From: Trichococcus shcherbakoviae
Lineage (GTDB): Bacteria > Bacillota > Bacilli > Lactobacillales > Aerococcaceae
Direction: 5' to 3'
DNA: 64,000 nt
Assembly: GCF_963666195.1 (NCBI RefSeq)
Contig: NZ_OY762653.1
Location: forward strand, 1,893,501-1,957,500
Positions 1 to 64,000 of this stretch are shown piece after piece. Position 1 is the stretch's first letter. Every line of letters starts with the position of its first letter. A program made the translations under genes and the position numbers. A model generated the notes under the pieces. That model worked only from the letters and a program-made list of their open reading frames with translations, had not been told where the DNA came from and ran no database searches.

Positions 1-1
1 C

Positions 2-712
2 GCGAGCAGACGGGTATTCGACCAGATCTTCATCTCGGTCGCCTATGCCGGAACGAATGTGACCATCATCGGCTCCGATGCGGGCGTCACAGCGGAGGCC
101 AATGGTGGAACGCATATGCCTTTCGAGGAGTTGTCCCTATTGCGTGCCATCCCGGATGCGCATGTCTATGAGGCCAGCGATGACAAATGCTTGCAGGCTA
201 TCCTTGAAGAAACGTACCATACGGATGGCTTGAACTATGTGCGGATGATCCGTAAAAACGCGATCGAAATCTATCCGGAAGGAGAAACTTTCGAAGACGG
301 CTTCAAGCTGTTGCGGGAAGGTTCCGATGTCAGCATCATCGCTTCGGGGATCATGGTATCCGATGCTTTGCAGGCTGCAGATCGGTTAGCGGAAGAAGGC
401 ATCTCAGCCACGGTCATCGATCTATATCGGGTCAAACCGGTGAATGAAGCGGCTTTACTGAAAGCTGCTGAAACGGGCGCAATCGTGACAGCCGAGAACC
501 ACAATGTCATCGGCGGCATCGGCAGCGCGGTAGCCGAAACATTGGCTGAACTGAAGCCGACTTTGCAATATCGCGTCGGCGTCCGCGAAGCTTTCGGACA
601 AGTCGGGAAAGTGGATTATCTGAAGGAACAATACGGTCTGACCGTGGAAAACATTGTTGCACAGGCCAAAAAATTGGTTGATCAAAAAACAAAGGTTGGC
701 GTGAACGTGTAA
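2..712 (+). CDS. transketolase, C-terminal part (5'-truncated by window edge)
   Basis: Open from the first bases of the window (frame begins at base 2) to the stop at 710-712. The visible part holds the end of the pyrimidine-binding domain (AYAGTNVTIIGSDAGVTAE, GGTHMPFEEL) and the whole C-terminal transketolase domain, including GIGSAVAETLAEL and the closing FGQVGKVDYL. It would transfer two-carbon ketol units with thiamine diphosphate in the pentose phosphate pathway. The short, direct style resembles the C-terminal subunit of split bacterial transketolases, in which the N-terminal half is a separate gene just upstream; the window edge prevents a check. The GTG at 59 is internal to the domain and is not the true start. 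A strong hairpin follows at 717-763. Confidence 0.88.
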   Translation, partial: ASRRVFDQIFISVAYAGTNVTIIGSDAGVTAEANGGTHMPFEELSLLRAIPDAHVYEASDDKCLQAILEETYHTDGLNYVRMIRKNAIEIYPEGETFEDGFKLLREGSDVSIIASGIMVSDALQAADRLAEEGISATVIDLYRVKPVNEAALLKAAETGAIVTAENHNVIGGIGSAVAETLAELKPTLQYRVGVREAFGQVGKVDYLKEQYGLTVENIVAQAKKLVDQKTKVGVNV

Positions 713-716
713 CGTC

Positions 717-763
717 TGAAAAGGAACGGAAAGCAGGGGACGTCCTGTTTTTCCGTTCCTTTT
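717..763. terminator. bidirectional rho-independent terminator
   Basis: AAAAGGAACGGAAA pairs with TTTTCCGTTCCTTTT around a small inner AGG/CCT stem, with a T tract on the + strand and the matching A tract for the - strand. It separates the transketolase gene from the convergent oxidoreductase gene ending at 799. Confidence 0.85.
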
Positions 764-798
764 TTAATGGTCAAAACAAATTAGTCGTTCTTGATGAA

Positions 799-1368
799 CT
801 ATTTCACGATTCCAAACCCACCGGCCCATGTGATTTCTTCTTTGACGGCCAGTGTCATCTGCAGGAAGCCGAATGCTTCCAGTTCGCGTGCGCGTTTCAA
901 GCTGCCGGCGTCAACGACCGTTAACGGGCTGTCTTTCAGCGCAGTGATCAATTGCTCTTTCGCGTCTGCAAAATCAGAAGCCAGCAACACGACTGTAGGG
1001 ATTTCACCACTGACTTTACCTGAAGCCAATGTTCCGGCGAAATTTGTGTTGAAGCCTTTGACAACTTTGCTGTTTGGAAGTTTCTTCTGGATTTCCGAAG
1101 CAGCAGAGCCATCTGCCGGCACAACCAATTCGTCCCACGTTTCGAAGTTTAATGGATTGGTGATATCAACGACAATTTTTCCGTCCAATTGCTCTTTATA
1201 ACGGCTGATCACATCATCGACCGCAGGATAAGGGACTGCCAATACAACGACTTCATCCAGTGTTGCATCCGTTTCATGTTCAACATAATTCACTGCATTT
1301 CCTGCAGCTTCAAAATTCTTTGCGATTGCTGTTGCCATATTGCCTTTTCCGAAAATTGTTACGTTCAT
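799..1368 (-). CDS. NADPH:F420 reductase-like oxidoreductase (NAD(P)-binding)
   Basis: 189 residues. It begins with the dinucleotide-binding motif MNVTIFGKGNMATAIAKNFE (Rossmann GxGxM type), followed by VVLAVPYPAV and the family motif VVDITNPLNF near residue 90. The motif VVKGFNTNFA near residue 125 and a C-terminal AFGFLQM segment match the F420-dependent NADP reductase-like family (NpdG/COG2085). In bacteria without F420 these proteins are simple NAD(P)H oxidoreductases of unknown substrate. A CAGGAGG ribosome site precedes the ATG at 1368. The gene is divergent from the monooxygenase/SDR pair, and the shared upstream region holds a long inverted repeat (1456-1498), so all three are probably controlled together. 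The exact reaction cannot be read from the sequence. Confidence 0.8.
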   Translation of the reverse strand: MNVTIFGKGNMATAIAKNFEAAGNAVNYVEHETDATLDEVVVLAVPYPAVDDVISRYKEQLDGKIVVDITNPLNFETWDELVVPADGSAASEIQKKLPNSKVVKGFNTNFAGTLASGKVSGEIPTVVLLASDFADAKEQLITALKDSPLTVVDAGSLKRARELEAFGFLQMTLAVKEEITWAGGFGIVK

Positions 1369-1455
1369 TGTAGTTCCTCCTGGAAAATTTATTGGGTGTG
1401 GAATGGGCTATTCGTCCCATGCATTCATTATAGACATTTCAGCTATCAATCTGTA

Positions 1456-1498
1456 AGTAGGCACTTTTTCATCAGTAGGTTACAAAAAGGTGCGTACT
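1456..1498. promoter_or_regulatory. candidate operator: 14-15-bp inverted repeat in a divergent promoter region
   Basis: AGTAGGCACTTTTT (1456-1469) is the near-exact reverse complement of AAAAAGGTGCGTACT (1484-1498). It lies between divergent genes starting at 1368 (-) and 1559 (+). On the minus strand a TATAAT-like box lies at 1427-1432, so the left arm falls at about the -35 position of that promoter. The two-arm GTAC/GTAG layout resembles operators of HxlR-type redox regulators, which is inference. Confidence 0.5.
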
Positions 1499-1558
1499 AG
1501 TCAGCCGGAATGCTGTCATATAAGATGGGATTAATTAAATTTGATTGGGGATGTAAAC

Positions 1559-1918
1559 ATGTTTGAACATATTGCGTGGATTTTTGAGTTAACATTAAAT
1601 ACTAAAGAGTTGTCCGGTTTGAAAGAACTGATGAATGAAATGGTGAACACAACAAAGGAAAATGAGCCAGGCACATTGGCTTATGAATGGACTGTTTCGG
1701 AAGATGGAGAAATTTGCCATATTTATGAATGCTACGAAAGTGATGAAGCTACTTTAGCGCATCTTGCAACATTCAAAGAAAAATATGCTGCACGTTTGAT
1801 GGCCTTTGGCGATGCAACCAGTTTTGTCGTTTATGGTTCACCCAATACAGCTGTAATTGAAGCTTTGGACGGTTTTGGGGCTAAATACATGGCGCCTATC
1901 GGTGGCTTTAGACGTTAA
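1559..1918 (+). CDS. antibiotic-biosynthesis-monooxygenase (ABM) domain protein, quinol monooxygenase-like
   Basis: 119 residues from the ATG at 1559; a TTG at 1541 is in frame but lacks a good ribosome site, while GGGGAT precedes 1559. The protein has the ferredoxin-like ABM fold pattern: an N-terminal strand (FEHIAWIFELTL), a helix (LKELMNEMVNTTK), then EPGTLAYEW and the motif CHIYECYESDEATLAHL, as in YgiN-type quinol monooxygenases. A C-terminal tail of about 25 residues ends in a glycine-rich stretch. Such proteins act on small aromatic or quinone-like molecules without a cofactor. It lies 23 bp upstream of an SDR dehydrogenase in the same direction, so the pair is probably one transcript. 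The substrate is unknown. Confidence 0.78.
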   Translation: MFEHIAWIFELTLNTKELSGLKELMNEMVNTTKENEPGTLAYEWTVSEDGEICHIYECYESDEATLAHLATFKEKYAARLMAFGDATSFVVYGSPNTAVIEALDGFGAKYMAPIGGFRR

Positions 1919-1941
1919 CATAAAGGAGCGAGGAACTAGTT

Positions 1942-2802
1942 ATGAAAAACATCGAAGAATTATTAGGCTATCAAGGTAAGACAGTCGTGATCACTGGAGC
2001 GGCTTCCGGTATGGCAAAATCTGCCACAGAACTATTATTGAGCCTGGGCGCAAAAGTCTACGCAGTCGATCGCAATGAGACTGACTTGCCCGTATTTCAA
2101 TTCATTTCTGCTGATTTAAGCCAAAAAGCGACAATCGATGAAGTTGTGGCACAATTGCCCGAGAAAATCGATGCGCTGTTCATGTGTCATGGTGTGGGTA
2201 TCGGCAAAGGCAAAGAAAAATTCATCCAAATGGTCAACTTTGTTGGCCAACGCTACATGGTTGAGGAGCTGTTGCCGAGAATCACAGATGGCGGCTCAGT
2301 GACTTTCATTTCGTCCACGGGCGGCTATGGTTGGGAGCAAAACATGCAGAATGTTGGCGAGGTATTGGCTTGCCCAACATTCGAAGCAACTGAGAAATGG
2401 GTGGATGAACACGTGGATCTGTTTACAGAGGAACAGACTCCCGATCCTTATCAGTTTTCTAAGCAATGCGTCACTGCCTATGTCAAATCAAAAACGCGTG
2501 CGCCGGAATTCATCGGACATAAAATCCGGATCAACGCAATCGGGCCAAGCTTCACTTCTACGGCTTTAATCAAAGAGTTCAACTTGGCTGCCAGCAGTGA
2601 TGGCACCGAAGCCGGTGGCGCACAAGTTCTGCACGATCTATACCTGAAGAGCTGGAACGGCCGTCCGGGATTGCCGGAAGAAATGGGCTATCCGTTGGTG
2701 TTTATCGGCAGTGACCTGTTCAGTTACCTGAGCGGTCAAGTTCTGTATATCGACTTTGGTTTGACCGGAGAATTCGATTTTCAGGCTGCTTCGGCAAAGT
2801 AA
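1942..2802 (+). CDS. short-chain dehydrogenase/reductase (SDR), classical type
   Basis: 286 residues. The cofactor motif TVVITGAASGMAKSA (TGxxxGxx) lies at about residues 15-30. CHGVGIG is the place of the usual NNAG motif. ISSTGGYG carries the catalytic serine, and YQFSK supplies the catalytic YxxxK. A C-terminal segment IRINAIGPSFTSTAL matches the NxxxPG region. The order resembles 3-alpha-hydroxysteroid or carveol-type dehydrogenases (COG0623/COG1028), so it probably oxidises or reduces a cyclic alcohol or ketone with NAD(P). It follows the ABM-domain gene with a GGAGCGAGG ribosome site and is followed by a terminator at 2812-2848. Together with the divergent NADPH reductase-like gene it forms a small redox group of unknown substrate. 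Confidence 0.85.
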   Translation: MKNIEELLGYQGKTVVITGAASGMAKSATELLLSLGAKVYAVDRNETDLPVFQFISADLSQKATIDEVVAQLPEKIDALFMCHGVGIGKGKEKFIQMVNFVGQRYMVEELLPRITDGGSVTFISSTGGYGWEQNMQNVGEVLACPTFEATEKWVDEHVDLFTEEQTPDPYQFSKQCVTAYVKSKTRAPEFIGHKIRINAIGPSFTSTALIKEFNLAASSDGTEAGGAQVLHDLYLKSWNGRPGLPEEMGYPLVFIGSDLFSYLSGQVLYIDFGLTGEFDFQAASAK

Positions 2803-2811
2803 TAGGTAAGA

Positions 2812-2848
2812 AAAGGGGTCGTCTCATTGCGAGGCGGCTCCTTTTTGT
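2812..2848 (+). terminator. rho-independent terminator
   Basis: AAAAGGGGTCGTCTC pairs with GAGGCGGCTCCTTTTT (with G-U pairs) and ends in T5. It closes the ABM-SDR transcript. Confidence 0.75.
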
Positions 2849-2948
2849 GCGCTTAAACATGGATACTTGGCCGTTATCCATGTTTTACCCCATGCATAAC
2901 CAACCCGCTGTTCGCTTTTCCCTGTCAATCCTGTTCGGAATCGTGTGC

Positions 2949-2977
2949 TTTTCAGGCCGTGGCTGCGGTGGTAGACT
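2949..2977 (+). promoter_or_regulatory. candidate promoter for the T-box transcript
   Basis: TTTTCA (2949-2954) and TAGACT (2972-2977) are 17 bp apart, about 40 bp upstream of the T-box stem I. Each hexamer matches the sigma-A consensus at four positions. The preceding stretch 2850-2948 shows no gene. Confidence 0.4.
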
Positions 2978-2999
2978 TTGTCTATCAAATAAAAGCCAT

Positions 3000-3290
3000 A
3001 CAGAAAAAAGCAAAGAAGAGGAAAGTACTGGTTGGATAGTCCTTCAGAGAGCTCTTGGTCGGTGGAAAAGAGTGGACGGCAGCACAGGAAAAATGGCCTC
3101 GGAGTTGATGCGTTGACAGGGGTTTTCCTGCAGACGTATCCGGACGCCCCCGTTAGACAGGCAACGGTATCGAGCGCAGCAAAAGGCTCTGTACCGGTTG
3201 AGGCGGAAAGCGCAAGCTTTTCGCGAAAAAAGGTGGAACCACGATCTAACAGTCGTCCTTTCTGGAACAATCCAGGAAGGGCGGCTTTTT
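3000..3290 (+). ncRNA. T-box riboswitch leader (tRNA-sensing)
   Basis: The T-box sequence AAGGTGGAACCACG is at 3230-3243. It is followed by a terminator in which GTCGTCCTTTCTGGA (3252-3266) pairs with TCCAGGAAGGGCGGC and ends in a T tract. Upstream lies a recognisable stem I: AGTA loop-E strand at 3024-3027, AGAGAG distal bulge at 3046-3051, GGTCGGTGGAA apical part, and GAGG (3018-3021) pairing with CCTC (3097-3100). The specifier strand reads GGAAAAATGGCC (3087-3098). The codon is uncertain: AAT by loop-E spacing, ATG by distance to the closing stem, or GGC. The variable T-box base is A (TGG-A-ACC), which would pair with a tRNA whose discriminator is U, as in bacterial tRNA-Gly and tRNA-Cys. 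Uncharged tRNA would allow read-through into the gene cluster starting at 3316. Confidence 0.9.
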
Positions 3291-3315
3291 ATTTTACATT
3301 TTAGGAGGAAAACAT

Positions 3316-4362
3316 ATGACAGAGACGAATAGAAAACAATTGATTTTTGACACTTTCGACAACAAGGAAACGGAGCGTGTGCCGGTTGGCTTTTGGTTTC
3401 ACTTTGTTTTCGGTGATGCTCAATTCCGTGGTTTGGAGGACAGAGCGATTTTGGATCGAGTGATCGCGGGGCACAAGGAATTCTATGACGCCTTCAAACC
3501 CGATTTCGTAAAGATCATGAGCGATGGCTTTTTCGGGCATCCGAGTCTGTTGGAAAAAAGGATTGAAATAGCGGATGACCTCTACAACGTCCAAGCAGTT
3601 GGGCCGAATCACCCTTGGATCACGGAGCAGGTCAAGACGGTGAAACGGATCAAGGAATCCTTCAACGGCGAAGTCGCAACTTTCTATAATATCTTTTCGC
3701 CGGCGAACTATATCCGGATTGCCTTCGAAGCGTGGGACAAGGATCCCGAAAAATTTACCCGCTTCTTCGAAACCGAACCGGAAGCCCTCGCTTATGCGGC
3801 GAACGAAATCGCAAAAGACATCGCAGTCTTGACCCAGAGAGTCATTGAAGAGGCGGGCACGGACGGCATCTATCTGAGCGTGCAGAACGTCCAAAGCAGC
3901 ACTGCCACCAAAGAAGCCTATCAAAATTACATCGCGCCGAGTGAGTTGGCGGTATTGGCGGAGGCGAACAAAGTCAGCGACTACAATATCCTACATATCT
4001 GCGGCTATGAGCATCATCAAAACGACTTGTCGTACTACCGGGATTATGAAGCAAAAGCCTACAACTGGGCGGTACACACCGAAAAAATCAGTCTGAAGGA
4101 AGGCAAAGATTTCTTCGGCAACAAAGCGGTGATCGGCGGCTTCGACAATAACACCGGCACCTTGTTGGACTCGGGGAACAAGGCGGACATCGCCCGATTC
4201 ACGGTCGACATCATCCACGAAATCGGCGATACAGGCGTCATCATCGGAGCGGATTGCACTGTCGATCCGCAGATCGGACTGGATCGTTTGGAATTGGTAA
4301 GGCAAACAGCGGCAGGCGTCTCAGGCAAAAACAACAAACAAACGAGGTCGCTGCAAAAATAA
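3316..4362 (+). CDS. URO-D family protein (corrinoid methyltransferase-like), paralogue 1
   Basis: 348 residues with the uroporphyrinogen decarboxylase (URO-D) TIM-barrel fold, a family that includes MtaA/CmuA-type zinc methyltransferases. The sequence ILHICGYEH gives His227 and Cys229, and GADCTVDP gives Cys314; this HxC...C set matches the zinc site of MtaA-like enzymes more than haem-pathway URO-D. The N-terminus (RKQLIFDTFDNKETERVPVGFW) matches the usual family opening. It is the first gene behind the T-box leader, with an AGGAGG ribosome site ending 8 bp before the ATG. A Gfo/Idh oxidoreductase, a second URO-D paralogue and an amino-acid-type ABC importer follow. No corrinoid-binding protein gene is nearby. 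I infer methyl transfer or demethylation of an imported small molecule, but the substrate is unknown. Confidence 0.85.
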   Translation: MTETNRKQLIFDTFDNKETERVPVGFWFHFVFGDAQFRGLEDRAILDRVIAGHKEFYDAFKPDFVKIMSDGFFGHPSLLEKRIEIADDLYNVQAVGPNHPWITEQVKTVKRIKESFNGEVATFYNIFSPANYIRIAFEAWDKDPEKFTRFFETEPEALAYAANEIAKDIAVLTQRVIEEAGTDGIYLSVQNVQSSTATKEAYQNYIAPSELAVLAEANKVSDYNILHICGYEHHQNDLSYYRDYEAKAYNWAVHTEKISLKEGKDFFGNKAVIGGFDNNTGTLLDSGNKADIARFTVDIIHEIGDTGVIIGADCTVDPQIGLDRLELVRQTAAGVSGKNNKQTRSLQK

Positions 4363-4512
4363 AACAGGACGGCAGGAGCGGTGTTCGCCAAAGTCGGTCA
4401 ACCCTGATAGACAATCGGTATTATTTTTAAAATAAGCACCGTGTTAGAATCAGACACATACTAAAAAACGATAGCCATTCCGGTAAGCCGGAGTTCAGGA
4501 AGGAGGGGTCCC

Positions 4513-5553
4513 ATGGTCGGGATCGTCATCATCGGTTGCGGGGATGTTTCGAAACAGCGGCACGCCCCTCTAAGCGATAAAAACGAAAAAGTCGATCTGG
4601 TTGGATTCTATAACCGTACGATCGCAAAAGCAGAAGCTTTCCAAAAGAAGTACGGCGGAAAAGTCTATCGGACTCTTGAGGAAATCTGGGAAGACGGAAC
4701 GGTCGATGCCGTTATCGTCGCAACGAACGAACAATCGCACAGCCCCATCACCATCGCTGCACTGGAAGCCGGTAAGCATGTGCTGTGTGAAAAGCCGATG
4801 GCGGATTCGGTGGCCGAGGCCGAACGCATGCAGCAGACAGCCGAAAAAACGGGGAAAAAGCTGATGATCATCCATAACCAACGACTTTATCCCGCACATC
4901 AGCTGCTGAAAAAGTTGCTGACGGAAGGGACACTCGGAAAGATTCATGCTTACCGGACGACATTGGCCAACCAAGGTCAGGAAAATGACGGTTGGGGTAC
5001 GGCGGTCCCCGATTTCTACGATCGGATCGGCCATACGAACGGCGCTCTGGCGCAGGTGGGCGTCCACCGTATCGATTTGTTGAACTACTTATTCAGCGAA
5101 GATCCCGTCACTGCAGTGTTGGCCCAGACCGCGACACAAGGCAAGCAGTTGGCGGACGGAAGCCCGGTTCCTTATGAGGATTATGCAGTGTTGCAACTCC
5201 AACATCGCTCGGGCATCCAAGGAACCTTGCTGACCCACTGGTTTGATTATTCGAACGAAAGGCAGACCGTCATCTACGGCGAAAAGGCCACGGCCGTAAC
5301 TTATGCGGACGGGCATCCGGTGGCACTTTACCGGAAGAACGGGGAAAAGACCTACCTGGATGATCCCTCGCAGGACGGTTTCTATACAGAACCATTGACA
5401 CCGATCGTCGACAAGTTTGTCGAAAGCATCGAACAGGATACAGTTCCCTTCGTGACAGCGGAACAGGGGATAACGGCATTGCGTATTCTGGCCGCCGCTT
5501 ACCGCTCGCAAGCAATACAGACATGGATACCCATCGAACAGGAGGATGCATAA
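4513..5553 (+). CDS. Gfo/Idh/MocA family oxidoreductase
   Basis: 346 residues. An N-terminal Rossmann domain (VGIVIIGCGDVSKQRH), the segment AVIVATNEQSHSPITIAALEAGKH, and the family signature CEKPM with its conserved lysine near residue 95 are all present. The C-terminal alpha/beta domain contains GALAQVGVHRIDLLNYL, whose GxxxDxxxH-like pattern supplies the catalytic histidine region. Such enzymes oxidise or reduce sugars, inositols or related polyols with NAD(P). The gene starts at an ATG behind AGGAGGGG and its stop lies 1 bp before the next URO-D gene, so the two are translationally linked. A gap of 150 bp separates it from the first URO-D gene; a TAGAAT at 4445-4450 could be a weak internal promoter. 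Substrate unknown. Confidence 0.88.
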   Translation: MVGIVIIGCGDVSKQRHAPLSDKNEKVDLVGFYNRTIAKAEAFQKKYGGKVYRTLEEIWEDGTVDAVIVATNEQSHSPITIAALEAGKHVLCEKPMADSVAEAERMQQTAEKTGKKLMIIHNQRLYPAHQLLKKLLTEGTLGKIHAYRTTLANQGQENDGWGTAVPDFYDRIGHTNGALAQVGVHRIDLLNYLFSEDPVTAVLAQTATQGKQLADGSPVPYEDYAVLQLQHRSGIQGTLLTHWFDYSNERQTVIYGEKATAVTYADGHPVALYRKNGEKTYLDDPSQDGFYTEPLTPIVDKFVESIEQDTVPFVTAEQGITALRILAAAYRSQAIQTWIPIEQEDA

Positions 5554-5554
5554 C

Positions 5555-6658
5555 ATGACAGAAACATTTAATGGAAGAAAAAGAATAGAAGCGGCACTCA
5601 AGAAGCAACCTTTGGACAGACCGGCCATTTCCGGTTGGCGTCACATGCCGTTGGTGGATCGGGATGTTGAGGCGTTCGCCGAAGCGACGATCGCCTTCAC
5701 GGATGAGAATGATTGGGACCTGATCAAGCTGATGTCGCAAGGCCAATTCTTCGCTGAAGCCTACGGAACGCCAATCACCTTCTCGACGGATGCGAAAGAA
5801 TGGGCAGGCAAAATACTGGACTATCCGATCCGGAGCGCGGAAGATTTGACCCGTTTGGTGCCTCTCAAGGCGGACAATCCGGTGATCCAGCGCGAAGCCG
5901 CTTTTGCCAAGAAAATCGTGGAGCACTACAAAAGCGAAAAAGTGGTCGTCGGTACCGTCTTCTCGCCTTTGTCATGGGTGAAGCAATTTGCGCCGGGTAA
6001 CGATTCGATCGCGCATATCGTCGACGGACCGGAAGAAAGCCCGATTGCAGAATTTCTGGAGCATCACCGTGAGGAATTGAAGGCGGCGCTCGATGTGCTG
6101 CATGCCTCCAACAAGGTGTTCGTGGACGAATTGATCGCTGCCGGCGTGGACGGCTTCTTCATCGCCGAACAGTACAGTCAGCGCGGCGACATATCCGAAG
6201 CCGATTATGCCGCTTTCGCCAAACCTTATACGGATGACCTGTTGGCTTATATCAAGGACCGTACCTGGTTCAATATCCTGCATGCGCATGGACATGTCGA
6301 TTTGGCTGTGGAGCGTTTTATCGATTACGATGTCCAAGCCATCAACTGGGAAGACGGCAGCGATCACGCGGAGGATCCGACCCGGTTAAGTTTCCGCAAA
6401 CTACGTGCCCTGACGGATAAACTGCTGGTTGGCGGTATCTCGCCAAAAACCGATCTGACATTCTCAAATCAGGCGCAGGAAATCGAGGACTTGCTGGTCG
6501 ATCGCTTGGCGGATGTCCTGACTGAAACCGGCGACACGGGCATCGTATTTGCACCCGGCTGCGCAATTTCATTGGAAGCCAACCCGGATTTTTACCAACG
6601 CATCCATGCGGCTGCCCAAAAAGTGCAGGCTACCATCCTAAAAACAGCGAACCATTAA
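5555..6658 (+). CDS. URO-D family protein, paralogue 2 (altered metal motif)
   Basis: 367 residues from the ATG at 5555, chosen because GGAGG (5541-5545) is 9 bp upstream; the ATG at 5546 abuts that site. The fold is the same as the first URO-D protein, with RIEAALKKQPLDRPAISGWR at the N-terminus. In the place of HxC it has ILHAHGH, that is His243 and His245, and the late cysteine is Cys336 (FAPGCAISLE). The metal ligands would therefore be HxH...C instead of HxC...C. The two paralogues differ enough to suggest different jobs, for instance two half-reactions on one substrate. It is followed after 32 bp by the substrate-binding lipoprotein gene. Exact role unknown. Confidence 0.82.
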   Translation: MTETFNGRKRIEAALKKQPLDRPAISGWRHMPLVDRDVEAFAEATIAFTDENDWDLIKLMSQGQFFAEAYGTPITFSTDAKEWAGKILDYPIRSAEDLTRLVPLKADNPVIQREAAFAKKIVEHYKSEKVVVGTVFSPLSWVKQFAPGNDSIAHIVDGPEESPIAEFLEHHREELKAALDVLHASNKVFVDELIAAGVDGFFIAEQYSQRGDISEADYAAFAKPYTDDLLAYIKDRTWFNILHAHGHVDLAVERFIDYDVQAINWEDGSDHAEDPTRLSFRKLRALTDKLLVGGISPKTDLTFSNQAQEIEDLLVDRLADVLTETGDTGIVFAPGCAISLEANPDFYQRIHAAAQKVQATILKTANH

Positions 6659-6690
6659 ACGAATCAGAAACATACAGGAGGAGTAAATAT

Positions 6691-7563
6691 ATGAAGCGAA
6701 AAAGATTAGTGACGACAGTAAGTTTATTGGGGGCGGCATTTTTGGCTGGATGCGGCCAGATCGGAGCGGAAACTTCAAGCGAAGCAACGAGCGGTTCTGC
6801 AGCCGAGGCGGTGGAAGTGACTACGGTGAAAGTCGCGCATACACAAAGTTCCGCACCGATGAATTATGTCGATGAGAACGGCGAATCGACCGGCTATGAA
6901 GTCAGCGTGCTGAAGGCCATCGACGAGTTATTGCCGCAGTATGAATTCGAATATGTGCCGACTTCCGACGAGGATCTGCTGATCGGGATCGAATCCGGCA
7001 AGTATGCTGTCGGAACGAAAGGCGCTTGGTACACCGAGGAACGCGCACAGAAATTCATTTTCCCTGAACATTACATCGGCGCCAGCAGTATCGGCGTGCT
7101 GATCCGTTCGGAAGATGCGGCTGAAATCACGGACTTGGAAACATTCGCGGCTGCCGGCAAGAGCCTAGTGCCGATTTCGCCGAACAACGCCCAGTACAAT
7201 GTGATCCAAGCATTCAATGAAGAGCACCCGGATACGCCGATCGAGTTGACTGCGGCAGACGTATTCGAAATCGCGGATGCCTACACCTGGTTGTTGGAAG
7301 GCCGCTATGACGGCTACTTCGCCGTCAAGACCGCTTATGAAGTGAACGTGTTGGCAGAAGGCGCACCGTACAGCCAATACAAGGATGATTTTTCCTACTT
7401 CGTCTATGAAGCGCTGCCGACATGGCCGTTGTTCAACAAGGACCAACAAGCGTTGGCCGACGCATACGACGAAGCCTTCCTGCAATTGCAAGAAGACGGA
7501 ACAATCGATGATTTGATGATCGAATTTCTTGGCGAAAACACATTCCAATACGTGAAGGAATAA
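6691..7563 (+). CDS. amino-acid-type ABC transporter substrate-binding lipoprotein
   Basis: 290 residues. The signal peptide has Lys/Arg at residues 2-5 and a lipobox LAGC, then a Ser/Glu/Ala-rich linker, so it is an anchored lipoprotein outside the membrane. The mature part is a family 3 solute-binding protein: VKVAHTQSSAPMNYVDENG, TGYEVSVLKAIDELL, and GTKGAWYTEERAQKF near residue 110. Such proteins usually bind polar amino acids or small organic ions and deliver them to the two permeases and the ATPase encoded next. AGGAGG precedes the ATG. It sits behind the T-box and the URO-D/Gfo-Idh genes, suggesting that what it binds is the substrate those enzymes process. The ligand cannot be read from the sequence. 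Confidence 0.9.
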   Translation: MKRKRLVTTVSLLGAAFLAGCGQIGAETSSEATSGSAAEAVEVTTVKVAHTQSSAPMNYVDENGESTGYEVSVLKAIDELLPQYEFEYVPTSDEDLLIGIESGKYAVGTKGAWYTEERAQKFIFPEHYIGASSIGVLIRSEDAAEITDLETFAAAGKSLVPISPNNAQYNVIQAFNEEHPDTPIELTAADVFEIADAYTWLLEGRYDGYFAVKTAYEVNVLAEGAPYSQYKDDFSYFVYEALPTWPLFNKDQQALADAYDEAFLQLQEDGTIDDLMIEFLGENTFQYVKE

Positions 7564-7624
7564 GATTCGCGCTGCTGCCGGAGAACGGAACACAACAGCT
7601 GAAGCTACAAAGGGAGGCAAAAAG

Positions 7625-8335
7625 ATGAATCGTCCATTCGACATCACTTATATTTGGAAGGCAGTGCCGGACATTCTGTCCGGTCTCGGCGTGACGTTGC
7701 AATTTTTGATCGGAACGATCGTGATCGGAGGCATCCTGGGATTTTTGGCGACCTGGGCAAGACTCCGCGGTCCAAAATGGCTGCGGGCAATCGTCCATAG
7801 CTATATCTGGATCATCCGCTGCACGCCTTCGATCGTCATGATGTTCTTGGTCTTTTACGGCTTGCCGGAGGTGCTGTTGGGTGTCTTCGGCATCGACATC
7901 AATAGCTGGAACCGCCTCTACTTTGTCGTCATCGCCCTGTCGCTCCTGTTCTCCGCACCTTGCTCGGAAATCATGCGTTCGGCTTACTTGGCGGTCGCTA
8001 AAGTGCAACGTGAGGCTGCCCTCAGCATCGGCCTTACGGAAGCGCAAGCGTTCAGAAGAATCGTTTTGCCCCAAGCGCTCGTGAGTGCGTTGCCGAACCT
8101 CGGAAATTCGTTCATCCTGTTGATGAAGGAGGGAGCTTTGGCCTACACCATCGGCATCGTCGACATTATGGGCAAAGGCCAGCTGATCATCGCGCGCAAT
8201 CTCGGCGGGTATTCGATCGAGACCTACATCGCCTTGGCGGGCATCTATTGGCTATTGACGCTGGCGATCGAAAAAGCGTTCAAGTTGGCGGAAGACAAAC
8301 TATCAGCAGGAAAACAACCGCTGCGCGCGGCCTAA
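7625..8335 (+). CDS. amino-acid ABC transporter permease, HisM/GlnP type
   Basis: 236 residues with about five membrane segments (for example LQFLIGTIVIGGILGFLATW and LYFVVIALSLLFSAPC). The HEAA-type permease family features are present: IIRCTPSIVMMFLVFYG for the RGTP-like loop, and [23 protein letters not shown], the cytoplasmic EAA loop that docks on the ATPase. It forms the membrane channel together with the next gene. AGGGAGG precedes the ATG, and 18 bp separate its stop from the next start. Confidence 0.9.
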   Translation: MNRPFDITYIWKAVPDILSGLGVTLQFLIGTIVIGGILGFLATWARLRGPKWLRAIVHSYIWIIRCTPSIVMMFLVFYGLPEVLLGVFGIDINSWNRLYFVVIALSLLFSAPCSEIMRSAYLAVAKVQREAALSIGLTEAQAFRRIVLPQALVSALPNLGNSFILLMKEGALAYTIGIVDIMGKGQLIIARNLGGYSIETYIALAGIYWLLTLAIEKAFKLAEDKLSAGKQPLRAA

Positions 8336-8353
8336 GAGAAAGGAGCAAGACGC

Positions 8354-9145
8354 ATGACCATTGATTTAGCCTATGTGCAGGAAATTCTGATCCTTGTGTT
8401 GAAGGGCATCCCGACAACACTGCGCTTGACCTTTATCCCCTTGCTGCTCGCGTTGCCGTTCGCTTTCCTGATCGCAGTGGCAAGACAGCGCAATCTCAAA
8501 GTACTGGCCCGTGTTTCCCAAGTTTATGTGTCCTTCATCAGAGGAACCCCTTTGATCGTTCAGATTCTGGTGATGTACAGCATCTTCCCGAGCCTGTTGA
8601 ATGTGTTCGTGAAAAGCAGGGGAATCGATTTCGACGTTTTCGGCATCAATCCGATCTACTACGCCTATATCGTCTTTACGCTGAATACGATCGCAATCCT
8701 GTCCGAAGTCTTCCGTTCGGCCCTCGAAACGGTCGACAAACGTCAGCTGGAGGCGGCCCTTTCGATCGGCCTGCTGCCGATCCAGGCCTACCGTCGCATC
8801 GTGATTCCACAAGCATTGGTGGCGGCAACGCCGAACTTGTGCAACAGCACCGTCAATCTGCTGAAATCGACCTCGCTGGCCTTTCTGATGTCGGTCCAGG
8901 ATATCACGGCCATCGCCAAGACGGAAGCGGCATTCGGCTACAATTATCTGGAGTCGTACCTTGTGATTTTCATTGTGTACATTGTGCTCTGTTCACTCGT
9001 TCAGGTGTTTTTCCAATTGTTGGAGCAGCGCTTGTCCCGCTACAAACGCGGGCGTAACATTGCCGTAAAATCAGAAAACCAACCGGAGTATTTTGTAGAT
9101 GCGCGAAAGGAGCGATACCATGCTGGAATTGAGGAATATTCATAA
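8354..9145 (+). CDS. amino-acid ABC transporter permease, second subunit
   Basis: 263 residues, related to the preceding permease. The segment [15 protein letters not shown] carries the conserved RGTP loop, and [23 protein letters not shown] is the EAA loop that contacts the ATPase. About five membrane helices are visible, and the C-terminal tail of about 40 residues is cytoplasmic. The last 26 bp overlap the start of the ATPase gene, which points to coupled translation. It is a heterodimer partner of the 7625-8335 product. Confidence 0.9.
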
Positions 9146-9860
9146 GAAATTCGGTGAACTGGAAGTCTTGAAAGGTGTGGACATCGCCGTTGAAAAGGGC
9201 GATATCGTCGTGATCCTGGGTCCAAGCGGTTCGGGTAAGACGACCTTGCTGCGCTGCATCAACTTCCTGGAGCGCGCCGACGAGGGTTCGCTGCATTTCG
9301 ATGAGATTCAGACCGAATTTTCGAAAGCAAGCAAGAAGGACATCAATGCGGTGCGGAAAAAATCTGCATTCGTTTTCCAGAATTACGGCCTGTTCGACAA
9401 CAAGACGGTATTGGATAACGTCACTGAAGGCCTGATCGTCGGACGCAAAGTTCCCAAAAAGGAAGCCATCGAAGCGGCTATCCGCGCCTTGGAAAAGGTC
9501 GGGCTGAGCGACCGCTTGGCCTACTATCCTTCGCAACTATCCGGAGGCCAACAGCAACGGGTGGGCATCGCCCGCGCCCTCGCGGTCAACCCGGACGTCA
9601 TCCTGTTCGACGAGCCCACTTCGGCTTTGGATCCGGAACTTGTGGGCGAAGTGCTGCAAGTGATCCGCAAACTGGCGGAGGAAGGCACCACTATGGTCAT
9701 TGTCACGCATGAAATGACCTTCGCCAAGGAAGTGGCCAACCGCGTCATCTTCATGGATCAGGGGGTCATTGTGGAGGAAGGCGCCCCTGAAGCTATTTTC
9801 GGCAATCCGAAAGAAGCCCGCACCAGAGGGTTCCTGCAGCGGATTTTGGCCCGCGCTTGA
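9120..9860 (+). CDS. amino-acid ABC transporter ATP-binding protein, GlnQ type
   Basis: 246 residues from the ATG at 9120, which has AAAGGAG seven bases upstream; an in-frame start at 9099 is less likely. Walker A is GPSGSGKTT, the signature is [15 protein letters not shown], Walker B is [14 protein letters not shown], and the switch histidine is in VTHEM. It energises import by the two permeases encoded just upstream. It ends the cluster, and a terminator lies at 9884-9921. With the binding lipoprotein it makes a complete importer under the T-box leader. Confidence 0.93.
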
Positions 9861-9883
9861 TCTAGCTGGCAGCTCCCTTATTT

Positions 9884-9921
9884 AGCTCGTCCTACCGTTC
9901 GCAACGGGGGCGAGCTTTTTG
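9884..9921 (+). terminator. rho-independent terminator of the T-box cluster
   Basis: AGCTCGTCC pairs with GGGGCGAGCT and is followed by T5. It marks the end of the 3316-9860 transcript. The remaining bases to 10076 show no gene. Confidence 0.8.
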
Positions 9922-10076
9922 TGGTTATTGGAAGTATCGGCGTTGCCTATCACAGTTGTTCGGAAATCAGAATTATCCTAAATCATCCTGTGATGGTAAG
10001 CTACTTGTACATACATATCAAAGAAATGAATTCCAACATAGGGATAAAAATAATGAGAATCGTCAGGAGGAACAGT

Positions 10077-11744
10077 ATGTTAAAAGATAAATGGGTCATC
10101 ACGACAACGCTAGCGATAAGTTTGGTGTTGGCGGGCTGTTCGACCGGGGATGCCGCAAATACGGAAAGCAGCGAAGGGGCAGCCGCTTCATCAGCCACAC
10201 CTGCCGCGGAGCAAGTCATCACTATCACGAATACGGGGGAGTTGGCTTCCTTGGACAACGCCATCTCAGCAGATAACTCCAGCTTGGTGGTGCTCGAGAA
10301 CGCAAATGAAGGTCTTTATCGCGTCGGTGACGAAGGCGCGTTTGAATTGGGTATCGCCGCCGAAGAGCCTGTCGTCAGTGAAGACGGACTGGAATATACT
10401 TTCAAGATTAGGGAAGATGCGAACTGGTCGAACGGTGATCCAGTGACCGCGGAAGATTTTGTTTATACCTATCAAAAAATTGTGGATCCGGCTACGGCTT
10501 CTCCGAATATCAATAAACTGTACCCGTTGAAAAATGCCGAAGCGATCAACAATGGAGAGTTGGACAAAGCGGACTTGGGCGTGGAAGCGATCGACGAAAA
10601 GACCGTGAAGTTCACTTTGGGCAATCCGACCGCTTATTTCAAGGATTTGTTGGGGACGTCCTCTTATTTGCCGCAGAACCACCAAGTGGCGAGCGAGTTG
10701 GGCAGCGCCTACGGAACGAACAGTGAAAACACTGTGTACAACGGACCTTTTGTGGTGGAAGGTTGGGATGGCACGGATCTGAACTGGTCGATGGTTCCAA
10801 ACGAAGCTTATTGGGACGCGGAAAACGTCAAATTGGATCAGATCAACTGGGAAGTCAGCAAAGAAATCGCCACGAACATCAACTTGTTCGAATCCGGTGA
10901 AGTCCAGTTGACGCAGATCAGCAATCCTTACATTGAACAATATGCAGGATCCGACGCTTTGGTGACGGAACCGAAAGCTCTGTCCGGCTATGTCTGGTTT
11001 AACCAAGGCCGCACGAGCACAGCCAATGTCCATCTGCGGAAAGCTCTTTCTACTTCGTTCGACAAGGAAGCGTATGTGGATACCGTTTTGAATGACGGTT
11101 CCGTGCCTTCGAATGGTTTTGTGCCTTCCAATTACGCCTTCAATCCGGAAACCGATGAAGATTTCCGCGAAGAGAGCGGCGATTTGGCAGTCTACGATCT
11201 GGAAACGGCACAGGCCGAGTGGGAAACCGCTAAGGAAGAATTGGGCATCGAAACATTGTCGATCGAATTGCTGACTTCCGATACCGAAACTTCCAAGACG
11301 ACTGCCGAATTTCTGCAATCACAATGGCAACAGAACTTGCCCGGTTTGACGATCACAATCCGCAATGTGCCGCTGAAGAGCCGGATGGAATCGACCACGA
11401 ACGGTGATTACGACATCGCCTACGGAACGTATACCCCGAGTTACGCCGATCCGATTGCCTTTCTGGAGATGTATGAATCCACAAGCGGCCTGAACAGTTC
11501 GCGCTTTGCGGATGAAGGTTACGATGCCTTGTTGGACGACACCAGAAGCACGTATGCGAACGATCCGGAACAACGTTGGGAAACACTGTTGGCGGCGGAA
11601 GAAACCTTGATTGCCGAGAACGCCGTGAATGCGCCGATCTATCAAGGCGCCAACGCCAACTTGGTCGATCCGTCCTTGAAGGATGTGCAGATCCAACCAG
11701 TGGGCGCAGCGATGTATTTCCGAACGGCTTACGTGGAAGAGTAA
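10077..11744 (+). CDS. oligopeptide ABC transporter substrate-binding lipoprotein (OppA family)
   Basis: 555 residues from the ATG at 10077, preceded by CAGGAGG; earlier in-frame starts would only add a basic non-signal stretch. The signal peptide ends in the lipobox LAGC and is followed by a Ser/Ala-rich linker. The mature chain has the family 5 solute-binding fold: EYTFKIREDANWSNGDPVTA, EDFVYTYQKIVDP, and late YGTYTPSYADPIAFLEMY. The length is typical of OppA/DppE. It stands alone without permease genes, so it probably feeds a peptide importer encoded elsewhere. Peptidase T follows 130 bp downstream behind a strong hairpin, so peptide uptake and tripeptide cleavage are encoded side by side. 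Confidence 0.92.
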   Translation: MLKDKWVITTTLAISLVLAGCSTGDAANTESSEGAAASSATPAAEQVITITNTGELASLDNAISADNSSLVVLENANEGLYRVGDEGAFELGIAAEEPVVSEDGLEYTFKIREDANWSNGDPVTAEDFVYTYQKIVDPATASPNINKLYPLKNAEAINNGELDKADLGVEAIDEKTVKFTLGNPTAYFKDLLGTSSYLPQNHQVASELGSAYGTNSENTVYNGPFVVEGWDGTDLNWSMVPNEAYWDAENVKLDQINWEVSKEIATNINLFESGEVQLTQISNPYIEQYAGSDALVTEPKALSGYVWFNQGRTSTANVHLRKALSTSFDKEAYVDTVLNDGSVPSNGFVPSNYAFNPETDEDFREESGDLAVYDLETAQAEWETAKEELGIETLSIELLTSDTETSKTTAEFLQSQWQQNLPGLTITIRNVPLKSRMESTTNGDYDIAYGTYTPSYADPIAFLEMYESTSGLNSSRFADEGYDALLDDTRSTYANDPEQRWETLLAAEETLIAENAVNAPIYQGANANLVDPSLKDVQIQPVGAAMYFRTAYVEE

Positions 11745-11776
11745 ACGGACAATAGACTGAAAACAAGCACTTGAGA

Positions 11777-11831
11777 AAATATCCGCTTAACGGGCGTGCC
11801 TTCAGAAGGCGACCGTTAGTCGGATATTTCC
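11777..11831 (+). terminator. long hairpin between oppA-like gene and pepT
   Basis: AAATATCCG and TAACGG pair with CCGTTA and CGGATATTT around a smaller CCTTC/GG inner hairpin. The trailing run is only moderately T-rich (TTTCCTTAT), so it may terminate weakly or stabilise RNA ends. Confidence 0.55.
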
Positions 11832-11874
11832 TTATATTGATATGAAAAGCGTCAAAGAAAGGCGGATGAGGTAT

Positions 11875-13176
11875 ATGTACGAAAATTTATTGGAAAGATT
11901 CATCGCATACGCAAAGGTCGACACGCGTTCGGATGACAGCAGCTACACGGTGCCGTCAACGCATAACCAGGTGACATTTGCCTTGGAGTTGGCAAAGGAA
12001 CTGATCAGAATCGGTCTGGAGGAGGTCGAATATAATGAAACGAACGGCTTTCTGACCGCGACCCTGCCAAGCAATACGGCAGAAGCAGTGCCGGTCATCG
12101 GTTTCATTGCGCATCTGGACACGGCCGATTTCAACTCAGTCAATATCCATCCACAGGTCCATTGTGCTTATGATGGCGGCGATATCGTCTTGAACGAGGC
12201 TGAAAAAATTATCCTCTCGCCGAAGGAATTCCCGCGCTTGCGGAACTATATCGGGGAGACGGTCATCACTACGGACGGCACGACCCTGTTGGGCGCCGAC
12301 GACAAAGCCGGCATTGCCTCGATCGTGACCGCCTGCGAGCAATTCATCGCGCATCCGGAACGGAAGCACGGGAAGATCCGTCTTGCTTTCGGACCCGATG
12401 AAGAACTTGGGGCTCGCGGGGCGAAACTGTTCGATGTGGACCGTTTCGCGGCCGACTTCGCCTACACGATCGATGGCGGGCCGATTGGAAATCTGACTTA
12501 CGACAATTTCAATGCAGCCCAAGCGGAACTCACCATCCGCGGTACGAGCGTCCATCCCGGTTCCGCAAAGGATACGATGGTCAACGCTTTGCTGGTCGCC
12601 AGCCAATTTGCGACAGCTTTGCCTCAGCACGAAACTCCGGAACGCACCAGTGGCTACGAAGGATACTACTTCCTGACTTGCCAGAGCGGGACCGTCGACG
12701 AAGTCAAACAGACTTACTACATCCGCGATCATGACCGGGACGGCTTTGCTGCCCGCAAGCGACTCTTCACCGAACAGGTGGCAACTTTCAACTCCCAATT
12801 TGCCGATCCGCGTATTTCCTTGACGTTGTTCGACCAATACTACAATATGCGCGACATCATCGAGCAGCATCCGGTCGTCGTTGACCTGGCTGTGCAGGCT
12901 TATGAATCCTGCGGCATCACGCCGGTCTTCAAACCGATGCGTGGCGGTACGGACGGCTGCATCATCTCGCACAAAGGCTTGCCGACCCCGAACCTGTTCT
13001 CCGGCACAGAAAATGGCCACGGGAAATACGAATTCGTGACGCTGGAGACGCTGGAGAAATCCGTCGATGTCATCATGGCGATCGCCGAAAAGAATGCTGC
13101 GTTGGTTGGAACTGCCGAGGTTGCCGGGAATACCGGGCATGTTGCGGTTGCCGAATACAGCGTGGAAATTGGATAA
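11875..13176 (+). CDS. pepT: peptidase T (tripeptide aminopeptidase, M20B)
   Basis: 433 residues from the ATG at 11875, where the chain opens MYENLLERFIAYAKVDTRSD as in other PepT proteins; two upstream in-frame ATGs (11842, 11866) are less likely. Zinc ligands are visible: His80 and Asp82 in IAHLDTADF, LLGADDKAG, the catalytic glutamates in PDEELGARG, and YTIDGG. GTSVHPGSAKDTMVNA lies in the lid/dimer domain and RGGTDGCIISHKGLPTPNLF near the C-terminus. It cleaves N-terminal residues from tripeptides in the cytoplasm. The gene follows the oligopeptide-binding protein gene and ends at a bidirectional terminator. Confidence 0.95.
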   Translation: MYENLLERFIAYAKVDTRSDDSSYTVPSTHNQVTFALELAKELIRIGLEEVEYNETNGFLTATLPSNTAEAVPVIGFIAHLDTADFNSVNIHPQVHCAYDGGDIVLNEAEKIILSPKEFPRLRNYIGETVITTDGTTLLGADDKAGIASIVTACEQFIAHPERKHGKIRLAFGPDEELGARGAKLFDVDRFAADFAYTIDGGPIGNLTYDNFNAAQAELTIRGTSVHPGSAKDTMVNALLVASQFATALPQHETPERTSGYEGYYFLTCQSGTVDEVKQTYYIRDHDRDGFAARKRLFTEQVATFNSQFADPRISLTLFDQYYNMRDIIEQHPVVVDLAVQAYESCGITPVFKPMRGGTDGCIISHKGLPTPNLFSGTENGHGKYEFVTLETLEKSVDVIMAIAEKNAALVGTAEVAGNTGHVAVAEYSVEIG

Positions 13177-13196
13177 CTATAAACGGATATGATGCC

Positions 13197-13233
13197 AAAA
13201 AAACGGATTCCGCAGCGGAATCCGTTTTTTTCT
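13197..13233. terminator. bidirectional terminator
   Basis: AAAAACGGATTCCGC pairs with GCGGAATCCGTTTTT. It lies between the convergent pepT (+) and S-formylglutathione hydrolase (-) genes and overlaps the latter's last codon region. Confidence 0.88.
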
Positions 13234-14062
13234 ACCCCAAATAGTCTGTATGGAATTGCAGATGTTCTTCTATAAAGGAAGCAATCGTAAAGTAACTGTG
13301 ATCGTAGCCGTCGAGTTTTTGGTAGCTCACTTTTTTGCCGGCAGCGGCTTGCAGGAAGGCTTCCTCATTGAGCTGGACATCATAAAAATTGTCAGCAGTG
13401 CCTTGTGAAATATGGATGGGAGGAACTGTAGGGCTTTGCGCGATCAAGCTGGTCGTATCCCAAGCTGTCCAATCTTTTTCATCGGATCCCAAGTAGGCGG
13501 TGAAGGCTTTTTGGCCCCAAGGAACCTGTGACGGATTCAGGATAGGTGCGAAAGCGGAAATGGAGCAGTAGCGTTCCGGATTTTTCAATCCGATCACCAA
13601 TGCGCCGTGTCCGCCCATCGAATGACCCATGATACTCTCTTTTCCTGAAAAATTCAGAATCAGACTGTAGACAAGCTGAGGCAGTTCTTCCGTCAAATAG
13701 TCATACATCCGATAATTTTTTTCCCACGGGTCCTGGGTCGCGTTCAGATAGAAACCGGCGCCTTGGCCCAGATCCCAGCTTTCATCATCCGCCACATCCG
13801 TTCCGCGCGGGGAAGTGTCAGGCATGGCAATGGCCAGTTGGTGTTGGTTTGCGTATTTTTGGAATGCGCCTTTTTGGCTGAAGTTATCGTCCGTGCAAGT
13901 CAGTCCCGAAAGCCACCAAACCAAAGCTATTGGCTTGTTGTCCGTTTGTTTCGGCAGGAAAAGGCTGAAAACCATGTCGCAATTCAGTGTTTCAGAATAG
14001 TGACGGTATTTTCTTTGTTCACCCTCAAATACTTTATGCGTTTCGATCAAGGTTGTTGTCAT
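13232..14062 (-). CDS. S-formylglutathione hydrolase
   Basis: 276 residues from the ATG at 14062, which has a GGAG site nine bases upstream; an ATG at 14077 is also in frame but overlaps the dehydrogenase stop. It is an esterase-D-type alpha/beta hydrolase: PIALVWWLSGLTCTDDNF near the N-terminus, the nucleophile elbow GHSMGGHGAL, and the late catalytic histidine in GYDHSYFTI. It hydrolyses S-formylglutathione to formate and glutathione, the second step of formaldehyde oxidation. It is transcribed just after the class III alcohol dehydrogenase, which does the first step, with a gap of 4 bp. Confidence 0.93.
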   Translation of the reverse strand: MTTTLIETHKVFEGEQRKYRHYSETLNCDMVFSLFLPKQTDNKPIALVWWLSGLTCTDDNFSQKGAFQKYANQHQLAIAMPDTSPRGTDVADDESWDLGQGAGFYLNATQDPWEKNYRMYDYLTEELPQLVYSLILNFSGKESIMGHSMGGHGALVIGLKNPERYCSISAFAPILNPSQVPWGQKAFTAYLGSDEKDWTAWDTTSLIAQSPTVPPIHISQGTADNFYDVQLNEEAFLQAAAGKKVSYQKLDGYDHSYFTIASFIEEHLQFHTDYLG

Positions 14063-14066
14063 ATCA

Positions 14067-15273
<1,207 letters not shown>

Positions 15274-15305
15274 CTATGATTAATTTAATGAAAAGAGGCT
15301 GCCCG

Positions 15306-15644
15306 ATGATCCAATACCAAGAGAAAGAATTTTACAATACAAAAGATTTAGCCCTATCTGTTGTGGGTGGAAGATGGAAAATTGCAATCATCTGGTCCTT
15401 GCTCCACAACGGTACGCTGCGGCTGAGCGAGTTCAACAAGATCCTTCCTGACATCAACCAACGGATGTTGATCCGCCAGTTGCGGGAGCTGGAGCGCGAC
15501 CTGATCATCGCAAGGACGGTTTATCCAGTTGTTCCTCCGAAAGTCGAGTATCACCTGACCGAAATCGGCAAGGAATTGGCGCCTGTCGTCCAATCCATTT
15601 GCGACTGGGGAGACCAATATCTGAAAGTGATAACGGAGGAATAG
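15306..15644 (+). CDS. HxlR-family transcriptional regulator
   Basis: 112 residues from the ATG at 15306, which has AAGAGG seven bases upstream. The family pattern is clear: LALSVVGGRWKIAIIWSLL, LRLSEFNKILPDINQRMLIRQLREL as the winged-helix recognition part, and YHLTEIGKELAPVVQSICDWG near the end. Several HxlR proteins sense aldehydes or electrophiles through cysteine; the only cysteine here is in SICDWG near the C-terminus, not in the usual N-terminal position. It is divergent from the formaldehyde detoxification pair and most likely controls it. A perfect hairpin at 15694-15726 ends the gene. Confidence 0.9.
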   Translation: MIQYQEKEFYNTKDLALSVVGGRWKIAIIWSLLHNGTLRLSEFNKILPDINQRMLIRQLRELERDLIIARTVYPVVPPKVEYHLTEIGKELAPVVQSICDWGDQYLKVITEE

Positions 15645-15693
15645 TCTCTGATTGAATCATTAGCTGGAAGATTATCAGGCTGCAAGAATCCTG

Positions 15694-15875
15694 AAAGCCC
15701 GCCAAAACCGTTTTGGCGGGCTTTTAGTGCTGAAAGATGAGTGGAATACCCCGCCAAAAACCAGTTGGCCGCTTATCTCAGCGGATATAACGCAAAATAA
15801 ACGGCCAAACGACCGTTGGCGGGTTAATTCAGCCAAATCAAAAGAAAAATACCCCGCCACACCTCTTTTGGTGGT
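15694..15875. repeat. 51-52-bp periodic palindrome array A (CCCGCC family, 4 units)
   Basis: Units start at 15698, 15750, 15802 and 15853 (spacings 52, 52, 51). Each is a 22-23-bp palindrome with arms like CCCGCCAAA and TTTGGCGGG. The first is perfect (CCCGCCAAAA, CCG, TTTTGGCGGG) and, being flanked by A and T runs, also acts as the terminator of the hxlR-type gene. The DNA between units is not conserved. Confidence 0.85.
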
Positions 15876-15918
15876 TTCCGGTTCTGGCTGAGCCCGAAAA
15901 GGCCAAAAGGGTTCTGGC

Positions 15919-15947
15919 TTTACTTCAGGCTACGTTTGTTCGATAAT
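15919..15947 (+). promoter_or_regulatory. promoter candidate for the nfeD-flotillin operon
   Basis: TTTACT (15919-15924) and GATAAT (15942-15947) are 17 bp apart, about 60 bp before the ATG at 16007. I see no clear sigma-W type sequence, which drives the related pair in Bacillus subtilis. Confidence 0.5.
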
Positions 15948-16006
15948 GAACATGTATGCGGCTCATTTTTATTACAAAATTTTGGCTGAAAGGAGGGTGA
16001 TGAAAT

Positions 16007-16591
16007 ATGATTACACTTTTTCAAACGATTGAGCCGTTGGAATTGCTGTTCATCATTGGTGTGGCCGGCACTGTCCTGACATTCCCGCTCAATGATATTT
16101 TGTCCGTGGGCTTCTACGACATCACTGACTTTTTCCTGGGTATTTTGATGACGAGCCTGCTCGTCAATGCGCTGCAAAAATCGGATGGCTGGTCATTTGG
16201 CTTGTTCGCATCGGCTTTTCTGGTTGTTTCAGCCATCATCATCGCCTTCAAAATTTTCTTTGTACTGCCCTTATTGAAACGGGCAGAAAACAGCACCATC
16301 ACGAGTTCAAAAGATTTGGAAGGCAAAGAAGCGACGGTGACTGTGCCAATCGGGCAGAAAACGATCGGGGAAATCATCGTATCGACCGGATTCGGTAAAA
16401 TGAACAGAATGGCGCTTATCTATGCCTGTTCCGCTACGGAGGATGTGTTGAACATCGCCAACGGGGAAACGGTGTTGATCATTGAAGTTCGGGATAATAT
16501 CGCATATGTAACACCGTACAAAAATGCTGTCCACGATTTGGTGGATGAGCCTACTACATGGAATCAAAAAAAATATAAAGGTGGGAAATAA
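16007..16591 (+). CDS. NfeD-like membrane protein (YuaF type)
   Basis: 194 residues. The N-terminal half has about three membrane segments (LELLFIIGVAGTVLTF, FFLGILMTSLLVNAL, ASAFLVVSAIIIAFKIFFVL). The C-terminal half is a soluble OB-like NfeD domain beginning LEGKEATVTVPIG and containing GETVLIIEVRDNIAYV. The arrangement of an NfeD-like gene directly before a flotillin gene matches yuaF-floT of Bacillus subtilis, where the proteins help organise membrane microdomains. The flotillin start codon follows its stop without any gap, so the pair is an operon. AAAGGAGGGTG is a strong ribosome site. Confidence 0.88.
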   Translation: MITLFQTIEPLELLFIIGVAGTVLTFPLNDILSVGFYDITDFFLGILMTSLLVNALQKSDGWSFGLFASAFLVVSAIIIAFKIFFVLPLLKRAENSTITSSKDLEGKEATVTVPIGQKTIGEIIVSTGFGKMNRMALIYACSATEDVLNIANGETVLIIEVRDNIAYVTPYKNAVHDLVDEPTTWNQKKYKGGK

Positions 16592-18106
16592 ATGACGAAT
16601 TTTTTGGATCAGTTTATGGGTATCGGTATCTTAGTGATTTTACTGGTGGTGGCCTTGATAATTTTCATCGGACGATACAAGACGGCTTCGCCGGATAAGG
16701 CACTGATCGTCAGCGGGAGTTTTCTTGGCAGAAAAAATACTTATATAGATAAAGCGACAGGCAACACGATGAAAGTTGTCCGCGGCGGCGGTACTTTTGT
16801 CATCCCGGTATTTCAGACAGCCAAGGAGCTATCGCTCTTGTCGAGCAAGTTGGAAGTCAGCACGCCGGCTGTCTATACGGAGGAAGGGGTTCCCGTCTCT
16901 GCGGATGGAACAGTCATCATCAAGGTCGGTTCCACAGTGGAAGAGATTGCCACCGCGGCAGAGCAATATTTGAGCAAGCCGACAGAAGATCTGGAGAATG
17001 AAGCCCGTGAGGTTTTGGAGGGCCATTTGCGGTCCATTCTGGGTTCCATGACAGTCGAGGAAATCTATAAGAACCGTGATAAGTTCTCACAAGAAGTGCA
17101 AGCAGTCGCCAGTGTGGACCTTGCGAAGATGGGCTTGGTCATCGTTTCTTTCACTGTGAAGGAAGTGACGGATGAAAATGGTTATCTGGATGCCCTTGGG
17201 CAACCGCGTATCGCCCAAGTCAAACGGGATGCGTATATCGCTCAGGCAGAAGCCGATAAGGAAACGCGCATCAAGCGTGCCCAAGCGGAACAAGAATCGC
17301 AACAAGCCGAAATTTTGAGAGAGACCCAAATCGCGGAATCGAATAAACAAAAAGAATTGAAGTTGGCTGCATTCCGCCAAGAACAAGACGTCGCCAAAGC
17401 GAAAGCGGATAATGCCTATGCTTTGGAAAAAGCGCAGCTTGATATCTTATTGAAAGAAAAAGAAATGAACGTTGAAATCACGGAACGTGTGAAACAAATC
17501 GAACTGGAAGAAAAAGAAATCGTCCGGAGAGAAAAACAATATGATGCAGAAGTGCGGAAGAAAGCAGATGCAGAGCGGTATGCCATCGAAACAAAGGCGG
17601 CTGCCGACAAACAAAAAGCGATCTGGGAATCCGAAGCGCGGGCGAAGGAGAAAGAGCTGAACGGTTTGGCGGAATCCGCCAGCATCCTTGCGATCGGGGA
17701 AGCCGAAGCGAAAGCGAAGGAAGCTTTAGCGAACGCATTGAAACAATACGGGGAAGCGGCCATCTTGACGATGCTGATCGAAAAATATCCGGATATCGTG
17801 CGCGCTGCCGCTGAGCCTATTTCCAATATCGACAGAATCACGGTGATAGATGGCGGCAACGGCAGCCAAGGCGCTGCCAAAGTAGCCAATTATGCCAGCC
17901 AAGTCCTGGCTGCCACTCAGGAAGGTCTCAAAGAAACGACCGGCTTGGATGTGACGGCGTTGATCGAATCGTTCGTCGGAAACAAAAATATCGGCAGTAA
18001 ATTGGGTGTGATCAATGAGACAATGGCAGCTGAAATTTCAGCAGATAAGACGATCAGTCCATCGGAAGCCGGCAAAGAACCGGAAATGGAAACAGCCGTT
18101 TCTTAA
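16592..18106 (+). CDS. floT: flotillin-like protein (SPFH/band 7)
   Basis: 504 residues. An N-terminal membrane segment (GIGILVILLVVALIIFIGRY) is followed by an SPFH domain at about residues 30-190 (VRGGGTFVIPVFQ, EGVPVSADGTVIIKV, LRSILGSMTVEEIYKNR). A long alpha-helical region rich in Glu, Lys and Ala (about residues 210-390) should form a coiled coil with the flotillin EA repeats (AIGEAEAKAKEALA). Its C-terminus is alanine-rich. It would assemble at the inner face of the membrane with the NfeD-like partner encoded immediately upstream and support membrane fluidity and stress tolerance. The symbol is by analogy to B. subtilis. Confidence 0.93.
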   Translation: MTNFLDQFMGIGILVILLVVALIIFIGRYKTASPDKALIVSGSFLGRKNTYIDKATGNTMKVVRGGGTFVIPVFQTAKELSLLSSKLEVSTPAVYTEEGVPVSADGTVIIKVGSTVEEIATAAEQYLSKPTEDLENEAREVLEGHLRSILGSMTVEEIYKNRDKFSQEVQAVASVDLAKMGLVIVSFTVKEVTDENGYLDALGQPRIAQVKRDAYIAQAEADKETRIKRAQAEQESQQAEILRETQIAESNKQKELKLAAFRQEQDVAKAKADNAYALEKAQLDILLKEKEMNVEITERVKQIELEEKEIVRREKQYDAEVRKKADAERYAIETKAAADKQKAIWESEARAKEKELNGLAESASILAIGEAEAKAKEALANALKQYGEAAILTMLIEKYPDIVRAAAEPISNIDRITVIDGGNGSQGAAKVANYASQVLAATQEGLKETTGLDVTALIESFVGNKNIGSKLGVINETMAAEISADKTISPSEAGKEPEMETAVS

Positions 18107-18154
18107 AAGCAGACATACAAGTTAGGCTTGCAAACAGAATACGCATAAAATCAG

Positions 18155-18192
18155 AATCCTTCGGAAGCATAAGAGCTCCGAAGGATTTTTTG
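18155..18192 (+). terminator. rho-independent terminator after floT
   Basis: AATCCTTCGGA pairs with TCCGAAGGATT and is followed by T6. Confidence 0.85.
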
Positions 18193-18271
18193 TGGAACAG
18201 GAAAATATAAGAATAGCTGTGGTAAAATAAAGGCATAATAAATAAATCACAAATGGAAAAGGGGCGCACAT

Positions 18272-19360
18272 ATGGCTTATCATGTTTTTCGGTCGCCTAG
18301 CCGGTATATTCAAGGAGTAGGTGCTATAGACGCATTGGGGAAGGAAGCGGCTGTCTACGGAAAAAAGGCATTCCTGCTTACGGATGATTTCGTTTGGGGC
18401 TTGCTCCAGGAAAAAGTGGAACGGGCTCTGGAGGGTTTTCCCTATGATTATGAAGCATTCACTGGCGAAGCCTCGCTGGAAGCAATGGTCCGTTTGGCTG
18501 ACGAGGTCGCCGATGCGACGGCGGACGTCATCATCGGCCTCGGAGGCGGCAAAATCATCGATGTTGCGAAAGGCATTGCAGCTGCATGCGAATTGCCGGT
18601 CGTGATTGTCCCCACCACCGTATCCACGGATGCACCGACCAGTGCGATATCGGTGCTCTATACGCAGGAAGGGCTGTTCGACCATTACCGTTTCTATGCG
18701 AAGAACCCTGATCTGGTACTTGTTGATACGCAAATCGTCATCCAAGCACCGATCCGTTTTTTTGCAAGCGGGATGGCGGATGCCCTGGCGACCTGTGCGG
18801 AAGCGTTGGCAACAAAGGCCTCCGGGGAGAATGCGTTGGCCGGAGGATTGCCAACAATTGCCGGCACCGCCATTGCGAAGGCCTGCGAAGAAACCTTGTT
18901 CCGTGACGGCCTCAGCGCGTTCGCTGATGTCCAAAAAGGCTTGGTGACGCCGGCTGTCGAGGCGATTGTCGAGGCGAATACGCTGCTGTCGGGACTGGGC
19001 TTTGAAAACGGCGGCTTGGCGGCCGCACATGCCATCCATAATGGCTTCACCGCCATCAAAGGCGAGGTCCATCGCTTGACGCACGGGGAAATAGTCGGCT
19101 TTTGCCTATTGGTCCAACTCGTACTTGAAGAGCGCCCTCACGCAGACTTCCAAAAATACAGCCAGTTTTTGGAGGCGATCGGCATGCCGACGACTCTGGC
19201 CGAGATGCATCTGACCGGAGCCACGCATGAAGAGCTCGTTAAAGTCGGAAAACTTGCTGTATCCCAGAGCAACACCATGAAAAATCTAAATAAAAAAATA
19301 ACGGCTGAGCAAGTCGCCGACGCCATTTTGGCGGTGGATGGACTTGTCGGAAAGGAATGA
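18272..19360 (+). CDS. gldA: glycerol dehydrogenase-like iron/zinc alcohol dehydrogenase
   Basis: 362 residues of the iron-type alcohol dehydrogenase superfamily, closest in pattern to NAD-dependent glycerol dehydrogenase. The nucleotide-binding motif is [14 protein letters not shown], then [15 protein letters not shown]. Metal ligands are the Asp in GMADALAT and the histidines in [10 protein letters not shown] and RLTHGE. It converts glycerol to dihydroxyacetone or the reverse. Its stop overlaps the first possible ATG of the alanine dehydrogenase gene, so both are probably translated from one mRNA, both using NAD. The pairing of these two enzymes is not a classical operon. Confidence 0.9.
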
Positions 19361-19365
19361 TCGGG

Positions 19366-20478
19366 ATGATCATCGGAGTGCCGAAAGAAATCAAAAACAA
19401 CGAAAACCGGGTGGGGGTAGTGCCTGCAGGTGTGCAGTTGCTGGTCCAGAACGGCCATCAAGTCTGGGTCCAATCCGGCTGCGGTGTCGGATCGGGATTC
19501 GAAGACAGACAGTACGAAAAGGCAGGGGCGACGGTGTTGGAAGACGCAGCCAAAGTCTGGGCCGCTGAACTGATTATCAAAGTGAAGGAGCCTTTGGAAT
19601 CGGAGTACCCATACCTCCGCGAGGACCTGATTCTGTTTACCTATCTGCACTTGGCGGCCGCACCGGAGTTGACGAAGGCGATGCTGCAAGCGGGCATGAC
19701 CGCGATCGGCTACGAAACGATGGTAGGCAAAAAAGGTGATTTGCCGTTGCTCACACCGATGAGTGTCATCGCGGGCCGTCTTTCCGTCCAGATTGGCGCG
19801 CAGTTCCTGGAAAAACCATACGGCGGCAAAGGCGTTCTTTTGAGCGGCGTTCCGGGTGTGGCGAACGGGAAAGTCGTCATCATCGGCGGCGGTGTGGCCG
19901 GGCGCAATGCGTTGCAGATCGCATTGGGACTCGGCGCCCATTGCACGATCCTGGACGTCAGACCGGAGATCTTGACGGAAATCGAGAATTTGTACGGGAA
20001 CGCGGTCATCACCCTGCTGTCGAACGAGTGGAACATCGCCCATGCCATCAAAGATGCCGACGTCGTGATCGGGGCTGTCCTGATTCCCGGCCGGAAAGCG
20101 CCGACGTTAGTGACCGAAGCGATGGTGAAAAGCATGCAGCCGGGTTCCGTGATCGTCGATATCGCGGTGGATCAGGGCGGCATCTTTGAAACCGAAGACC
20201 GTACGACCACACACGATGACCCGGTTTATGAACGGTATGGCGTCCTGCATTATGCGGTGCCGAACATGCCAGGCGCCGTTCCGCGCACTGCTACAATCGC
20301 GTTGACGAATGTCACATTGCCTTATGCAGTGGAAATCGCGAATCAAGGTGCGCGGCAAGCGGCGGAAAAAAATCCGACCATCCTGACCGGATTCAACGTG
20401 CACAGAGGCAAGTTGACGAACAAAGATGTCGCCGAATCGATCGGCGCAGTCTACACCCCAATCGAAACTTTGTTGTAA
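19366..20478 (+). CDS. ald: alanine dehydrogenase
   Basis: 370 residues from the ATG at 19366, with AAAGGA nine bases upstream; an ATG at 19357 overlaps the previous stop. The chain opens [20 protein letters not shown], the family signature. [13 protein letters not shown] contains the pyruvate-binding lysine region, [12 protein letters not shown] the catalytic histidine, and [21 protein letters not shown] the NAD-binding motif. It interconverts L-alanine and pyruvate plus ammonia with NADH, a possible redox sink or nitrogen source. It shares an mRNA with gldA and ends at a terminator at 20483-20522. Confidence 0.95.
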
Positions 20479-20482
20479 AAGG

Positions 20483-20522
20483 CACCGGATTTCCTGTGGA
20501 ATCAAACAGGAAGTCCGGTTTT
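20483..20522 (+). terminator. rho-independent terminator after ald
   Basis: CACCGGATTTCCTGT pairs with ACAGGAAGTCCGGT (one mismatch) and runs into TTTTT. Confidence 0.82.
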
Positions 20523-20546
20523 TGCATAGAATTCGTCAATGCGCAC

Positions 20547-20591
20547 TTGTATTTTTCCGGTTGGTTTACTATACTATTTGTACGGACATAT
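20547..20591 (+). promoter_or_regulatory. araR promoter with AraR-type operator
   Basis: TTGTAT (20547-20552) and TATACT (20570-20575) are 17 bp apart. ATTTGTACGGACATAT at 20576-20591 closely matches the Bacillus AraR box ATTTGTACGTACAAAT and sits directly downstream of the -10, so the repressor should control its own gene. Confidence 0.75.
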
Positions 20592-20609
20592 GCAGAGGGA
20601 GAACACGCG

Positions 20610-21686
20610 ATGAAAACAAAATACCAGGTGATTGCCGATGAGATACGCTCAAAAATACTTTCGAATGAATTTGTGGTAGGCAAAGTCATTCCGCCCGAAC
20701 TGCAGTTGCAGAAGGATTATGGGGTCAGCCGCCATACCGTCCGGGAAGCAATCGCCTTGCTGGTGAATGAAGGCTTTCTGCGCAAGGAGAAAGGTTCCGG
20801 GACCTATGTCGACGATACGTATCAGAGGCGTGGTGACGGGGTGTCATCCAGCAAAACGATCGGCGTCATCACGACTTATCTGTCGGACTATATTTTCCCG
20901 TCGATCATCCGCGGCATCGAGCAGAAGTTGCGGGAGAATGGCTACTCTTTGCTGCTTGCAAGCACAAACAACGACGTCGATCAGGAGCGGGAGTGTCTGG
21001 AACAGATGCTCAGCCAAGGTGTTTCGGGACTGATCGTGGAACCGACAAAAAGTAACCAATACAATGCGAATTTGGCTTATTACCTTTCCTTTAAGGAACG
21101 TGGCATACCGGTTGTCATGATCAATGCCTACTATGAAGAACTGTCGGTCCCTTTCATTTGCGTCAATGACACGAAAGCGGGCTATCTTGCAACGAAACAT
21201 CTATTCGAGCAGGGCCATCAGCATTTGGCTCTGATCACGAAGATCGATGACCTGCAAGGGAAGTACCGGATGAAAGGCTTCATCAAAGCCCACGAAGAGA
21301 TGCGGACAAATTTCGATCCGAAAAATGTGTATACGTACACGACCGAAACGAAGGGGCAAGTTTTCCAGACGATTCGGGAGAAGCTGGCGAGCGAGCAGGA
21401 AGTCACCGGCATCGTCTGCTACAATGATGAAGTGGCGCAGGGCTTGATCCAAGCGCTTGCTGATATGGGCAAACGGGTTCCTGAGGATTATTCGGTGGTC
21501 GGCAATGATGACTCGTTCTTGAGCACGGCAGGCAGCGTCAAGCTGACGACCCTTTCCCATCCTAAAGAGGAATTGGGCGAGGCCGCTGCCGAGTGGATCA
21601 TGCTGGCCGTACAGCAAGAAGTGACAGGCAACAAAATATTCGAGCCGGAATTGATCATCCGTGACTCGGTCAAACGGATCCAATAA
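20610..21686 (+). CDS. araR: arabinose operon repressor, GntR/LacI hybrid (AraR)
   Basis: 358 residues from the ATG at 20610; a longer frame upstream passes through the promoter and is not real. Residues 1-70 form a GntR winged helix (YQVIADEIRSKIL, DYGVSRHTVREAIALLVNEG, GSGTYVDD). Residues 85-358 form a LacI-type sugar-binding domain (TIGVITTYLSDYIFPSIIRGIE, GVSGLIVEPTKSN, PEDYSVVGNDDSFLS). This fusion is diagnostic of AraR, which releases DNA on binding L-arabinose. Matching boxes lie at its own promoter and twice upstream of araB. A terminator at 21691-21730 and a palindrome array separate it from araB. Confidence 0.93.
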   Translation: MKTKYQVIADEIRSKILSNEFVVGKVIPPELQLQKDYGVSRHTVREAIALLVNEGFLRKEKGSGTYVDDTYQRRGDGVSSSKTIGVITTYLSDYIFPSIIRGIEQKLRENGYSLLLASTNNDVDQERECLEQMLSQGVSGLIVEPTKSNQYNANLAYYLSFKERGIPVVMINAYYEELSVPFICVNDTKAGYLATKHLFEQGHQHLALITKIDDLQGKYRMKGFIKAHEEMRTNFDPKNVYTYTTETKGQVFQTIREKLASEQEVTGIVCYNDEVAQGLIQALADMGKRVPEDYSVVGNDDSFLSTAGSVKLTTLSHPKEELGEAAAEWIMLAVQQEVTGNKIFEPELIIRDSVKRIQ

Positions 21687-21690
21687 CTAA

Positions 21691-21730
21691 AAAAGAAGCT
21701 ATCCCTTGAATCGGGATGGTTTCTTTTTTG
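21691..21730 (+). terminator. rho-independent terminator after araR
   Basis: AAAGAAGCTATCCC pairs with GGGATGGTTTCTTT and ends in a T tract. Confidence 0.8.
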
Positions 21731-21800
21731 TCATTTATTCGGATATCTTTTGAATAAAACTCTGATATTTCGAGTGAATGTGCGCATTCGGGAGATAAGG

Positions 21801-21984
21801 TTGTCCGATACTTAGCGGAAATCGGACAAGATTGAATGTCAGCGCAATGAGGTTGTCCGATACTTAGTGGAAATCGGACAACTGTGCGCCTAAAAGCGTA
21901 AACTTGTCCGATTCCTAAAGAATATCGGACAAGTTTACCCTACCAAATCTCCAGATTGTCGGATACATAGCGGAAATCGGACAA
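21801..21984. repeat. 51-52-bp periodic palindrome array B (TTGTCCGAT family, 4 units)
   Basis: Units start at 21801, 21853, 21904 and 21956 (spacings 52, 51, 52). Each is 29 bp: arm TTGTCCGAT, an 11-base middle, arm ATCGGACAA. The 22-23-bp stretches between units are all different. The last unit has TTGTCGGAT in the left arm. The array lies between the araR terminator and the araB promoter. Confidence 0.9.
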
Positions 21985-22046
21985 TCATCAACCCATCAGA
22001 TCACCCCCGCAGCCGCATTTTAATAAAACTAGCCCTCCTGCTTCTT

Positions 22047-22105
22047 TTGTGTTCGGACAAATATTCAATTTATCTCTTTACATGTACGGACATATGGAAT
22101 ATAAT
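22047..22105 (+). promoter_or_regulatory. araBDA promoter with two AraR operators
   Basis: TTTACA (22077-22082) and TATAAT (22100-22105) are 17 bp apart. ATTTGTACGGACATAT-like boxes lie at 22080-22095 (ACATGTACGGACATAT, overlapping the -35) and at 22047-22062 (TTGTGTTCGGACAAAT). The box centres are 33 bp apart, about three helical turns, which would allow cooperative repression. Confidence 0.82.
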
Positions 22106-22164
22106 ATACCTAAGAAGAACGGACAGCATCCGAAAAGGGTGCACCGCAAAAAGGAGGAAATATT

Positions 22165-23775
22165 TTGACTGAGAAGTTACAAGCGATAGTCACTGATATC
22201 GAATCGCGGCAGACGAGCATCGGAATCGAATTCGGCTCCACCCGCATCAAGGCGGTGCTGATCGACTCCCGCTTCGCTCCGATCGCATCCGGCAGCTACG
22301 AATGGGAAAATCAGCTAGTCGACGGCATCTGGACCTATTCGTTGGACCAAATTTGGAAAGGCCTTCAAACAAGCTACGGAGAACTGACGCGTGAGGTTAA
22401 AGAAAAATACGGCGTGACCTTGACCGCAGTCGGATCGATCGGTTTCAGCGCGATGATGCACGGCTACATGGCGTTCAATCAGGAAAATGAGTTATTGGTG
22501 CCTTTCCGGACTTGGCGCAACGCCACTACGGCTGATGCCGAAAAGGAATTAACCGCACTGTTCAAATACAATATCCCGCAACGCTGGAGCATCGCCCACT
22601 TGTACCAAGCGGTTTTGAATAAGGAAGAACATACAAATGAAGTCGCTTACTTTACGACTTTGGCTGGCTACATCCATTGGCAACTGACAGGCAAGCAAGT
22701 TTTGGGAATCGGTGATGCATCCGGGATGTTCCCGATCGATGTCGAGAAGAAAAATTATGACGAACGGATGATGGGGCAGTTCGATGCATTGGTAGCAGAA
22801 AAAGGCGCGAATTGGAAATTGACGGATCTGCTGCCGGAAGTATTGTTGGCAGGGGACGCGGCCGGGAATCTGACGGAAGCGGGAGCCAAACTGCTTGATC
22901 CGACTGGCACACTCGAAGCGGGCATCCCGTTATGTGCGCCGGAAGGGGACGCCGGAACCGGTATGGTCGCCACGAACAGCGTGGCAGAACGCACCGGAAA
23001 TGTATCCGCGGGGACTTCGGCATTTGCGATGATCGTCTTGGAGCAGGACTTGAATGAAGTGCATCCGGAAATCGATCTCGTGACGACACCGGCAGGCAGT
23101 CTGGTCGCGATGGTTCATACCAATAACTGTTCATCCGACATCAATGCCTGGGTCAAGCTTTTCCGGGAATTCAGCGAGGCTGCTGGTTTCGCAATTGATA
23201 CGGACAAATTATTCGCTACTTTATTCAACAAAGCGCTTGAAGGCGATGCCGATTGCGGCGGATTGCTTTCCTACGGCTATTACTCGGGTGAGAACATCAC
23301 CCATTTGGCAGAAGGACGGCCGTTGTTTGTCCGCACACCGGAAAGCAACTTCAACTTAGCCAACTTCATGCGCGTGCACCTCTTCACCGCTTTCGGGGCA
23401 ATGAAGATCGGCATGAACATCCTGAAGCAGGAACATGTCGCAATCGACAAAATCGTCGGCCACGGCGGCATCTTCAAAACCCCTGAAGTCGGACAGAAAG
23501 TGTTGGCTGCTGTCATGGACGCACCGGTTACCGTCATGGAGACTGCAGGAGAAGGCGGCGCATGGGGCATTGCATTGCTGGCTGCCTACACTGATCGCAA
23601 AGAAACGTCAGAGACTTTGGATGCATTTTTGGACAAGAAAGTATTCGGTGCCGATGAAGGCATCACGATCGCTCCCGATGCGCGCGATGTAGAAGGTTTC
23701 GGAACTTTCATCGAACGTTACCAAAAAGGGCTAGCGATCGAACAAGCTGCAGTCGAGCATTTGAGTTTGAGATAG
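22165..23775 (+). CDS. araB: ribulokinase, FGGY family
   Basis: 536 residues from a TTG at 22165, with AGGAGG seven bases upstream. The FGGY kinase fold is visible: the first phosphate-binding motif [16 protein letters not shown] near residue 20, [41 protein letters not shown] as the second phosphate loop, and [19 protein letters not shown] plus [15 protein letters not shown] in the C-terminal half. It phosphorylates L-ribulose to L-ribulose-5-phosphate. It is the first gene of an araB-araD-araA operon behind AraR boxes. The sequence is of the variant FGGY type common in lactic acid bacteria; sugar specificity is inferred from the neighbours. Confidence 0.9.
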
Positions 23776-23791
23776 AAGGGAAGGAAACATC

Positions 23792-24490
23792 TTGCTGGAA
23801 CAATTAAAAGAAGAAGTTTTTCAAGCCAATCTGGAATTGCCGGAACGGGGATTGATCAAATACACATGGGGAAACGTCAGTGCGGTCGACCGCGAAAAAG
23901 GCTTGTTCGTCATCAAGCCCAGCGGTGTCGGCTATGACGACATGCAGGCGAGCGATATGGTCGTCTGCGACTTTGAAGGCAACGTCATCGAAGGGGATCT
24001 GAACCCGTCATCCGACATGCCGACGCATGCCGTCCTGTACAAAGAATTCCCGGAAATCGGCGCGGTTGTGCACACGCATTCGACTTGGGCCACGATTTGG
24101 GCGCAAGCCGGATTGGATGTGCCGGCCATGGGTACGACACACGCCGATACCTTTTACGGCACGGTTCCCTGCGCACGTTTCCTGACGCAGGCAGAAATCG
24201 ACAGGGGTTACGAGGAAGAAACGGGTCGCGCCATCGTGGAAACTTTCCGCGAACGCGGCATCAAACCGATGGAAGTTCCTGGTGTCTTGCTGCATGGGCA
24301 CGGGCCCTTCACTTGGGCCAAGGACGCCAAGGGTGCAGTACTGAATGCCGTCGTCTTGGACGAGGTCTGCAAAACCAATCTGTTCGCCCGTCAATTGAAT
24401 GCCTTCGCGGAGGAACTGCCGCAGCGCATTCTGGATAAACATTATTTGCGAAAACACGGAGAAAACGCCTATTACGGGCAAAAAAAATAG
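23792..24490 (+). CDS. araD: L-ribulose-5-phosphate 4-epimerase
   Basis: 232 residues from a TTG at 23792 (16 bp after araB). It is a class II aldolase-fold epimerase: [14 protein letters not shown] and [11 protein letters not shown] near the N-terminus, [16 protein letters not shown], and zinc-ligand histidines in [16 protein letters not shown] and [16 protein letters not shown]. It converts L-ribulose-5-phosphate to D-xylulose-5-phosphate, the substrate of the phosphoketolase encoded two genes downstream. The length and start fit the family. Confidence 0.95.
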
Positions 24491-24503
24491 GGGAGCTGAA
24501 AAT

Positions 24504-25928
24504 ATGTTAGAAGTAGGGAAAAAAGAATTTTGGTTCGTAGTAGGTTCACAACATTTATACGGTGAAGAAGCTTTGCAGACAGTAAGAAACAATGCAGCGG
24601 TCATCGTGGAAAGCCTGAACAACAGCGGCAAACTGCCTTATCCGCTTGTGCTGCAGGAATTGGCGGTAACGCCCGATACAATCACGAAGATCATGAAAGA
24701 AGTGAATTACCGTGATGAAGTGGCAGGTGTGATCACTTGGATGCATACCTTCTCGCCAGCAAAAATGTGGATCCGCGGAACGAAATTGCTACAAAAACCG
24801 TTGTTGCATCTGGCAACTCAATTCAACGAAAGCATTCCATGGGCAACAATCGATATGGATTTCATGAACTTGAACCAAGCAGCACACGGCGACCGCGAGT
24901 ACGGCTTCATCAATGCGCGCCTGAAAAAGAACAACAAAGTCGTTGTCGGCTATTGGGAACGTGAAAATGTCCAAACCCAAATCGCGGAATGGATGGACGT
25001 TGCGGTAGCATACAATGAAAGCTTCTCCATCAAAGTGGCGCGTTTCGGCGATAACATGCGTAACGTTGCCGTGACCGAAGGCGACAAAGTGGAAGCGCAG
25101 ATCCAATTCGGCTGGGCAGTCGATTACTACGGCATCAGGGATCTAGTGGACTATGTCGATGCGGTCGAAGATTCAGAAGTCGATGCTTTGTTCAATGAAT
25201 ACAAAGATTTGTATGATTTCGACTACGGCGATTATGAACAAGGCAAATGGGAAGCGCATGTCAAAGTGCAGGCACGTCAAGAAATCGGCATCCGTCGTTT
25301 CTTGGAAGCGGGTGGCTACACTGCCTTTACCTCAAACTTTGAAGATCTGCATGGTTTGCAACAATTACCTGGTTTGGCCGTGCAACGTTTGATGGCAGAA
25401 GGCTACGGATTCGCAGGCGAAGGCGACTGGAAAACAGCAGCAATCGACCGCTTGATGAAAATCATGTCCCACAACATCGACACCGGCTTCATGGAAGACT
25501 ACACGTATGAAATGGCTGAAGGCAGAGAAGCGATTCTGCAATCGCATATGTTGGAAGTCGATCCAGGACTGGCAGTCAACAAACCGAAAATTTTGATCGC
25601 ACCATTATCGATGGGTAACCGTGAAGAGCCTGCCCGCCTTGTCTTCGATGGTAAAGCAGGGGACGGCGTTGTCGTTTCAATGGCTGACTTCGGAACGCAC
25701 TACAAATTGTTGGTGAATGAAGTTTCTGCTTTTGAACCGACTGAGGCAGCTCCAAACCTTCCAGTAGCACGCGTCCTATGGGAAGTGAAACCTAATTTCC
25801 ATGACGGCATCCGCGCTTGGATCGAAGCTGGCGGCGGTCACCACACTGTCGTTTCATTGAGTTTGAGCACAGATCAGATCCTGGCTTGGGCAAAACTGGT
25901 CGGTCTTGAGGTAGCTTTAATCAAATAG
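24504..25928 (+). CDS. araA: L-arabinose isomerase
   Basis: 474 residues from the ATG at 24504, where the chain begins [20 protein letters not shown] as in other AraA proteins. [50 protein letters not shown] and [15 protein letters not shown] include the manganese-binding glutamates and histidine, and GGGHHTVVS gives the late histidine ligand. It converts L-arabinose to L-ribulose, the first step of the pathway. It lies 13 bp after araD, ends the operon, and is followed by a terminator at 25938-25973. Confidence 0.97.
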
Positions 25929-25937
25929 TTTTTTTCG

Positions 25938-25973
25938 ATCGGTTTGACAGAAAATCGTCAAACCGATTTTTTG
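25938..25973 (+). terminator. rho-independent terminator of araBDA
   Basis: ATCGGTTTGAC pairs perfectly with GTCAAACCGAT and is followed by T5. Confidence 0.9.
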
Positions 25974-25994
25974 GAGGACATTTGTGAAAGTTAT

Positions 25995-26008
25995 AGCAAA
26001 CGTTTTCA
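25995..26008 (+). promoter_or_regulatory. cre-like catabolite repression site upstream of phosphoketolase
   Basis: AGCAAACGTTTTCA differs from the cre consensus TGNAANCGNWNNCA only at the first base. It lies about 30 bp before the phosphoketolase start, so CcpA could repress the gene during growth on glucose. Confidence 0.55.
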
Positions 26009-26036
26009 ATAATATAAATGAAAAGGAGCAACAAAA

Positions 26037-28442
26037 ATGACTGCATTTGATTCAAAAGAGTATCTGGACAAGGTGGATGCCTTCTGGCGCGCCGCCAATT
26101 TCATCTCCGTGGGGCAACTGTATCTGAAGGACAATCCCTTATTGCAACGCCCAATCGAGGAAACCGATGTGAAGCTGCATCCGATCGGCCACTGGGGAAC
26201 GATCTCCGGACAGAATTTCATCTATGCTCACTTGAACCGCGTCATCAATAAATATGACCTGAACATGTTCTATGTCGAAGGACCGGGACATGGCGGCCAA
26301 GTCATGGTTTCGAACTCTTATCTGGACGGTTCTTACACGGAAATCTATCCGGAAATCACTGAGGATCTGGAAGGGTTGACGAAACTCTACAAACAATTCT
26401 CCTTCCCCGGCGGGGTCGCTTCCCATGCGGCGCCGGAAACACCCGGATCAATCCATGAAGGCGGCGAACTCGGCTATTCACTTTCCCATGCCACAGGCGC
26501 CATCTTCGACAACCCGGAAGTGATCGCAGCGACTGTCGTTGGTGACGGGGAAGCTGAAACCGGTCCGTTGGCTGCAGGTTGGTTCTCCAATGTGTTCATC
26601 AACCCGGTAACCGATGGGGCTGTTTTGCCGATCCTGTATCTGAACGGCGGCAAAATCTCCAACCCAACGATCCTCGACCGCAAATCGAACGAAGAATTGA
26701 CACAGTACTTTGGCGGCATGGGCTGGGAGACGTTGTTCGTGGAAGGAACCGAACCGGAAGCGGTGCATCCGATCATGGCGCAAGTGTTGGATACGGCCGT
26801 TGAAAAAATCAAAGCAATCCAAACGGAAGCCCGCAAAGGCTCCGCTGCCGAAGCGAAGATGCCGGCTTGGCCGGTCATCATATTCCGCACACCGAAAGGC
26901 TGGACGGGTCCGAAAACGTGGGACGGCGAACCAATTGAAGGCGGCTTTCGTGCTCACCAAGTGCCGATTCCGGTGGATGCGCACCATATGCAACACATCG
27001 ACGCACTGGTTGATTGGATGCAGTCCTACCGTCCCGCAGAACTGTTCACTGCCGACGGTCAATTGGTGGCTGAATTGAAAGAAATGGCACCGAAAGGCGA
27101 CCGACGGATGGCTACGAATCCGATCACGAATGGCGGTATCGATCCGAAACCGCTCAACATTCCGGATTGGAAGCAGTATGCCGTCGACACGACCGTTCCA
27201 GGGGCAGTCATTGCCCAGGATATGATCGAATTCGGCAACTTTGCGCGTGATCTGATTGTGGACAATCCGGATAATTTCCGCATCTTCGGACCGGATGAAA
27301 CCAAATCGAACCGTCTGAACAAGGTCTTCGAAGTGACGAACCGCATCTGGATGGAAGCGATCGATCCTGCTTACGATGAATGGCTTTCTCCATCCGGCCG
27401 TGTCATCGATTCGCAGTTGTCCGAACACCAAGCCGAAGGCTTCCTGGAAGGGTATGTCTTGACCGGGCGTCATGGTTTCTTCGCGAGTTACGAGGCCTTC
27501 TTGCGTGTCGTCGATTCGATGATCACCCAACATTTCAAATGGTTGCGCAAAGCCAAAGAACAGACGTGGCGCAAACACTATCCTTCATTGAACTTGATCG
27601 CGACTTCGACTGTTTTCCAACAGGACCACAATGGCTACACCCATCAAGATCCAGGTTTGTTGACGCATTTGGCTGAGAAGAAACCGGAATTCATCCGCGA
27701 ATACTTGCCGGCGGATGCGAACTCCTTGATGGCCGTGATGGCGGAAACGATGGCTTCCGAAGAACAGATCAACCTGATCGTGTCTTCGAAACACCCGCGT
27801 CCGCAATTCTACTCGGCTGAAGAAGCGGAAGTATTGGTCAAAGATGGCTTGAAAGTCATCGACTGGGCTTCGACTTGCGGAGACGAAGAACCGGATGTCG
27901 TGATCGCGGCAGCGGGAACGGAACCGAACCTGGAGGCGCTTGCCGCAGTCACGATCCTGCACAAGCAGTTCCCTAATCTGAAGATCCGTTTCATCAACAT
28001 CGTCGACCTGTTGAAATTGCGCCATCCGGATGTGGATCCGCGCGGCTTGAGCGATGAAGCATTTGATGCTTATTTCACAACCGATAAACCGATCGTCTTT
28101 GCCTTCCACGGCTTCGAAGGCTTGATCCGTGACATCTTCTTTGATCGTCACAACCATAACCTGCACATCCACGGCTACCGTGAGAACGGGGACATCACGA
28201 CACCGTTCGACATGCGCGTCTTGTCGGAGATGGATCGTTTCCACTTGGCACAGGATGCGGCCAATGCCGTCTATGGCGAAGAAGCGGCAGCCTTCTCGCA
28301 AAAGATGACGAAAACGGTTGATTTCCATCACCGCTTCATCCGCGAGAACGGCGATGACATCCCGGAAGTCATGGAATGGAAATGGGAAGCTTTGGAAGGT
28401 GCGGCAACAGCCAAAGAACTGATTGCAAACAAAGCGGACTGA
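26037..28442 (+). CDS. xpkA: xylulose-5-phosphate/fructose-6-phosphate phosphoketolase
   Basis: 801 residues, the usual length. Visible family motifs are [17 protein letters not shown] (substrate histidine region), [31 protein letters not shown], the thiamine-diphosphate motif [13 protein letters not shown] with the downstream metal-binding [11 protein letters not shown], and [12 protein letters not shown]. It splits xylulose-5-phosphate with phosphate into acetyl-phosphate and glyceraldehyde-3-phosphate. With AraA, AraB and AraD encoded just upstream, the whole heterofermentative route from arabinose is encoded here. AAAAGGAG precedes the ATG. A cre-like site lies in the leader and a large terminator follows. 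Confidence 0.97.
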
Positions 28443-28467
28443 CGTAAGAAAGACTGTTAAAAAATCA

Positions 28468-28526
28468 AAAAGATGCGTCCCCGCCCTTGGAGCAGTTGCT
28501 CTTAAGGGCAGGAACGCATCTTTTTC
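28468..28526 (+). terminator. long terminator hairpin after phosphoketolase gene
   Basis: AAAAAGATGCGT pairs with ACGCATCTTTTT around an inner GCCCTT/AAGGGC stem. Confidence 0.85.
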
Positions 28527-28600
28527 GGATATTTTTTTGCAAATGAAGAAGCTGCCGAGAGATACGGCAATAACTATGTTAGTGGGAGCGCGCTGCGCTC

Positions 28601-28793
28601 AGGTTGTCCGATATGATCGGATTATCGGACAACGCGATCAGCCAAAGCATGTAGGTTGTCCGATTCGATCGGGTTATCGGACAACGCGACCAGCCAAAGC
28701 ATGTAGGTTGTCCGATTCGATCGGGTTATCGGACAACGCGACCAGCCAAAGCATGTAGGTTGTCCGATTAGATCGCATTATCGGACAACACGA
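28601..28793. repeat. 52-bp tandem palindrome array C (TTGTCCGAT family, 4 units)
   Basis: Units begin at 28601, 28653, 28705 and 28757, exactly 52 bp apart. Unlike array B, the whole 52-bp period including the 23-bp linker is nearly identical, so this array grew by recent tandem duplication. The palindrome arms are TTGTCCGAT and ATCGGACAA; the middles are TCGATCGGGTT in two units and variants in the outer two. It lies between convergent genes. Confidence 0.93.
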
Positions 28794-28828
28794 TTAAATA
28801 GAGCACTCAGCTATGCGGCTCCCGTCAT

Positions 28829-30610
28829 TCACACGGCCTGCAACAGGTCGTATTGGGATTGGTAGAGATGGTGATACAAGCCTTTTTGGGCCATCAGCTC
28901 TTCGTGGGTGCCTGCTTCGGCGATGTTACCGCCTGCCACGTAGAAAATCTGGGAGCTGTTTTTGATCGTCGACAGCCGGTGAGCGATGATGAAGGAAGTC
29001 CGATTTTTCAGAAGTTTCTGGAGACCTTCCTGCAGCAATTCCTCGGTCCGGGTGTCGATGCTGGCGGTCGCTTCATCGAGAATCAGGATCTTCGGATCGG
29101 CTAGCAAGGCCCGCGCAAAGGAAAGCAATTGCCGTTGGCCAGCCGAAAGGGTGCTGCCGCGCTCCTCAACGACTGTATGGTAACCGTCCTTCAGGTGTTT
29201 GATGAAGTCGTGTGCGCGCACAACCTTCGCCGCCGCAATCACTTCCTCTTCGGTGGCATCCAGCTTTCCGTAGCGGATATTTTCCAGGATCGTACCGGAA
29301 AAGATGAAGGTATCCTGCAGCATGACGCCCATCTGGCTGCGCAAGGAATGGAGTGTGACATCGCGTACGTCGTGGCCATCGATTTTTACGCGTCCTTCGT
29401 TGATATCGTAGAAGCGGGTCAACAGGTTGATGATCGTTGTCTTGCCCGCTCCGGTCGGCCCGACCAAAGCGATGCTCTGACCCGGTTCGATATGGAAGTT
29501 GACCTTATGCAAGATGTCTTTGCCGTCCTCATAGCGGAAGGTGACGTCCTCGAAGTCCACTGCTCCTGAGACCGATGGCAATTCGTAGGCATTCGGCGCA
29601 TCCTGAATGGAAGGCACCTCATCCAATGTCTCGAAAATGCGTTCCAGATAGGCAGTCGCTGTGATCAAGGAATTATAGAAGTTGCCGATATTGATGACGG
29701 GATTCCAGAAATTGTTGATGTAGCCGATGAAGGCGATCAGTGTCCCTGTTGACACTGATACGCCGATCTGGCGGATGCCCACAAAATAGATCAGGCAGGT
29801 CGTCAGGACCGAAATGTTCAGCACACCGGGCCACATCAGAAATTGGATTTTGACGGCTTTCATCCACGACGTCCGGTATTCCTCGCTGACTTCATTGAAG
29901 ATGTCATAATTGACCTGTTCGCGGGCAAACGATTGGGTGATTTTGATGCCCGAAATGCTTTCGTGAATATACGCGTTGAGATTGGATTGTTTGTTGCTCA
30001 AAATCTGAAAAGCGATCCGCTGGCGCTTCTTGATGAACAGCACCAGTCCGAACAGTACCGGCAAAAGAGCCATACTGTAAAGCGTCAGCCGCACATCGAT
30101 GAGGAGCATGAAGCCCAATGTGATCACTACGTTGAAAAGGTCCGAAATCAGATTGATGAGACCGTTGCTCAGCAGGTCGCTCAGCGTATTGATGTAATTG
30201 ACTACGCGGATCAGAATTTTGCCGTGGGGCCGGTTGTCGAAGTAAGCGAACGGCAAGCGCTGCAGATGCGCAAAAATATCGTAGCGCATGTCCTTCAGAA
30301 TATCTTGGCCGACTTCGGTGATGGCGTAGATCCGGTAGCGCATGCACCCGCCGATCAGGACCAGGGAAAGGATGAAGATGCCGCCCAGTCCTAGCAGTTG
30401 TTGCACGTTTTCTGCTGGTATCAGGTCATCGATTGCGATTTTTGTGAAATATGGGCCTGCCATTCCGGCAATGTTCGCCAAAATGATGACAGCCAATATC
30501 TTTGAAATTGGTTTTTTGTAGGGCTTGATGTAGCCGGCCAAGCGCCGGTAGTGCCCCCAATTGAATTCTTGCTCTAAGCTTTCATCGACATCATACGTAT
30601 TGCGTGCCAT
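28829..30610 (-). CDS. ABC exporter half, ATPase-competent subunit (BmrD/YheH-like)
   Basis: 593 residues. The N-terminal part (about residues 25-330) has six membrane segments of the type I exporter fold. The C-terminal ATPase has Walker A GPTGAGKTT, the signature LSAGQRQLLSFARAL, Walker B LILDEATASID with the catalytic glutamate, and the switch histidine in IIAHRLSTI. The signature glycine position is Ala (LSAGQ), as is common in the BmrD partner. It overlaps the end of the upstream half-transporter gene by 20 bp, so the two are co-translated and form a heterodimer that probably exports drugs or lipids. No terminator with a clear T run was seen before array C. Confidence 0.9.
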   Translation of the reverse strand: MARNTYDVDESLEQEFNWGHYRRLAGYIKPYKKPISKILAVIILANIAGMAGPYFTKIAIDDLIPAENVQQLLGLGGIFILSLVLIGGCMRYRIYAITEVGQDILKDMRYDIFAHLQRLPFAYFDNRPHGKILIRVVNYINTLSDLLSNGLINLISDLFNVVITLGFMLLIDVRLTLYSMALLPVLFGLVLFIKKRQRIAFQILSNKQSNLNAYIHESISGIKITQSFAREQVNYDIFNEVSEEYRTSWMKAVKIQFLMWPGVLNISVLTTCLIYFVGIRQIGVSVSTGTLIAFIGYINNFWNPVINIGNFYNSLITATAYLERIFETLDEVPSIQDAPNAYELPSVSGAVDFEDVTFRYEDGKDILHKVNFHIEPGQSIALVGPTGAGKTTIINLLTRFYDINEGRVKIDGHDVRDVTLHSLRSQMGVMLQDTFIFSGTILENIRYGKLDATEEEVIAAAKVVRAHDFIKHLKDGYHTVVEERGSTLSAGQRQLLSFARALLADPKILILDEATASIDTRTEELLQEGLQKLLKNRTSFIIAHRLSTIKNSSQIFYVAGGNIAEAGTHEELMAQKGLYHHLYQSQYDLLQAV

Positions 30611-32348
30611 TGGCTTCCCCTCCCGTCAATCCGAGTTGTTTGCAGTAAACGTCATAGTATTTGCCTCGCTTGGCCAAAAGTTCCGCATGGGTTCCTTGTT
30701 CGACGACTTGGCCTTTTTCCATCATCAGGATCAGATCCGCATCCCGCACCGACGAAATCCGGTGGGCGATGATGAAGGTGGTCTTGGATTCCGTCAATCC
30801 AAGCAACTCCTGCTGGATCTTCGATTCGGTTTCCATGTCGACAGCGGAAGTGGTGTCGTCCAAAATCAGGATGGCCGGATCCTTCGCCAATGCCCGTGCC
30901 AAAGAAATGCGTTGCTTTTGTCCACCCGACAAGCCCACTCCGCGTTCACCGACAATTGTGGCGTATCCCTGGGGCATGCTGGTGATGAAGCCGTCCGCAT
31001 CGGCAATCCGGGCCATCTGCTGGATATAGGAGCGTTCCACCTGCGGATTGCCGAAAGCGATGTTGTCCTCGATCGTATCCGAAAACAGAAAGACGTCCTG
31101 CATGACCATGGCGATGTTTTCCCGCAACTGGCGGACCGGATAGTCCTTGGCATTTTTGCCGTCGATAAGGACGGCTCCCGAGGTCGGATCGTAGAATCTT
31201 CCCACCAGATTGACGAGCGTCGTCTTGCCTGAGCCGGTTTCGCCCAAGATTCCCAACGTCTGTCCGGGACCGACCGTAAAGGAGACGTGCGACAGGATAT
31301 CCGTTCCGGGATCATCAGAGAAGGCGAAGGAGACGTCGTCGAACGTGACGGTACCCTTGATCCGGAGGTGCTCCTCGGCAGCCGTGATTGGGATCCGCGC
31401 CTCCGTGTCCAGCATGTCGCGGATTTTGATGCAGGCAGCGGAGAAGCGCTGCACATCATTGATGAGCCAACCACTCATGCGCATCGGCATGTTCAGCATC
31501 CAGAGGAACCCATTGAAGGCGACCAGATCCCCCATCGACATTTCCCCGCGGATGACGTAGAGGCCGCCGAGCACCAAAGCAATCGCATTCAGTGTCCCGG
31601 CGAAACCGTCGAGCCAGGGGAGATAGGTGCGGGATACGGCCGCGGAATCCAGGTTGCGGCGCTTGAAATCCTCATTGTGCTTCGTGAATTTTTCGATTTC
31701 ATGGTCTTCCCTTGCGAACGCCTTGACGATGCGGTTGCCGCCGATATTTTCCTCCACCATCGAATTCAGCCGCGAGAAGCTTTCCCTGATCTGGAAAAAC
31801 AGCGGGAAGGCCTTCCGGGACATCTTTTGCGTCAGGATGAAGATGATCGGCGTGACCGCCACCAACGACAGCATCAGCGGAAAGTGGATCGTGCCCATGA
31901 CCGCGACAGCCATCACGAACCAGAGGATGCTCTCCAGGATATTGTAGGTGACCCAAGAAACGAAATGACGGATGGCGTCGGTATCACCGGTCATCCGGGC
32001 CATGATGTCCCCGACCCGGGTATGGTTGAAGAAGTCAAAATCCAGCTCCTGCAGCTTCCGGTACATGTCCTGACGAAGCACGAAGAGGGAATTTTGACCG
32101 ATCCGTTCGAACAGCATCTGGTAGCTGTAGCGGATGGTCGTCCGAAAGAGCGTGATGCCGATCATTAGTGCCAAAATCGGCACCAACAAATCATCCTGCC
32201 CCCCATCGATGACTTTGTCGACCAATTCCCCGGCCAACAAGGGATTGACGATGATCAGGAGGGCATTCAGGAAAACAAAGAATAAAGCCAGTAAGCCTTT
32301 GGATTTGTATGCCTGAGCATAGCGCCAAATCCATTGATAATGATTCAT
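30591..32348 (-). CDS. ABC exporter half with degenerate catalytic site (BmrC/YheI-like)
   Basis: 585 residues with the six-helix exporter domain at about residues 15-310 and a C-terminal ATPase. Walker A is GETGSGKTT, the signature is the full LSGGQKQRISLARAL, and the switch region IIAHRISSV is intact. Walker B reads LILDDTTSAVD, with Asp in place of the catalytic glutamate. This asymmetry, one consensus and one degenerate site, is typical of heterodimeric exporters such as BmrCD and LmrCD. GAGGAGG precedes the ATG at 32348. An AraC-type regulator is divergent across 123 bp and may control the pair. Confidence 0.91.
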   Translation of the reverse strand: MNHYQWIWRYAQAYKSKGLLALFFVFLNALLIIVNPLLAGELVDKVIDGGQDDLLVPILALMIGITLFRTTIRYSYQMLFERIGQNSLFVLRQDMYRKLQELDFDFFNHTRVGDIMARMTGDTDAIRHFVSWVTYNILESILWFVMAVAVMGTIHFPLMLSLVAVTPIIFILTQKMSRKAFPLFFQIRESFSRLNSMVEENIGGNRIVKAFAREDHEIEKFTKHNEDFKRRNLDSAAVSRTYLPWLDGFAGTLNAIALVLGGLYVIRGEMSMGDLVAFNGFLWMLNMPMRMSGWLINDVQRFSAACIKIRDMLDTEARIPITAAEEHLRIKGTVTFDDVSFAFSDDPGTDILSHVSFTVGPGQTLGILGETGSGKTTLVNLVGRFYDPTSGAVLIDGKNAKDYPVRQLRENIAMVMQDVFLFSDTIEDNIAFGNPQVERSYIQQMARIADADGFITSMPQGYATIVGERGVGLSGGQKQRISLARALAKDPAILILDDTTSAVDMETESKIQQELLGLTESKTTFIIAHRISSVRDADLILMMEKGQVVEQGTHAELLAKRGKYYDVYCKQLGLTGGEANGTQYV

Positions 32349-32471
32349 AAGACAGTCCTCCTCAAAAAAAGTGTATGTTAACAGGTTACTGCTTTTTTTA
32401 GGAATGGGAATGGCTTTTCTTCGTCAAATTCCTGTACAATATAAGGGTATTCAACAGAGAGGACTTTTGCG

Positions 32472-33311
32472 ATGGCCTATACACACGTACAAACATTTAA
32501 TCCTGAAATTCTGTACGCTTTCGATCCTTTGAATGAAGCCGGAAATTATTCCAAAACGCACAGCCACAACTTTCTGGAAATCAGCATCCTTCTGGAAGGG
32601 GAAGCGGATTACTTGGTGGACGGAAAACGGCAAGACTTGGGAACCGGCGCCGTCATGCTTTTCAATCCGGGTGTGAAACATGCGGAGCGGCAAAAAGAGG
32701 GCACGGTTTCCCATCAATTGCATATCGGTTTGACGAACCTTTCGCTGAACGGACTTCCGCGCAATCATTTTCCGAACAAACGCGCTTTGCTGGACTTGGG
32801 CTGTTATGCGGATGCCTTCATGGAGAAGGCTTGGCGGGTGACGAAAGAGTTCAACGAGCAGCGGAGTGAATATCAGCTGATGGGCAAAGGGCTGATATTG
32901 GAGATGCTGGGGTTGTTGCTGCGGAGTCTGGAGGACGGATCCGACAATACGCTTCCTCAGGCGCTTTCCCAAACGGCTGTGCGCCAACAGCATCTGGTGA
33001 ACCATGCCGTCTATTATCTGGAAAACCACCATTCCGAGGAAATCACGCTGGAACAACTGGCGCAGCAACTCTTCGTCAGCCCGGCCCATCTTTCAAAAAT
33101 ATTCAAGGAAGCGACCGGAGTGAGCCCAATCCATTACCTGATCCACGTGCGCCTGAAGCATGCGAAGGAATTGCTGAAGCAGGAAGGGTGGACAATCAAA
33201 GAAGTCGCCCAGGCTGTCGGTTACCAGGACGCGTACCACTTCAGCAAACTGTTCAAAAAATACTACGGGACTGCGCCGTCCCAAGTCACCAAGGAACAGC
33301 GAACGGTATAG
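32472..33311 (+). CDS. AraC-family transcriptional regulator with cupin sensor domain
   Basis: 279 residues. The N-terminal cupin domain shows SHNFLEISILLEGEADYLVDGK and MLFNPGVKHAE (about residues 30-75). The C-terminal 100 residues hold two helix-turn-helix units: ITLEQLAQQLFVSPAHLSKIFKE and TIKEVAQAVGYQDAYHFSKLFKKYYG, followed by PSQV. It presumably binds a sugar or similar small molecule and activates a neighbouring gene. It is divergent from the ABC exporter pair, with a TACAAT -10-like box about 30 bp before the ATG. Its effector cannot be read. Confidence 0.92.
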   Translation: MAYTHVQTFNPEILYAFDPLNEAGNYSKTHSHNFLEISILLEGEADYLVDGKRQDLGTGAVMLFNPGVKHAERQKEGTVSHQLHIGLTNLSLNGLPRNHFPNKRALLDLGCYADAFMEKAWRVTKEFNEQRSEYQLMGKGLILEMLGLLLRSLEDGSDNTLPQALSQTAVRQQHLVNHAVYYLENHHSEEITLEQLAQQLFVSPAHLSKIFKEATGVSPIHYLIHVRLKHAKELLKQEGWTIKEVAQAVGYQDAYHFSKLFKKYYGTAPSQVTKEQRTV

Positions 33312-33328
33312 CGAGTATCGTCAACAAG

Positions 33329-33385
33329 AAAAGAGGCTGTATCAGAACCAGAACAGAATTTTCTGGATTTGATACAGCCTCTTTA
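33329..33385 (+). terminator. terminator hairpin after the AraC-type gene
   Basis: AAGAGGCTGTATC pairs with GATACAGCCTCTT around an inner CCAGAA/TTCTGG stem, then TTAT. Confidence 0.75.
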
Positions 33386-33414
33386 TGTGGAAATTTAATT
33401 TACGCTCAGAGATA

Positions 33415-33544
33415 CCCCGCCAAAAACCATTTGGCGGGCAAAAATGTCCAAGGGAAACACGAGATAGCCCGCCAAAACCTACTAGGCGGGGTAAAACGTC
33501 CGAAGGCAACACAATATTCCCCTTCAAAGACAATTTGGCGGGGA
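33415..33544. repeat. 52-bp periodic palindrome array D (CCCGCC family, 3 units)
   Basis: Units start at 33415, 33467 and 33519, exactly 52 bp apart. Arms are CCCGCCAAA and TTTGGCGGG; the middle unit has CTAGGCGGG and the last has a decayed left arm (CCCCTTCAAA) with an intact right arm. The DNA between units differs. The array lies between convergent genes, like arrays C, F and G. Confidence 0.88.
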
Positions 33545-33560
33545 ATTTCACGCCCCCGCG

Positions 33561-33702
33561 ATTCATCACGCTCTGGCTTAAACGCGTTCTGAATCCCAGA
33601 AATCTGTGCCTAAGCTGACTACCACACGAGGACAAAAAGCGTCCTCTTTGTGGTAGTCCTCTTAGTGCTCGATTTCTAGAGCGGGATTCATCACGCTCTG
33701 GC
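33561..33702. repeat. 17-bp duplicated sequence and hairpin at the end of the yesN-like gene
   Basis: ATTCATCACGCTCTGGC occurs exactly at 33561-33577 and 33686-33702. The second copy contains the last codons of the response-regulator gene (HARA-stop on the minus strand). Between them, GACTACCACA (33617) pairs with TGTGGTAGTC (ending 33658) around an inner GAGGAC/GTCCTC stem, a likely terminator of the minus-strand operon. Confidence 0.7.
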
Positions 33703-35265
33703 ATGTGTTCTTCGGAATTCTTTTGGGGTCTGGCCTTCCCGTTTTTTGAAGAGGTAGCTGAAATAATTGGGATCGTTGTAGCCGATGTCCATCGCAATGG
33801 CGGACAGCTTATCATCCGTCCCGGCCAACAACTCCTTGGCATGCTGCAGGCGGCACTCGGTCAGAAAGTCGATGAAAGTCTGTCCCAAAGACTGCGAGAA
33901 GATGGTGCTGAAATGCGACGGACTCAGGTTTACGGCATCCGCCACGACATTCAGGGAAATGTCCGGATCGGTAAAATTCGCCTTGATGAATCCCAAGGCC
34001 TTTTGGATGACGCTCTGATACTTCACCATGGAAGGGTGGATGTGGGCCGCCATCAGGAAAGCCAGCAGCTTTTCGATGATCTGGGTATATTCCGCGGCAT
34101 CGGCCGCCACCGCCGCCAATTGATCAAGGTCATTCATTTTTTCAAGCAAAGGCTGCTCCGAACCGGGCTTCTTTTTTTGGACAAGATTGCCCAATTCGGT
34201 CAGCACGAAAAAGCGGAAGAGGCGGTTGCGTTCTTCAGTATCCCCGGGTGTTCCCTGAAGCTCCAGCACCAGCTCCTCCAGTTCATCCGCTTCGGTCTGG
34301 GCGATTTTTTGGGCCAGATCGAGCTTGAAAGGATTCGTCGGAGAAACTTCGCCGTCCTTGATGTCGTCCTCGTAGCTGATGATCCGTTCGGTCCGCAGCA
34401 CCCCATAGGTCTGGAGCATATTCTGCGTGTAGCGGTAGGCCTGCGGAATTTCGCTGAGCCGTTCGACGATCGGGCCGATCGAAACGATCAGGTCCTCCGC
34501 CTCTTCGTCCTTCAGTTCGTGGACGAGCGTCTGAGCCAGTTGGTAACTCTTTTCCAACAACCTGTCCGTATCGCTGTCCATCAGCAGAAATTTGATGAAG
34601 CGGGAAGAGATGCTGGAGAAAATGATGCTCTCATCCGCTCCGAAAAGAAAATGCAGATAATTGCTGAAACGAAAATAATCGTCGAAACTCTTGTCGTAAT
34701 GATTGGTGGCCAACACGACGCAGGTCTTTTTCCCGACAACCGAGCGCTTCAAAGCGGCGGATTCCTGCAGCACTTCCGGAACCGACAAATCCCCGCGGAA
34801 GATGCCGTTCAGGAAATGATTTTTCTTCAGTTCGAAGACGAAATTATCCGCATGCGTATCCCGTTCCATGACGGGTTCTTTTTGTTTGTCCAATACCGTG
34901 ATGACAGTCTCGAGCGTTTGGATCAGCTCGGTATCTTTGATCGGCTTCAGAAGATAGGCGTCCGCCTGCACTTGGATGGCGGTACGCGCATATTCGAAAT
35001 CATCGAAGCCGCTGATGAAGATGATGCGGATCCAAGGGAAGATCTTCCGGACTTCCTTTGCCAAACTCAGGCCGTCCATGAAGGGCATCCGGATATCGGT
35101 CAGCAGGATATCGGGTTTGACGTCCATGATCGAGGCCAAGGCCATTTCCCCGTCGGAGGCTTCCCCTGAAAAAATCAGCGGGTGTGTTTCGGCGAGGGAC
35201 AGCAGTTGTTTCCGCAGGCTGTCGCGGATCAGGTGTTCATCCTCGACTATAAAGACTTTATACAT
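33691..35265 (-). CDS. response regulator, YesN type (receiver plus AraC HTH)
   Basis: 524 residues. The receiver domain (residues 1-120) has the acidic pocket VEDE, the phosphoacceptor Asp57 in LLTDIRMPFMDG, and the conserved lysine in LLKPIKDTE. A middle region of about 270 residues is of the variable YesN type. The C-terminus has two AraC helix-turn-helix units (ISLNVVADAVNLSPSHFSTIFSQ and LSAIAMDIGYNDPNYFSYLFKK). It is the last gene of a lipoprotein-kinase-regulator operon that is divergent from a monosaccharide importer, which it most likely activates. AAAGGAG precedes the ATG. Confidence 0.93.
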   Translation of the reverse strand: MYKVFIVEDEHLIRDSLRKQLLSLAETHPLIFSGEASDGEMALASIMDVKPDILLTDIRMPFMDGLSLAKEVRKIFPWIRIIFISGFDDFEYARTAIQVQADAYLLKPIKDTELIQTLETVITVLDKQKEPVMERDTHADNFVFELKKNHFLNGIFRGDLSVPEVLQESAALKRSVVGKKTCVVLATNHYDKSFDDYFRFSNYLHFLFGADESIIFSSISSRFIKFLLMDSDTDRLLEKSYQLAQTLVHELKDEEAEDLIVSIGPIVERLSEIPQAYRYTQNMLQTYGVLRTERIISYEDDIKDGEVSPTNPFKLDLAQKIAQTEADELEELVLELQGTPGDTEERNRLFRFFVLTELGNLVQKKKPGSEQPLLEKMNDLDQLAAVAADAAEYTQIIEKLLAFLMAAHIHPSMVKYQSVIQKALGFIKANFTDPDISLNVVADAVNLSPSHFSTIFSQSLGQTFIDFLTECRLQHAKELLAGTDDKLSAIAMDIGYNDPNYFSYLFKKREGQTPKEFRRTHARA

Positions 35266-35280
35266 GCTTGTTCGCTCCTT

Positions 35281-36705
35281 TTAGGTAATCTTCGGTACTG
35301 TCACTGTGACGGTCGTGCCTTTTCTGTAGGTGCTGTCGATATCCAGGGAAGCAACATTGCCGTAATACAACAACAAACGCTTGCGGACATTGTAAAGGCC
35401 ATACCCGCCTTCACCGGAGTCATCGACAGTGGCTTGGGCGAGCCGTGCCTGAATTTCGAGGAGCCGCTCCTCCTGCATGCCGATGCCGTTGTCCGTCACG
35501 AAGAACTGGATCGTGTCAGCCGTATAGGTCGCCGCGACTGTCACTTTCCCGGCCCGCCGGACATGCTTGGTTCCGTGGTAGACCGCATTTTCCACCAAAG
35601 GCTGCAGGATCATCTTCAGCACTTCCGTCTGCATGATTTCTTCCGGGATGTCGATGGCGAACGTCAGCATGGCCCCGTAGCGGATCTGCAGGATCGTGAG
35701 ATAATCTTCGACGTGGCGGATTTCTTTCTCGATCGTGATCCAGTCTTGGCCTTTGCTCAAGGAAATACGCAGGAAATCGGAGAGGGCGTAGGTCATCGTC
35801 TTCACCTGCTCGCTGTTGCCTTGCTCGGCCAAGGAGAGGATGGCATCCAAGGTGTTGTAGATGAAGTGAGGCGTAATCTGCGCCTGCAGGACCCGCAGCT
35901 CGCTCTGGGCGAGGTCGAATTGCTTCACGGCGTTTTCCTCTATCAACACATGCAGATTCTGCGCCATGTCATTCATGCTTTCCGTTACGACGCGCAGCTC
36001 GGCGACTTCCGGCTCTTTTGCCCGGTAATCGAGATGGCCTTGTGACAGTTCCTCGGAAAGGACGATCAGGTCGTTCAACGGCTCCTGGACCTGCTGCGTT
36101 AAAAAGCGGTTATTTTTTTTTGCAGAGTAGATGATTGTGAGGACGATGATGAGCTCAAAGAGCATCAGGTAATAGAGCGATACAAGCATATCATCGCTGG
36201 TTTTACCCGCAAGTTCGATTTCGACGCGCACAAAGTCCTGCAGGATAGCGTAAAGCAGGACCGTGACGGCGTCGACCTGGACCATGATGGCTTCGTTCTC
36301 ATCGAAGGGCCGCTCGTTTGCGATATTGCTTTCCATTTTGGAAATGTAGTGGTCGAGCGTGTCCAGTGTCCGCAAAGCGACATCCAGGTTGGCTGCTTCC
36401 TTTGCGGTAGTGGTGTTGGCCTGGATCTCTTCGATGGCGAGCCGCACCTTTTCCAGTTCGTTGCCGGACTCGTAATCGCTGACTTGGATGAGGCCGAAAA
36501 CCAGGTCCCACAGTTCCTCCAAGACATTTTCCTGAACGATGGTCGAAACGCTATTCGCTTCCTCGACGTTCGCCAATGCGCTTCGGTAGATCAGGATATT
36601 GCGCGTGTAAAAGATGCTGATCACCAGCAAGGGGATCAGTGTGATGCTGAACAGCAGGCGATTGGTCTGCTGGAAAATTTCTTTGATGCTGGCTATTTTT
36701 TCCAT
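35281..36705 (-). CDS. sensor histidine kinase, YesM type
   Basis: 474 residues. One membrane segment lies at about residues 18-37 (LFSITLIPLLVISIFYT), an extracytoplasmic domain at 40-172, and a second segment at about 174-194 (LVSLYYLMLFELIIVLTII). A HAMP-like linker follows. The phosphoacceptor is His280 in AQITPHFIYNTLDAIL, typical of the LytS/YesM family, and the ATPase has LQPLVENAVYHG and VTDNGIGMQEE. The partner regulator gene is 15 bp downstream and a sugar-binding lipoprotein gene 12 bp upstream, so the lipoprotein probably presents sugar to the external domain. Confidence 0.93.
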   Translation of the reverse strand: MEKIASIKEIFQQTNRLLFSITLIPLLVISIFYTRNILIYRSALANVEEANSVSTIVQENVLEELWDLVFGLIQVSDYESGNELEKVRLAIEEIQANTTTAKEAANLDVALRTLDTLDHYISKMESNIANERPFDENEAIMVQVDAVTVLLYAILQDFVRVEIELAGKTSDDMLVSLYYLMLFELIIVLTIIYSAKKNNRFLTQQVQEPLNDLIVLSEELSQGHLDYRAKEPEVAELRVVTESMNDMAQNLHVLIEENAVKQFDLAQSELRVLQAQITPHFIYNTLDAILSLAEQGNSEQVKTMTYALSDFLRISLSKGQDWITIEKEIRHVEDYLTILQIRYGAMLTFAIDIPEEIMQTEVLKMILQPLVENAVYHGTKHVRRAGKVTVAATYTADTIQFFVTDNGIGMQEERLLEIQARLAQATVDDSGEGGYGLYNVRKRLLLYYGNVASLDIDSTYRKGTTVTVTVPKIT

Positions 36706-36717
36706 CTCGTGACCTCC

Positions 36718-37686
36718 CTAGTAGTCCCTTGGCGGAATGCTGTCGAGATTGCCTTTATCGGAGAAGACCGTTTCGGGCATGTAAATTTCATCAGGGATCG
36801 TATTGCCGTTCAAATAACGCTTGATGGTGTTTCGGACGTACCAGCCCGCATTCGGATTGCATTCGACGACGCAATTGACCTTGCCGGCACGAAGGTTTTC
36901 GATCATTTCCGCTTGGCCATCAATCGTGACGATGAGGATGTCCTGACCGGGGACGATGCCGTTTTCTTCCATGACCTCCAGCATGCCCAGCGTCATCTCA
37001 TCGTTATGGCTGTAGAGGACATCGATATCTTCCCAGCCGTTCTCTTCTATGTATTTCCGGAAGACATCCTTCGCCTTGGATCGAATAAAATCCCCTTCCA
37101 AGGAGGCTTCGACGATGATCCTTGAATCGCGGCTGATCACTTCCATAAAGCCTTCACTGCGGAAATTGGTCGGGGAAGTATTCGCAAGCCCTTTCATTTC
37201 CAAAATCTTTACGGAAGACTGGGAGCTGTTTTGGAAATGATTGGTGATATAGAGTCCCGCCCGGTTTCCTTCAGACTTAAAACTGGAACCGATATGCGTC
37301 AGATACAGATTCTCTTCTGCTGTGCGGATATCGCGGTCGACAACGATAACAGGTATGCCTGCAGCTTTTGCTTCCAAGAGAACAGCATCCCAACCGTCTT
37401 CCACGATCGGTGTGAAGACAATCATATCGACTTTATAAGCAATAAAGGTGCGCATATCCTGGATTTGGCGGCCTTGGTTCATGAAACCGTTCCGGTACAG
37501 GACTTCGTATCCTTCTTTATCCAATTCTTCTCTGATTGATTCTGTGTGACGCTTGCGCCAATTGCTCTCCGTTCCCGACTGCGAGAACCCGATGACGATG
37601 TTCCCCGGCTCTTCTTCCGCATCAGGGCTGTTCGCGCAGCCGCCGACAACAAAGAGCAAGAGGAGCAGATGCAGGAGGTACTTCAT
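36718..37686 (-). CDS. sugar-binding lipoprotein (RbsB/LuxP-like) of the sensory operon
   Basis: 322 residues. The signal peptide ends in the lipobox VGGC. The mature chain is a type I periplasmic binding protein: IVIGFSQSGTESNWRKRHTE, VDMIVFTPIVEDGWDAVL, GIPVIVVDRDI, DVLYSHNDEMTLGMLEVME. It is the first gene of an operon with a YesM-type kinase and YesN-type regulator and has no permease partner in that operon. I infer a sensory role, as with LuxP or the binding proteins paired with some YesM kinases, not transport. The transport binding protein is encoded divergently at 37920. Confidence 0.88.
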   Translation of the reverse strand: MKYLLHLLLLLFVVGGCANSPDAEEEPGNIVIGFSQSGTESNWRKRHTESIREELDKEGYEVLYRNGFMNQGRQIQDMRTFIAYKVDMIVFTPIVEDGWDAVLLEAKAAGIPVIVVDRDIRTAEENLYLTHIGSSFKSEGNRAGLYITNHFQNSSQSSVKILEMKGLANTSPTNFRSEGFMEVISRDSRIIVEASLEGDFIRSKAKDVFRKYIEENGWEDIDVLYSHNDEMTLGMLEVMEENGIVPGQDILIVTIDGQAEMIENLRAGKVNCVVECNPNAGWYVRNTIKRYLNGNTIPDEIYMPETVFSDKGNLDSIPPRDY

Positions 37687-37854
37687 GGTTGGAAAACTTC
37701 CTTCCTATTATTTGACTATAAATAAAACGCTACCATCGAATAGTTTAGCACAGTTTATGAGGCCTTCGAAAAAAAACAAAGAAAATCGGAAAAAATCCAT
37801 ATGGAAACGGATACAATTGAGTAAGAATATCAAGAAACGGAAAAAGATAGTGAA

Positions 37855-37868
37855 TGTAAGCGGTATCC
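37855..37868 (+). promoter_or_regulatory. cre-like site upstream of the monosaccharide importer
   Basis: TGTAAGCGGTATCC matches the cre pattern TGWAANCGNTNWCA except for the last base. It lies about 50 bp before the start at 37920 and just before a TACAAT box (37877-37882), so CcpA could repress the operon. Confidence 0.5.
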
Positions 37869-37919
37869 GATAGGGGTACAATGTGTATATCAAATAAAAC
37901 AGCAGTGGAGGAATTCGGG

Positions 37920-39008
37920 ATGAAATTCAATTGGAAGAAAAGTTTTCTTACAGCAGCAACGTTATTATCCGCAGTAGTGCTAGGTGCATGCGGGGATGGC
38001 GAAGCATCAACAGGGGATGCCGGCTATGTGGGAATCGCGATGCCGACTAAGTCAGCCGAGAGATGGATTGCGGACGGCAACAATATGGTCACTGAGTTGG
38101 AGAAACTGGGCTACAAGACGGACCTTCAATACGGCGAGGACAAAGTCGAGAACCAGGTGGCGCAGATCGAGAATATGATCACAAAAGGTGTGGATGTTTT
38201 GGTGATCGCTTCCATTGACGGATCCGCCTTGACGGACGTGCTTGGAAAAGCAGCGGATGAAGGCATCGAAGTCATCGCGTACGACCGCTTGTTGATGAAT
38301 TCCGAACACGTGGATTATTATGCAACTTTCGATAATTTCGGGGTGGGAGTACTGCAAGCTTCATACATCGAAGATGCATTGAATTTGGCCGAAGGTGAAG
38401 GCCCATACAACATCGAATTATTCGGCGGATCTCCTGATGACAACAACGCCTTGATCAATTACAACGGTGTGATGTCCGTATTCCAACAATACATTGAGAG
38501 CGGCCAATTGGTCATCCCTTCAGAACAAACAAAGTTCAACCAGATCGCAACCTTGCGTTGGGACGGATCGACTGCCCAAGCACGGATGGACAACCTGTTG
38601 AGCGCAAATTACACGGATAAAACCTTGGATGCAGTATTGTCTCCTTATGATCCAATCAGCTTGGGAATCATTTCTTCTCTGAAAGGCGTGGGTTACGGTT
38701 CAGCTGAAAAACCATTACCGGTCATCACAGGCCAAGATGGAACGCAAGCAGGCGTAAAATCGATCATTGCTGGCGAACAGACACAAACGATCTTCAAGGA
38801 TACGCGTATTTTGGCTCAAAACACAATCGAGATGATCGAAGCGATCTTCAACGAGGAAGAAGTGCCTGTAAACGATACAGAAACATATGACAATGGCGTG
38901 AAAGTCGTACCGACTTACTTGGCTAATCCTGTTTCAGTGGACAAAGAAAACTACCAGGCAGAGCTGATCGATACAGACTACTATTCTGAAGAAGATTTAG
39001 GCTTATAA
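37920..39008 (+). CDS. chvE: multiple-monosaccharide ABC transporter, substrate-binding lipoprotein (ChvE type)
   Basis: 362 residues from the ATG at 37920, with GGAGGAATTC upstream. The signal peptide ends in the lipobox LGAC. Mature chain: [65 protein letters not shown] and [18 protein letters not shown], all typical of ChvE, which binds arabinose, xylose, galactose and glucose. A hairpin at 39018-39052 separates it from the ATPase gene, which usually gives more binding protein than membrane parts. The symbol follows the Agrobacterium orthologue. Confidence 0.88.
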
Positions 39009-39017
39009 AAATGTGAA

Positions 39018-39054
39018 TAACGGAGACTTCCTTTGTGACGCCAAGGAAGTCTCT
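39018..39054 (+). terminator. intercistronic hairpin (attenuator or mRNA stabiliser)
   Basis: AGACTTCCTT pairs with AAGGAAGTCT and is followed by CTTTC, a weak T run. Its position after the binding-protein gene fits partial termination or 3'-end protection. Confidence 0.7.
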
Positions 39055-39073
39055 TTCATAGAGGAGGGGTATC

Positions 39074-40606
39074 ATGGCGGATTATATATTGGAGATGCGA
39101 AATATCGTCAAAGAATTTTCTGGCATCCGGGCATTGAGTGATGTGAATCTGAAAATCGAGCGTGGCGAAATTCATGCCCTATGCGGCGAAAATGGTGCGG
39201 GTAAATCCACACTTATGAATGTATTGAGTGGGCTGTATCCTTATGGGAGCTATGAGGGGGACATCGTCTATAACGGCGAGACATGCAAATTCAAGAATCT
39301 GAAGGACAGTGAAAATGAAGGTATCGTCATCATCCATCAGGAGTTGGCGCTCAGCCCGTATCTGTCCGTAAGTGAAAATATTTTCCTGGGCAATGAACAG
39401 GCAAAGCACGGCATTATTGACTGGGACCTGACGGAAAAGAAAACGACTAATCTGCTGAAGACAGTCGGATTGAGAGTGAATCCCAATACGCTCGTTTCCC
39501 AGATCGGGGTCGGGCAACAGCAATTGGTCGAAATCGCGAAAGCTTTCTCGAAATCGGTACGCTTGCTGATTTTGGATGAGCCGACAGCCGCGCTGAATGA
39601 GGAAGAGAGCGCCAATCTTTTGGAGCTGATCAAGGAATTCAGAAGGCAAGGGATCACTTCCATCATCATTTCCCATAAGTTGAATGAAATCGTCAATGTG
39701 GCCGACCGAATCACCATTCTGCGCGACGGCAAAACGATCGAGACGCTGGAAAAAGAAGCCATCAATGAGGAACGCATCATCCGCGGCATGGTCGGAAGGG
39801 ACTTGACGAACCGTTATCCCGAACGCCATCCGAACCTCGGCGACGTCTACTTTGAAGTGAAGGATTGGACGGTCCATCATCCGATTGATGCACACCGCAT
39901 CATGAACGACAAAATCAATTTTAAGATCCGCAAAGGCGAAATCGTCGGGATTGCCGGATTGATGGGAGCAGGCCGGACCGAATTCGCGATGAGTGTTTTC
40001 GGTCGTTCCTACGGCAGCAACATTTCCGGGAAAGTATTTAAGGAAGGGCAGGAGATTTCGGTCAAGGATGTGCCTGTAGCCATCGAAAACGGGCTTGCTT
40101 ATGTATCCGAGGACAGGAAAGCGCTGGGTTTGAATCTCTTGATGGATATCCGTGAGAATACGACAATCGCAAGCTTAGGGAAAATCAGCAAGCAGGGCGT
40201 CTTGGACAAAGAAAAAGAAGTCCAGATAGCCGAAGAATACCGCAAAAAAATGCGGACAAAGACGAACTCGATTTACCAAAAAGTCAGCAGTCTCAGCGGC
40301 GGGAACCAGCAAAAGGTAGTCCTTGCCAAATGGCTGATGACGGAACCTGATGTGCTGTTCCTGGATGAACCGACACGCGGAATCGACGTCGGCGCCAAAT
40401 ACGAAATCTACACGATCATCGAGGAGATGGCGGCTGCAGGCAAATGTGTCTGCATCATCTCTTCCGAATTGCCTGAGATATTGGGGATGTGCGATCGCAT
40501 TTACACAATGAATGACGGCAAATTCACAGGTGAGGTTTTACGCAAAGACGCGAACCAAGAATCGCTGATGAATCTAATGACTAGGGAAGAAGAGGGTGTG
40601 TTATAG
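39074..40606 (+). CDS. gguA: multiple-monosaccharide ABC transporter ATP-binding protein (GguA/MmsA)
   Basis: 510 residues with two fused ATPase domains. The first has [24 protein letters not shown] and [11 protein letters not shown]. The second lacks a normal Walker A ([11 protein letters not shown]) but has [15 protein letters not shown] and [12 protein letters not shown]. This layout is typical of sugar ABC ATPases of the RbsA/MglA/GguA type. It energises the permease whose gene begins at the next base. GAGGAGG precedes the ATG. Confidence 0.93.
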
Positions 40607-41806
40607 ATGGAAACGACGAACGGCGTAAAAAAGGAAAAGCAAACACTGGATCTAAAAACAAAGGCGCTTGATATTTTCAGCAAATACAGTATGGTAATTA
40701 TTCTGATTGGGTTATTGATCGCATTTCAACTGATGACGGACGGCATCTTCTGGCGGCCGCTGAACATCACCAACATCGTGCTGCAGAACAGCCACATTCT
40801 GGTTCTGGCTGCTGGTATGCTATTAGTGGTCCTGTTGGGCCATGTCGATCTTTCGGTCGGTTCGGTGATGGCTTTCGTGGGTGCCATCTCCGGTATTTTG
40901 ATGGTGAACTGGAACGTCAGCCCTTGGTTAGCGGTGCCGATCTGCATCGCGATCGGAGCGATCATCGGCGCTTGGCAAGGTTACTGGGTAGCCTACTTCG
41001 GCATCCCGGCCTTCATCGTCACTTTGGCGGGGCTGTTGATGTTCCGCGGGCTGACACAGGTTGTGTTGGGCGGGCAATCGTTGGCGCCTTTCCCGGAAAT
41101 ATTCCAAAAGATTTCTACAGGCTACCTGCCTGATCTGACGGATGGCAGTGTGCATCTGCTGACGATGATCCTGGGCGTCCTTATTGCCGCAGCACTTGTT
41201 TTCGGACAATGGCGCACACGCGAAAAACGCAAGAACAATCTGTTCGAAGTTGAATCAATGAATATGTTCATGTTGAAAGCGGTCATGACAGCAGTGGTGA
41301 TGATTGGGGTTACTTACATCTTTGCCTCTTACCAAGGCTATCCTGTCATTTTGGTAATCTTGGGAGTCATCGTGGCAGCCTATGCTTTCTTGACGAACAA
41401 GACCGTTGCGGGACGCCAAATCTACGCAACCGGCGGAAACCGTAAAGCGGCGGAATTGTCCGGTATCAAAACGAAAAAAATCACTTTCTGGGTATTCGTG
41501 AACATGGGCGCGATGGCTGCGTTGGCTGGTTTGATCTTAGCAGCGCGTCTGAATGCGGCCACACCGCAAGCAGGTACTTCCATGGAGTTGGATGCGATGG
41601 CAGCCGTATACTTCGGCGGAGCCTCAACTTCAGGCGGGATCGGCACCATCGTGGGCACGATCGTCGGCGGTTTGGTTATGGGTGTCTTGAATAACGGGAT
41701 GTCCATTCTCGGTGTCGGTGTCGACTGGCAGCAAGCGATTAAAGGTTTGATTCTGTTGCTGGCCGTGGTATTGGATATCTACAACAAGAAAAAGAAAGCA
41801 GCATAA
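40607..41806 (+). CDS. gguB: multiple-monosaccharide ABC transporter permease (GguB/MmsB)
   Basis: 399 residues with about ten or more membrane segments, larger than RbsC and matching GguB/MmsB. The family loop GHVDLSVGSVMAFVGAISG is near residue 85, and GAMAALAGLILAARLNAATPQAG and GGASTSGGIGTIVGTIVGGLVMGVLNNGMSI are near the C-terminus. The start follows the ATPase stop without a gap. It forms the sugar channel with the 39074 product. Confidence 0.93.
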   Translation: METTNGVKKEKQTLDLKTKALDIFSKYSMVIILIGLLIAFQLMTDGIFWRPLNITNIVLQNSHILVLAAGMLLVVLLGHVDLSVGSVMAFVGAISGILMVNWNVSPWLAVPICIAIGAIIGAWQGYWVAYFGIPAFIVTLAGLLMFRGLTQVVLGGQSLAPFPEIFQKISTGYLPDLTDGSVHLLTMILGVLIAAALVFGQWRTREKRKNNLFEVESMNMFMLKAVMTAVVMIGVTYIFASYQGYPVILVILGVIVAAYAFLTNKTVAGRQIYATGGNRKAAELSGIKTKKITFWVFVNMGAMAALAGLILAARLNAATPQAGTSMELDAMAAVYFGGASTSGGIGTIVGTIVGGLVMGVLNNGMSILGVGVDWQQAIKGLILLLAVVLDIYNKKKKAA

Positions 41807-41819
41807 GGGGTTGAAGCAG

Positions 41820-42143
41820 ATGACCGAACAAAAGACAGCCTTATTGATTTGTACGGCAGGCATCACGACCGGCTTGCTGGTGAAGAATGTGCAGAACGCG
41901 GCGGATGAAAGGGGACTGGACATCCATGTCTACTCCGCGCCGGCGATCATCGCGGAGCAGGCGATCCAAAGCCAAGCAATCGATGCCCTGATGATCGGCC
42001 CGCAATCAAAATACGAAATCGCGCGGTTGAAGGATTTCCTGACTTACAAGGCAGTGCCCTACAAGCTGATCTCGAGGGAAAATTATGAGATCCTGGACGG
42101 AGAAGCGGTGCTGGAGGAAATCATCGCGTTGATCGGGGAATAA
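41820..42143 (+). CDS. orphan PTS enzyme IIB-like protein (lactose/cellobiose type)
   Basis: 107 residues from the ATG at 41820, nine bases after a TAAGGGG ribosome site. The N-terminal loop LLICTAGITTGLLVKNVQ has the cysteine and CxxGxxT/S pattern of PTS IIB proteins of the lactose/cellobiose family, whose cysteine carries the phosphate. The rest (ALMIGPQSKYEIARLKDFL, VPYKLISRENYEILDGE) fits the same fold. It lies 13 bp after an ABC permease gene, with no IIA or IIC gene in the window. It could modulate the sugar importer or the nearby sensor by phosphorylation, or serve a IIC encoded elsewhere. The role is inference; a terminator follows. Confidence 0.8.
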   Translation: MTEQKTALLICTAGITTGLLVKNVQNAADERGLDIHVYSAPAIIAEQAIQSQAIDALMIGPQSKYEIARLKDFLTYKAVPYKLISRENYEILDGEAVLEEIIALIGE

Positions 42144-42157
42144 ACACAAATAAGTAT

Positions 42158-42192
42158 GGGAGCCGCCTCAAGTTGAGTCGGCTCTTTTTATT
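42158..42192 (+). terminator. rho-independent terminator of the sugar importer operon
   Basis: GAGCCGCCTC pairs with GAGTCGGCTC and ends in T5. Confidence 0.85.
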
Positions 42193-42245
42193 GGGAACTT
42201 TTATAAGCCGAATAAAATATTTGGTAATGTTTTTTCGGCTCTCAG

Positions 42246-42375
42246 CTCCGGTGAACGGAGGCTTCGCCGAAGGTAAGCTTGCATTTTGTATATGTTCTCC
42301 GATGAGGCGGGCTTCACCGGAGATAGGAGCGATAGTTACCGTTGTCCTCCGGCGAGCGGGGCCTCGCCGGAGCTG
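42246..42375. repeat. 50-51-bp periodic palindrome array E (CTCCGG family, 3 units)
   Basis: Units start at 42246, 42297 and 42347 (spacings 51, 50). Each is about 26 bp with arms such as CTCCGGCGA and TCGCCGGAG; the third is near-perfect. The linkers differ. The rest of 42193-42510 shows no gene. Confidence 0.85.
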
Positions 42376-42510
42376 GGGATAGATTTTGAGTTTTCCTTCA
42401 ATCGCGAGGATATCTGAGCATATTTTCCTGACAGTTTCTTCTTGACTTAAACTAACCTCAAGGGTTTATGATGGAATCATCAACTAAGATTCAGAATGGA
42501 GGAAAAAGAA

Positions 42511-43233
42511 ATGAACAGACCTTACAGAGTGATTTGCCACATGGCGATGTCGATAGACGGGCGCGCGGCGGGGCACTATTTAAGTGCGGTCGAATTCGGG
42601 CCGTACGGAAAGGCCTATGAGGATACGCTACAAGCTTACGGTTCGGACAATTGGATCTGCGGGCGGATCACGTTCGAGCAGCACATCACCCTCGGGAACA
42701 AAGTGGACCTGTCCATTTATTCGGATGAAGCCATCCCAAGGGAAGATTACATTCATCCGGCTGCCTTCAGCACTTACGCGATTGCGGTCGATCCGGAAGG
42801 GAAACTCGGCTGGCAAACGAATGTGATCGGTGACGAGTATCCGGAAAGAAGAGGCGACCATATCGTTACGATTTTGAGCGAGGCGGTCTCTGATCGGTAT
42901 CTGGCCCATCTCAGGAAAGTGGGCGTTTCCTACATCTTTACAGGGAAGAGCAAACCATTGTCGATGACAGTCGCCTTGGACAAACTGCACAGCCATTTTG
43001 GCATCGAAACTTTCATGCTGGTCGGCGGAGGATTTGTGAACGGATCGTTCGCGAGCGAAGGATTGGTCGATGAAATCAGCCTCATCATCGCTCCACTTAT
43101 CGAAGGCGTTTCCGATTCCGTTTCTTTATTCGAGTTCGGGAACAGTGTTGATCAGCGTATCCGGAAGTTCAGGCTGGATAAATTCGAGCGGATCGGTCCG
43201 GATGGCATCCGGCTGAATTATCTTTCGGAGTGA
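42511..43233 (+). CDS. RibD C-terminal/dihydrofolate reductase-fold protein
   Basis: 240 residues from the ATG at 42511; GGAGG lies inside the in-frame alternative start at 42496. The chain has the RibD_C fold: VICHMAMSIDGRAAGHYL, NWICGRITFEQHI, VSYIFTGKSKPLSMTVALDKLHSHFGIETFMLVGGGFVNGSFASEGLVDEISLIIAPLI. These features match NADPH-dependent pyrimidine-reductase-like proteins. It is not in a riboflavin operon, so it probably reduces another small molecule. It is preceded by array E and followed by a bidirectional terminator. Confidence 0.87.
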   Translation: MNRPYRVICHMAMSIDGRAAGHYLSAVEFGPYGKAYEDTLQAYGSDNWICGRITFEQHITLGNKVDLSIYSDEAIPREDYIHPAAFSTYAIAVDPEGKLGWQTNVIGDEYPERRGDHIVTILSEAVSDRYLAHLRKVGVSYIFTGKSKPLSMTVALDKLHSHFGIETFMLVGGGFVNGSFASEGLVDEISLIIAPLIEGVSDSVSLFEFGNSVDQRIRKFRLDKFERIGPDGIRLNYLSE

Positions 43234-43253
43234 AACGAGGGTCATGCAGAACG

Positions 43254-43306
43254 AAAGAACCACCGGATCCAAGGCGTTTTGCCTTTGGATTCGGTGGTTC
43301 TTTGAC
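43254..43306. terminator. bidirectional terminator
   Basis: AAAGAACCACCGGATCC pairs with GGATTCGGTGGTTCTTT around GCC/GGC. It lies between convergent genes ending at 43233 and 43335. Confidence 0.88.
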
Positions 43307-43334
43307 TAAACTTTGTTCGGAGCGCGTGGTCTGC

Positions 43335-43703
43335 TTATTCAGCCGCATCCCGGACGGCGAAGTAGTTCCCGTCCCTGTCAGGGAAGTTGAAAGTCCTGGC
43401 GCCGCCCATTTCGATGATCTCACCGACCGTCTCGTTGTTCTCCTTGAAGCGCGCATAAAGCTCATCGAAATCGGAGATGTCGAACAATAAGGAAGGTTTG
43501 TTGGAGGCCACTTCCGGTGAATTCTTTCTGATGAAATCGATATTGAAAAGCTGCAGATTGCACGTAGAGCTCACCGCCAGCACGATGCTGATGGAATCCC
43601 CAAAGTCATAACGCTCAACCTCCTTGAAATTGAGATAGTGTTTCCAAAAATCGGCATTCGCTTCTACATCCTCTACGTAAAGCATGATATTCGCTGTGGT
43701 CAT
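43335..43703 (-). CDS. VOC-family protein (glyoxalase/bleomycin resistance fold)
   Basis: 122 residues from the ATG at 43703, which has GGAGG seven bases upstream. The beta-alpha-beta-beta-beta pattern of the vicinal oxygen chelate family is visible: IMLYVEDVEANADFWKHYLNF, then ISIVLAVSSTCNLQLFNI, SLLFDISDFDELYARFKEN and TFNFPDRDGNYFAVRD. The last motif (PDRDGNY) supplies the usual metal-side acid. The substrate is unknown; many such small proteins are poorly characterised. It is a single gene on the minus strand. Confidence 0.85.
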   Translation of the reverse strand: MTTANIMLYVEDVEANADFWKHYLNFKEVERYDFGDSISIVLAVSSTCNLQLFNIDFIRKNSPEVASNKPSLLFDISDFDELYARFKENNETVGEIIEMGGARTFNFPDRDGNYFAVRDAAE

Positions 43704-43883
43704 ATCATTTCCTCCGTTTCTTATCAATCATAATATCATTATACGCTCGGAGTAATTCGGAGGCCAATGTGAAGAACGGTTGCAGCAAGCGTCTTTGGAT
43801 GAAAGGCTTTGGATTCGTATTTCCCGCTTTGACTTGTTAGAATAGAAGCATAACGAGATCAATTTGAGAGAGGGTGAAGGCGA

Positions 43884-44570
43884 TTGAATAGCAATAACGA
43901 AGCATTTATGGGTTATTTCAATGATATCGAGAGTTTCTTCAACAAGACGTACAAGCCCAATCGCGGGAAATCCTACTATAGCTTTTATGAGTTGGTGGAG
44001 AACGCCGCGCGCTACGACAGTTTTGTGAAAAGGAAGCGGGATGACTTCCAGATACTAGGGGATCTGCGCAATTTCTTGAGCCACGGAAACCAAAGCGATC
44101 TGGTGCTCGTCAATGAGGAGTCACTGACTATGATCAAAGCAATCCATGAACAACTGTTGAAACCAAAGACGGCTTTCGACATCAAATCGGATGATGTGAA
44201 ATTCTTCAAGGAAACTACCCCGCTATCCGCTGTCCTCGAAACGATCAGGAACACTGATTTGACGCAATTCCCGATTAAAGACGGAAAAGGAAAAGTGATG
44301 GGCTTGTTGACAGAAAATGGCATCACGCACTGGCTGTCCCAACATGCGCATGAGGCAACCGTGTCGATCGGCGGAACGCTGGCACGCGATATCCTTGTAC
44401 TGGACGATAACAAGGATAATTTTGCCTTCGTCAAAAAAGATGCGAGCATTTATGAGGCGGAAGCGCTATTCGACAACCAAAAAATCGATGCATTACTGGT
44501 GACGCACAGCGGCAAAAATACGGAAAATCTGCTTGGCATCATTACACGATTTGACCTGGTGGAAGTGTAG
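43884..44570 (+). CDS. CBS-domain protein with helical N-terminal domain
   Basis: 228 residues from a TTG at 43884 with GAGGGTGAAGG upstream; an ATG at 43908 is the alternative. The N-terminal 90 residues are helical and charged (YYSFYELVENAARYDSFVKRKRDDFQILGDLRNFLSHG), resembling small HEPN-like or phage-abortive helical domains by composition only. The C-terminal part has two CBS motifs: IRNTDLTQFPIKDGKGKVMGLLT and FDNQKIDALLVTHSGKNTENLLGIITRFDLV. CBS pairs bind adenine nucleotides and act as sensors. The N-terminal domain ends with the RNFLSHG stretch, similar to the RNxxxH-type element of HEPN proteins; function unknown. Confidence 0.72.
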   Translation: MNSNNEAFMGYFNDIESFFNKTYKPNRGKSYYSFYELVENAARYDSFVKRKRDDFQILGDLRNFLSHGNQSDLVLVNEESLTMIKAIHEQLLKPKTAFDIKSDDVKFFKETTPLSAVLETIRNTDLTQFPIKDGKGKVMGLLTENGITHWLSQHAHEATVSIGGTLARDILVLDDNKDNFAFVKKDASIYEAEALFDNQKIDALLVTHSGKNTENLLGIITRFDLVEV

Positions 44571-44596
44571 ATAGATTTTAGTTCAGAAAATACGAC

Positions 44597-44641
44597 AAAG
44601 ACAGGCTACCCATTTTTGTGGGAATGCCTGTCTTTTTTGGA
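44597..44641 (+). terminator. rho-independent terminator after the CBS gene
   Basis: AAAGACAGGCTACCCA pairs with TGGGAATGCCTGTCTTT and ends in T6. Confidence 0.85.
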
Positions 44642-44666
44642 ACAGAGCGCCGAAATGTATACGCAG

Positions 44667-44796
44667 CTCCTGTGAGTGACCCCTTCGTCGGAGGCAACCT
44701 GTAACAATCAGCCTCACCTCCGATTGAGCTTGGTTCATCGGAGAACGCAACTCGGAATGATAACCGTCCTCCAGCGAAGATCACGATCGCCGGAGG
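44667..44796. repeat. 51-bp periodic palindrome array F (CTCCGG family, 3 units)
   Basis: Units start at 44667, 44718 and 44769, exactly 51 bp apart. Arms include CTCCGAT with ATCGGAG and CTCCAGCGA with TCGCCGGAG. It lies between convergent genes (CBS protein and SulP transporter). Confidence 0.83.
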
Positions 44797-44842
44797 AAGA
44801 AGATGATAAAAGGCCGCCTCGAGAGGCAGACTGTGAGTTTTC

Positions 44843-46282
44843 TTATTTTTCCGTGTGGATCGAAATCCGTTTGAAAAGAGCGGAACTTTGCGTGTTCGCA
44901 CCGGTAAGCGTCGTTTTTACACCCCGTTTGTTATTGCGGGTAATGAGCTTGTCGATCGCTTCGACAGCAGTGGAATCCCATAGAGTCATGGCGCTGATGT
45001 CGATGACGATTTCTTCCTCCTGTTCGATCTCTTCAGCGAAAAAGTCCAGGAATTTTTCGGCGGAAGCGAAGTAAAGGTGGCCGTCCACTTTGTAGTGGTG
45101 ATCATCATCAGCAGTCCCTGTTGCAACATGGAGATGGGACATTTTGAAAGCTGCGAAGACGGCGCTGACCAAAGTACCGGCTACCACACCGTAAGCCAAG
45201 TTATGCGTTCCGATAACGATGGCGACGGTCAGGATCATTGCGAAGCTTTCGTTTTTAGGGTTCGTACGCAAACGTTTGATCGAGTCCCAGTTGATGGTTT
45301 CGATGGAGACAACAACCATAACCGCCGCCAAAGCGACAACCGGAATTTGCACGACAGAACCGTTCAGAAGAACAACGGACAACAACATGAAGAATCCGGA
45401 CAGGAAAGTCGCAAGACGGCCAAGGCCGCCGTAATTCAAGTTGATGATCGTCTGACCGATCATGCCACAGCCGGCGATACCGCCGAAGAATCCGGAAACG
45501 ACATTCCCAAGACCTTGGCTCAACGTTTCCTGATTTTTGTCGCTCTTCTCTTCAGTGATTTCATCGACCAACTGTGCAGTCAACAAGGACTCAACCAATC
45601 CGACGATGGCAACCGAAAGTGCAGTTGGGAAAATGACCCGCAAAGTTTCCAATGTCATCGGAACAGCCGGGATGCCGAAGCGCGGCAAATCCGTAGAGAT
45701 GGAGCCCATATCGCCCAACGTTTTCACATCCAAGCCAAAGCCCAGCACAATCGCGGTGATGACGAAAATCGCAACGATAGGCGCAGGGATTTTCTTCGTG
45801 ACTCTAGGGAAAAGGAAGATAATCGCAATCCCCAAAAGGCCCAGAAGCGGCAAAAGCAGGCTGCCTTGGAAATGGTCCAATTGCGAAGTGAACATCATGA
45901 TTCCCAAGCCATTCACGAAACCGATCATGACAGGTTTCGGAATGTAGCGCATCAAGGTACCGATTTTGAGGAATCCCAAGACGACCTGCAGGACACCTGC
46001 CAGAATCGTCGCGGCAAAAAGATACTGAATCCCATATTCAGAAACCAAGTGGGCCAGCACCAAGGCCACAGACCCAGCGGCTGCTGAAATCATGCCCTTG
46101 CTGGAACCGAAAAATGCTGCAATGGCCGTGATGAAGAAAGTGGCGTAGACTCCCACGACTGGGGGTACTCCTGCGACGATCATGAAGCCGATGACTTCAG
46201 GGAACAGGGCCAAACAGACAACGATACCTGCCAGGATATCCCCTTTGATATTACCGAACCATTCTTTTTTGTATTGTTGCAC
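44843..46282 (-). CDS. SulP-family anion transporter with STAS domain
   Basis: 479 residues from a GTG at 46282, chosen because AAGGAAGG lies five bases upstream; the frame stays open to 46354, which would add about 24 residues without a ribosome site. There are about 11-12 membrane segments, with the SulP signature region GDILAGIVVCLALFPEVIGFMIVAG near the N-terminus and FFGGIAGCGMIGQTIINLNYGG in the middle. The C-terminal STAS domain has IVIDISAMTLWDSTAVEAIDKL. SulP proteins move sulfate, bicarbonate or dicarboxylates, often with sodium or protons. The substrate is unknown. A small XRE regulator is divergent. Confidence 0.9.
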   Translation of the reverse strand: MQQYKKEWFGNIKGDILAGIVVCLALFPEVIGFMIVAGVPPVVGVYATFFITAIAAFFGSSKGMISAAAGSVALVLAHLVSEYGIQYLFAATILAGVLQVVLGFLKIGTLMRYIPKPVMIGFVNGLGIMMFTSQLDHFQGSLLLPLLGLLGIAIIFLFPRVTKKIPAPIVAIFVITAIVLGFGLDVKTLGDMGSISTDLPRFGIPAVPMTLETLRVIFPTALSVAIVGLVESLLTAQLVDEITEEKSDKNQETLSQGLGNVVSGFFGGIAGCGMIGQTIINLNYGGLGRLATFLSGFFMLLSVVLLNGSVVQIPVVALAAVMVVVSIETINWDSIKRLRTNPKNESFAMILTVAIVIGTHNLAYGVVAGTLVSAVFAAFKMSHLHVATGTADDDHHYKVDGHLYFASAEKFLDFFAEEIEQEEEIVIDISAMTLWDSTAVEAIDKLITRNNKRGVKTTLTGANTQSSALFKRISIHTEK

Positions 46283-46418
46283 AGATACCTTCCTTCTTGA
46301 AAAAATGTTATTTATTTGATTTTCAAAATCATTAGACATACTTACAAAAAACATATTAACATATAACTGAATACAGGGGAATAAATATTTATTTATAAGT
46401 GTATATTTTGAATGATAA

Positions 46419-46470
46419 GTTTGAAACAGAGTGAAAATGCTTTAAATTTCAAACCTAGATGTGTTAGTAT
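46419..46470 (+). promoter_or_regulatory. divergent regulatory region with 8-bp inverted repeat
   Basis: GTTTGAAA (46419-46426) and TTTCAAAC (46447-46454) form a perfect inverted repeat. TTTAAA (46441-46446) and TAGTAT (46465-46470) are 18 bp apart and could drive the XRE gene starting at 46514, placing the right arm in the promoter spacer. Confidence 0.45.
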
Positions 46471-46513
46471 GTAAAAAGAAAAGTTGAATCCAGTAACAAA
46501 GGAGCGGATCAGG

Positions 46514-46807
46514 ATGGAAGTAGGCAGTCGCATTCAGGAATTGCGCAAACTGAATAAAATAACGGCGAAAGAATTGGCTGAGCAGATCGACGTCTCGCCT
46601 TCCTTCATTTCGGCCATCGAACACAATTCGACTAAATTGTCTCTGAAGACGCTCAACCATATCTGTGAGGTTCTCGGTGTGACTTTGGCGGAATTCTTCA
46701 ATTCGGAAATGAGCCCGGTGGAAAAGAAACTTACCGCTCAAATCAAAAAACTGCCGGAAGAGAAAAAGTATGAATTATTGACTTTCTTGACGGGCTTGAT
46801 TTCATAG
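46514..46807 (+). CDS. small XRE-family DNA-binding protein
   Basis: 97 residues from the ATG at 46514, with AAGGAG nine bases upstream. The helix-turn-helix is at residues 4-60: VGSRIQELRKLNKITAKELAEQ, then VSPSFISAIEHNSTKLSLKTLNHICEVLGVTLAEFF. The C-terminal 30 residues (SPVEKKLTAQIKKLPEEKKYELLTFLTGL) form a helix. It is divergent from the SulP transporter gene and the pair share a 231-bp region with an inverted repeat, so it may regulate that gene and itself. A terminator follows at 46814-46870. Confidence 0.9.
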   Translation: MEVGSRIQELRKLNKITAKELAEQIDVSPSFISAIEHNSTKLSLKTLNHICEVLGVTLAEFFNSEMSPVEKKLTAQIKKLPEEKKYELLTFLTGLIS

Positions 46808-46813
46808 CGACAT

Positions 46814-46870
46814 AAGAAAAGGATGATGGATCCCGCTTCATATCGAAGCGATGATCCATCATCCTTTTTT
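46814..46870. terminator. bidirectional terminator
   Basis: AAAAGGATGATGGATC pairs with GATCCATCATCCTTTT around an inner GCTTC/GAAGC stem. It separates convergent genes. Confidence 0.88.
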
Positions 46871-46872
46871 GT

Positions 46873-47676
46873 TTATTCCATTTCGAGCAGCTGCTCGATT
46901 GCGGCCAATACGCCTTCTTCATTGTTCGAAAGGGCACAGTATTTGGCAGCTTTTTTGACGTCCTCTGCTGCGTTCGCCATCGCGAAACTGTAGGCCACAT
47001 GCTCCAACATTTCGATGTCATTCCCGCTGTCGCCGAATGCGGCGGTCTCCCCATCGGAGATGCCCCACAGCTTCTGCAGCAGTTGGATGCCGGAAGCCTT
47101 ATGCATGCCGGGAATGATGAGGTCGATCGAGCCATGGCCGGTCGGTACCGGGGAGACGACATCGCCTACTTCGCGCGTGAAGTGCTCCAAGAGAGCAGGG
47201 ACTTCATCTTCAGCGAAGCCTGATGCAAATTTGAAGATGATGTCATCTATTTCGGAGAAAGAATCCACACGTTTCAAGCGATGATAGAAGCGTTTCGTAT
47301 TTTGGAAAAAGTAATCGGAAACGGAATTGTCGACGTAGGCACTGTTTTTGCCGCAAACGACCAATTTTGAATAGGCACCCAGTTCCTTGAAGATCCGGAG
47401 CACCTTGTCAATCGTCTCCTGTGTCATCTCACCGACGGACAGCTCTTTGTTGCAATCCACGACGAAAGCGCCATTTTCCGCCACAAAAGCAATATTATCC
47501 TGTATTTCAGGGAAAAAAGAACGCAGTTGGTAGTATTGGTTTCCGCTGGCCACGACAAAACGGATATCCTTTTCGAGCATGCGTTTGTATAGGGAGTCGA
47601 AGCGCTCCTTGTTGAATTTCTTGTGGCTGTCCAGGAAAGTCCCGTCCATATCGACGGCGATCAGTCTGATGGGCAT
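46873..47676 (-). CDS. Cof-type HAD hydrolase
   Basis: 267 residues from the ATG at 47676 with GAAAGGAAG upstream; the frame extends further without a ribosome site. Motif I is AVDMDGTFLD, motif II is VVASGNQYYQL, and the late motifs are KASGIQLLQK (lysine) and TAAFGDSGNDIEMLEHV. The type IIB cap lies between. Such enzymes dephosphorylate sugar phosphates or flavin precursors in the cytoplasm. A paralogue lies at 49570. It is a single gene between the XRE gene and the SOS-controlled pair. Confidence 0.92.
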   Translation of the reverse strand: MPIRLIAVDMDGTFLDSHKKFNKERFDSLYKRMLEKDIRFVVASGNQYYQLRSFFPEIQDNIAFVAENGAFVVDCNKELSVGEMTQETIDKVLRIFKELGAYSKLVVCGKNSAYVDNSVSDYFFQNTKRFYHRLKRVDSFSEIDDIIFKFASGFAEDEVPALLEHFTREVGDVVSPVPTGHGSIDLIIPGMHKASGIQLLQKLWGISDGETAAFGDSGNDIEMLEHVAYSFAMANAAEDVKKAAKYCALSNNEEGVLAAIEQLLEME

Positions 47677-47826
47677 GGCGAATCTTCCTTTCGTAGGATG
47701 CAAAAGTCTTCCAGCTGGAGCCGCCAGTTTTGAGCATCCGCTTATGTTTACAACATCTTAACACGTTTCCTTACTATTCCCAAGAGGAAAAGAATGCCTT
47801 CAGCGGTTTTTCCGAGAAGGAAACAG

Positions 47827-47855
47827 TTGACAAAAAGAACGTGTGTTCGTATTAT
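47827..47855 (+). promoter_or_regulatory. sigma-A promoter containing a LexA (SOS) box
   Basis: TTGACA (47827-47832) and TATTAT (47850-47855) are 17 bp apart. In the spacer lies GAACGTGTGTTC (47837-47848), part of AGAACGTGTGTTCG, which fits the Gram-positive LexA/DinR consensus CGAACRNRYGTTYG at all but the first base. LexA bound here would block RNA polymerase, so the downstream genes should rise after DNA damage. Confidence 0.85.
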
Positions 47856-47877
47856 GATGTTAAAGGATGTGACTGAT

Positions 47878-48120
47878 ATGGAAAATGGGATTTGCCTGAA
47901 AGGTTCAGTGGAAAAAATAAAAATCCTCAAACTGGAGGAAACGCCGCTGATCCGTTTCACACTGACAGTGGACAAGCAAGAGAAGCAGAATTGCCTGATC
48001 CGCGCGCATTCGTTGGATTTTTTGTATCAGGTCACCGAAGGAAACGCAATCGTGATCTATGGCAGGAAGAACAAGCGCAATCAAGTCGTGGTGCAGAAAT
48101 ATCATGTAAATCAAAAATGA
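47878..48120 (+). CDS. small SOS-controlled protein of unknown function (beta-rich, OB-like)
   Basis: 80 residues from the ATG at 47878, about 10 bases after AAAGGA and 23 bases after the -10 box. Hydrophobic and polar residues alternate in what look like five strands: CLKGSVEKIKILKL, PLIRFTLTVD, NCLIRAHSLDFLYQV, NAIVIYGRK and QVVVQKYHV. The order and length look like a small OB fold, similar to single-strand DNA-binding or primosomal proteins, but I recognise no family and this is only a pattern guess. It is the first gene behind a LexA box; the next gene starts about 25 bp downstream. Confidence 0.7.
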   Translation: MENGICLKGSVEKIKILKLEETPLIRFTLTVDKQEKQNCLIRAHSLDFLYQVTEGNAIVIYGRKNKRNQVVVQKYHVNQK

Positions 48121-48144
48121 TGGCTGATGGATAGGGTGAGGAAA

Positions 48145-48456
48145 ATGAGGTTGATGCAAAAAGGAATCTGGAGAAAAAAGTTGGATGTCGCTGATCTGTT
48201 GGAACGAAAAGGCTGCTATGAGTTCACACTGTTGGAGGATAAGCTTTCCGTCAGGGAGGAGCTGTTTGAAATTTGGTGGTATGCCTATGGTGGAAACAAT
48301 CATATTTTGGCAAAAAGCAAACGTTATCCAACCCGTCTCTATTTCATTTTGCTGGAGCCAGGCGATCTGTTCGCGGTGAATGATTTCCGCATTTATCTGG
48401 AAACAGGGGAATTGAAGCATCCTGTCGCCACCTATTACAAGAGAAACGGCCGGTAA
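48145..48456 (+). CDS. small protein of unknown function, second gene of the SOS-controlled pair
   Basis: 103 residues from the ATG at 48145 (GTGAGG just upstream); ATGs at 48127 and 48154 are alternatives. The sequence is basic and aromatic: MRLMQKGIWRKKLDVADLLE, LFEIWWYAYGGNNHILAKSKRYPTRLYFILLEPGDLFAVNDFRIYLETG. I recognise no family. It has no signal peptide or membrane segment. Its stop codon is directly followed by the stop of the convergent corA-like gene, with no intergenic base. Co-transcription with the previous gene behind a LexA box suggests a role in DNA damage response, which is inference. Confidence 0.68.
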   Translation: MRLMQKGIWRKKLDVADLLERKGCYEFTLLEDKLSVREELFEIWWYAYGGNNHILAKSKRYPTRLYFILLEPGDLFAVNDFRIYLETGELKHPVATYYKRNGR

Positions 48457-49410
48457 TCAGAACCAGCCGTTTTTCTTGAACCAACGATACATAGAGATGC
48501 CAATCAGGAGCATCAGGCCGATAGCCAGAAAATAGCCGTATCTCCAAGTCAACTCCGGCATGTGTTCGAAATTCATCCCATAGATTCCGGCGATCAAGGT
48601 CAGCGGCGAGAAGATCGAGGTGATGATGGTGAGGATCTTCATTACATTGTTGGTCTGATGGGAATTGAGCGACAGATAGCTATCGCGCATATCCGTCGTC
48701 ACCTCGCGATTCGAGGTAATCATCTCGGATACCTTCAGCAGGTCATCGTGGATATCCGAAAAATAACTCCGTCTTTTGCGGACGCCCTCGAGATGCTGAG
48801 AATTCAGCATCCGATAAAGCAGATCCCGCATCGGATTGACGGTCTGCATCAGACTCAACAACAGGTGGCGGATATCGATCAGCTGCGGCATCTGATCGGG
48901 TGAGCGCCTGTTTTGGGTGCTGTCCTCGATGCGGATCAGTTCGTCTTCAACGTCATGCAGCAAAGGGAAATAATTGTCCACGATTTTGTCGAGCACTTGA
49001 TAGAACACGTAGTGGGGATCCCACTTTTCAGGATTCTGCTGCGAAATCAGACGCTCGCGGATGTACTGCACCTCTTTTGAAGAGGCATAGTGGAAAGTCA
49101 CGATGAAATTTTCCGCGACAAAAAAGTCCAGTTCTTCCTTGACGATTTTTTTCTGTTCCGTATGGACATGATGGGTGACGTAGAAGGTATAGCCTTCGTA
49201 ATAATCCAGCTTCGGACGCTGCAACAGCTGGAGGCAGTCTTCAATCGCCAACGGATGGAAGTGGAAAGTATCCTTGAGATGCTGCACTTCCTCGGTTGTT
49301 GGATTTTCGAAGTCGATCCAGGTCCATTTGTAGGCGGAGAGATCTGCCGTATTCAGATCGAGGTCTGTTTTGATTTGATTTTCAGTCGTGATGCCGGTGG
49401 CCGTTATCAT
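48457..49410 (-). CDS. corA: CorA-family magnesium transporter
   Basis: 317 residues. The long cytoplasmic N-terminal part is helical (IDFENPTTEEVQHLKDTFHFHPLAIEDCL and SYLSLNSHQTNNVMKILTIIT). Two membrane helices close the chain (IFSPLTLIAGIYGMNFEHMPE and YGYFLAIGLMLLIGISMYRWF). The GMN motif after the first helix is the CorA selectivity signature. It imports magnesium or related divalent cations as a pentamer. Its stop touches the stop of the convergent small gene, so it shares no terminator space with it. AGAAGGTG precedes the ATG. Confidence 0.95.
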   Translation of the reverse strand: MITATGITTENQIKTDLDLNTADLSAYKWTWIDFENPTTEEVQHLKDTFHFHPLAIEDCLQLLQRPKLDYYEGYTFYVTHHVHTEQKKIVKEELDFFVAENFIVTFHYASSKEVQYIRERLISQQNPEKWDPHYVFYQVLDKIVDNYFPLLHDVEDELIRIEDSTQNRRSPDQMPQLIDIRHLLLSLMQTVNPMRDLLYRMLNSQHLEGVRKRRSYFSDIHDDLLKVSEMITSNREVTTDMRDSYLSLNSHQTNNVMKILTIITSIFSPLTLIAGIYGMNFEHMPELTWRYGYFLAIGLMLLIGISMYRWFKKNGWF

Positions 49411-49569
49411 GTTTTTGCACCTTCTCTATTATGATTTCAAGCTTCATTATACGGGAATCGCACAAGCGGCGCCATCCGGAAGATTTTCTGCGCTTCAGCA
49501 TACGGACTGTTGTGGACCGGAAAGTATGCGATAATGGAGGGAGAAATTTATCGGAACGGAGGACACTGG

Positions 49570-50373
49570 ATGATCAAGTTGATTTTGACGGATATGGATG
49601 GTACTTTTTTGAACAGCCAAGGGGATTTCAACAGGGAACTTTTCAAGCAGGTCAAGCAGATGATGGCGGAAAAAGGAGTCGTTTTCGCGCCTTGTACGGG
49701 CAAGCAGAGTGAGCGTGTCGAAGAAATATTCGGCGAGGATGCTGCTGATTTTTGGATTCTCGGGGACAGTGCTTCCCGGATCAAACGCAACGGCACAGTC
49801 GTCTACGAATCGTTGTTGGAGAATACGACAGGCCTGGCCATCCTGCGCGAATTGGAGGAGATGCAGCTTGGGCATACGCTGATCGCCTGCACGAAGGAAG
49901 CCGCCATGATCAAAAATGATCTGTCGCCTGAAGAATCCGCGGCTGTCAGGAGATCCTACAAGAAAGTGATCACGGTGGCGGATTTCGGAGCCATCGAGGA
50001 TGATTTCATAAAAATCACGGTCCGTGATATTCAAGAACGGTGCATCGGGACTGCTGAAAAATTGGCTGCTTTTCGTGACCGCGCGCATATCGTCGCTTCG
50101 GAGAAAGCTTGGCTGGACATCACCGACTTGAACGTGCATAAAGGGAGTACGGTAGCCCATCTGCAGGAGCTGCTGCAGGTCACCCCGGAAGAAACGATGG
50201 TGTTCGGTGACGGGATGAATGATGTCGAAATGATGAAGAGCGGCAGGTACAGCTTCGCTGTGCGGAACGCTTATCCAATCATCAAGGATACTGCGGCATT
50301 CACCACGGGAAGGTCGAATGATGAGGACGCGGTGTCGCATACAATCCTGCAGTTGCTTGCGTTGCAAGGCTGA
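49570..50373 (+). CDS. Cof-type HAD hydrolase, second copy
   Basis: 267 residues from the ATG at 49570 with CGGAGG upstream; the longer frame lacks a ribosome site. Motif I is LTDMDGTFLNS, motif II is FAPCTGKQSERV, the lysine is in KGSTVAHLQELL, and motif IV is MVFGDGMNDVEMMKS. It is a paralogue of the 46873 gene with the same length and the same cap type. Substrate unknown, probably a phosphorylated metabolite. Confidence 0.92.
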   Translation: MIKLILTDMDGTFLNSQGDFNRELFKQVKQMMAEKGVVFAPCTGKQSERVEEIFGEDAADFWILGDSASRIKRNGTVVYESLLENTTGLAILRELEEMQLGHTLIACTKEAAMIKNDLSPEESAAVRRSYKKVITVADFGAIEDDFIKITVRDIQERCIGTAEKLAAFRDRAHIVASEKAWLDITDLNVHKGSTVAHLQELLQVTPEETMVFGDGMNDVEMMKSGRYSFAVRNAYPIIKDTAAFTTGRSNDEDAVSHTILQLLALQG

Positions 50374-50417
50374 AAGCTTGTCGAGGCGGGCCCCGCCCAT
50401 TTGCCTGGAAATTCCAT

Positions 50418-50448
50418 TTGACTTGGAGCCCACTCCAAGGTGTAGGAT
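50418..50448 (+). promoter_or_regulatory. MerR-type promoter with 19-bp spacer and palindrome
   Basis: TTGACT (50418-50423) and TAGGAT (50443-50448) are separated by 19 bp, longer than normal. The spacer holds CTTGGAG and CTCCAAG as an inverted repeat. This is the classic design for activation by a MerR-family protein, and the MerR gene itself starts 53 bp downstream. Confidence 0.8.
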
Positions 50449-50500
50449 ATAACTGAGGGTAACAGTCAGGACAGGTTTTGATGCCGAAAGGATGGACGAG

Positions 50501-50887
50501 ATGATAAACATAAAGAAAGCCAGCGAGGAAACGGGTGTATCGGCCGATACGATCCGCTACTATGAGAGGATCGGTCTGATTCCGCCGATAAAAAGAAACG
50601 AAAACGGGGTCCGTGAATTCGATGAAGAAGATCTGAAGTGGATCGCCTTCAGTCGCCAGATGCGCAATGCGGGCTTATCGATCGAATCCTTGATCGAATA
50701 TCTCGCACTCTTCCGCAGCGGAGAAGAGACTGTTCCGGCAAGGATGGATCTGTTGGTCGAACAACAGCATGAACTGCAGGAACGGATCGATGTGATGCAG
50801 CAGGCGATGGAACGGCTGACGTTCAAAATCGAAAATTATACGAGCCACATGGTTCCGAGCGAAAACAAGCTGAGAGAATTCAAGTAG
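50501..50887 (+). CDS. MerR-family transcriptional regulator without cysteine
   Basis: 128 residues from the ATG at 50501, with AAAGGA upstream; the ATG at 50492 is close behind. The winged helix is at residues 1-70 (INIKKASEETGVSADTIRYYERIGLIPPI), followed by the dimer helix (MDLLVEQQHELQERIDVMQQAMERLTFKIENY). It is closest in pattern to the NmlR/AdhR group, which sense aldehydes through a cysteine near residue 50, but this protein contains no cysteine at all. A 19-bp-spaced promoter with a palindrome lies upstream, so it should be self-regulated. A terminator and a non-coding repeat follow. Confidence 0.88.
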   Translation: MINIKKASEETGVSADTIRYYERIGLIPPIKRNENGVREFDEEDLKWIAFSRQMRNAGLSIESLIEYLALFRSGEETVPARMDLLVEQQHELQERIDVMQQAMERLTFKIENYTSHMVPSENKLREFK

Positions 50888-50897
50888 ATGTAACGAC

Positions 50898-50946
50898 AAA
50901 AAAATCCCATCAGGCCTTGTTTGGCAGGCTGATGGGATTTTTTCAT
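50898..50946 (+). terminator. rho-independent terminator after the MerR gene
   Basis: AAAATCCCATCA pairs with TGATGGGATTTT around GCC/GGC, followed by T6. Confidence 0.88.
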
Positions 50947-51146
50947 AATATATAATATTTTGAATCCGAAAGTGCGTCACCGTAGTTGTTTAATAGATTC
51001 GCAAAATGTTTCATGCAATCAAGTTAGATGGCTAGCTTCACGGGTAAGCCCTTCGGAAATTAGATAAATCGAGCCTATTGCGCTCTATGATGCTCAGTCG
51101 GCTCGATTTCCTAAATTTCTTTCAGGGCTGAATGAACCCGTTCCGC
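50946..51146. ncRNA. dispersed structured element, copy 1 (putative non-coding RNA or repeat)
   Basis: About 200 bp alike to 55078-55280. Conserved blocks include AAGTGCGTCACCGTAG (50970-50985), GGCTAGC (51030-51036), GGAAATTAGATAAAT (51055-51069) and ATTTCCTAAATTTC (51106-51119). Three helices form a 102-base hairpin: ACGGGT (51040) with ACCCGT (51136), AGCCCT (51047) with AGGGCT (51124), and CGAGCC (51070) with GGCTCG (51100). The same helices exist in copy 2 with different bases. It lies between the MerR gene and the convergent OsmC gene. Strand of transcription is not known. Confidence 0.75.
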
Positions 51147-51159
51147 ATTTCTGATTTTT

Positions 51160-51615
51160 TTAATTGGTCCGGATCCACTGGGTTGACATGTCGACGCCCG
51201 CATCCAGCATGAGGTTGTAAACGGGGCATCTTCTTTCGACTTCAGCCGCCAGTTTCTCGATGGCTTCGTCGGTCTCATCGGTCTCGATATGGTTGATGAG
51301 CGTGACTTCCTGGAAGTAGGTCCGGATATCATCTTCCCCGGCAAAACCGCGCGGATCAAAGGTGCCTTCGACGGTAAACGTCAGACCTCTGTAAGAGAGC
51401 CCTTGTTGTTCGGCTACATAATAGGCAATGATCGAGGTGCAGCCTGCCAGCGAACTTAAAAGATATTCCAACGGATTCGGCCCTTTGTTGTCGCCGCCCA
51501 TCCGTTCCGATTCGTCTACGAAAAATTCAGGCAGGTTACGGACCTTCACCGTAGTGGTGATGCCTTGGTGTGATTGGCCAGTGATCCTCAATTTCGATAA
51601 TTTTGTTTCTGTCAT
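51160..51615 (-). CDS. OsmC/Ohr-family peroxiredoxin-like protein
   Basis: 151 residues. The family's two redox cysteines are visible in YLLSSLAGCTSI (about residue 54) and EVERRCPVYNLM (about residue 134), with GPNPLEYLLSSLAGC as the usual helix. It probably reduces organic or fatty-acid hydroperoxides with thiols or lipoyl groups. It belongs to the YhfA/OsmC-like branch by its DETDEAIEKLAAEVERRCPVYN ending. It is a single gene; the RNA-like element copy 1 lies just past its stop. Confidence 0.88.
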   Translation of the reverse strand: MTETKLSKLRITGQSHQGITTTVKVRNLPEFFVDESERMGGDNKGPNPLEYLLSSLAGCTSIIAYYVAEQQGLSYRGLTFTVEGTFDPRGFAGEDDIRTYFQEVTLINHIETDETDEAIEKLAAEVERRCPVYNLMLDAGVDMSTQWIRTN

Positions 51616-51906
51616 CTGGAATACCCCGTTTCTGTTTTTGTTCAGTCAGCGCTTACAAGTTTATTTTATCATAGCAACTTGGGTTAGTCTTAACAGAAGC
51701 ACTCCCTCCAAACAAGGAAGGGGGCTTGGGAAAATACCAGAAATATAGGTTTCATCTATTTCACGGCGGATGTGCAAAACTGTCATGGAGTGGTATACTA
51801 TCCTTGAAGGAAAAAGTGCGGGCAAGTGTTGAAGTACAGGCCTGTGTTCACGTTTTTTAAGCAAATGATCATTTTGGTTGATTCACGAAGAAAAGGGGTT
51901 TTCTCA

Positions 51907-52254
51907 ATGGAAAAGAAGGATTTGGATCTGATATTGGCTAATTTCGGGCCGGAAAAGGAATTCATCGGCGATGGCTATTTCCGTATCCGCGACAAGGGCA
52001 ACGAGCATTACGAAATCGCCTATCTTGTCTCAGCATGCTGCGGAACAACGAACTACTACCCACAAATCGCTGTCCATGTCGAAGGCGACAAAGTGGTTCC
52101 CGATTCCGTTCTGGATCTGGTATCCAATCCAGCAAAAATGCTCAGTTATTCACCTGAGACGAGTGCTGTGATGGAGCAGGAATTGGATAAACTCTGCCAA
52201 AAGTTTTTGGATATCAAGAACTTGAAAGCAACAAACGCCGGAACACCAGACTGA
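51907..52254 (+). CDS. hypothetical protein, 115 residues
   Basis: Start at the ATG at 51907, with AAAAGGGG upstream; the longer frame from 51826 has no site. The chain is acidic and soluble with no membrane segment. Two adjacent cysteines appear in YLVSACCGTTNYYPQ near residue 47, a possible metal or redox pair. The C-terminal third is helical (SAVMEQELDKLCQKFLDIKNL). I do not recognise a family. The gene is flanked by the OsmC gene (divergent, 291 bp) and a terminator, so it is probably transcribed alone. The base composition is like its neighbours. Confidence 0.7.
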   Translation: MEKKDLDLILANFGPEKEFIGDGYFRIRDKGNEHYEIAYLVSACCGTTNYYPQIAVHVEGDKVVPDSVLDLVSNPAKMLSYSPETSAVMEQELDKLCQKFLDIKNLKATNAGTPD

Positions 52255-52332
52255 TCTCTGGTGTTTTTTTTCATGTCAGGAATCAAAAAGGAGCAAGTGA
52301 GTGCGGCATTCCGCATTCCCTTGCTCCTTTTT
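52236..52332. terminator. two adjacent terminator hairpins
   Basis: AACACCAGA pairs with TCTGGTGTT followed by T8 (52236-52270). A second hairpin at 52289-52332 has AAGGAGCAAG pairing with CTTGCTCCTT around GCGG/CCGC and is A/T-flanked on both sides, serving the minus-strand gene too. Confidence 0.85.
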
Positions 52333-52348
52333 GATTTTTTTGTTTGGG

Positions 52349-52582
52349 TCAATAAGGCTTTGCCGCTTCGAACGAACCTTTGATGACGCGATTGCAGTCT
52401 CCGCATTTCAGCCAGTGGCCAAGATCGTTGCTTTCCTGATAAACGCTCGATGGCTTCTTGCATTGGCAGTAAAGGATTTCGGTTTCTTGAGGGGGATCTT
52501 CGGGAATGATATCAAGATAGGGTTCTTCGGTCAACCAAGTGGCATCGATAGAATGATTGTCATCTTTTGATAATTTATCCAT
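52349..52582 (-). CDS. small zinc-ribbon-like protein
   Basis: 77 residues from the ATG at 52582, with AGGAGGGG upstream; the longer frame from 52735 crosses that site and is not real. Four cysteines occur as YCQCKKP and LKCGDCNRV, a CxC...CxxC pattern suited to zinc binding. The rest is acidic (TEEPYLDIIPEDPPQETE) and probably unstructured. I recognise no named family. It may be a small nucleic-acid or protein adaptor. It is followed by the terminator pair and preceded by the LysR gene on the same strand, about 156 bp away. Confidence 0.72.
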   Translation of the reverse strand: MDKLSKDDNHSIDATWLTEEPYLDIIPEDPPQETEILYCQCKKPSSVYQESNDLGHWLKCGDCNRVIKGSFEAAKPY

Positions 52583-52738
52583 GATAACCCCTCCTATGGG
52601 TAAGTATCCGCTCTTGAGCGCAAAGTGTGGAAAATCTTCTTTGCTCACTTTGATGATACAACTTCTGTTGCTGAAGGCCAAATGATATGGTTCCGAACAG
52701 AATAAGAGGCGTCTTTTCGCTGATGCAGACGGCAATGA

Positions 52739-53668
52739 TCAAATGCTGTCGCTGTAGGCTTTCATAAGTTCCTTTGCCATATCGATCATAGCCAGGTCGA
52801 CTGAGGAAAGGGTTTTTTCTTTGCTGTAGGCGATGAAATAACGGGTGCGGACAATGCTGGTTTCGATATAGAAAATATTGTAGCTGTCCATCAATTCGCT
52901 GTTGTTGAGCGCACTCTTCGGCAAAAAGGTCAGTCCCATGCCCTTCCTTGCAAGAGCCGCTGCGGTTGAAATGTTCTGCGTTTCCATGACGATATCAGCC
53001 TTGATGTCCAGATGCTTCAGGAATTCGTTGGCCTGTTTACGGATCCCGGATTGGGAAGTAGTCAGCACATACTTTTCGTTCTTCAGCAAGTTCAAAGGAT
53101 AAGGGAATTTTTCGATTTCCTTCAAGCCGGGCTGATACAGCGGGCTTGTGTCCGGAACGATGACGCACCATTTGTCTTCCGCGAGCATCGTGTAGGAAAG
53201 CTGTTCATTATGGATCGGCATCATGCCCAGGTACAGATCGACTTTGTTTTCCAGCAGATCCATTTCCGTCGTTTTGGCGTCCTGTTCCATGATTTTCAGG
53301 ACGATGCCTGGATATTTTTCATGGAACTTCGGCAGAATCAAAGGAAGCAGAAAAGAACCCATGATCGGATGGACGCCGATACGGATCCGGCCGTACTTCA
53401 GATTGGTGATCATGGTCAATTCGTTGACCATATCCTCGTACTGGTTCTGCATCTTTTTCATATGCGTCAGGAACCTTTCACCGGCATAGGTCAATTCCAT
53501 CGGAGTCCGATTGCGCTCGACCAATTTGGTTTGCAGTTCCTCTTCCAATTTTGTGATGGTTTTGCTGAGGTAAGGCTGGGAAATATATAGAGACTTTGCC
53601 GCCTGAGTGAAGGTCCCTTCACTGACGATGGCATCCAGATAGGCAATGATAGTGGTCTGTTGCATCAT
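52739..53668 (-). CDS. LysR-family transcriptional regulator
   Basis: 309 residues. The winged helix-turn-helix is at residues 3-65 (IIAYLDAIVSEGTFTQAAKSLYISQPYLSKTITKLEEELQTKLVERN), and the effector domain begins RIRIGVHPIMGSFLLPLILPKFHEKYPGI. The effector part has MGLTFLPKSAL near residue 260. It is divergent from the gene group at 54091-58140 (FabK-like enzyme, CoA-transferase, OFA transporter), so it is the likely regulator of that operon, with an acid or CoA ester as possible effector. AAAGGATG precedes the ATG. Confidence 0.92.
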   Translation of the reverse strand: MMQQTTIIAYLDAIVSEGTFTQAAKSLYISQPYLSKTITKLEEELQTKLVERNRTPMELTYAGERFLTHMKKMQNQYEDMVNELTMITNLKYGRIRIGVHPIMGSFLLPLILPKFHEKYPGIVLKIMEQDAKTTEMDLLENKVDLYLGMMPIHNEQLSYTMLAEDKWCVIVPDTSPLYQPGLKEIEKFPYPLNLLKNEKYVLTTSQSGIRKQANEFLKHLDIKADIVMETQNISTAAALARKGMGLTFLPKSALNNSELMDSYNIFYIETSIVRTRYFIAYSKEKTLSSVDLAMIDMAKELMKAYSDSI

Positions 53669-53966
53669 TTTTTGTCATCCTTTCGATCGCGATGTTCTAC
53701 TGTTGGTTATACTGGAAAACGATTAATAATTGCAAGCGTTATTGTACCTCACTTTATGATTGTGAAAGATAAAATAATCACAATTATAATATATAGGTTA
53801 TGAAAATGATATCTATTCAGAACAAAAAAGATATGAACAAAATGCATTATCTCAAAAAGGAGGTGTATTATATTTGTTCGTAAACTCAATAATAACGAGC
53901 TTTATATTCCGGATCAAACTATTTTATATAACCAAACAGTTATGATAAACCGGTGAAGATTACTAT

Positions 53967-53995
53967 TTCACAAATAATCAGATCAATTCTATAAT
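53967..53995 (+). promoter_or_regulatory. promoter of the FabK-like/CoA-transferase operon
   Basis: TTCACA (53967-53972) and TATAAT (53990-53995) are 17 bp apart. The leader from about 54002 to 54090 holds a hairpin GGTGAG/CTCACC (54012-54061) with inner stems. The stretch 53669-53966 shows no certain gene. Confidence 0.72.
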
Positions 53996-54090
53996 GCAAC
54001 TATCAAGAAAAAAGGTGAGCAAGCGGAACGGCAAGTTCAGCCGAGCCTGCAGACTCACCACTCACAATTCAAGGAAGAAGGAAAAACAAA

Positions 54091-55026
54091 ATGACAACAT
54101 TATGCGAAATGCTAGGAATAGAATATCCTATTTTTCAAGGAGCGATGGCACGGATCGCAACGGCTGATATCGCTTCTGCCGTTTCAAATGCAGGCGGGCT
54201 TGGCATCATCGCTTCAGGCGGGATGACAGCAGATCAATTGCGTGCAGAGATCCAAAAATGCAAAACGATGACGGACAAACCTTTTGCCGTCAACTTGATG
54301 CTGATGATGCGTAATTGTCCGGAATTGGTTGATGTCGTGATCGAAGAAGGCGTCAAAGTCGTGACGACTGGAGCAGGCACACCGAAACCATTCATGCCGA
54401 AATTCAAAGAAGCCGGCATTAAAGTCATTCCGGTAGTAGCTTCCGTGAAACATGCACAAAAAATGGAGGCCTTAGGCGCGGATGCAATCGTAGCTGAAGG
54501 AACCGAAGCGGGCGGACACGTCGGCGAAACAACGACCATGTGCTTAGTGCCGCAAGTAGTCAGCGCAGTCAACATCCCCGTATTGGGAGCCGGCGGAGTC
54601 GGTGACGGCCGCGGCGTCGTTGCGATGTACGCGATGGGTGCTCAAGGGATCCAAGTAGGAACACTGTTCTTGTCCGCTGAAGAATGCCCGGTTCCGGCTA
54701 CGTTCAAACAGGCGGTACTTGATGCTGATGATACAGCTACGATCGTTACAGGCCGCCGCAACGGAGCACCTGTCCGTTCCATCAAAAACAAGATGCTTAC
54801 GAAATTCCAAGAACTGGAAAACAACAATGCATCCCGTGATGAATTGGAAGAGTTGGCGTTGGGCTCATTGAGCAAAGCTGTATTCGAAGGCGATGTAGAG
54901 AACGGATCGGTCATGGCCGGCCAAATCACCGGTATGGTCCGTGATATCCGTCCTGCCAAAGAAATCATCGAAACATTGTTCAAAGATGCTGAAGCAATCG
55001 CAGCATCTTTGAAGATCGCTTATTAA
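54091..55026 (+). CDS. FMN-dependent nitronate monooxygenase / FabK-like enoyl reductase
   Basis: 311 residues, a TIM barrel of the NMO/FabK family. Features are PIFQGAMARIATADIASAVSNAGGLGIIASGGM at the N-terminus, NLMLMM, GAGTPKPFMPKFKEAG, the flavin-site motif EGTEAGGHVGE with its conserved histidine, VLGAGGVGDGRGV and GAQGIQVGTLFL. The family includes nitronate monooxygenase and the enoyl-ACP reductase FabK. It heads an operon-like run with a CoA-transferase and an OFA-family transporter and is far from any fatty-acid gene, so reduction of an enoyl-CoA or oxidation of a nitronate are both possible. A terminator and the RNA-like copy 2 follow it. Confidence 0.85.
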   Translation: MTTLCEMLGIEYPIFQGAMARIATADIASAVSNAGGLGIIASGGMTADQLRAEIQKCKTMTDKPFAVNLMLMMRNCPELVDVVIEEGVKVVTTGAGTPKPFMPKFKEAGIKVIPVVASVKHAQKMEALGADAIVAEGTEAGGHVGETTTMCLVPQVVSAVNIPVLGAGGVGDGRGVVAMYAMGAQGIQVGTLFLSAEECPVPATFKQAVLDADDTATIVTGRRNGAPVRSIKNKMLTKFQELENNNASRDELEELALGSLSKAVFEGDVENGSVMAGQITGMVRDIRPAKEIIETLFKDAEAIAASLKIAY

Positions 55027-55035
55027 TCAAAACTG

Positions 55036-55066
55036 AAAAGCTCAGATCAAGGCTGAGCTTTTTTCT
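55036..55066 (+). terminator. rho-independent terminator after the FabK-like gene
   Basis: AAAAGCTCAG pairs with CTGAGCTTTT with AGATCAAGG loop, then T run. It suggests part of transcription stops before the CoA-transferase gene. Confidence 0.85.
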
Positions 55067-55077
55067 TAAATATTAGG

Positions 55078-55280
55078 AAATATAAAATATTTTCAATATA
55101 AAAGTGCATCACCGTAGGTGTTTCACGGATTTTTAAAATGTTTTATGCATCTAAAATAATGGCTAGCGGACCAAGCCTGCCTCTCGGAAATTAGATAAAT
55201 CTGACCCATTGCGCTCTACGATGCTCATTCGGGGCCAGATTTCCTAAATTTCTTTCGAGGCAGAGCGGGCTTGTACCGCT
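55078..55280. ncRNA. dispersed structured element, copy 2 (putative non-coding RNA or leader)
   Basis: Like copy 1 at 50946-51146. Conserved blocks are AAGTGCATCACCGTAG (55102-55117), GGCTAGC (55161-55167), GGAAATTAGATAAAT (55186-55200) and ATTTCCTAAATTTC (55239-55252). Helices differ in sequence from copy 1 yet pair: CAAGCC (55172) with GGCTTG (55268), TGCCTC (55178) with GAGGCA (55257), and CTGACC (55201) with GGCCAG (55233, one mismatch). The hairpin spans 102 bases as in copy 1. It ends about 50 bp before the CoA-transferase start, between a terminator and that gene, so it could be its leader. Confidence 0.75.
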
Positions 55281-55328
55281 TTTCTTACTTATTTATGTGA
55301 ATGAACGAGCAAATAGGAGGGTACACTT

Positions 55329-56897
55329 ATGACAAAAGTAATCACAGCTGCGGAAGCGGCAAAATTGATCAAAGACAACAGCACAGTGGCATTGACCGGA
55401 TTCGGTCTGGCATGTGTGAACGAAGAAATGGCGATTTCCATTGAAGATCGCTTTAAAGCGGAAGGACATCCGAACAACCTGACAGTCATCCACGCGAGCG
55501 CTGTGGGGGATCGCCGCACAAAAGGGATGAGCCATCTTGCCCACGAAGGTCTGATCAAACGTTGGATCGGCGGCATCGTCAGCGCTTCTCCGCAACTCAG
55601 CGACCTGATCGTCGAAAACAAATGCGAAGCCTACAACCTTCCGCAAGGGGTCATCACCCAACTGTACCGTGAAATCGCCGCAAAACGTCCGGGCTTATTC
55701 ACTAAAGTCGGCATGCGCACCTTTGTCGATCCACGTCTGGAAGGCGGCAAGCTTTCCCCGCGCACGACCGAAGACATCGTCAAAGTGGTTGAAATTGAAA
55801 ATGAAGAATGGTTATTCTACCCGACTTTCCCGATCAATGTCGGCCTGATCCGCGGAACGGTAGCCGATGAAAAAGGCAACTTGACGCTTGGAAAAGAAGG
55901 TTTGCACATGGAAGTGTTGCCGGTCGCACAGGCTGTCAAAAACTCAGGCGGTATCGTGATCGCTCAGGTGGAAACCTTGGCGGCAGCAGGCACACTGCAT
56001 CCTAAAGACGTAAAAGTACCAGGCATCATGGTCGACTACATTGTCGTGGCACAACCAGGCAATCAATTCCAGACAGAAAACACTGAGTACAATCCGGCTT
56101 TCTCCGGCGATACAAAAGTACCAATGGATGCTGTAACGGCACTTCCATTGGATGCCCGTAAAGTAATCGCCCGTCGTGCAGCGATGGAGTTGGTTCCTTC
56201 AGCTGTCCTGAATCTTGGCGTAGGAATTCCAGTCAATGTCGCGACAGTCGGTGCGGAAGAAGGCATCAGCGATCAATTGGTGTTGACGACCGAAGCCGGA
56301 TCGATCGGCGGCGTTCCGGCAGGATTGCGGGACTTCGGACATGCCTTCAACAGCGAAGCGATCATGGATCACCATGCGCAATTCGACTTCTACGATGGCG
56401 GCGGATTGGACTTATCCGTGTTGGGGCTTGCTCAGACCGATGCCTTCGGAAACGTGAACGTATCCAAGTTCGGCAATCGTGTAGCGGGTTGTGGCGGATT
56501 CATCAATATTTCCCAAGCTGCCAAAAAATTGGTGTTTGCAGGAACCTTTACTGCCGGCGGTTTGCAACAGGAGGTCAAAGATGGCCGTTTGACGATCATC
56601 CAGGAAGGCAAAGCGAAGAAATTCGTAGCTGAAGTCGAACAAGTCACTTTCAGCGGTGAATACGCGTCCGAAGTGGAACAGGAAGTATTGTACGTAACCG
56701 AACGTGCGGTATTCGACCTCGAGAAAGGCAAGTTGCGCCTGATCGAAATCGCGCCTGGCGTCGATCTGGAAAAAGATATTTTGGGACAAATGGGCTTCAA
56801 ACCGGTCATTGCCGAAAATCTGAAAGTAATGAACGAAGGCATGTTCCGCGAAAATTGGGGAGAACTAAAAAACATCGTCATGGCGAATGGAAAATAA
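55329..56897 (+). CDS. acyl-CoA:acetate/propionate CoA-transferase (family I)
   Basis: 522 residues, the alpha and beta halves fused as in YdiF and propionate CoA-transferase. The N-terminal half has SAVGDRRTKGMSHLAHEGLIKRWIGG and GNLTLGKEGLHMEVLPVAQAVKNSGG. The C-terminal half has LNLGVGIPVNVATVGAEEGI and the catalytic glutamate in VLTTEAGSIGGVPAG, then GGGLDLSVLGLAQTDAFGNVNVSKFG. It moves CoA between short-chain acids. It lies 3 genes into the LysR-linked run, behind the RNA-like element copy 2, with TAGGAGGG before the ATG. The OFA transporter starts 13 bp after its stop, so substrate uptake and CoA activation appear linked. Confidence 0.93.
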   Translation: MTKVITAAEAAKLIKDNSTVALTGFGLACVNEEMAISIEDRFKAEGHPNNLTVIHASAVGDRRTKGMSHLAHEGLIKRWIGGIVSASPQLSDLIVENKCEAYNLPQGVITQLYREIAAKRPGLFTKVGMRTFVDPRLEGGKLSPRTTEDIVKVVEIENEEWLFYPTFPINVGLIRGTVADEKGNLTLGKEGLHMEVLPVAQAVKNSGGIVIAQVETLAAAGTLHPKDVKVPGIMVDYIVVAQPGNQFQTENTEYNPAFSGDTKVPMDAVTALPLDARKVIARRAAMELVPSAVLNLGVGIPVNVATVGAEEGISDQLVLTTEAGSIGGVPAGLRDFGHAFNSEAIMDHHAQFDFYDGGGLDLSVLGLAQTDAFGNVNVSKFGNRVAGCGGFINISQAAKKLVFAGTFTAGGLQQEVKDGRLTIIQEGKAKKFVAEVEQVTFSGEYASEVEQEVLYVTERAVFDLEKGKLRLIEIAPGVDLEKDILGQMGFKPVIAENLKVMNEGMFRENWGELKNIVMANGK

Positions 56898-56910
56898 GGG
56901 AGTGTTGTTG

Positions 56911-58140
56911 ATGAAAAAGGAAATTAATCGCTGGGCTGTCTTGGTCAGCTCTATGGGTATCTTGATGTGTACGGGTGCAGTTTATGCTTTCAGCGTATTG
57001 GCAGGACCGTTGTCTGCCGCAAGAGGTTGGACAATGGCTGAGGTCATGGTAGCCTTCGCGATCAACGCGGCTTTAGGGCCGATTCCGATGATCTTGGGCG
57101 GCTTCTTGACCGACAAAGGTTGGTCGAAATGGAGCACGATGGCCGGAGCGGTATTGTTCGGTGTCGGTTTTGCTTTGGCGGGTACAGCTACAACTTTGAC
57201 TGAATTGTACGTGTATTATGGTTTGATGGCCGGTTTCGGACAAGGCTTCGCTTACTCAGGCTGCCTAAGCAACACGATCCGTTTCTTCCCGGATAAAAAA
57301 GGTTTGGCTTCCGGATTGATCACAGCAGGTATGGGCGGAGCGGCCATCATCGCAGCTCCGATCGCGAACCAACTGATCCAAAGTATTGGTGTTGCCGACA
57401 CTTTCGTGCGGATGGGTATCGCCTATGCCATTATCAGCTTCACTTGCAGCCTCTTCATCAAGGTTGCTCCGAAAGATTACATGCCTAAAAACATGAACGC
57501 AGCGGCTACTGCAGCAGCGAATAAACCGGTCGTAAACAAGAACTGGAAAGAAATGCTGCAGGATCCAAAATTCTATATGATCATCCTGATGTTCGCCATG
57601 GGTGCTTTCTCAGGCTTGATGATCGCTTCAAATGCTTCGCCGATCGGACAATCGATGTTCGGCCTATCCGCAGCAGCGGCAGCCGTATATGTCAGCGTGT
57701 ATTCTCTCAGCAATACAATGGGTCGCGTTATCTGGGGCGCTGTTTCCGATAAATTGGGTCAACCAACGACTATCAGCATCATGTATAGTGTCATCATTCT
57801 TACTTTCTTGATCCTTATTTTCGTCAAATCCATGTTCGGCTTTACACTAGGAATCGTTGGTTTAGGCTTATGCTTCGGCGGTGTGATGGGCGTGTTCCCT
57901 TCATTGGTCATGGATAACTTCGGACCGAAATTCCAAGGCGTCAACTACGGTATCGTGTTCATCGGTTACTCGACATCCGCTTTCGTAGCGCCTAAAGTAA
58001 CAGCAGGAATCGCTGCTGCGAACAACGGTGACTTCACCAAAGCTTTCTATGTCGCGATCGTGGTTGCGGCTGCAGGTTTGATTCTGGATCTTGTTTACAA
58101 GAAAAAAACGGCAACGAAATCGATCACAGAAACTGCTTAA
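56911..58140 (+). CDS. OFA-family major facilitator transporter (oxalate/formate antiporter-like)
   Basis: 409 residues from the ATG at 56911, with GGGAG upstream; the ATG at 56887 overlaps the previous gene. Twelve membrane helices of the MFS are visible; WAVLVSSMGILMCTGAVYAFSVLAGPL and GFGQGFAYSGCLSNTIRFFPDKKGLASGLITAGMG match the OFA subfamily, and NYGIVFIGYSTSAFVAPKV lies near the end. OFA members move small carboxylates such as oxalate, formate or lactate. Next to a CoA-transferase it probably imports or exchanges an organic acid. An insertion sequence begins 15 bp after its stop and separates it from its likely terminator at 59832. Confidence 0.9.
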   Translation: MKKEINRWAVLVSSMGILMCTGAVYAFSVLAGPLSAARGWTMAEVMVAFAINAALGPIPMILGGFLTDKGWSKWSTMAGAVLFGVGFALAGTATTLTELYVYYGLMAGFGQGFAYSGCLSNTIRFFPDKKGLASGLITAGMGGAAIIAAPIANQLIQSIGVADTFVRMGIAYAIISFTCSLFIKVAPKDYMPKNMNAAATAAANKPVVNKNWKEMLQDPKFYMIILMFAMGAFSGLMIASNASPIGQSMFGLSAAAAAVYVSVYSLSNTMGRVIWGAVSDKLGQPTTISIMYSVIILTFLILIFVKSMFGFTLGIVGLGLCFGGVMGVFPSLVMDNFGPKFQGVNYGIVFIGYSTSAFVAPKVTAGIAAANNGDFTKAFYVAIVVAAAGLILDLVYKKKTATKSITETA

Positions 58141-58154
58141 TAAACATAAAAAAA

Positions 58155-59829
58155 CCTGAATTATTCATACCACCCCAAATCTTGATATGAACAACTCTAT
58201 TTCATCTGCAATATTGGATTTTTGGCAGAGCTGTTATTTTTTCCCTTTCAAAACGTCTCTTAGAGACGAAAAGAAGCACAGAATGCGATTGTTATTGTGT
58301 TTTTGGGCATACTAATCCCTTTGTTCGAACGATTTTTTTAAATTTACGGGGTCTCCTCACCAAGACAAGGATTGAATTTGCCGTAGGATATGAAAAAATT
58401 CATCTTGGTAGACATGATGGGTGCTGAGTTTTAGCATCATGCGTCTTCCGCTGTGGATCAGTTTCCCAGCGATCTTGAAAAACCGAAGACGAATACTTTG
58501 TATCTGTAGGCCTCTGGCCTTTTCCGGGAAAGTTAGTGTGCGTATGAAATTGTTGATGTTATAGGAAAGGACGCTGACCATCATGCGGACGGCATTCTCC
58601 AAGAAATGAGAACTGTCTGTCTTGTCGAAGAAGAAGCCATTCTTGGCTTCCTTGATGAAATTCTCCATCGTACCTCTCTTCCAATACGTTTGATAGATTT
58701 GTTCAGCCGAGACGGCATTGGATAGATTGGTGATAATGAATTCATGGTGAAAAATCAGTTCATTAGCTGCCCTGACGGAACGAATACAAACCCTACGGTC
58801 ATGCTTCCAAGTGCCGGCTTGATAGCGAGTCGAGTAGAAATGTTCTTCCCGCTGACTCCATTCGGTCTCATCCCCAACTTGAACAAACTCTTCCGCTATC
58901 TTGAATAAGCAGAGATTTCGTTTGAGCCGAATGACGTACTGATGCTCTTTTTCTTCACAGAGGTCATACAGTTCCGGTGCGGCAAAGCCACTATCTGCGC
59001 GAACAAGAATGGTGCTGACCGGAACAGTCTGATTATAATGCTCAAGAAGCGGATTCAAAAAATCGGCTGCTCCGTTTGAGCAGTATGTGTTTCCGGAACG
59101 CAGTTCCGCCTTCAGAAAGTCCTTGGTCAGACCATCGAATGCGACAAGCGGATGATAACCAATCGTTTGATAATGTGCATTGAAAGCCGCTTCTTCTTGA
59201 TCGCCGTAGGTGTCACAATAGGTGGAATCCAAATCCAATACCATTTCTGTTGCATTACGTTGTATGCGTACCTTATCCAGCATTGCTTGATTGAGCGCTT
59301 GTAGCTGCAAAAGTGCATCGGGACTCTCACTAATGCGATCCCAAAAACGCGAAAGCGAAGGTTGTGCAGCCAATGTACTTTTTTCAAGCATCTGTTGGAA
59401 GAAAGGATCATGGCGTAAGATGTTGGCAGATGCATCGGTATCATAGCCTGCAATTAATTGGAAAATCAGTTGTTCAAGGATGGATTCATTCGAATGTGTA
59501 GGTGAAAGACGGGAGTCTTGAAATTGGAGCTCATTCTCCATCAACTGTTCGAATCCGATTGAATGAAGGAATTCTTTAACCAAAACGAGACCAGCATCCG
59601 TGGTCAGATTACCTCCAGTATTTGTAACCGTCATTTTTGCATTGAATTTTAGAGTGTTTTCATGTAAAGTTGCCATTGAGAGAACCCCTTTCTATGGTTG
59701 TTGGTGGTACATTAACCATAACAGATAGGGGTTCTTTTTTCACACCTTTTGGGTGTGAACTGGAAAGACAAAATATGTTGGAAGACTAACGTTTCCAGAC
59801 GTTTTGTGAAAATCTATGAATAATTCAGG
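58155..59829 (-). mobile_element. IS1380-family insertion sequence, complete (1675 bp)
   Basis: Fifteen-base terminal inverted repeats CCTGAATTATTCATA lie at 58155-58169 and, as the reverse complement, at 59815-59829. AAAA stands directly outside both ends, fitting the 4-bp target duplication of this family, though inside an A-rich site. One full-length transposase gene lies on the minus strand. Upstream of that gene, inside the element, a hairpin (AGAACCCC with GGGGTTCT, 59690-59738) would stop incoming transcription. Bases 58170-58356 hold no gene. Confidence 0.92.
58357..59676 (-). CDS. IS1380-family transposase
   Basis: 439 residues, intact. The N-terminal part (VTNTGGNLTTDAGLVLVKEFL) is the usual IS1380 opening. 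The DDE catalytic residues fall in EMVLDLDSTYCD, VRADSGFAA and the glutamate of RGTMENFIKEAKNG. VIRLKRN follows the second Asp as in relatives. It cuts and moves the element bounded by the repeats at 58155 and 59829. No frameshift is seen, so the element may be active. Its codon use is poorer in G and C than the neighbouring genes. Confidence 0.95.
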   Translation of the reverse strand: MATLHENTLKFNAKMTVTNTGGNLTTDAGLVLVKEFLHSIGFEQLMENELQFQDSRLSPTHSNESILEQLIFQLIAGYDTDASANILRHDPFFQQMLEKSTLAAQPSLSRFWDRISESPDALLQLQALNQAMLDKVRIQRNATEMVLDLDSTYCDTYGDQEEAAFNAHYQTIGYHPLVAFDGLTKDFLKAELRSGNTYCSNGAADFLNPLLEHYNQTVPVSTILVRADSGFAAPELYDLCEEKEHQYVIRLKRNLCLFKIAEEFVQVGDETEWSQREEHFYSTRYQAGTWKHDRRVCIRSVRAANELIFHHEFIITNLSNAVSAEQIYQTYWKRGTMENFIKEAKNGFFFDKTDSSHFLENAVRMMVSVLSYNINNFIRTLTFPEKARGLQIQSIRLRFFKIAGKLIHSGRRMMLKLSTHHVYQDEFFHILRQIQSLSW

Positions 59830-59830
59830 A

Positions 59831-59878
59831 AAAAGCATCTCCTGCACTCGAATATGAGCGCAGGGGATGCTTTTTCTT
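59831..59878 (+). terminator. terminator displaced by the IS (original end of the OFA transporter gene)
   Basis: AAAAGCATCTCCTGC pairs with GCAGGGGATGCTTTT and ends in T5. Removal of the IS and one AAAA copy would put this hairpin directly 18 bp after the transporter stop at 58140. Confidence 0.8.
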
Positions 59879-59883
59879 GTTGG

Positions 59884-60120
59884 TTGTCCGATTCTAGCGG
59901 AATATCGGACACCGGGCCAGCAATGAGAGATGAGTTTGTCCGATACTAGCAGGATATCGGACACCGGGCCAGCAATGAGAGACGAGTTTGTCCGATACTA
60001 GTAGGATATCGGACAACTAGACTGCGAAGGGATAACTGGTTGTCCGATTCTAGCGATATATCGGACATCGGGTCAGCGATAGGAGATGAAATTGTCCGAT
60101 TCTAGCGGTATATCGGACAA
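59884..60120. repeat. 52-bp periodic palindrome array G (TTGTCCGAT family, 5 units)
   Basis: Units start at 59884, 59936, 59988, 60040 and 60092, exactly 52 bp apart. Arms are TTGTCCGAT and ATCGGACAA or ATCGGACAC/T; the middles read TCTAGCGGAAT and variants. Linkers of units 1-3 share CCGGGCCAGCAATGAGAG. It lies next to the IS and in front of the minus-strand pRiA4b-type gene. Confidence 0.92.
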
Positions 60121-60150
60121 CCACCCAACTAGGCCGGACGCGATATGGCC

Positions 60151-60210
60151 GACAACAAAAGGCAAGCATTCGGCTCCCTAAAAGCCCGAATGCTTGCCTT
60201 TTGTTGTTGT
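60151..60210. terminator. long bidirectional terminator
   Basis: ACAACAAAAGGCAAGCATTC pairs with its exact complement ending at 60210 around a GGGCT/AGCCC tip. It marks the end of the minus-strand gene at 60218 and of transcription from the left. Confidence 0.88.
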
Positions 60211-60217
60211 CAGCCTC

Positions 60218-60772
60218 TCACGGATGGCCGCCGTCGTCTTCCCATTCATCTTCGTCATCATCCAGGGCTACCCATTCATCTTCATCGAGCCCCGGCAGGC
60301 CTTCGCCTAGGCCGCTGACATTCAGGTAAGCCAATTCCTCATTGATCGCTTTCGCGATTTCCCCGGAATCTTTGTACGCGAGGTCCAGTGTGTCGTCCGT
60401 GATGTCCAGGCGGGTATGGTCTTCCTCAGGCGCCAGATTCTCTGCGCGTACGCAACGGGGATAGAGCACGTCCGCCTTTGCTTCAAAGGCTTTTTGCAGG
60501 ATGATTTCATGTTCCCAGTTTTCTTCCATATTGTACGTGTAAATGATTTTATCGTCTTTTCCTTGGATATGGTCCCGCAGACGATCGGTTTCTGCCAATG
60601 CATCTTTATGCGGCGAGGCAAACCTGAAAGTATGCGGGTGGAGATCGGACCAATTGAATGCACTTTGGAGAATGAAATGCAGATCGGAGAAAGTTGTGTC
60701 GTCATCCAATTGTATATCTCGCCAGACTGGTATGCCGACATCCAAAAGCGTAACCCTGAGTTCGAACATCAT
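60218..60772 (-). CDS. plasmid pRiA4b ORF-3-like family protein
   Basis: 184 residues from the ATG at 60772 (a second ATG follows directly); AAAAGGTGG precedes it, and the frame upstream to 60886 has no ribosome site. The family opening FELRVTLLDVGIPVWRDIQLDDDTTFSDLHFILQSAFNW is clear, followed by HTFRF and the middle YNMEENWEHEI. The C-terminus is very acidic (DEDEWVALDDDEDEWEDDGG). This family is found near transposons and plasmids and also alone on chromosomes; its function is unknown. It is a single gene ending at a strong terminator. Confidence 0.88.
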   Translation of the reverse strand: MMFELRVTLLDVGIPVWRDIQLDDDTTFSDLHFILQSAFNWSDLHPHTFRFASPHKDALAETDRLRDHIQGKDDKIIYTYNMEENWEHEIILQKAFEAKADVLYPRCVRAENLAPEEDHTRLDITDDTLDLAYKDSGEIAKAINEELAYLNVSGLGEGLPGLDEDEWVALDDDEDEWEDDGGHP

Positions 60773-60907
60773 CTGAAAAACCACCTTTTTTGTTTTCAGT
60801 ATAACGTTTTCATAAGGCAAGTTCAAATAAGAAGGGTGAGGGAAGCGCGAAGGGATTTTAGGCCGCCAAGGATGGCCAATCCGCAAAACGGACTTATTCC
60901 GATTCGC

Positions 60908-60917
60908 GTGCTATAAT
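60908..60917 (+). promoter_or_regulatory. extended -10 promoter of the thioredoxin-like gene
   Basis: TGCTATAAT (TG at 60909-60910, TATAAT at 60912-60917) is an extended -10 element; no good -35 box is seen. It lies 34 bp before the GTG at 60951. Confidence 0.6.
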
Positions 60918-60950
60918 TGCCACAAAAATAAAGTGGAAGAAGGTTAACTT

Positions 60951-61289
60951 GTGTTTTATCCAAATAATTTTCAACAAGCAACTTCAATAGAAGAAATCCG
61001 TCACTTCATCGCTGAAAACAAATTAGCGTTTGTTTATATTTCCCGGACGAACTGCGGTGTCTGCCACGCGGTCCAACCGCAAGTGCAAGAGATGCTGGAA
61101 GAATTCCCGGCAATCAAAGCGATCCAGGCGAACGCCGATGACATCCCGGAAGTCGCGGGCGAATTCACCGTCTTCACCGTTCCGGCTTTGCTGTTGTTCG
61201 TTGAAGGCAAGGAAATGCTGAGGGAAGCCCGCTTCGTGGTGATGGATGAGCTGCATCACCAATTCCAACGGATTGCGGATAACTTCTGA
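60951..61289 (+). CDS. thioredoxin-fold protein
   Basis: 112 residues from a GTG at 60951, with AGAAGG upstream. The thioredoxin fold is visible: FVYISRTNCGVCHAVQPQVQEMLEEFP holds the redox motif CGVC, VAGEFTVFTVPALLLFVEGKEM carries the conserved cis-proline after TV, and REARFVVMDELHHQFQRI follows. The CGVC motif in place of CGPC suggests a specialised thiol oxidoreductase, like the YtpP-type thioredoxin-like proteins. It is cytoplasmic, with no signal peptide. It is a single gene between the pRiA4b-type gene (divergent) and the LytS/LytT pair, and a terminator follows. Confidence 0.9.
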   Translation: MFYPNNFQQATSIEEIRHFIAENKLAFVYISRTNCGVCHAVQPQVQEMLEEFPAIKAIQANADDIPEVAGEFTVFTVPALLLFVEGKEMLREARFVVMDELHHQFQRIADNF

Positions 61290-61297
61290 TAGCTTGA

Positions 61298-61344
61298 TAA
61301 AGGAACGATAGTCTGAAGCGCAAAGCTTAGGCTATCGTTTTTTG
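61298..61344 (+). terminator. rho-independent terminator after the thioredoxin-like gene
   Basis: AACGATAGTCT pairs with AGGCTATCGTT followed by T6. Confidence 0.85.
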
Positions 61345-61405
61345 TGCACAAATTAGTTACTTCTGGTGTAAACTAAAGATAATCATTTTCCGGAAAGGAG
61401 CGGCC

Positions 61406-63154
61406 ATGTTTAATCTATTCATTTTGATATTGGAGCGGGTCGGGCTGATCATCATATTGGCCTACCTTTTGATGAATACCCACTATTTCAGGGACAAATT
61501 GGGCGAACGTCAACGCTTGAGCACCAAAGTGGCGCTGATTGTCGTATTCGGAATATTCGCGGTCATCTCAAACTATACAGGCGTTGAGATCAGTCAGGAC
61601 CGCATCGTATCCGACCAGGTACTGATGAAACTTTCGGAGGGAGCGTCCTTGGCGAACACGCGGGTGCTCACAATCGGCGTCGCCGGTCTGATCGGCGGGC
61701 CGTTGGTCGGCACATCCGTCGGCATCATCTCGGGCGTCATCCGTTTCTTCCAAGGTGGGGAAGAGGCCTATATTTATGTGATTTCTTCCATCTTGATCGG
61801 CCTCATTTCCGGTCTGTACGGTGCCAAAACGATGCGCAAAAATACCTATCCGACGATAAAGGAAGGCTTTATGATTGGAGCCGTGACGGAAGGAGTCCAG
61901 ATGCTCAGCATTCTGGTGTTGAGCCGCGATCTTCCGGCTGCTTGGGATCTGGTGACATTTATTGCGTTTCCGATGGTCCTCGTCAACAGCATGGGGACCG
62001 GCATTTTCCTTTCCATCATCGGCTCCACGCTGCGCCAAGTCGAACAGACGAAAGCGGTGCAGACGCATGATGTGCTCCAATTGGCGAACCGAACGATGCC
62101 TTATTTCCGTTCCGGCATGAACGAAGCTTCGTGCACGGAAGCGGCAAAAATCATCCAACAATTGATGAAAGTGTCCGCCGTAAGCATCACGAACACCGAT
62201 CGGATTTTGGCCTATGTTGGCGCAGCCAGCGACCACCACATCGCCTCGAACGAAATATTGACCGAATTATCAAAAGAAGTGCTGCGGACAGGTGAAATCA
62301 GGGAAGTCCATTCCCATGACGAAATCGGCTGCAACCATCCGGGCTGTCCTTTGCAAGCGGCGCTCGTCATTCCGCTGAAAGCGCAAGGTAAAACGATCGG
62401 CACTTTGAAGCTGTATTTCACGGATGCGGCGAAATTGACCTTTGTCGAAAGGCAGTTGGCGGAAGGCCTCGGCAACATCTTCTCCAGCCAAATCGAATTT
62501 GGGGAGATCGAACTGCAGAGCAAGCTGCTGCAGGATGCCGAAATCAAATCCTTGCAGGCGCAAGTGAATCCGCATTTCTTCTTCAATGCCATCAATACCG
62601 TCTCTGCGTTGATCCGGGTCGACAGCGAACAGGCGCGCAGGCTGCTGATCCAACTCAGTAACTTTTTCCGGGCCAATCTGCAGGGCGCCCGCACCAACCT
62701 GATTCCGTTGATGAAGGAGCTCATGCAGGTGGAAGCCTACCGTTCGTTGGAGCAGGCTCGTTTCCCTGATCGCTACCAAGTCGACATTTCCGTCGAGGAA
62801 GGCTTGGAGGAAGTGTTGTTGCCGCCTTTTCTGATCCAGATTCTGTTGGAGAATGCGTTCAAGCATGCTTTCGGCAGCCGGAAGACCGATAATCGGGTAT
62901 GGATCGATGTGAAAAACAGTCCGGATGGGGTGTTCATTTCCGTCCGGGACAACGGCGAAGGCATCGACTCCAATCACTTAGAGAAATTAGGCAAAGAAAC
63001 AGTGCCATCGCAGGAAGGCACCGGCTCGGCATTGGAGAACCTGAATAAACGGTTGGTCAGTCTGTTCGGCGAATCGGCAAAATTGCATTTCGTATCTTCA
63101 CCAACAGGAACGACCGTCTATTGCACGGTACCTTATCAAGAAAGGCAGGGATGA
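61406..63154 (+). CDS. lytS: LytS-type sensor histidine kinase
   Basis: 582 residues. About six membrane segments in the first 200 residues match the 5TMR-LYT domain (VGLIIILAYLLMNT, KVALIVVFGIFAVISNYTG with the NxxG motif, GLIGGPLVGTSVGIISGVIRFFQGG). A GAF-like domain follows (about residues 225-360). The phosphoacceptor is His390 in AQVNPHFFFNAINTVSALI, and the ATPase part has FLIQILLENAFKHAFG and VRDNGEGI. The family senses membrane potential or pyruvate-type signals and controls lrgAB-like genes. The stop overlaps the response regulator start by 4 bp. Confidence 0.94.
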   Translation: MFNLFILILERVGLIIILAYLLMNTHYFRDKLGERQRLSTKVALIVVFGIFAVISNYTGVEISQDRIVSDQVLMKLSEGASLANTRVLTIGVAGLIGGPLVGTSVGIISGVIRFFQGGEEAYIYVISSILIGLISGLYGAKTMRKNTYPTIKEGFMIGAVTEGVQMLSILVLSRDLPAAWDLVTFIAFPMVLVNSMGTGIFLSIIGSTLRQVEQTKAVQTHDVLQLANRTMPYFRSGMNEASCTEAAKIIQQLMKVSAVSITNTDRILAYVGAASDHHIASNEILTELSKEVLRTGEIREVHSHDEIGCNHPGCPLQAALVIPLKAQGKTIGTLKLYFTDAAKLTFVERQLAEGLGNIFSSQIEFGEIELQSKLLQDAEIKSLQAQVNPHFFFNAINTVSALIRVDSEQARRLLIQLSNFFRANLQGARTNLIPLMKELMQVEAYRSLEQARFPDRYQVDISVEEGLEEVLLPPFLIQILLENAFKHAFGSRKTDNRVWIDVKNSPDGVFISVRDNGEGIDSNHLEKLGKETVPSQEGTGSALENLNKRLVSLFGESAKLHFVSSPTGTTVYCTVPYQERQG

Positions 63155-63891
63155 GTATGCGGGTATTGATTGTGGATGACGAACCATTGGCAAGGGATGA
63201 ACTGGCTTACTTGCTAGGGCAATGCGAAGGCGTGAGCGCCATCGCCCAAGCGGATTCGATCGAAGAAGCGCTGGGAGCGATGCTTGAGGACCCTGTGGAT
63301 CTGATCTTTTTGGACATTCACCTGACTAATGAGAGCGGCCTATCGTTGGCTGGCAAAATCAATAAACTGAAGAAACCGCCGATGATCATTTTTGCTACGG
63401 CCTATGATGATTATGCCGTCAAAGCGTTTGAACTGAATGCGACCGATTACGTCCTGAAGCCTTTTGAAATGGAGCGGATCCAGCAAGCGGTCAAAAAAGC
63501 CTACGGACAGTACCGCAAGCAACAGGTCGGAGAAGTGGAAGTACCGAAGCAGAAGGATATAGGACTGCAGGTCTTGCCCATCCAGATGGATGAACGTATC
63601 TATATGCTGCAGGTCCCGGAAATCATCGCAATCGGAGTCGAGAACGGCGAAACGACCATTTATACGAAAAATATGACCTACATCATTCATGAACCGCTCA
63701 GTGCGCTCGAGAAAAAAATCGATGGGCATCCTTTCCTGAGGGTTCATCGCGCCTTCCTCCTCAATCTGAAGGAAATAAAGGAAATCCAGCCATGGTTCAA
63801 CCATACATTCCAACTGACGATGAGCAACGGCTTGAAGATACCCGTCAGCCGTTCTTATATGAAGGAATTTAAGGAAAAAGTAGGTATCTGA
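63151..63891 (+). CDS. lytR: LytTR-type response regulator
   Basis: 246 residues from the ATG at 63151, which overlaps the kinase stop (ATGA); an ATG at 63157 is equally possible. The receiver has LIVDDEPLARDEL, the phosphoacceptor Asp55 in LIFLDIHLTNESG, and the conserved lysine in YVLKPFEMERI. The C-terminal LytTR DNA-binding domain has YMLQVPEIIAIGVENGETTIYT, LEKKIDGHPFLRVHRAFLLNLKEIKEI and IPVSRSYMKEFKEKVGI. It would bind near a target such as lrgAB; no such gene is seen before the window ends. Confidence 0.94.
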   Translation: MSMRVLIVDDEPLARDELAYLLGQCEGVSAIAQADSIEEALGAMLEDPVDLIFLDIHLTNESGLSLAGKINKLKKPPMIIFATAYDDYAVKAFELNATDYVLKPFEMERIQQAVKKAYGQYRKQQVGEVEVPKQKDIGLQVLPIQMDERIYMLQVPEIIAIGVENGETTIYTKNMTYIIHEPLSALEKKIDGHPFLRVHRAFLLNLKEIKEIQPWFNHTFQLTMSNGLKIPVSRSYMKEFKEKVGI

Positions 63892-63914
63892 TCAAAAAGT
63901 GAATGAATTTCAGG

Positions 63915-63946
63915 ACTGCAGGCGTGCAACTCAGCCTGCAGTTTTG
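63915..63946 (+). terminator. terminator after the LytS/LytT-type genes
   Basis: ACTGCAGGC pairs with GCCTGCAGT and is followed by TTTTGT. Confidence 0.78.
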
Positions 63947-64000
63947 TCGTTTCGGGCGCAAATGACCCAAAAGTTTCTTTTTCTCCAGTAAAGTAAGGGC

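Follow-up and report, generated by a model that had tools for sequence, protein, structure and literature searches.

The EFAR repeats of Enterococcus faecalis, the subject of a 2007 paper, are reportedly assembled from variable sequence modules, range from 42 to 650 bp and take stem-loops as insertion targets, most of the target stem-loop being deleted, it is said, upon insertion. The REP/RAYT system combines a 20–40 bp palindrome tagged GTAG or CGTC with a Y1 transposase. EFAR is counted among the enterococcal MITEs (PMC3733652), and the Efa-1 repeat of E. faecalis is described as a structured sequence of 163 bp with a pair of adjacent stem-loops, present in 65 copies, 18 of them complete by our reading of the table (PMC2267715). 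Efa-1 and EFAR are probably the same repeat. The BOX element of Streptococcus pneumoniae is modular, with variable boxB copies, structured and 67–637 bp long; streptococci beyond pneumococcus and S. mitis are described as almost wholly lacking BOX, related elements being present in S. suis (PMC3049150). The same paper presents the SPRITE repeat of S. pneumoniae as a terminator-like stem with a U-rich tract after it, found preferentially between convergent genes (PMC3049150). Intrinsic terminators are also described as the insertion sites of group IIC introns, a class of reverse transcriptase (RT) elements (PMC4424553).

The window analysed here, a stretch of 64,000 nucleotides from a Trichococcus genome, carries two copies of a palindromic element that align over about 200 bp, a similarity already noticed in the original prediction. 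Copy 1 (50944..51153, + strand, about 210 bp) was delimited from filled and empty sites in congeners, and the covariance model matches it at 51028-51153 with 143.7 bits. Its target, recognised in the sequence, is a terminator-like hairpin, ATCCCATCAG..CTGATGGGAT, with a T-tract at 50938-50943 (together 50904..50943, + strand); it sits 3' of a MerR-like gene (named by eye), and its counterpart is present without the element in genomes G005 and G006. The AT-rich 5' domain of copy 1 (50944..51029, + strand) is conserved in sequence, whereas RNAalifold on an alignment of 24 copies gave 5 pairs over these approximately 85 nt, 0 of them with a double change, so that its structure is unsupported and the stretch AAGTGC.TCACCGTAG is conserved in sequence only. 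The core hairpin (51034..51147, + strand), defined by sequence, fold and covariation, has a conserved internal loop, TTAGATAAAT/ATTTCCTAA. Its helices, all given on the + strand, are ACGGGT 51040-51045 with ACCCGT 51136-51141 (helix 1), AGCCCT 51047-51052 with AGGGCT 51124-51129 (helix 2) and CGAGCC 51070-51075 with GGCTCG 51100-51105 (helix 3). The hairpin of 102 bases predicted earlier is formed by both copies (51040-51141 in copy 1), and the three helices said to differ between the copies while retaining their pairing all lie where they had been placed, with the expected substitutes in copy 2. The T-tract on the right flank of copy 1 (ATTTTTTT, 51154..51161, + strand) is read as a second copy of the target T-tract.

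Copy 2 (55069..55287, + strand) is a 219-bp insert that includes TTTTCTTA, which repeats the left flank; the same flanks lie 440 nt apart in the filled site and 221 nt apart in the empty one. The covariance-model match spans 55159-55286 with 139.2 bits. The target of this copy, also read from the sequence, is the terminator-like hairpin AAGCTCAG..CTGAGCTT with its T-tract (55038..55064, + strand), 3' of a nitronate-monooxygenase-like gene (named by eye), and hairpin and T-tract occur without the element in G298, G003, G005, G004, G001 and G006. About 3 kb from copy 2 there is a transposase-like ORF of 439 aa (58357-59676, - strand), IS1380-like by eye.

Inside the window the description as a two-copy element holds, the covariance model finding no third good match there, but it fails for the genome as a whole (2.93 Mb, one contig), where 54 blast pieces resolve into at least 40 loci; this figure is a lower bound because 40 of 56 first-look candidates were scored. 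The copies are about 120–336 bp long. While 28 of the 40 are free of inserts, 12 carry one or two extra hairpin modules at fixed places: module A (~75 nt), in the left strand, in 7 copies; module B (~65 nt) in another 8 instances, where it follows GATGCTCA; and module C (~75 nt), in the right strand, in 2. In the fold of copy L033, modules B and C each make their own hairpin. The usual 5' domain is missing from 14 of the 40 copies, as classed by eye. According to crude ORF calls the copies are intergenic, 15 lying between convergent genes and 5 between divergent ones; the neighbours both lie on the opposite strand for 12 copies and on the same one for 6, and 2 are unclear. Replication-strand bias is not strong, 25 of 40 copies reading with the leading strand when the terminus is placed by skew. 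At locus L036 (about 2390-2594), the copy comes directly after a second copy of its 3' end that shares its small deletion, an arrangement as in partial tandem duplication.

In order to read insertion sites, the 5.4-kb stretch with both window copies was compared with 12 congeners, junctions being taken where both flanks lay on one locus; this covered all congeners except G010 and G007 for copy 2, and all except G009 and G007 for copy 1. Among these genomes copy 2 occurs in G011; it is missing from G298, G003, G005, G004, G001, G008, G006, G002 and G009. Copy 1 is absent in G298, G003, G005, G001, G006 and G010, while G008 and G002 have a different, longer interval in its place. It does occur in G011, where it carries modules A and B, and in G004, where it carries A and C, so one locus can differ in its extra modules from congener to congener. 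For 12 further copies the flanks were then searched in six relatives and 20 of the relatives' loci compared; empty sites were found for 9 of the 12 (L002, L016, L018, L019, L026, L030, L034, L037 and L044), while L282 had no readable junction. G298 belongs to the same species by label, and even from this genome the insertions differ at 5 of 11 sites (both window copies, L002, L018 and L030, all empty in G298); at L016, L019, L026, L034 and L037 the flanks in G298 are spaced apart as at a filled site. The element is thus multi-copy, dispersed and mobile, with insertions that vary between congeners, and the reading of the two window copies as a two-copy non-coding RNA gives way to that of a dispersed mobile repeat.

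At all 11 sites read, insertion took place inside a T-tract or no more than about 7 nt past it, and the orientation is fixed: the GCTTTTC end of the element shares the orientation of the T-tract it was inserted at (11/11). A terminator-like hairpin precedes the T-tract and stands intact to the left of the insert at 9 of the 11 sites, weakly so at L018, and L030 and L034 have a T-tract without a preceding hairpin. By one simple criterion, which misses window copy 1, such a hairpin lies upstream of 24 of the genome's 40 copies; for control windows taken at these loci the figure is 57 of 760. The clearest target duplication is at L026, with GCTTTT on both sides, where the empty site reads ...CGGATGCTTTTCCTATTGG... 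and the filled site ...CGGATGCTTTT|TAAATATT...TACC|GCTTTTCCTATTGG...; at copy 1, ATTTTTT stands on either side of the insert, and L018 and L019 have little or no duplication. The extent of duplication is unfixed at most sites because the end of the element and the target share TTTTC. Insertion thus occurs within T-tracts or immediately past them, in most cases where a terminator-like hairpin stands upstream, and in one orientation.

Pairing in the core hairpin is preserved by more than the decay of a repeat would give, as had been proposed from the two window copies. The 28 insert-free copies have 98.1% of their cells paired and double changes at 15 of 35 pairs; the covariation score is 0.249, compared with 0.097 in shuffles, and 0/500 shuffles reach it. 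The count of further pair types in these copies is not above shuffles (478/500 as high). A wider alignment of 33 copies from several genera, namely the two window copies and 31 chosen among 85 matches with second array units, other-strand echoes, streptococcal matches and weak matches left out, has double changes at 20 of 25 pairs and a score of 0.576, compared with 0.182 in shuffles (0/500) and at most 0.138 in slid controls. The copies are related, and the double changes counted are accordingly not independent events. In this alignment AGATAAA/TTTCCTA and AGC..GCTTTT are nearly constant and the remaining helices vary. The covariation suggested by two copies thus extends to the further copies. 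The two window copies also fold stably as RNA, with z-scores of -5.0 and -4.4 and 0/200 shuffles as good for each, and the core of copy 1 folded as DNA is better than 199 of 200 shuffles.

The kinds of change within the helices bear on whether RNA or DNA is the paired molecule. Of the cells in alignment A2, 957 are Watson-Crick and 2 each are G·U and A·C, with one-sided changes almost absent (2, against 84 double-changed cells); alignment A5 has 774 Watson-Crick cells beside 11 with G·U and 6 with A·C. The 140 distinct copies derived from the best 150 of 167 model matches, aligned by fitting to the model, hold 4361 Watson-Crick pairs; of the remainder, G·U accounts for 55, A·C for 37 and other mismatches for 170. 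The stems of 36 tRNAs from the same loci, a small control registered by best offset and hence biased towards pairing, comprise 393 Watson-Crick pairs, with G·U at 37 positions and A·C at 2, so that the G·U share is 1.2% in the element and 8.6% in tRNA. Since a G·U on one strand is an A·C on the other, nearly equal counts show no great preference for either strand; G·U is still ahead, 55 to 37 (binomial p 0.08). This pattern favours DNA-level pairing, or template-switch correction, over selection on RNA. The original prediction had allowed for RNA or cruciform structure, and the cruciform is the better half of that proposal.

A covariance model built from the copies of this genome, whose E-values are rough, was used to follow the element in other genomes. 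All 12 genomes of the genus that were searched have matches, as does the same-species genome G298. At the level of the order there are matches in 81 of 295 genomes and 19 of 75 genera, and at that of the class in 32 of 299 genomes, 22 of these in other orders of Bacilli, with a best score of 60.6 bits; weak matches may be missed at both levels because stricter filters were used. The Enterococcus genus that holds E. plantarum and E. ureilyticus has matches in 22 of 22 genomes, with 2 to 129 in each. Tandem arrays with a period of about 119–124 bp (unit ~122 bp) are common in many genomes; one contig from another order (L335, 152-1019) has seven head-to-tail, nearly identical 124-bp units. Copies from other orders keep the nested helices and mostly the ends TTGTCYAGC..CCGCTTTTCTT, and the AGATAAA loop is absent from them. 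The strict loop pattern is found mainly in records named Enterococcus, Streptococcus and Lactococcus, among the 80 matches listed of at least 120; one match in a Woesebacteria MAG is not an element. Streptococcal relatives have different ends, and four genomes of genus g24, probably Streptococcus, have 2, 3, 2 and 19 matches. Streptococcal-type relatives stand directly before carB- and dnaJ-like starts in L103, L104, L105 and L132, as seen by eye. These relatives, apparently within operons, may be a domesticated branch.

Neither of the enzymes considered as mobiliser tracks the element: among 16 element-bearing genomes, 10 have an RT match and 9 a Y1 transposase match, and among 14 element-free genomes the figure is 5 for each. 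Six element-bearing genomes (G005, G019, G160, G271, G054 and G100) have no RT match at E 1e-5. Blastn gave no match in plasmid records for the window element or for two copies from other orders, none in plasmid and phage records for Enterococcus copies, and no near match among phages for part of a contig from a viral collection in which the loop pattern occurs. As the original prediction anticipated, the element falls into no known RNA class: Rfam 15 has no family over any element at gathering score, and relaxed scans gave sub-threshold matches only. Rfam matches to Ref70, PyrR and T-box lie elsewhere. The window itself has a T-box leader (RF00230) at 3004-3263 with 115.9 bits, and Ref70 (Enterococcus sRNA 70) is found in L196 at 2896-3018 (- strand), about 1.1 kb from a repeat array; the covariance model does not match Ref70 there. 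Inspection by eye for the boxes of integron attC sites found none. A limited literature search for Trichococcus repeats, Enterococcus interspersed repeats and pieces of the repeat sequence returned no description of the window's repeat.

We consider that the element is a non-autonomous mobile palindromic element, an EFAR-like miniature element, and put the probability of this reading at roughly 0.6. A trans-acting enzyme would recognise the core hairpin as single-stranded or extruded DNA and join it to T-tracts, with the AGATAAA/TTTCCTA internal loop and the CTAGC..GCTTTT ends as likely recognition features. Because the core ends in a stem and T-tract, an inserted copy may restore an end resembling a terminator and thus be close to neutral for the genes beside it. 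The coordinated Watson-Crick changes would then come from two sources, the requirement that the element fold as DNA and template-switch correction of one arm by the other. Correction might even act without any selection on pairing, since replication template switching, a mechanism that has been described (PMC8794818), copies one arm into the other in any long quasi-palindrome, and the large excess of double over one-sided changes in A2 is what it would leave. We regard this as possible, yet doubtful as the whole account: the AGATAAA/TTTCCTA loop and the unpaired stretch after the inner helix remain asymmetric across genera. Under pure correction they would be lost; selection therefore acts on these asymmetric parts at least, which argues that correction alone is insufficient. 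It is very unlikely that the copies are ordinary intrinsic terminators spread by recombination, as their core of stem and terminal TTTTC might suggest, given that a hairpin is already present upstream at 9 of 11 read sites and that the window copies add 210–219 bp including the conserved 5' domain, and other copies add modules.

Two further explanations place the function of the hairpin in RNA. A functional non-coding RNA or RNA regulatory element, duplicated by chance, would account for the strong covariation, the stable RNA fold, the conserved motifs AGATAAA/TTTCCTA (in some genera also ATTGCGCTC..GATGCTCA) and the position of some streptococcal relatives just before genes, apparently within operons (by eye). 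We think it improbable, for the same site is filled or empty depending on the relative, matches vary from 2 to 129 per genome in one genus, an informal look at the copies of this genome noticed no shared neighbour gene, and G·U is not much commoner than A·C. Spread through RNA in the manner of a SINE is an improbable route as well. Here the transcript would end at its own U-tract, with the hairpin needed as RNA, and the RNA 3' end would pair with the A-strand of another T-tract, where RT would copy it in. The T-tract targets, fixed orientation, constant 3' end and variable 5' extent (with 14 of 40 copies, by eye, lacking the usual 5' domain) all agree with such a step, and the RT-encoding group IIC introns are likewise described as inserting at terminators (PMC4424553), but the six genomes without an RT match, the rarity of G·U pairs for an RNA constraint and the lack of matches at gathering score to introns or any other known RNA speak against it. 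What the original prediction observed is confirmed, and its interpretation is partly supported.

For RNA discovery there is a caution here, in that the covariation of this family would pass the usual test for a structured RNA and yet the balance of G·U and A·C points to DNA. The set of filled and empty sites provides material for resolving terminator-targeted transposition without a known enzyme. On a broader and more tentative reading, the copies would belong to Bacilli-wide mobile DNA hairpins with a near-constant unit of ~122 bp and an undescribed mechanism aimed at the T-tracts of terminators, which rebuild a terminator, gain modules, form arrays and stay self-complementary as DNA, their covariation resembling that of an RNA gene and being misleading in this respect.

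Among described systems, BOX is like the element in being a modular structured repeat, by description and not by sequence. SPRITE resembles the element in its terminator-like stem with a U-rich tract and is set apart from it, again by description, by its AT-rich 18-bp duplex and by the passages on it, which mention no modules (PMC3049150). Group IIC introns share the preference for terminators (PMC4424553). They differ in that the element has no intron RNA match in Rfam, at gathering score or in relaxed scans, and that 6 of 16 element-bearing genomes have no RT match. Membership in REP/RAYT was rejected on the element's length of about 120–336 bp and on the Y1 transposase not tracking it. The nearest known system is EFAR/Efa-1, a comparison made by description, no E. 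faecalis sequence having been recognised among the genomes searched. Like EFAR/Efa-1, the element is a dispersed intergenic palindromic repeat in tens of copies (at least 40), and its length varies through a set of modules, A, B and C, as that of EFAR reportedly does. Efa-1 has two adjacent stem-loops; in the element the core hairpin is strong, and the 5' domain has 5 pairs and no double change, so that a second hairpin is not supported. The target stem that EFAR is said to delete for the most part is here intact on the left at 9 of 11 sites, the other 2 having a T-tract only; for this reason, and because the comparison is one of description and not of E. faecalis sequence, we do not class the element as EFAR. 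By analogy it probably works like an EFAR-type repeat, and the distribution described above suggests that the EFAR repeats of E. faecalis may be a local case of a Bacilli-wide family.
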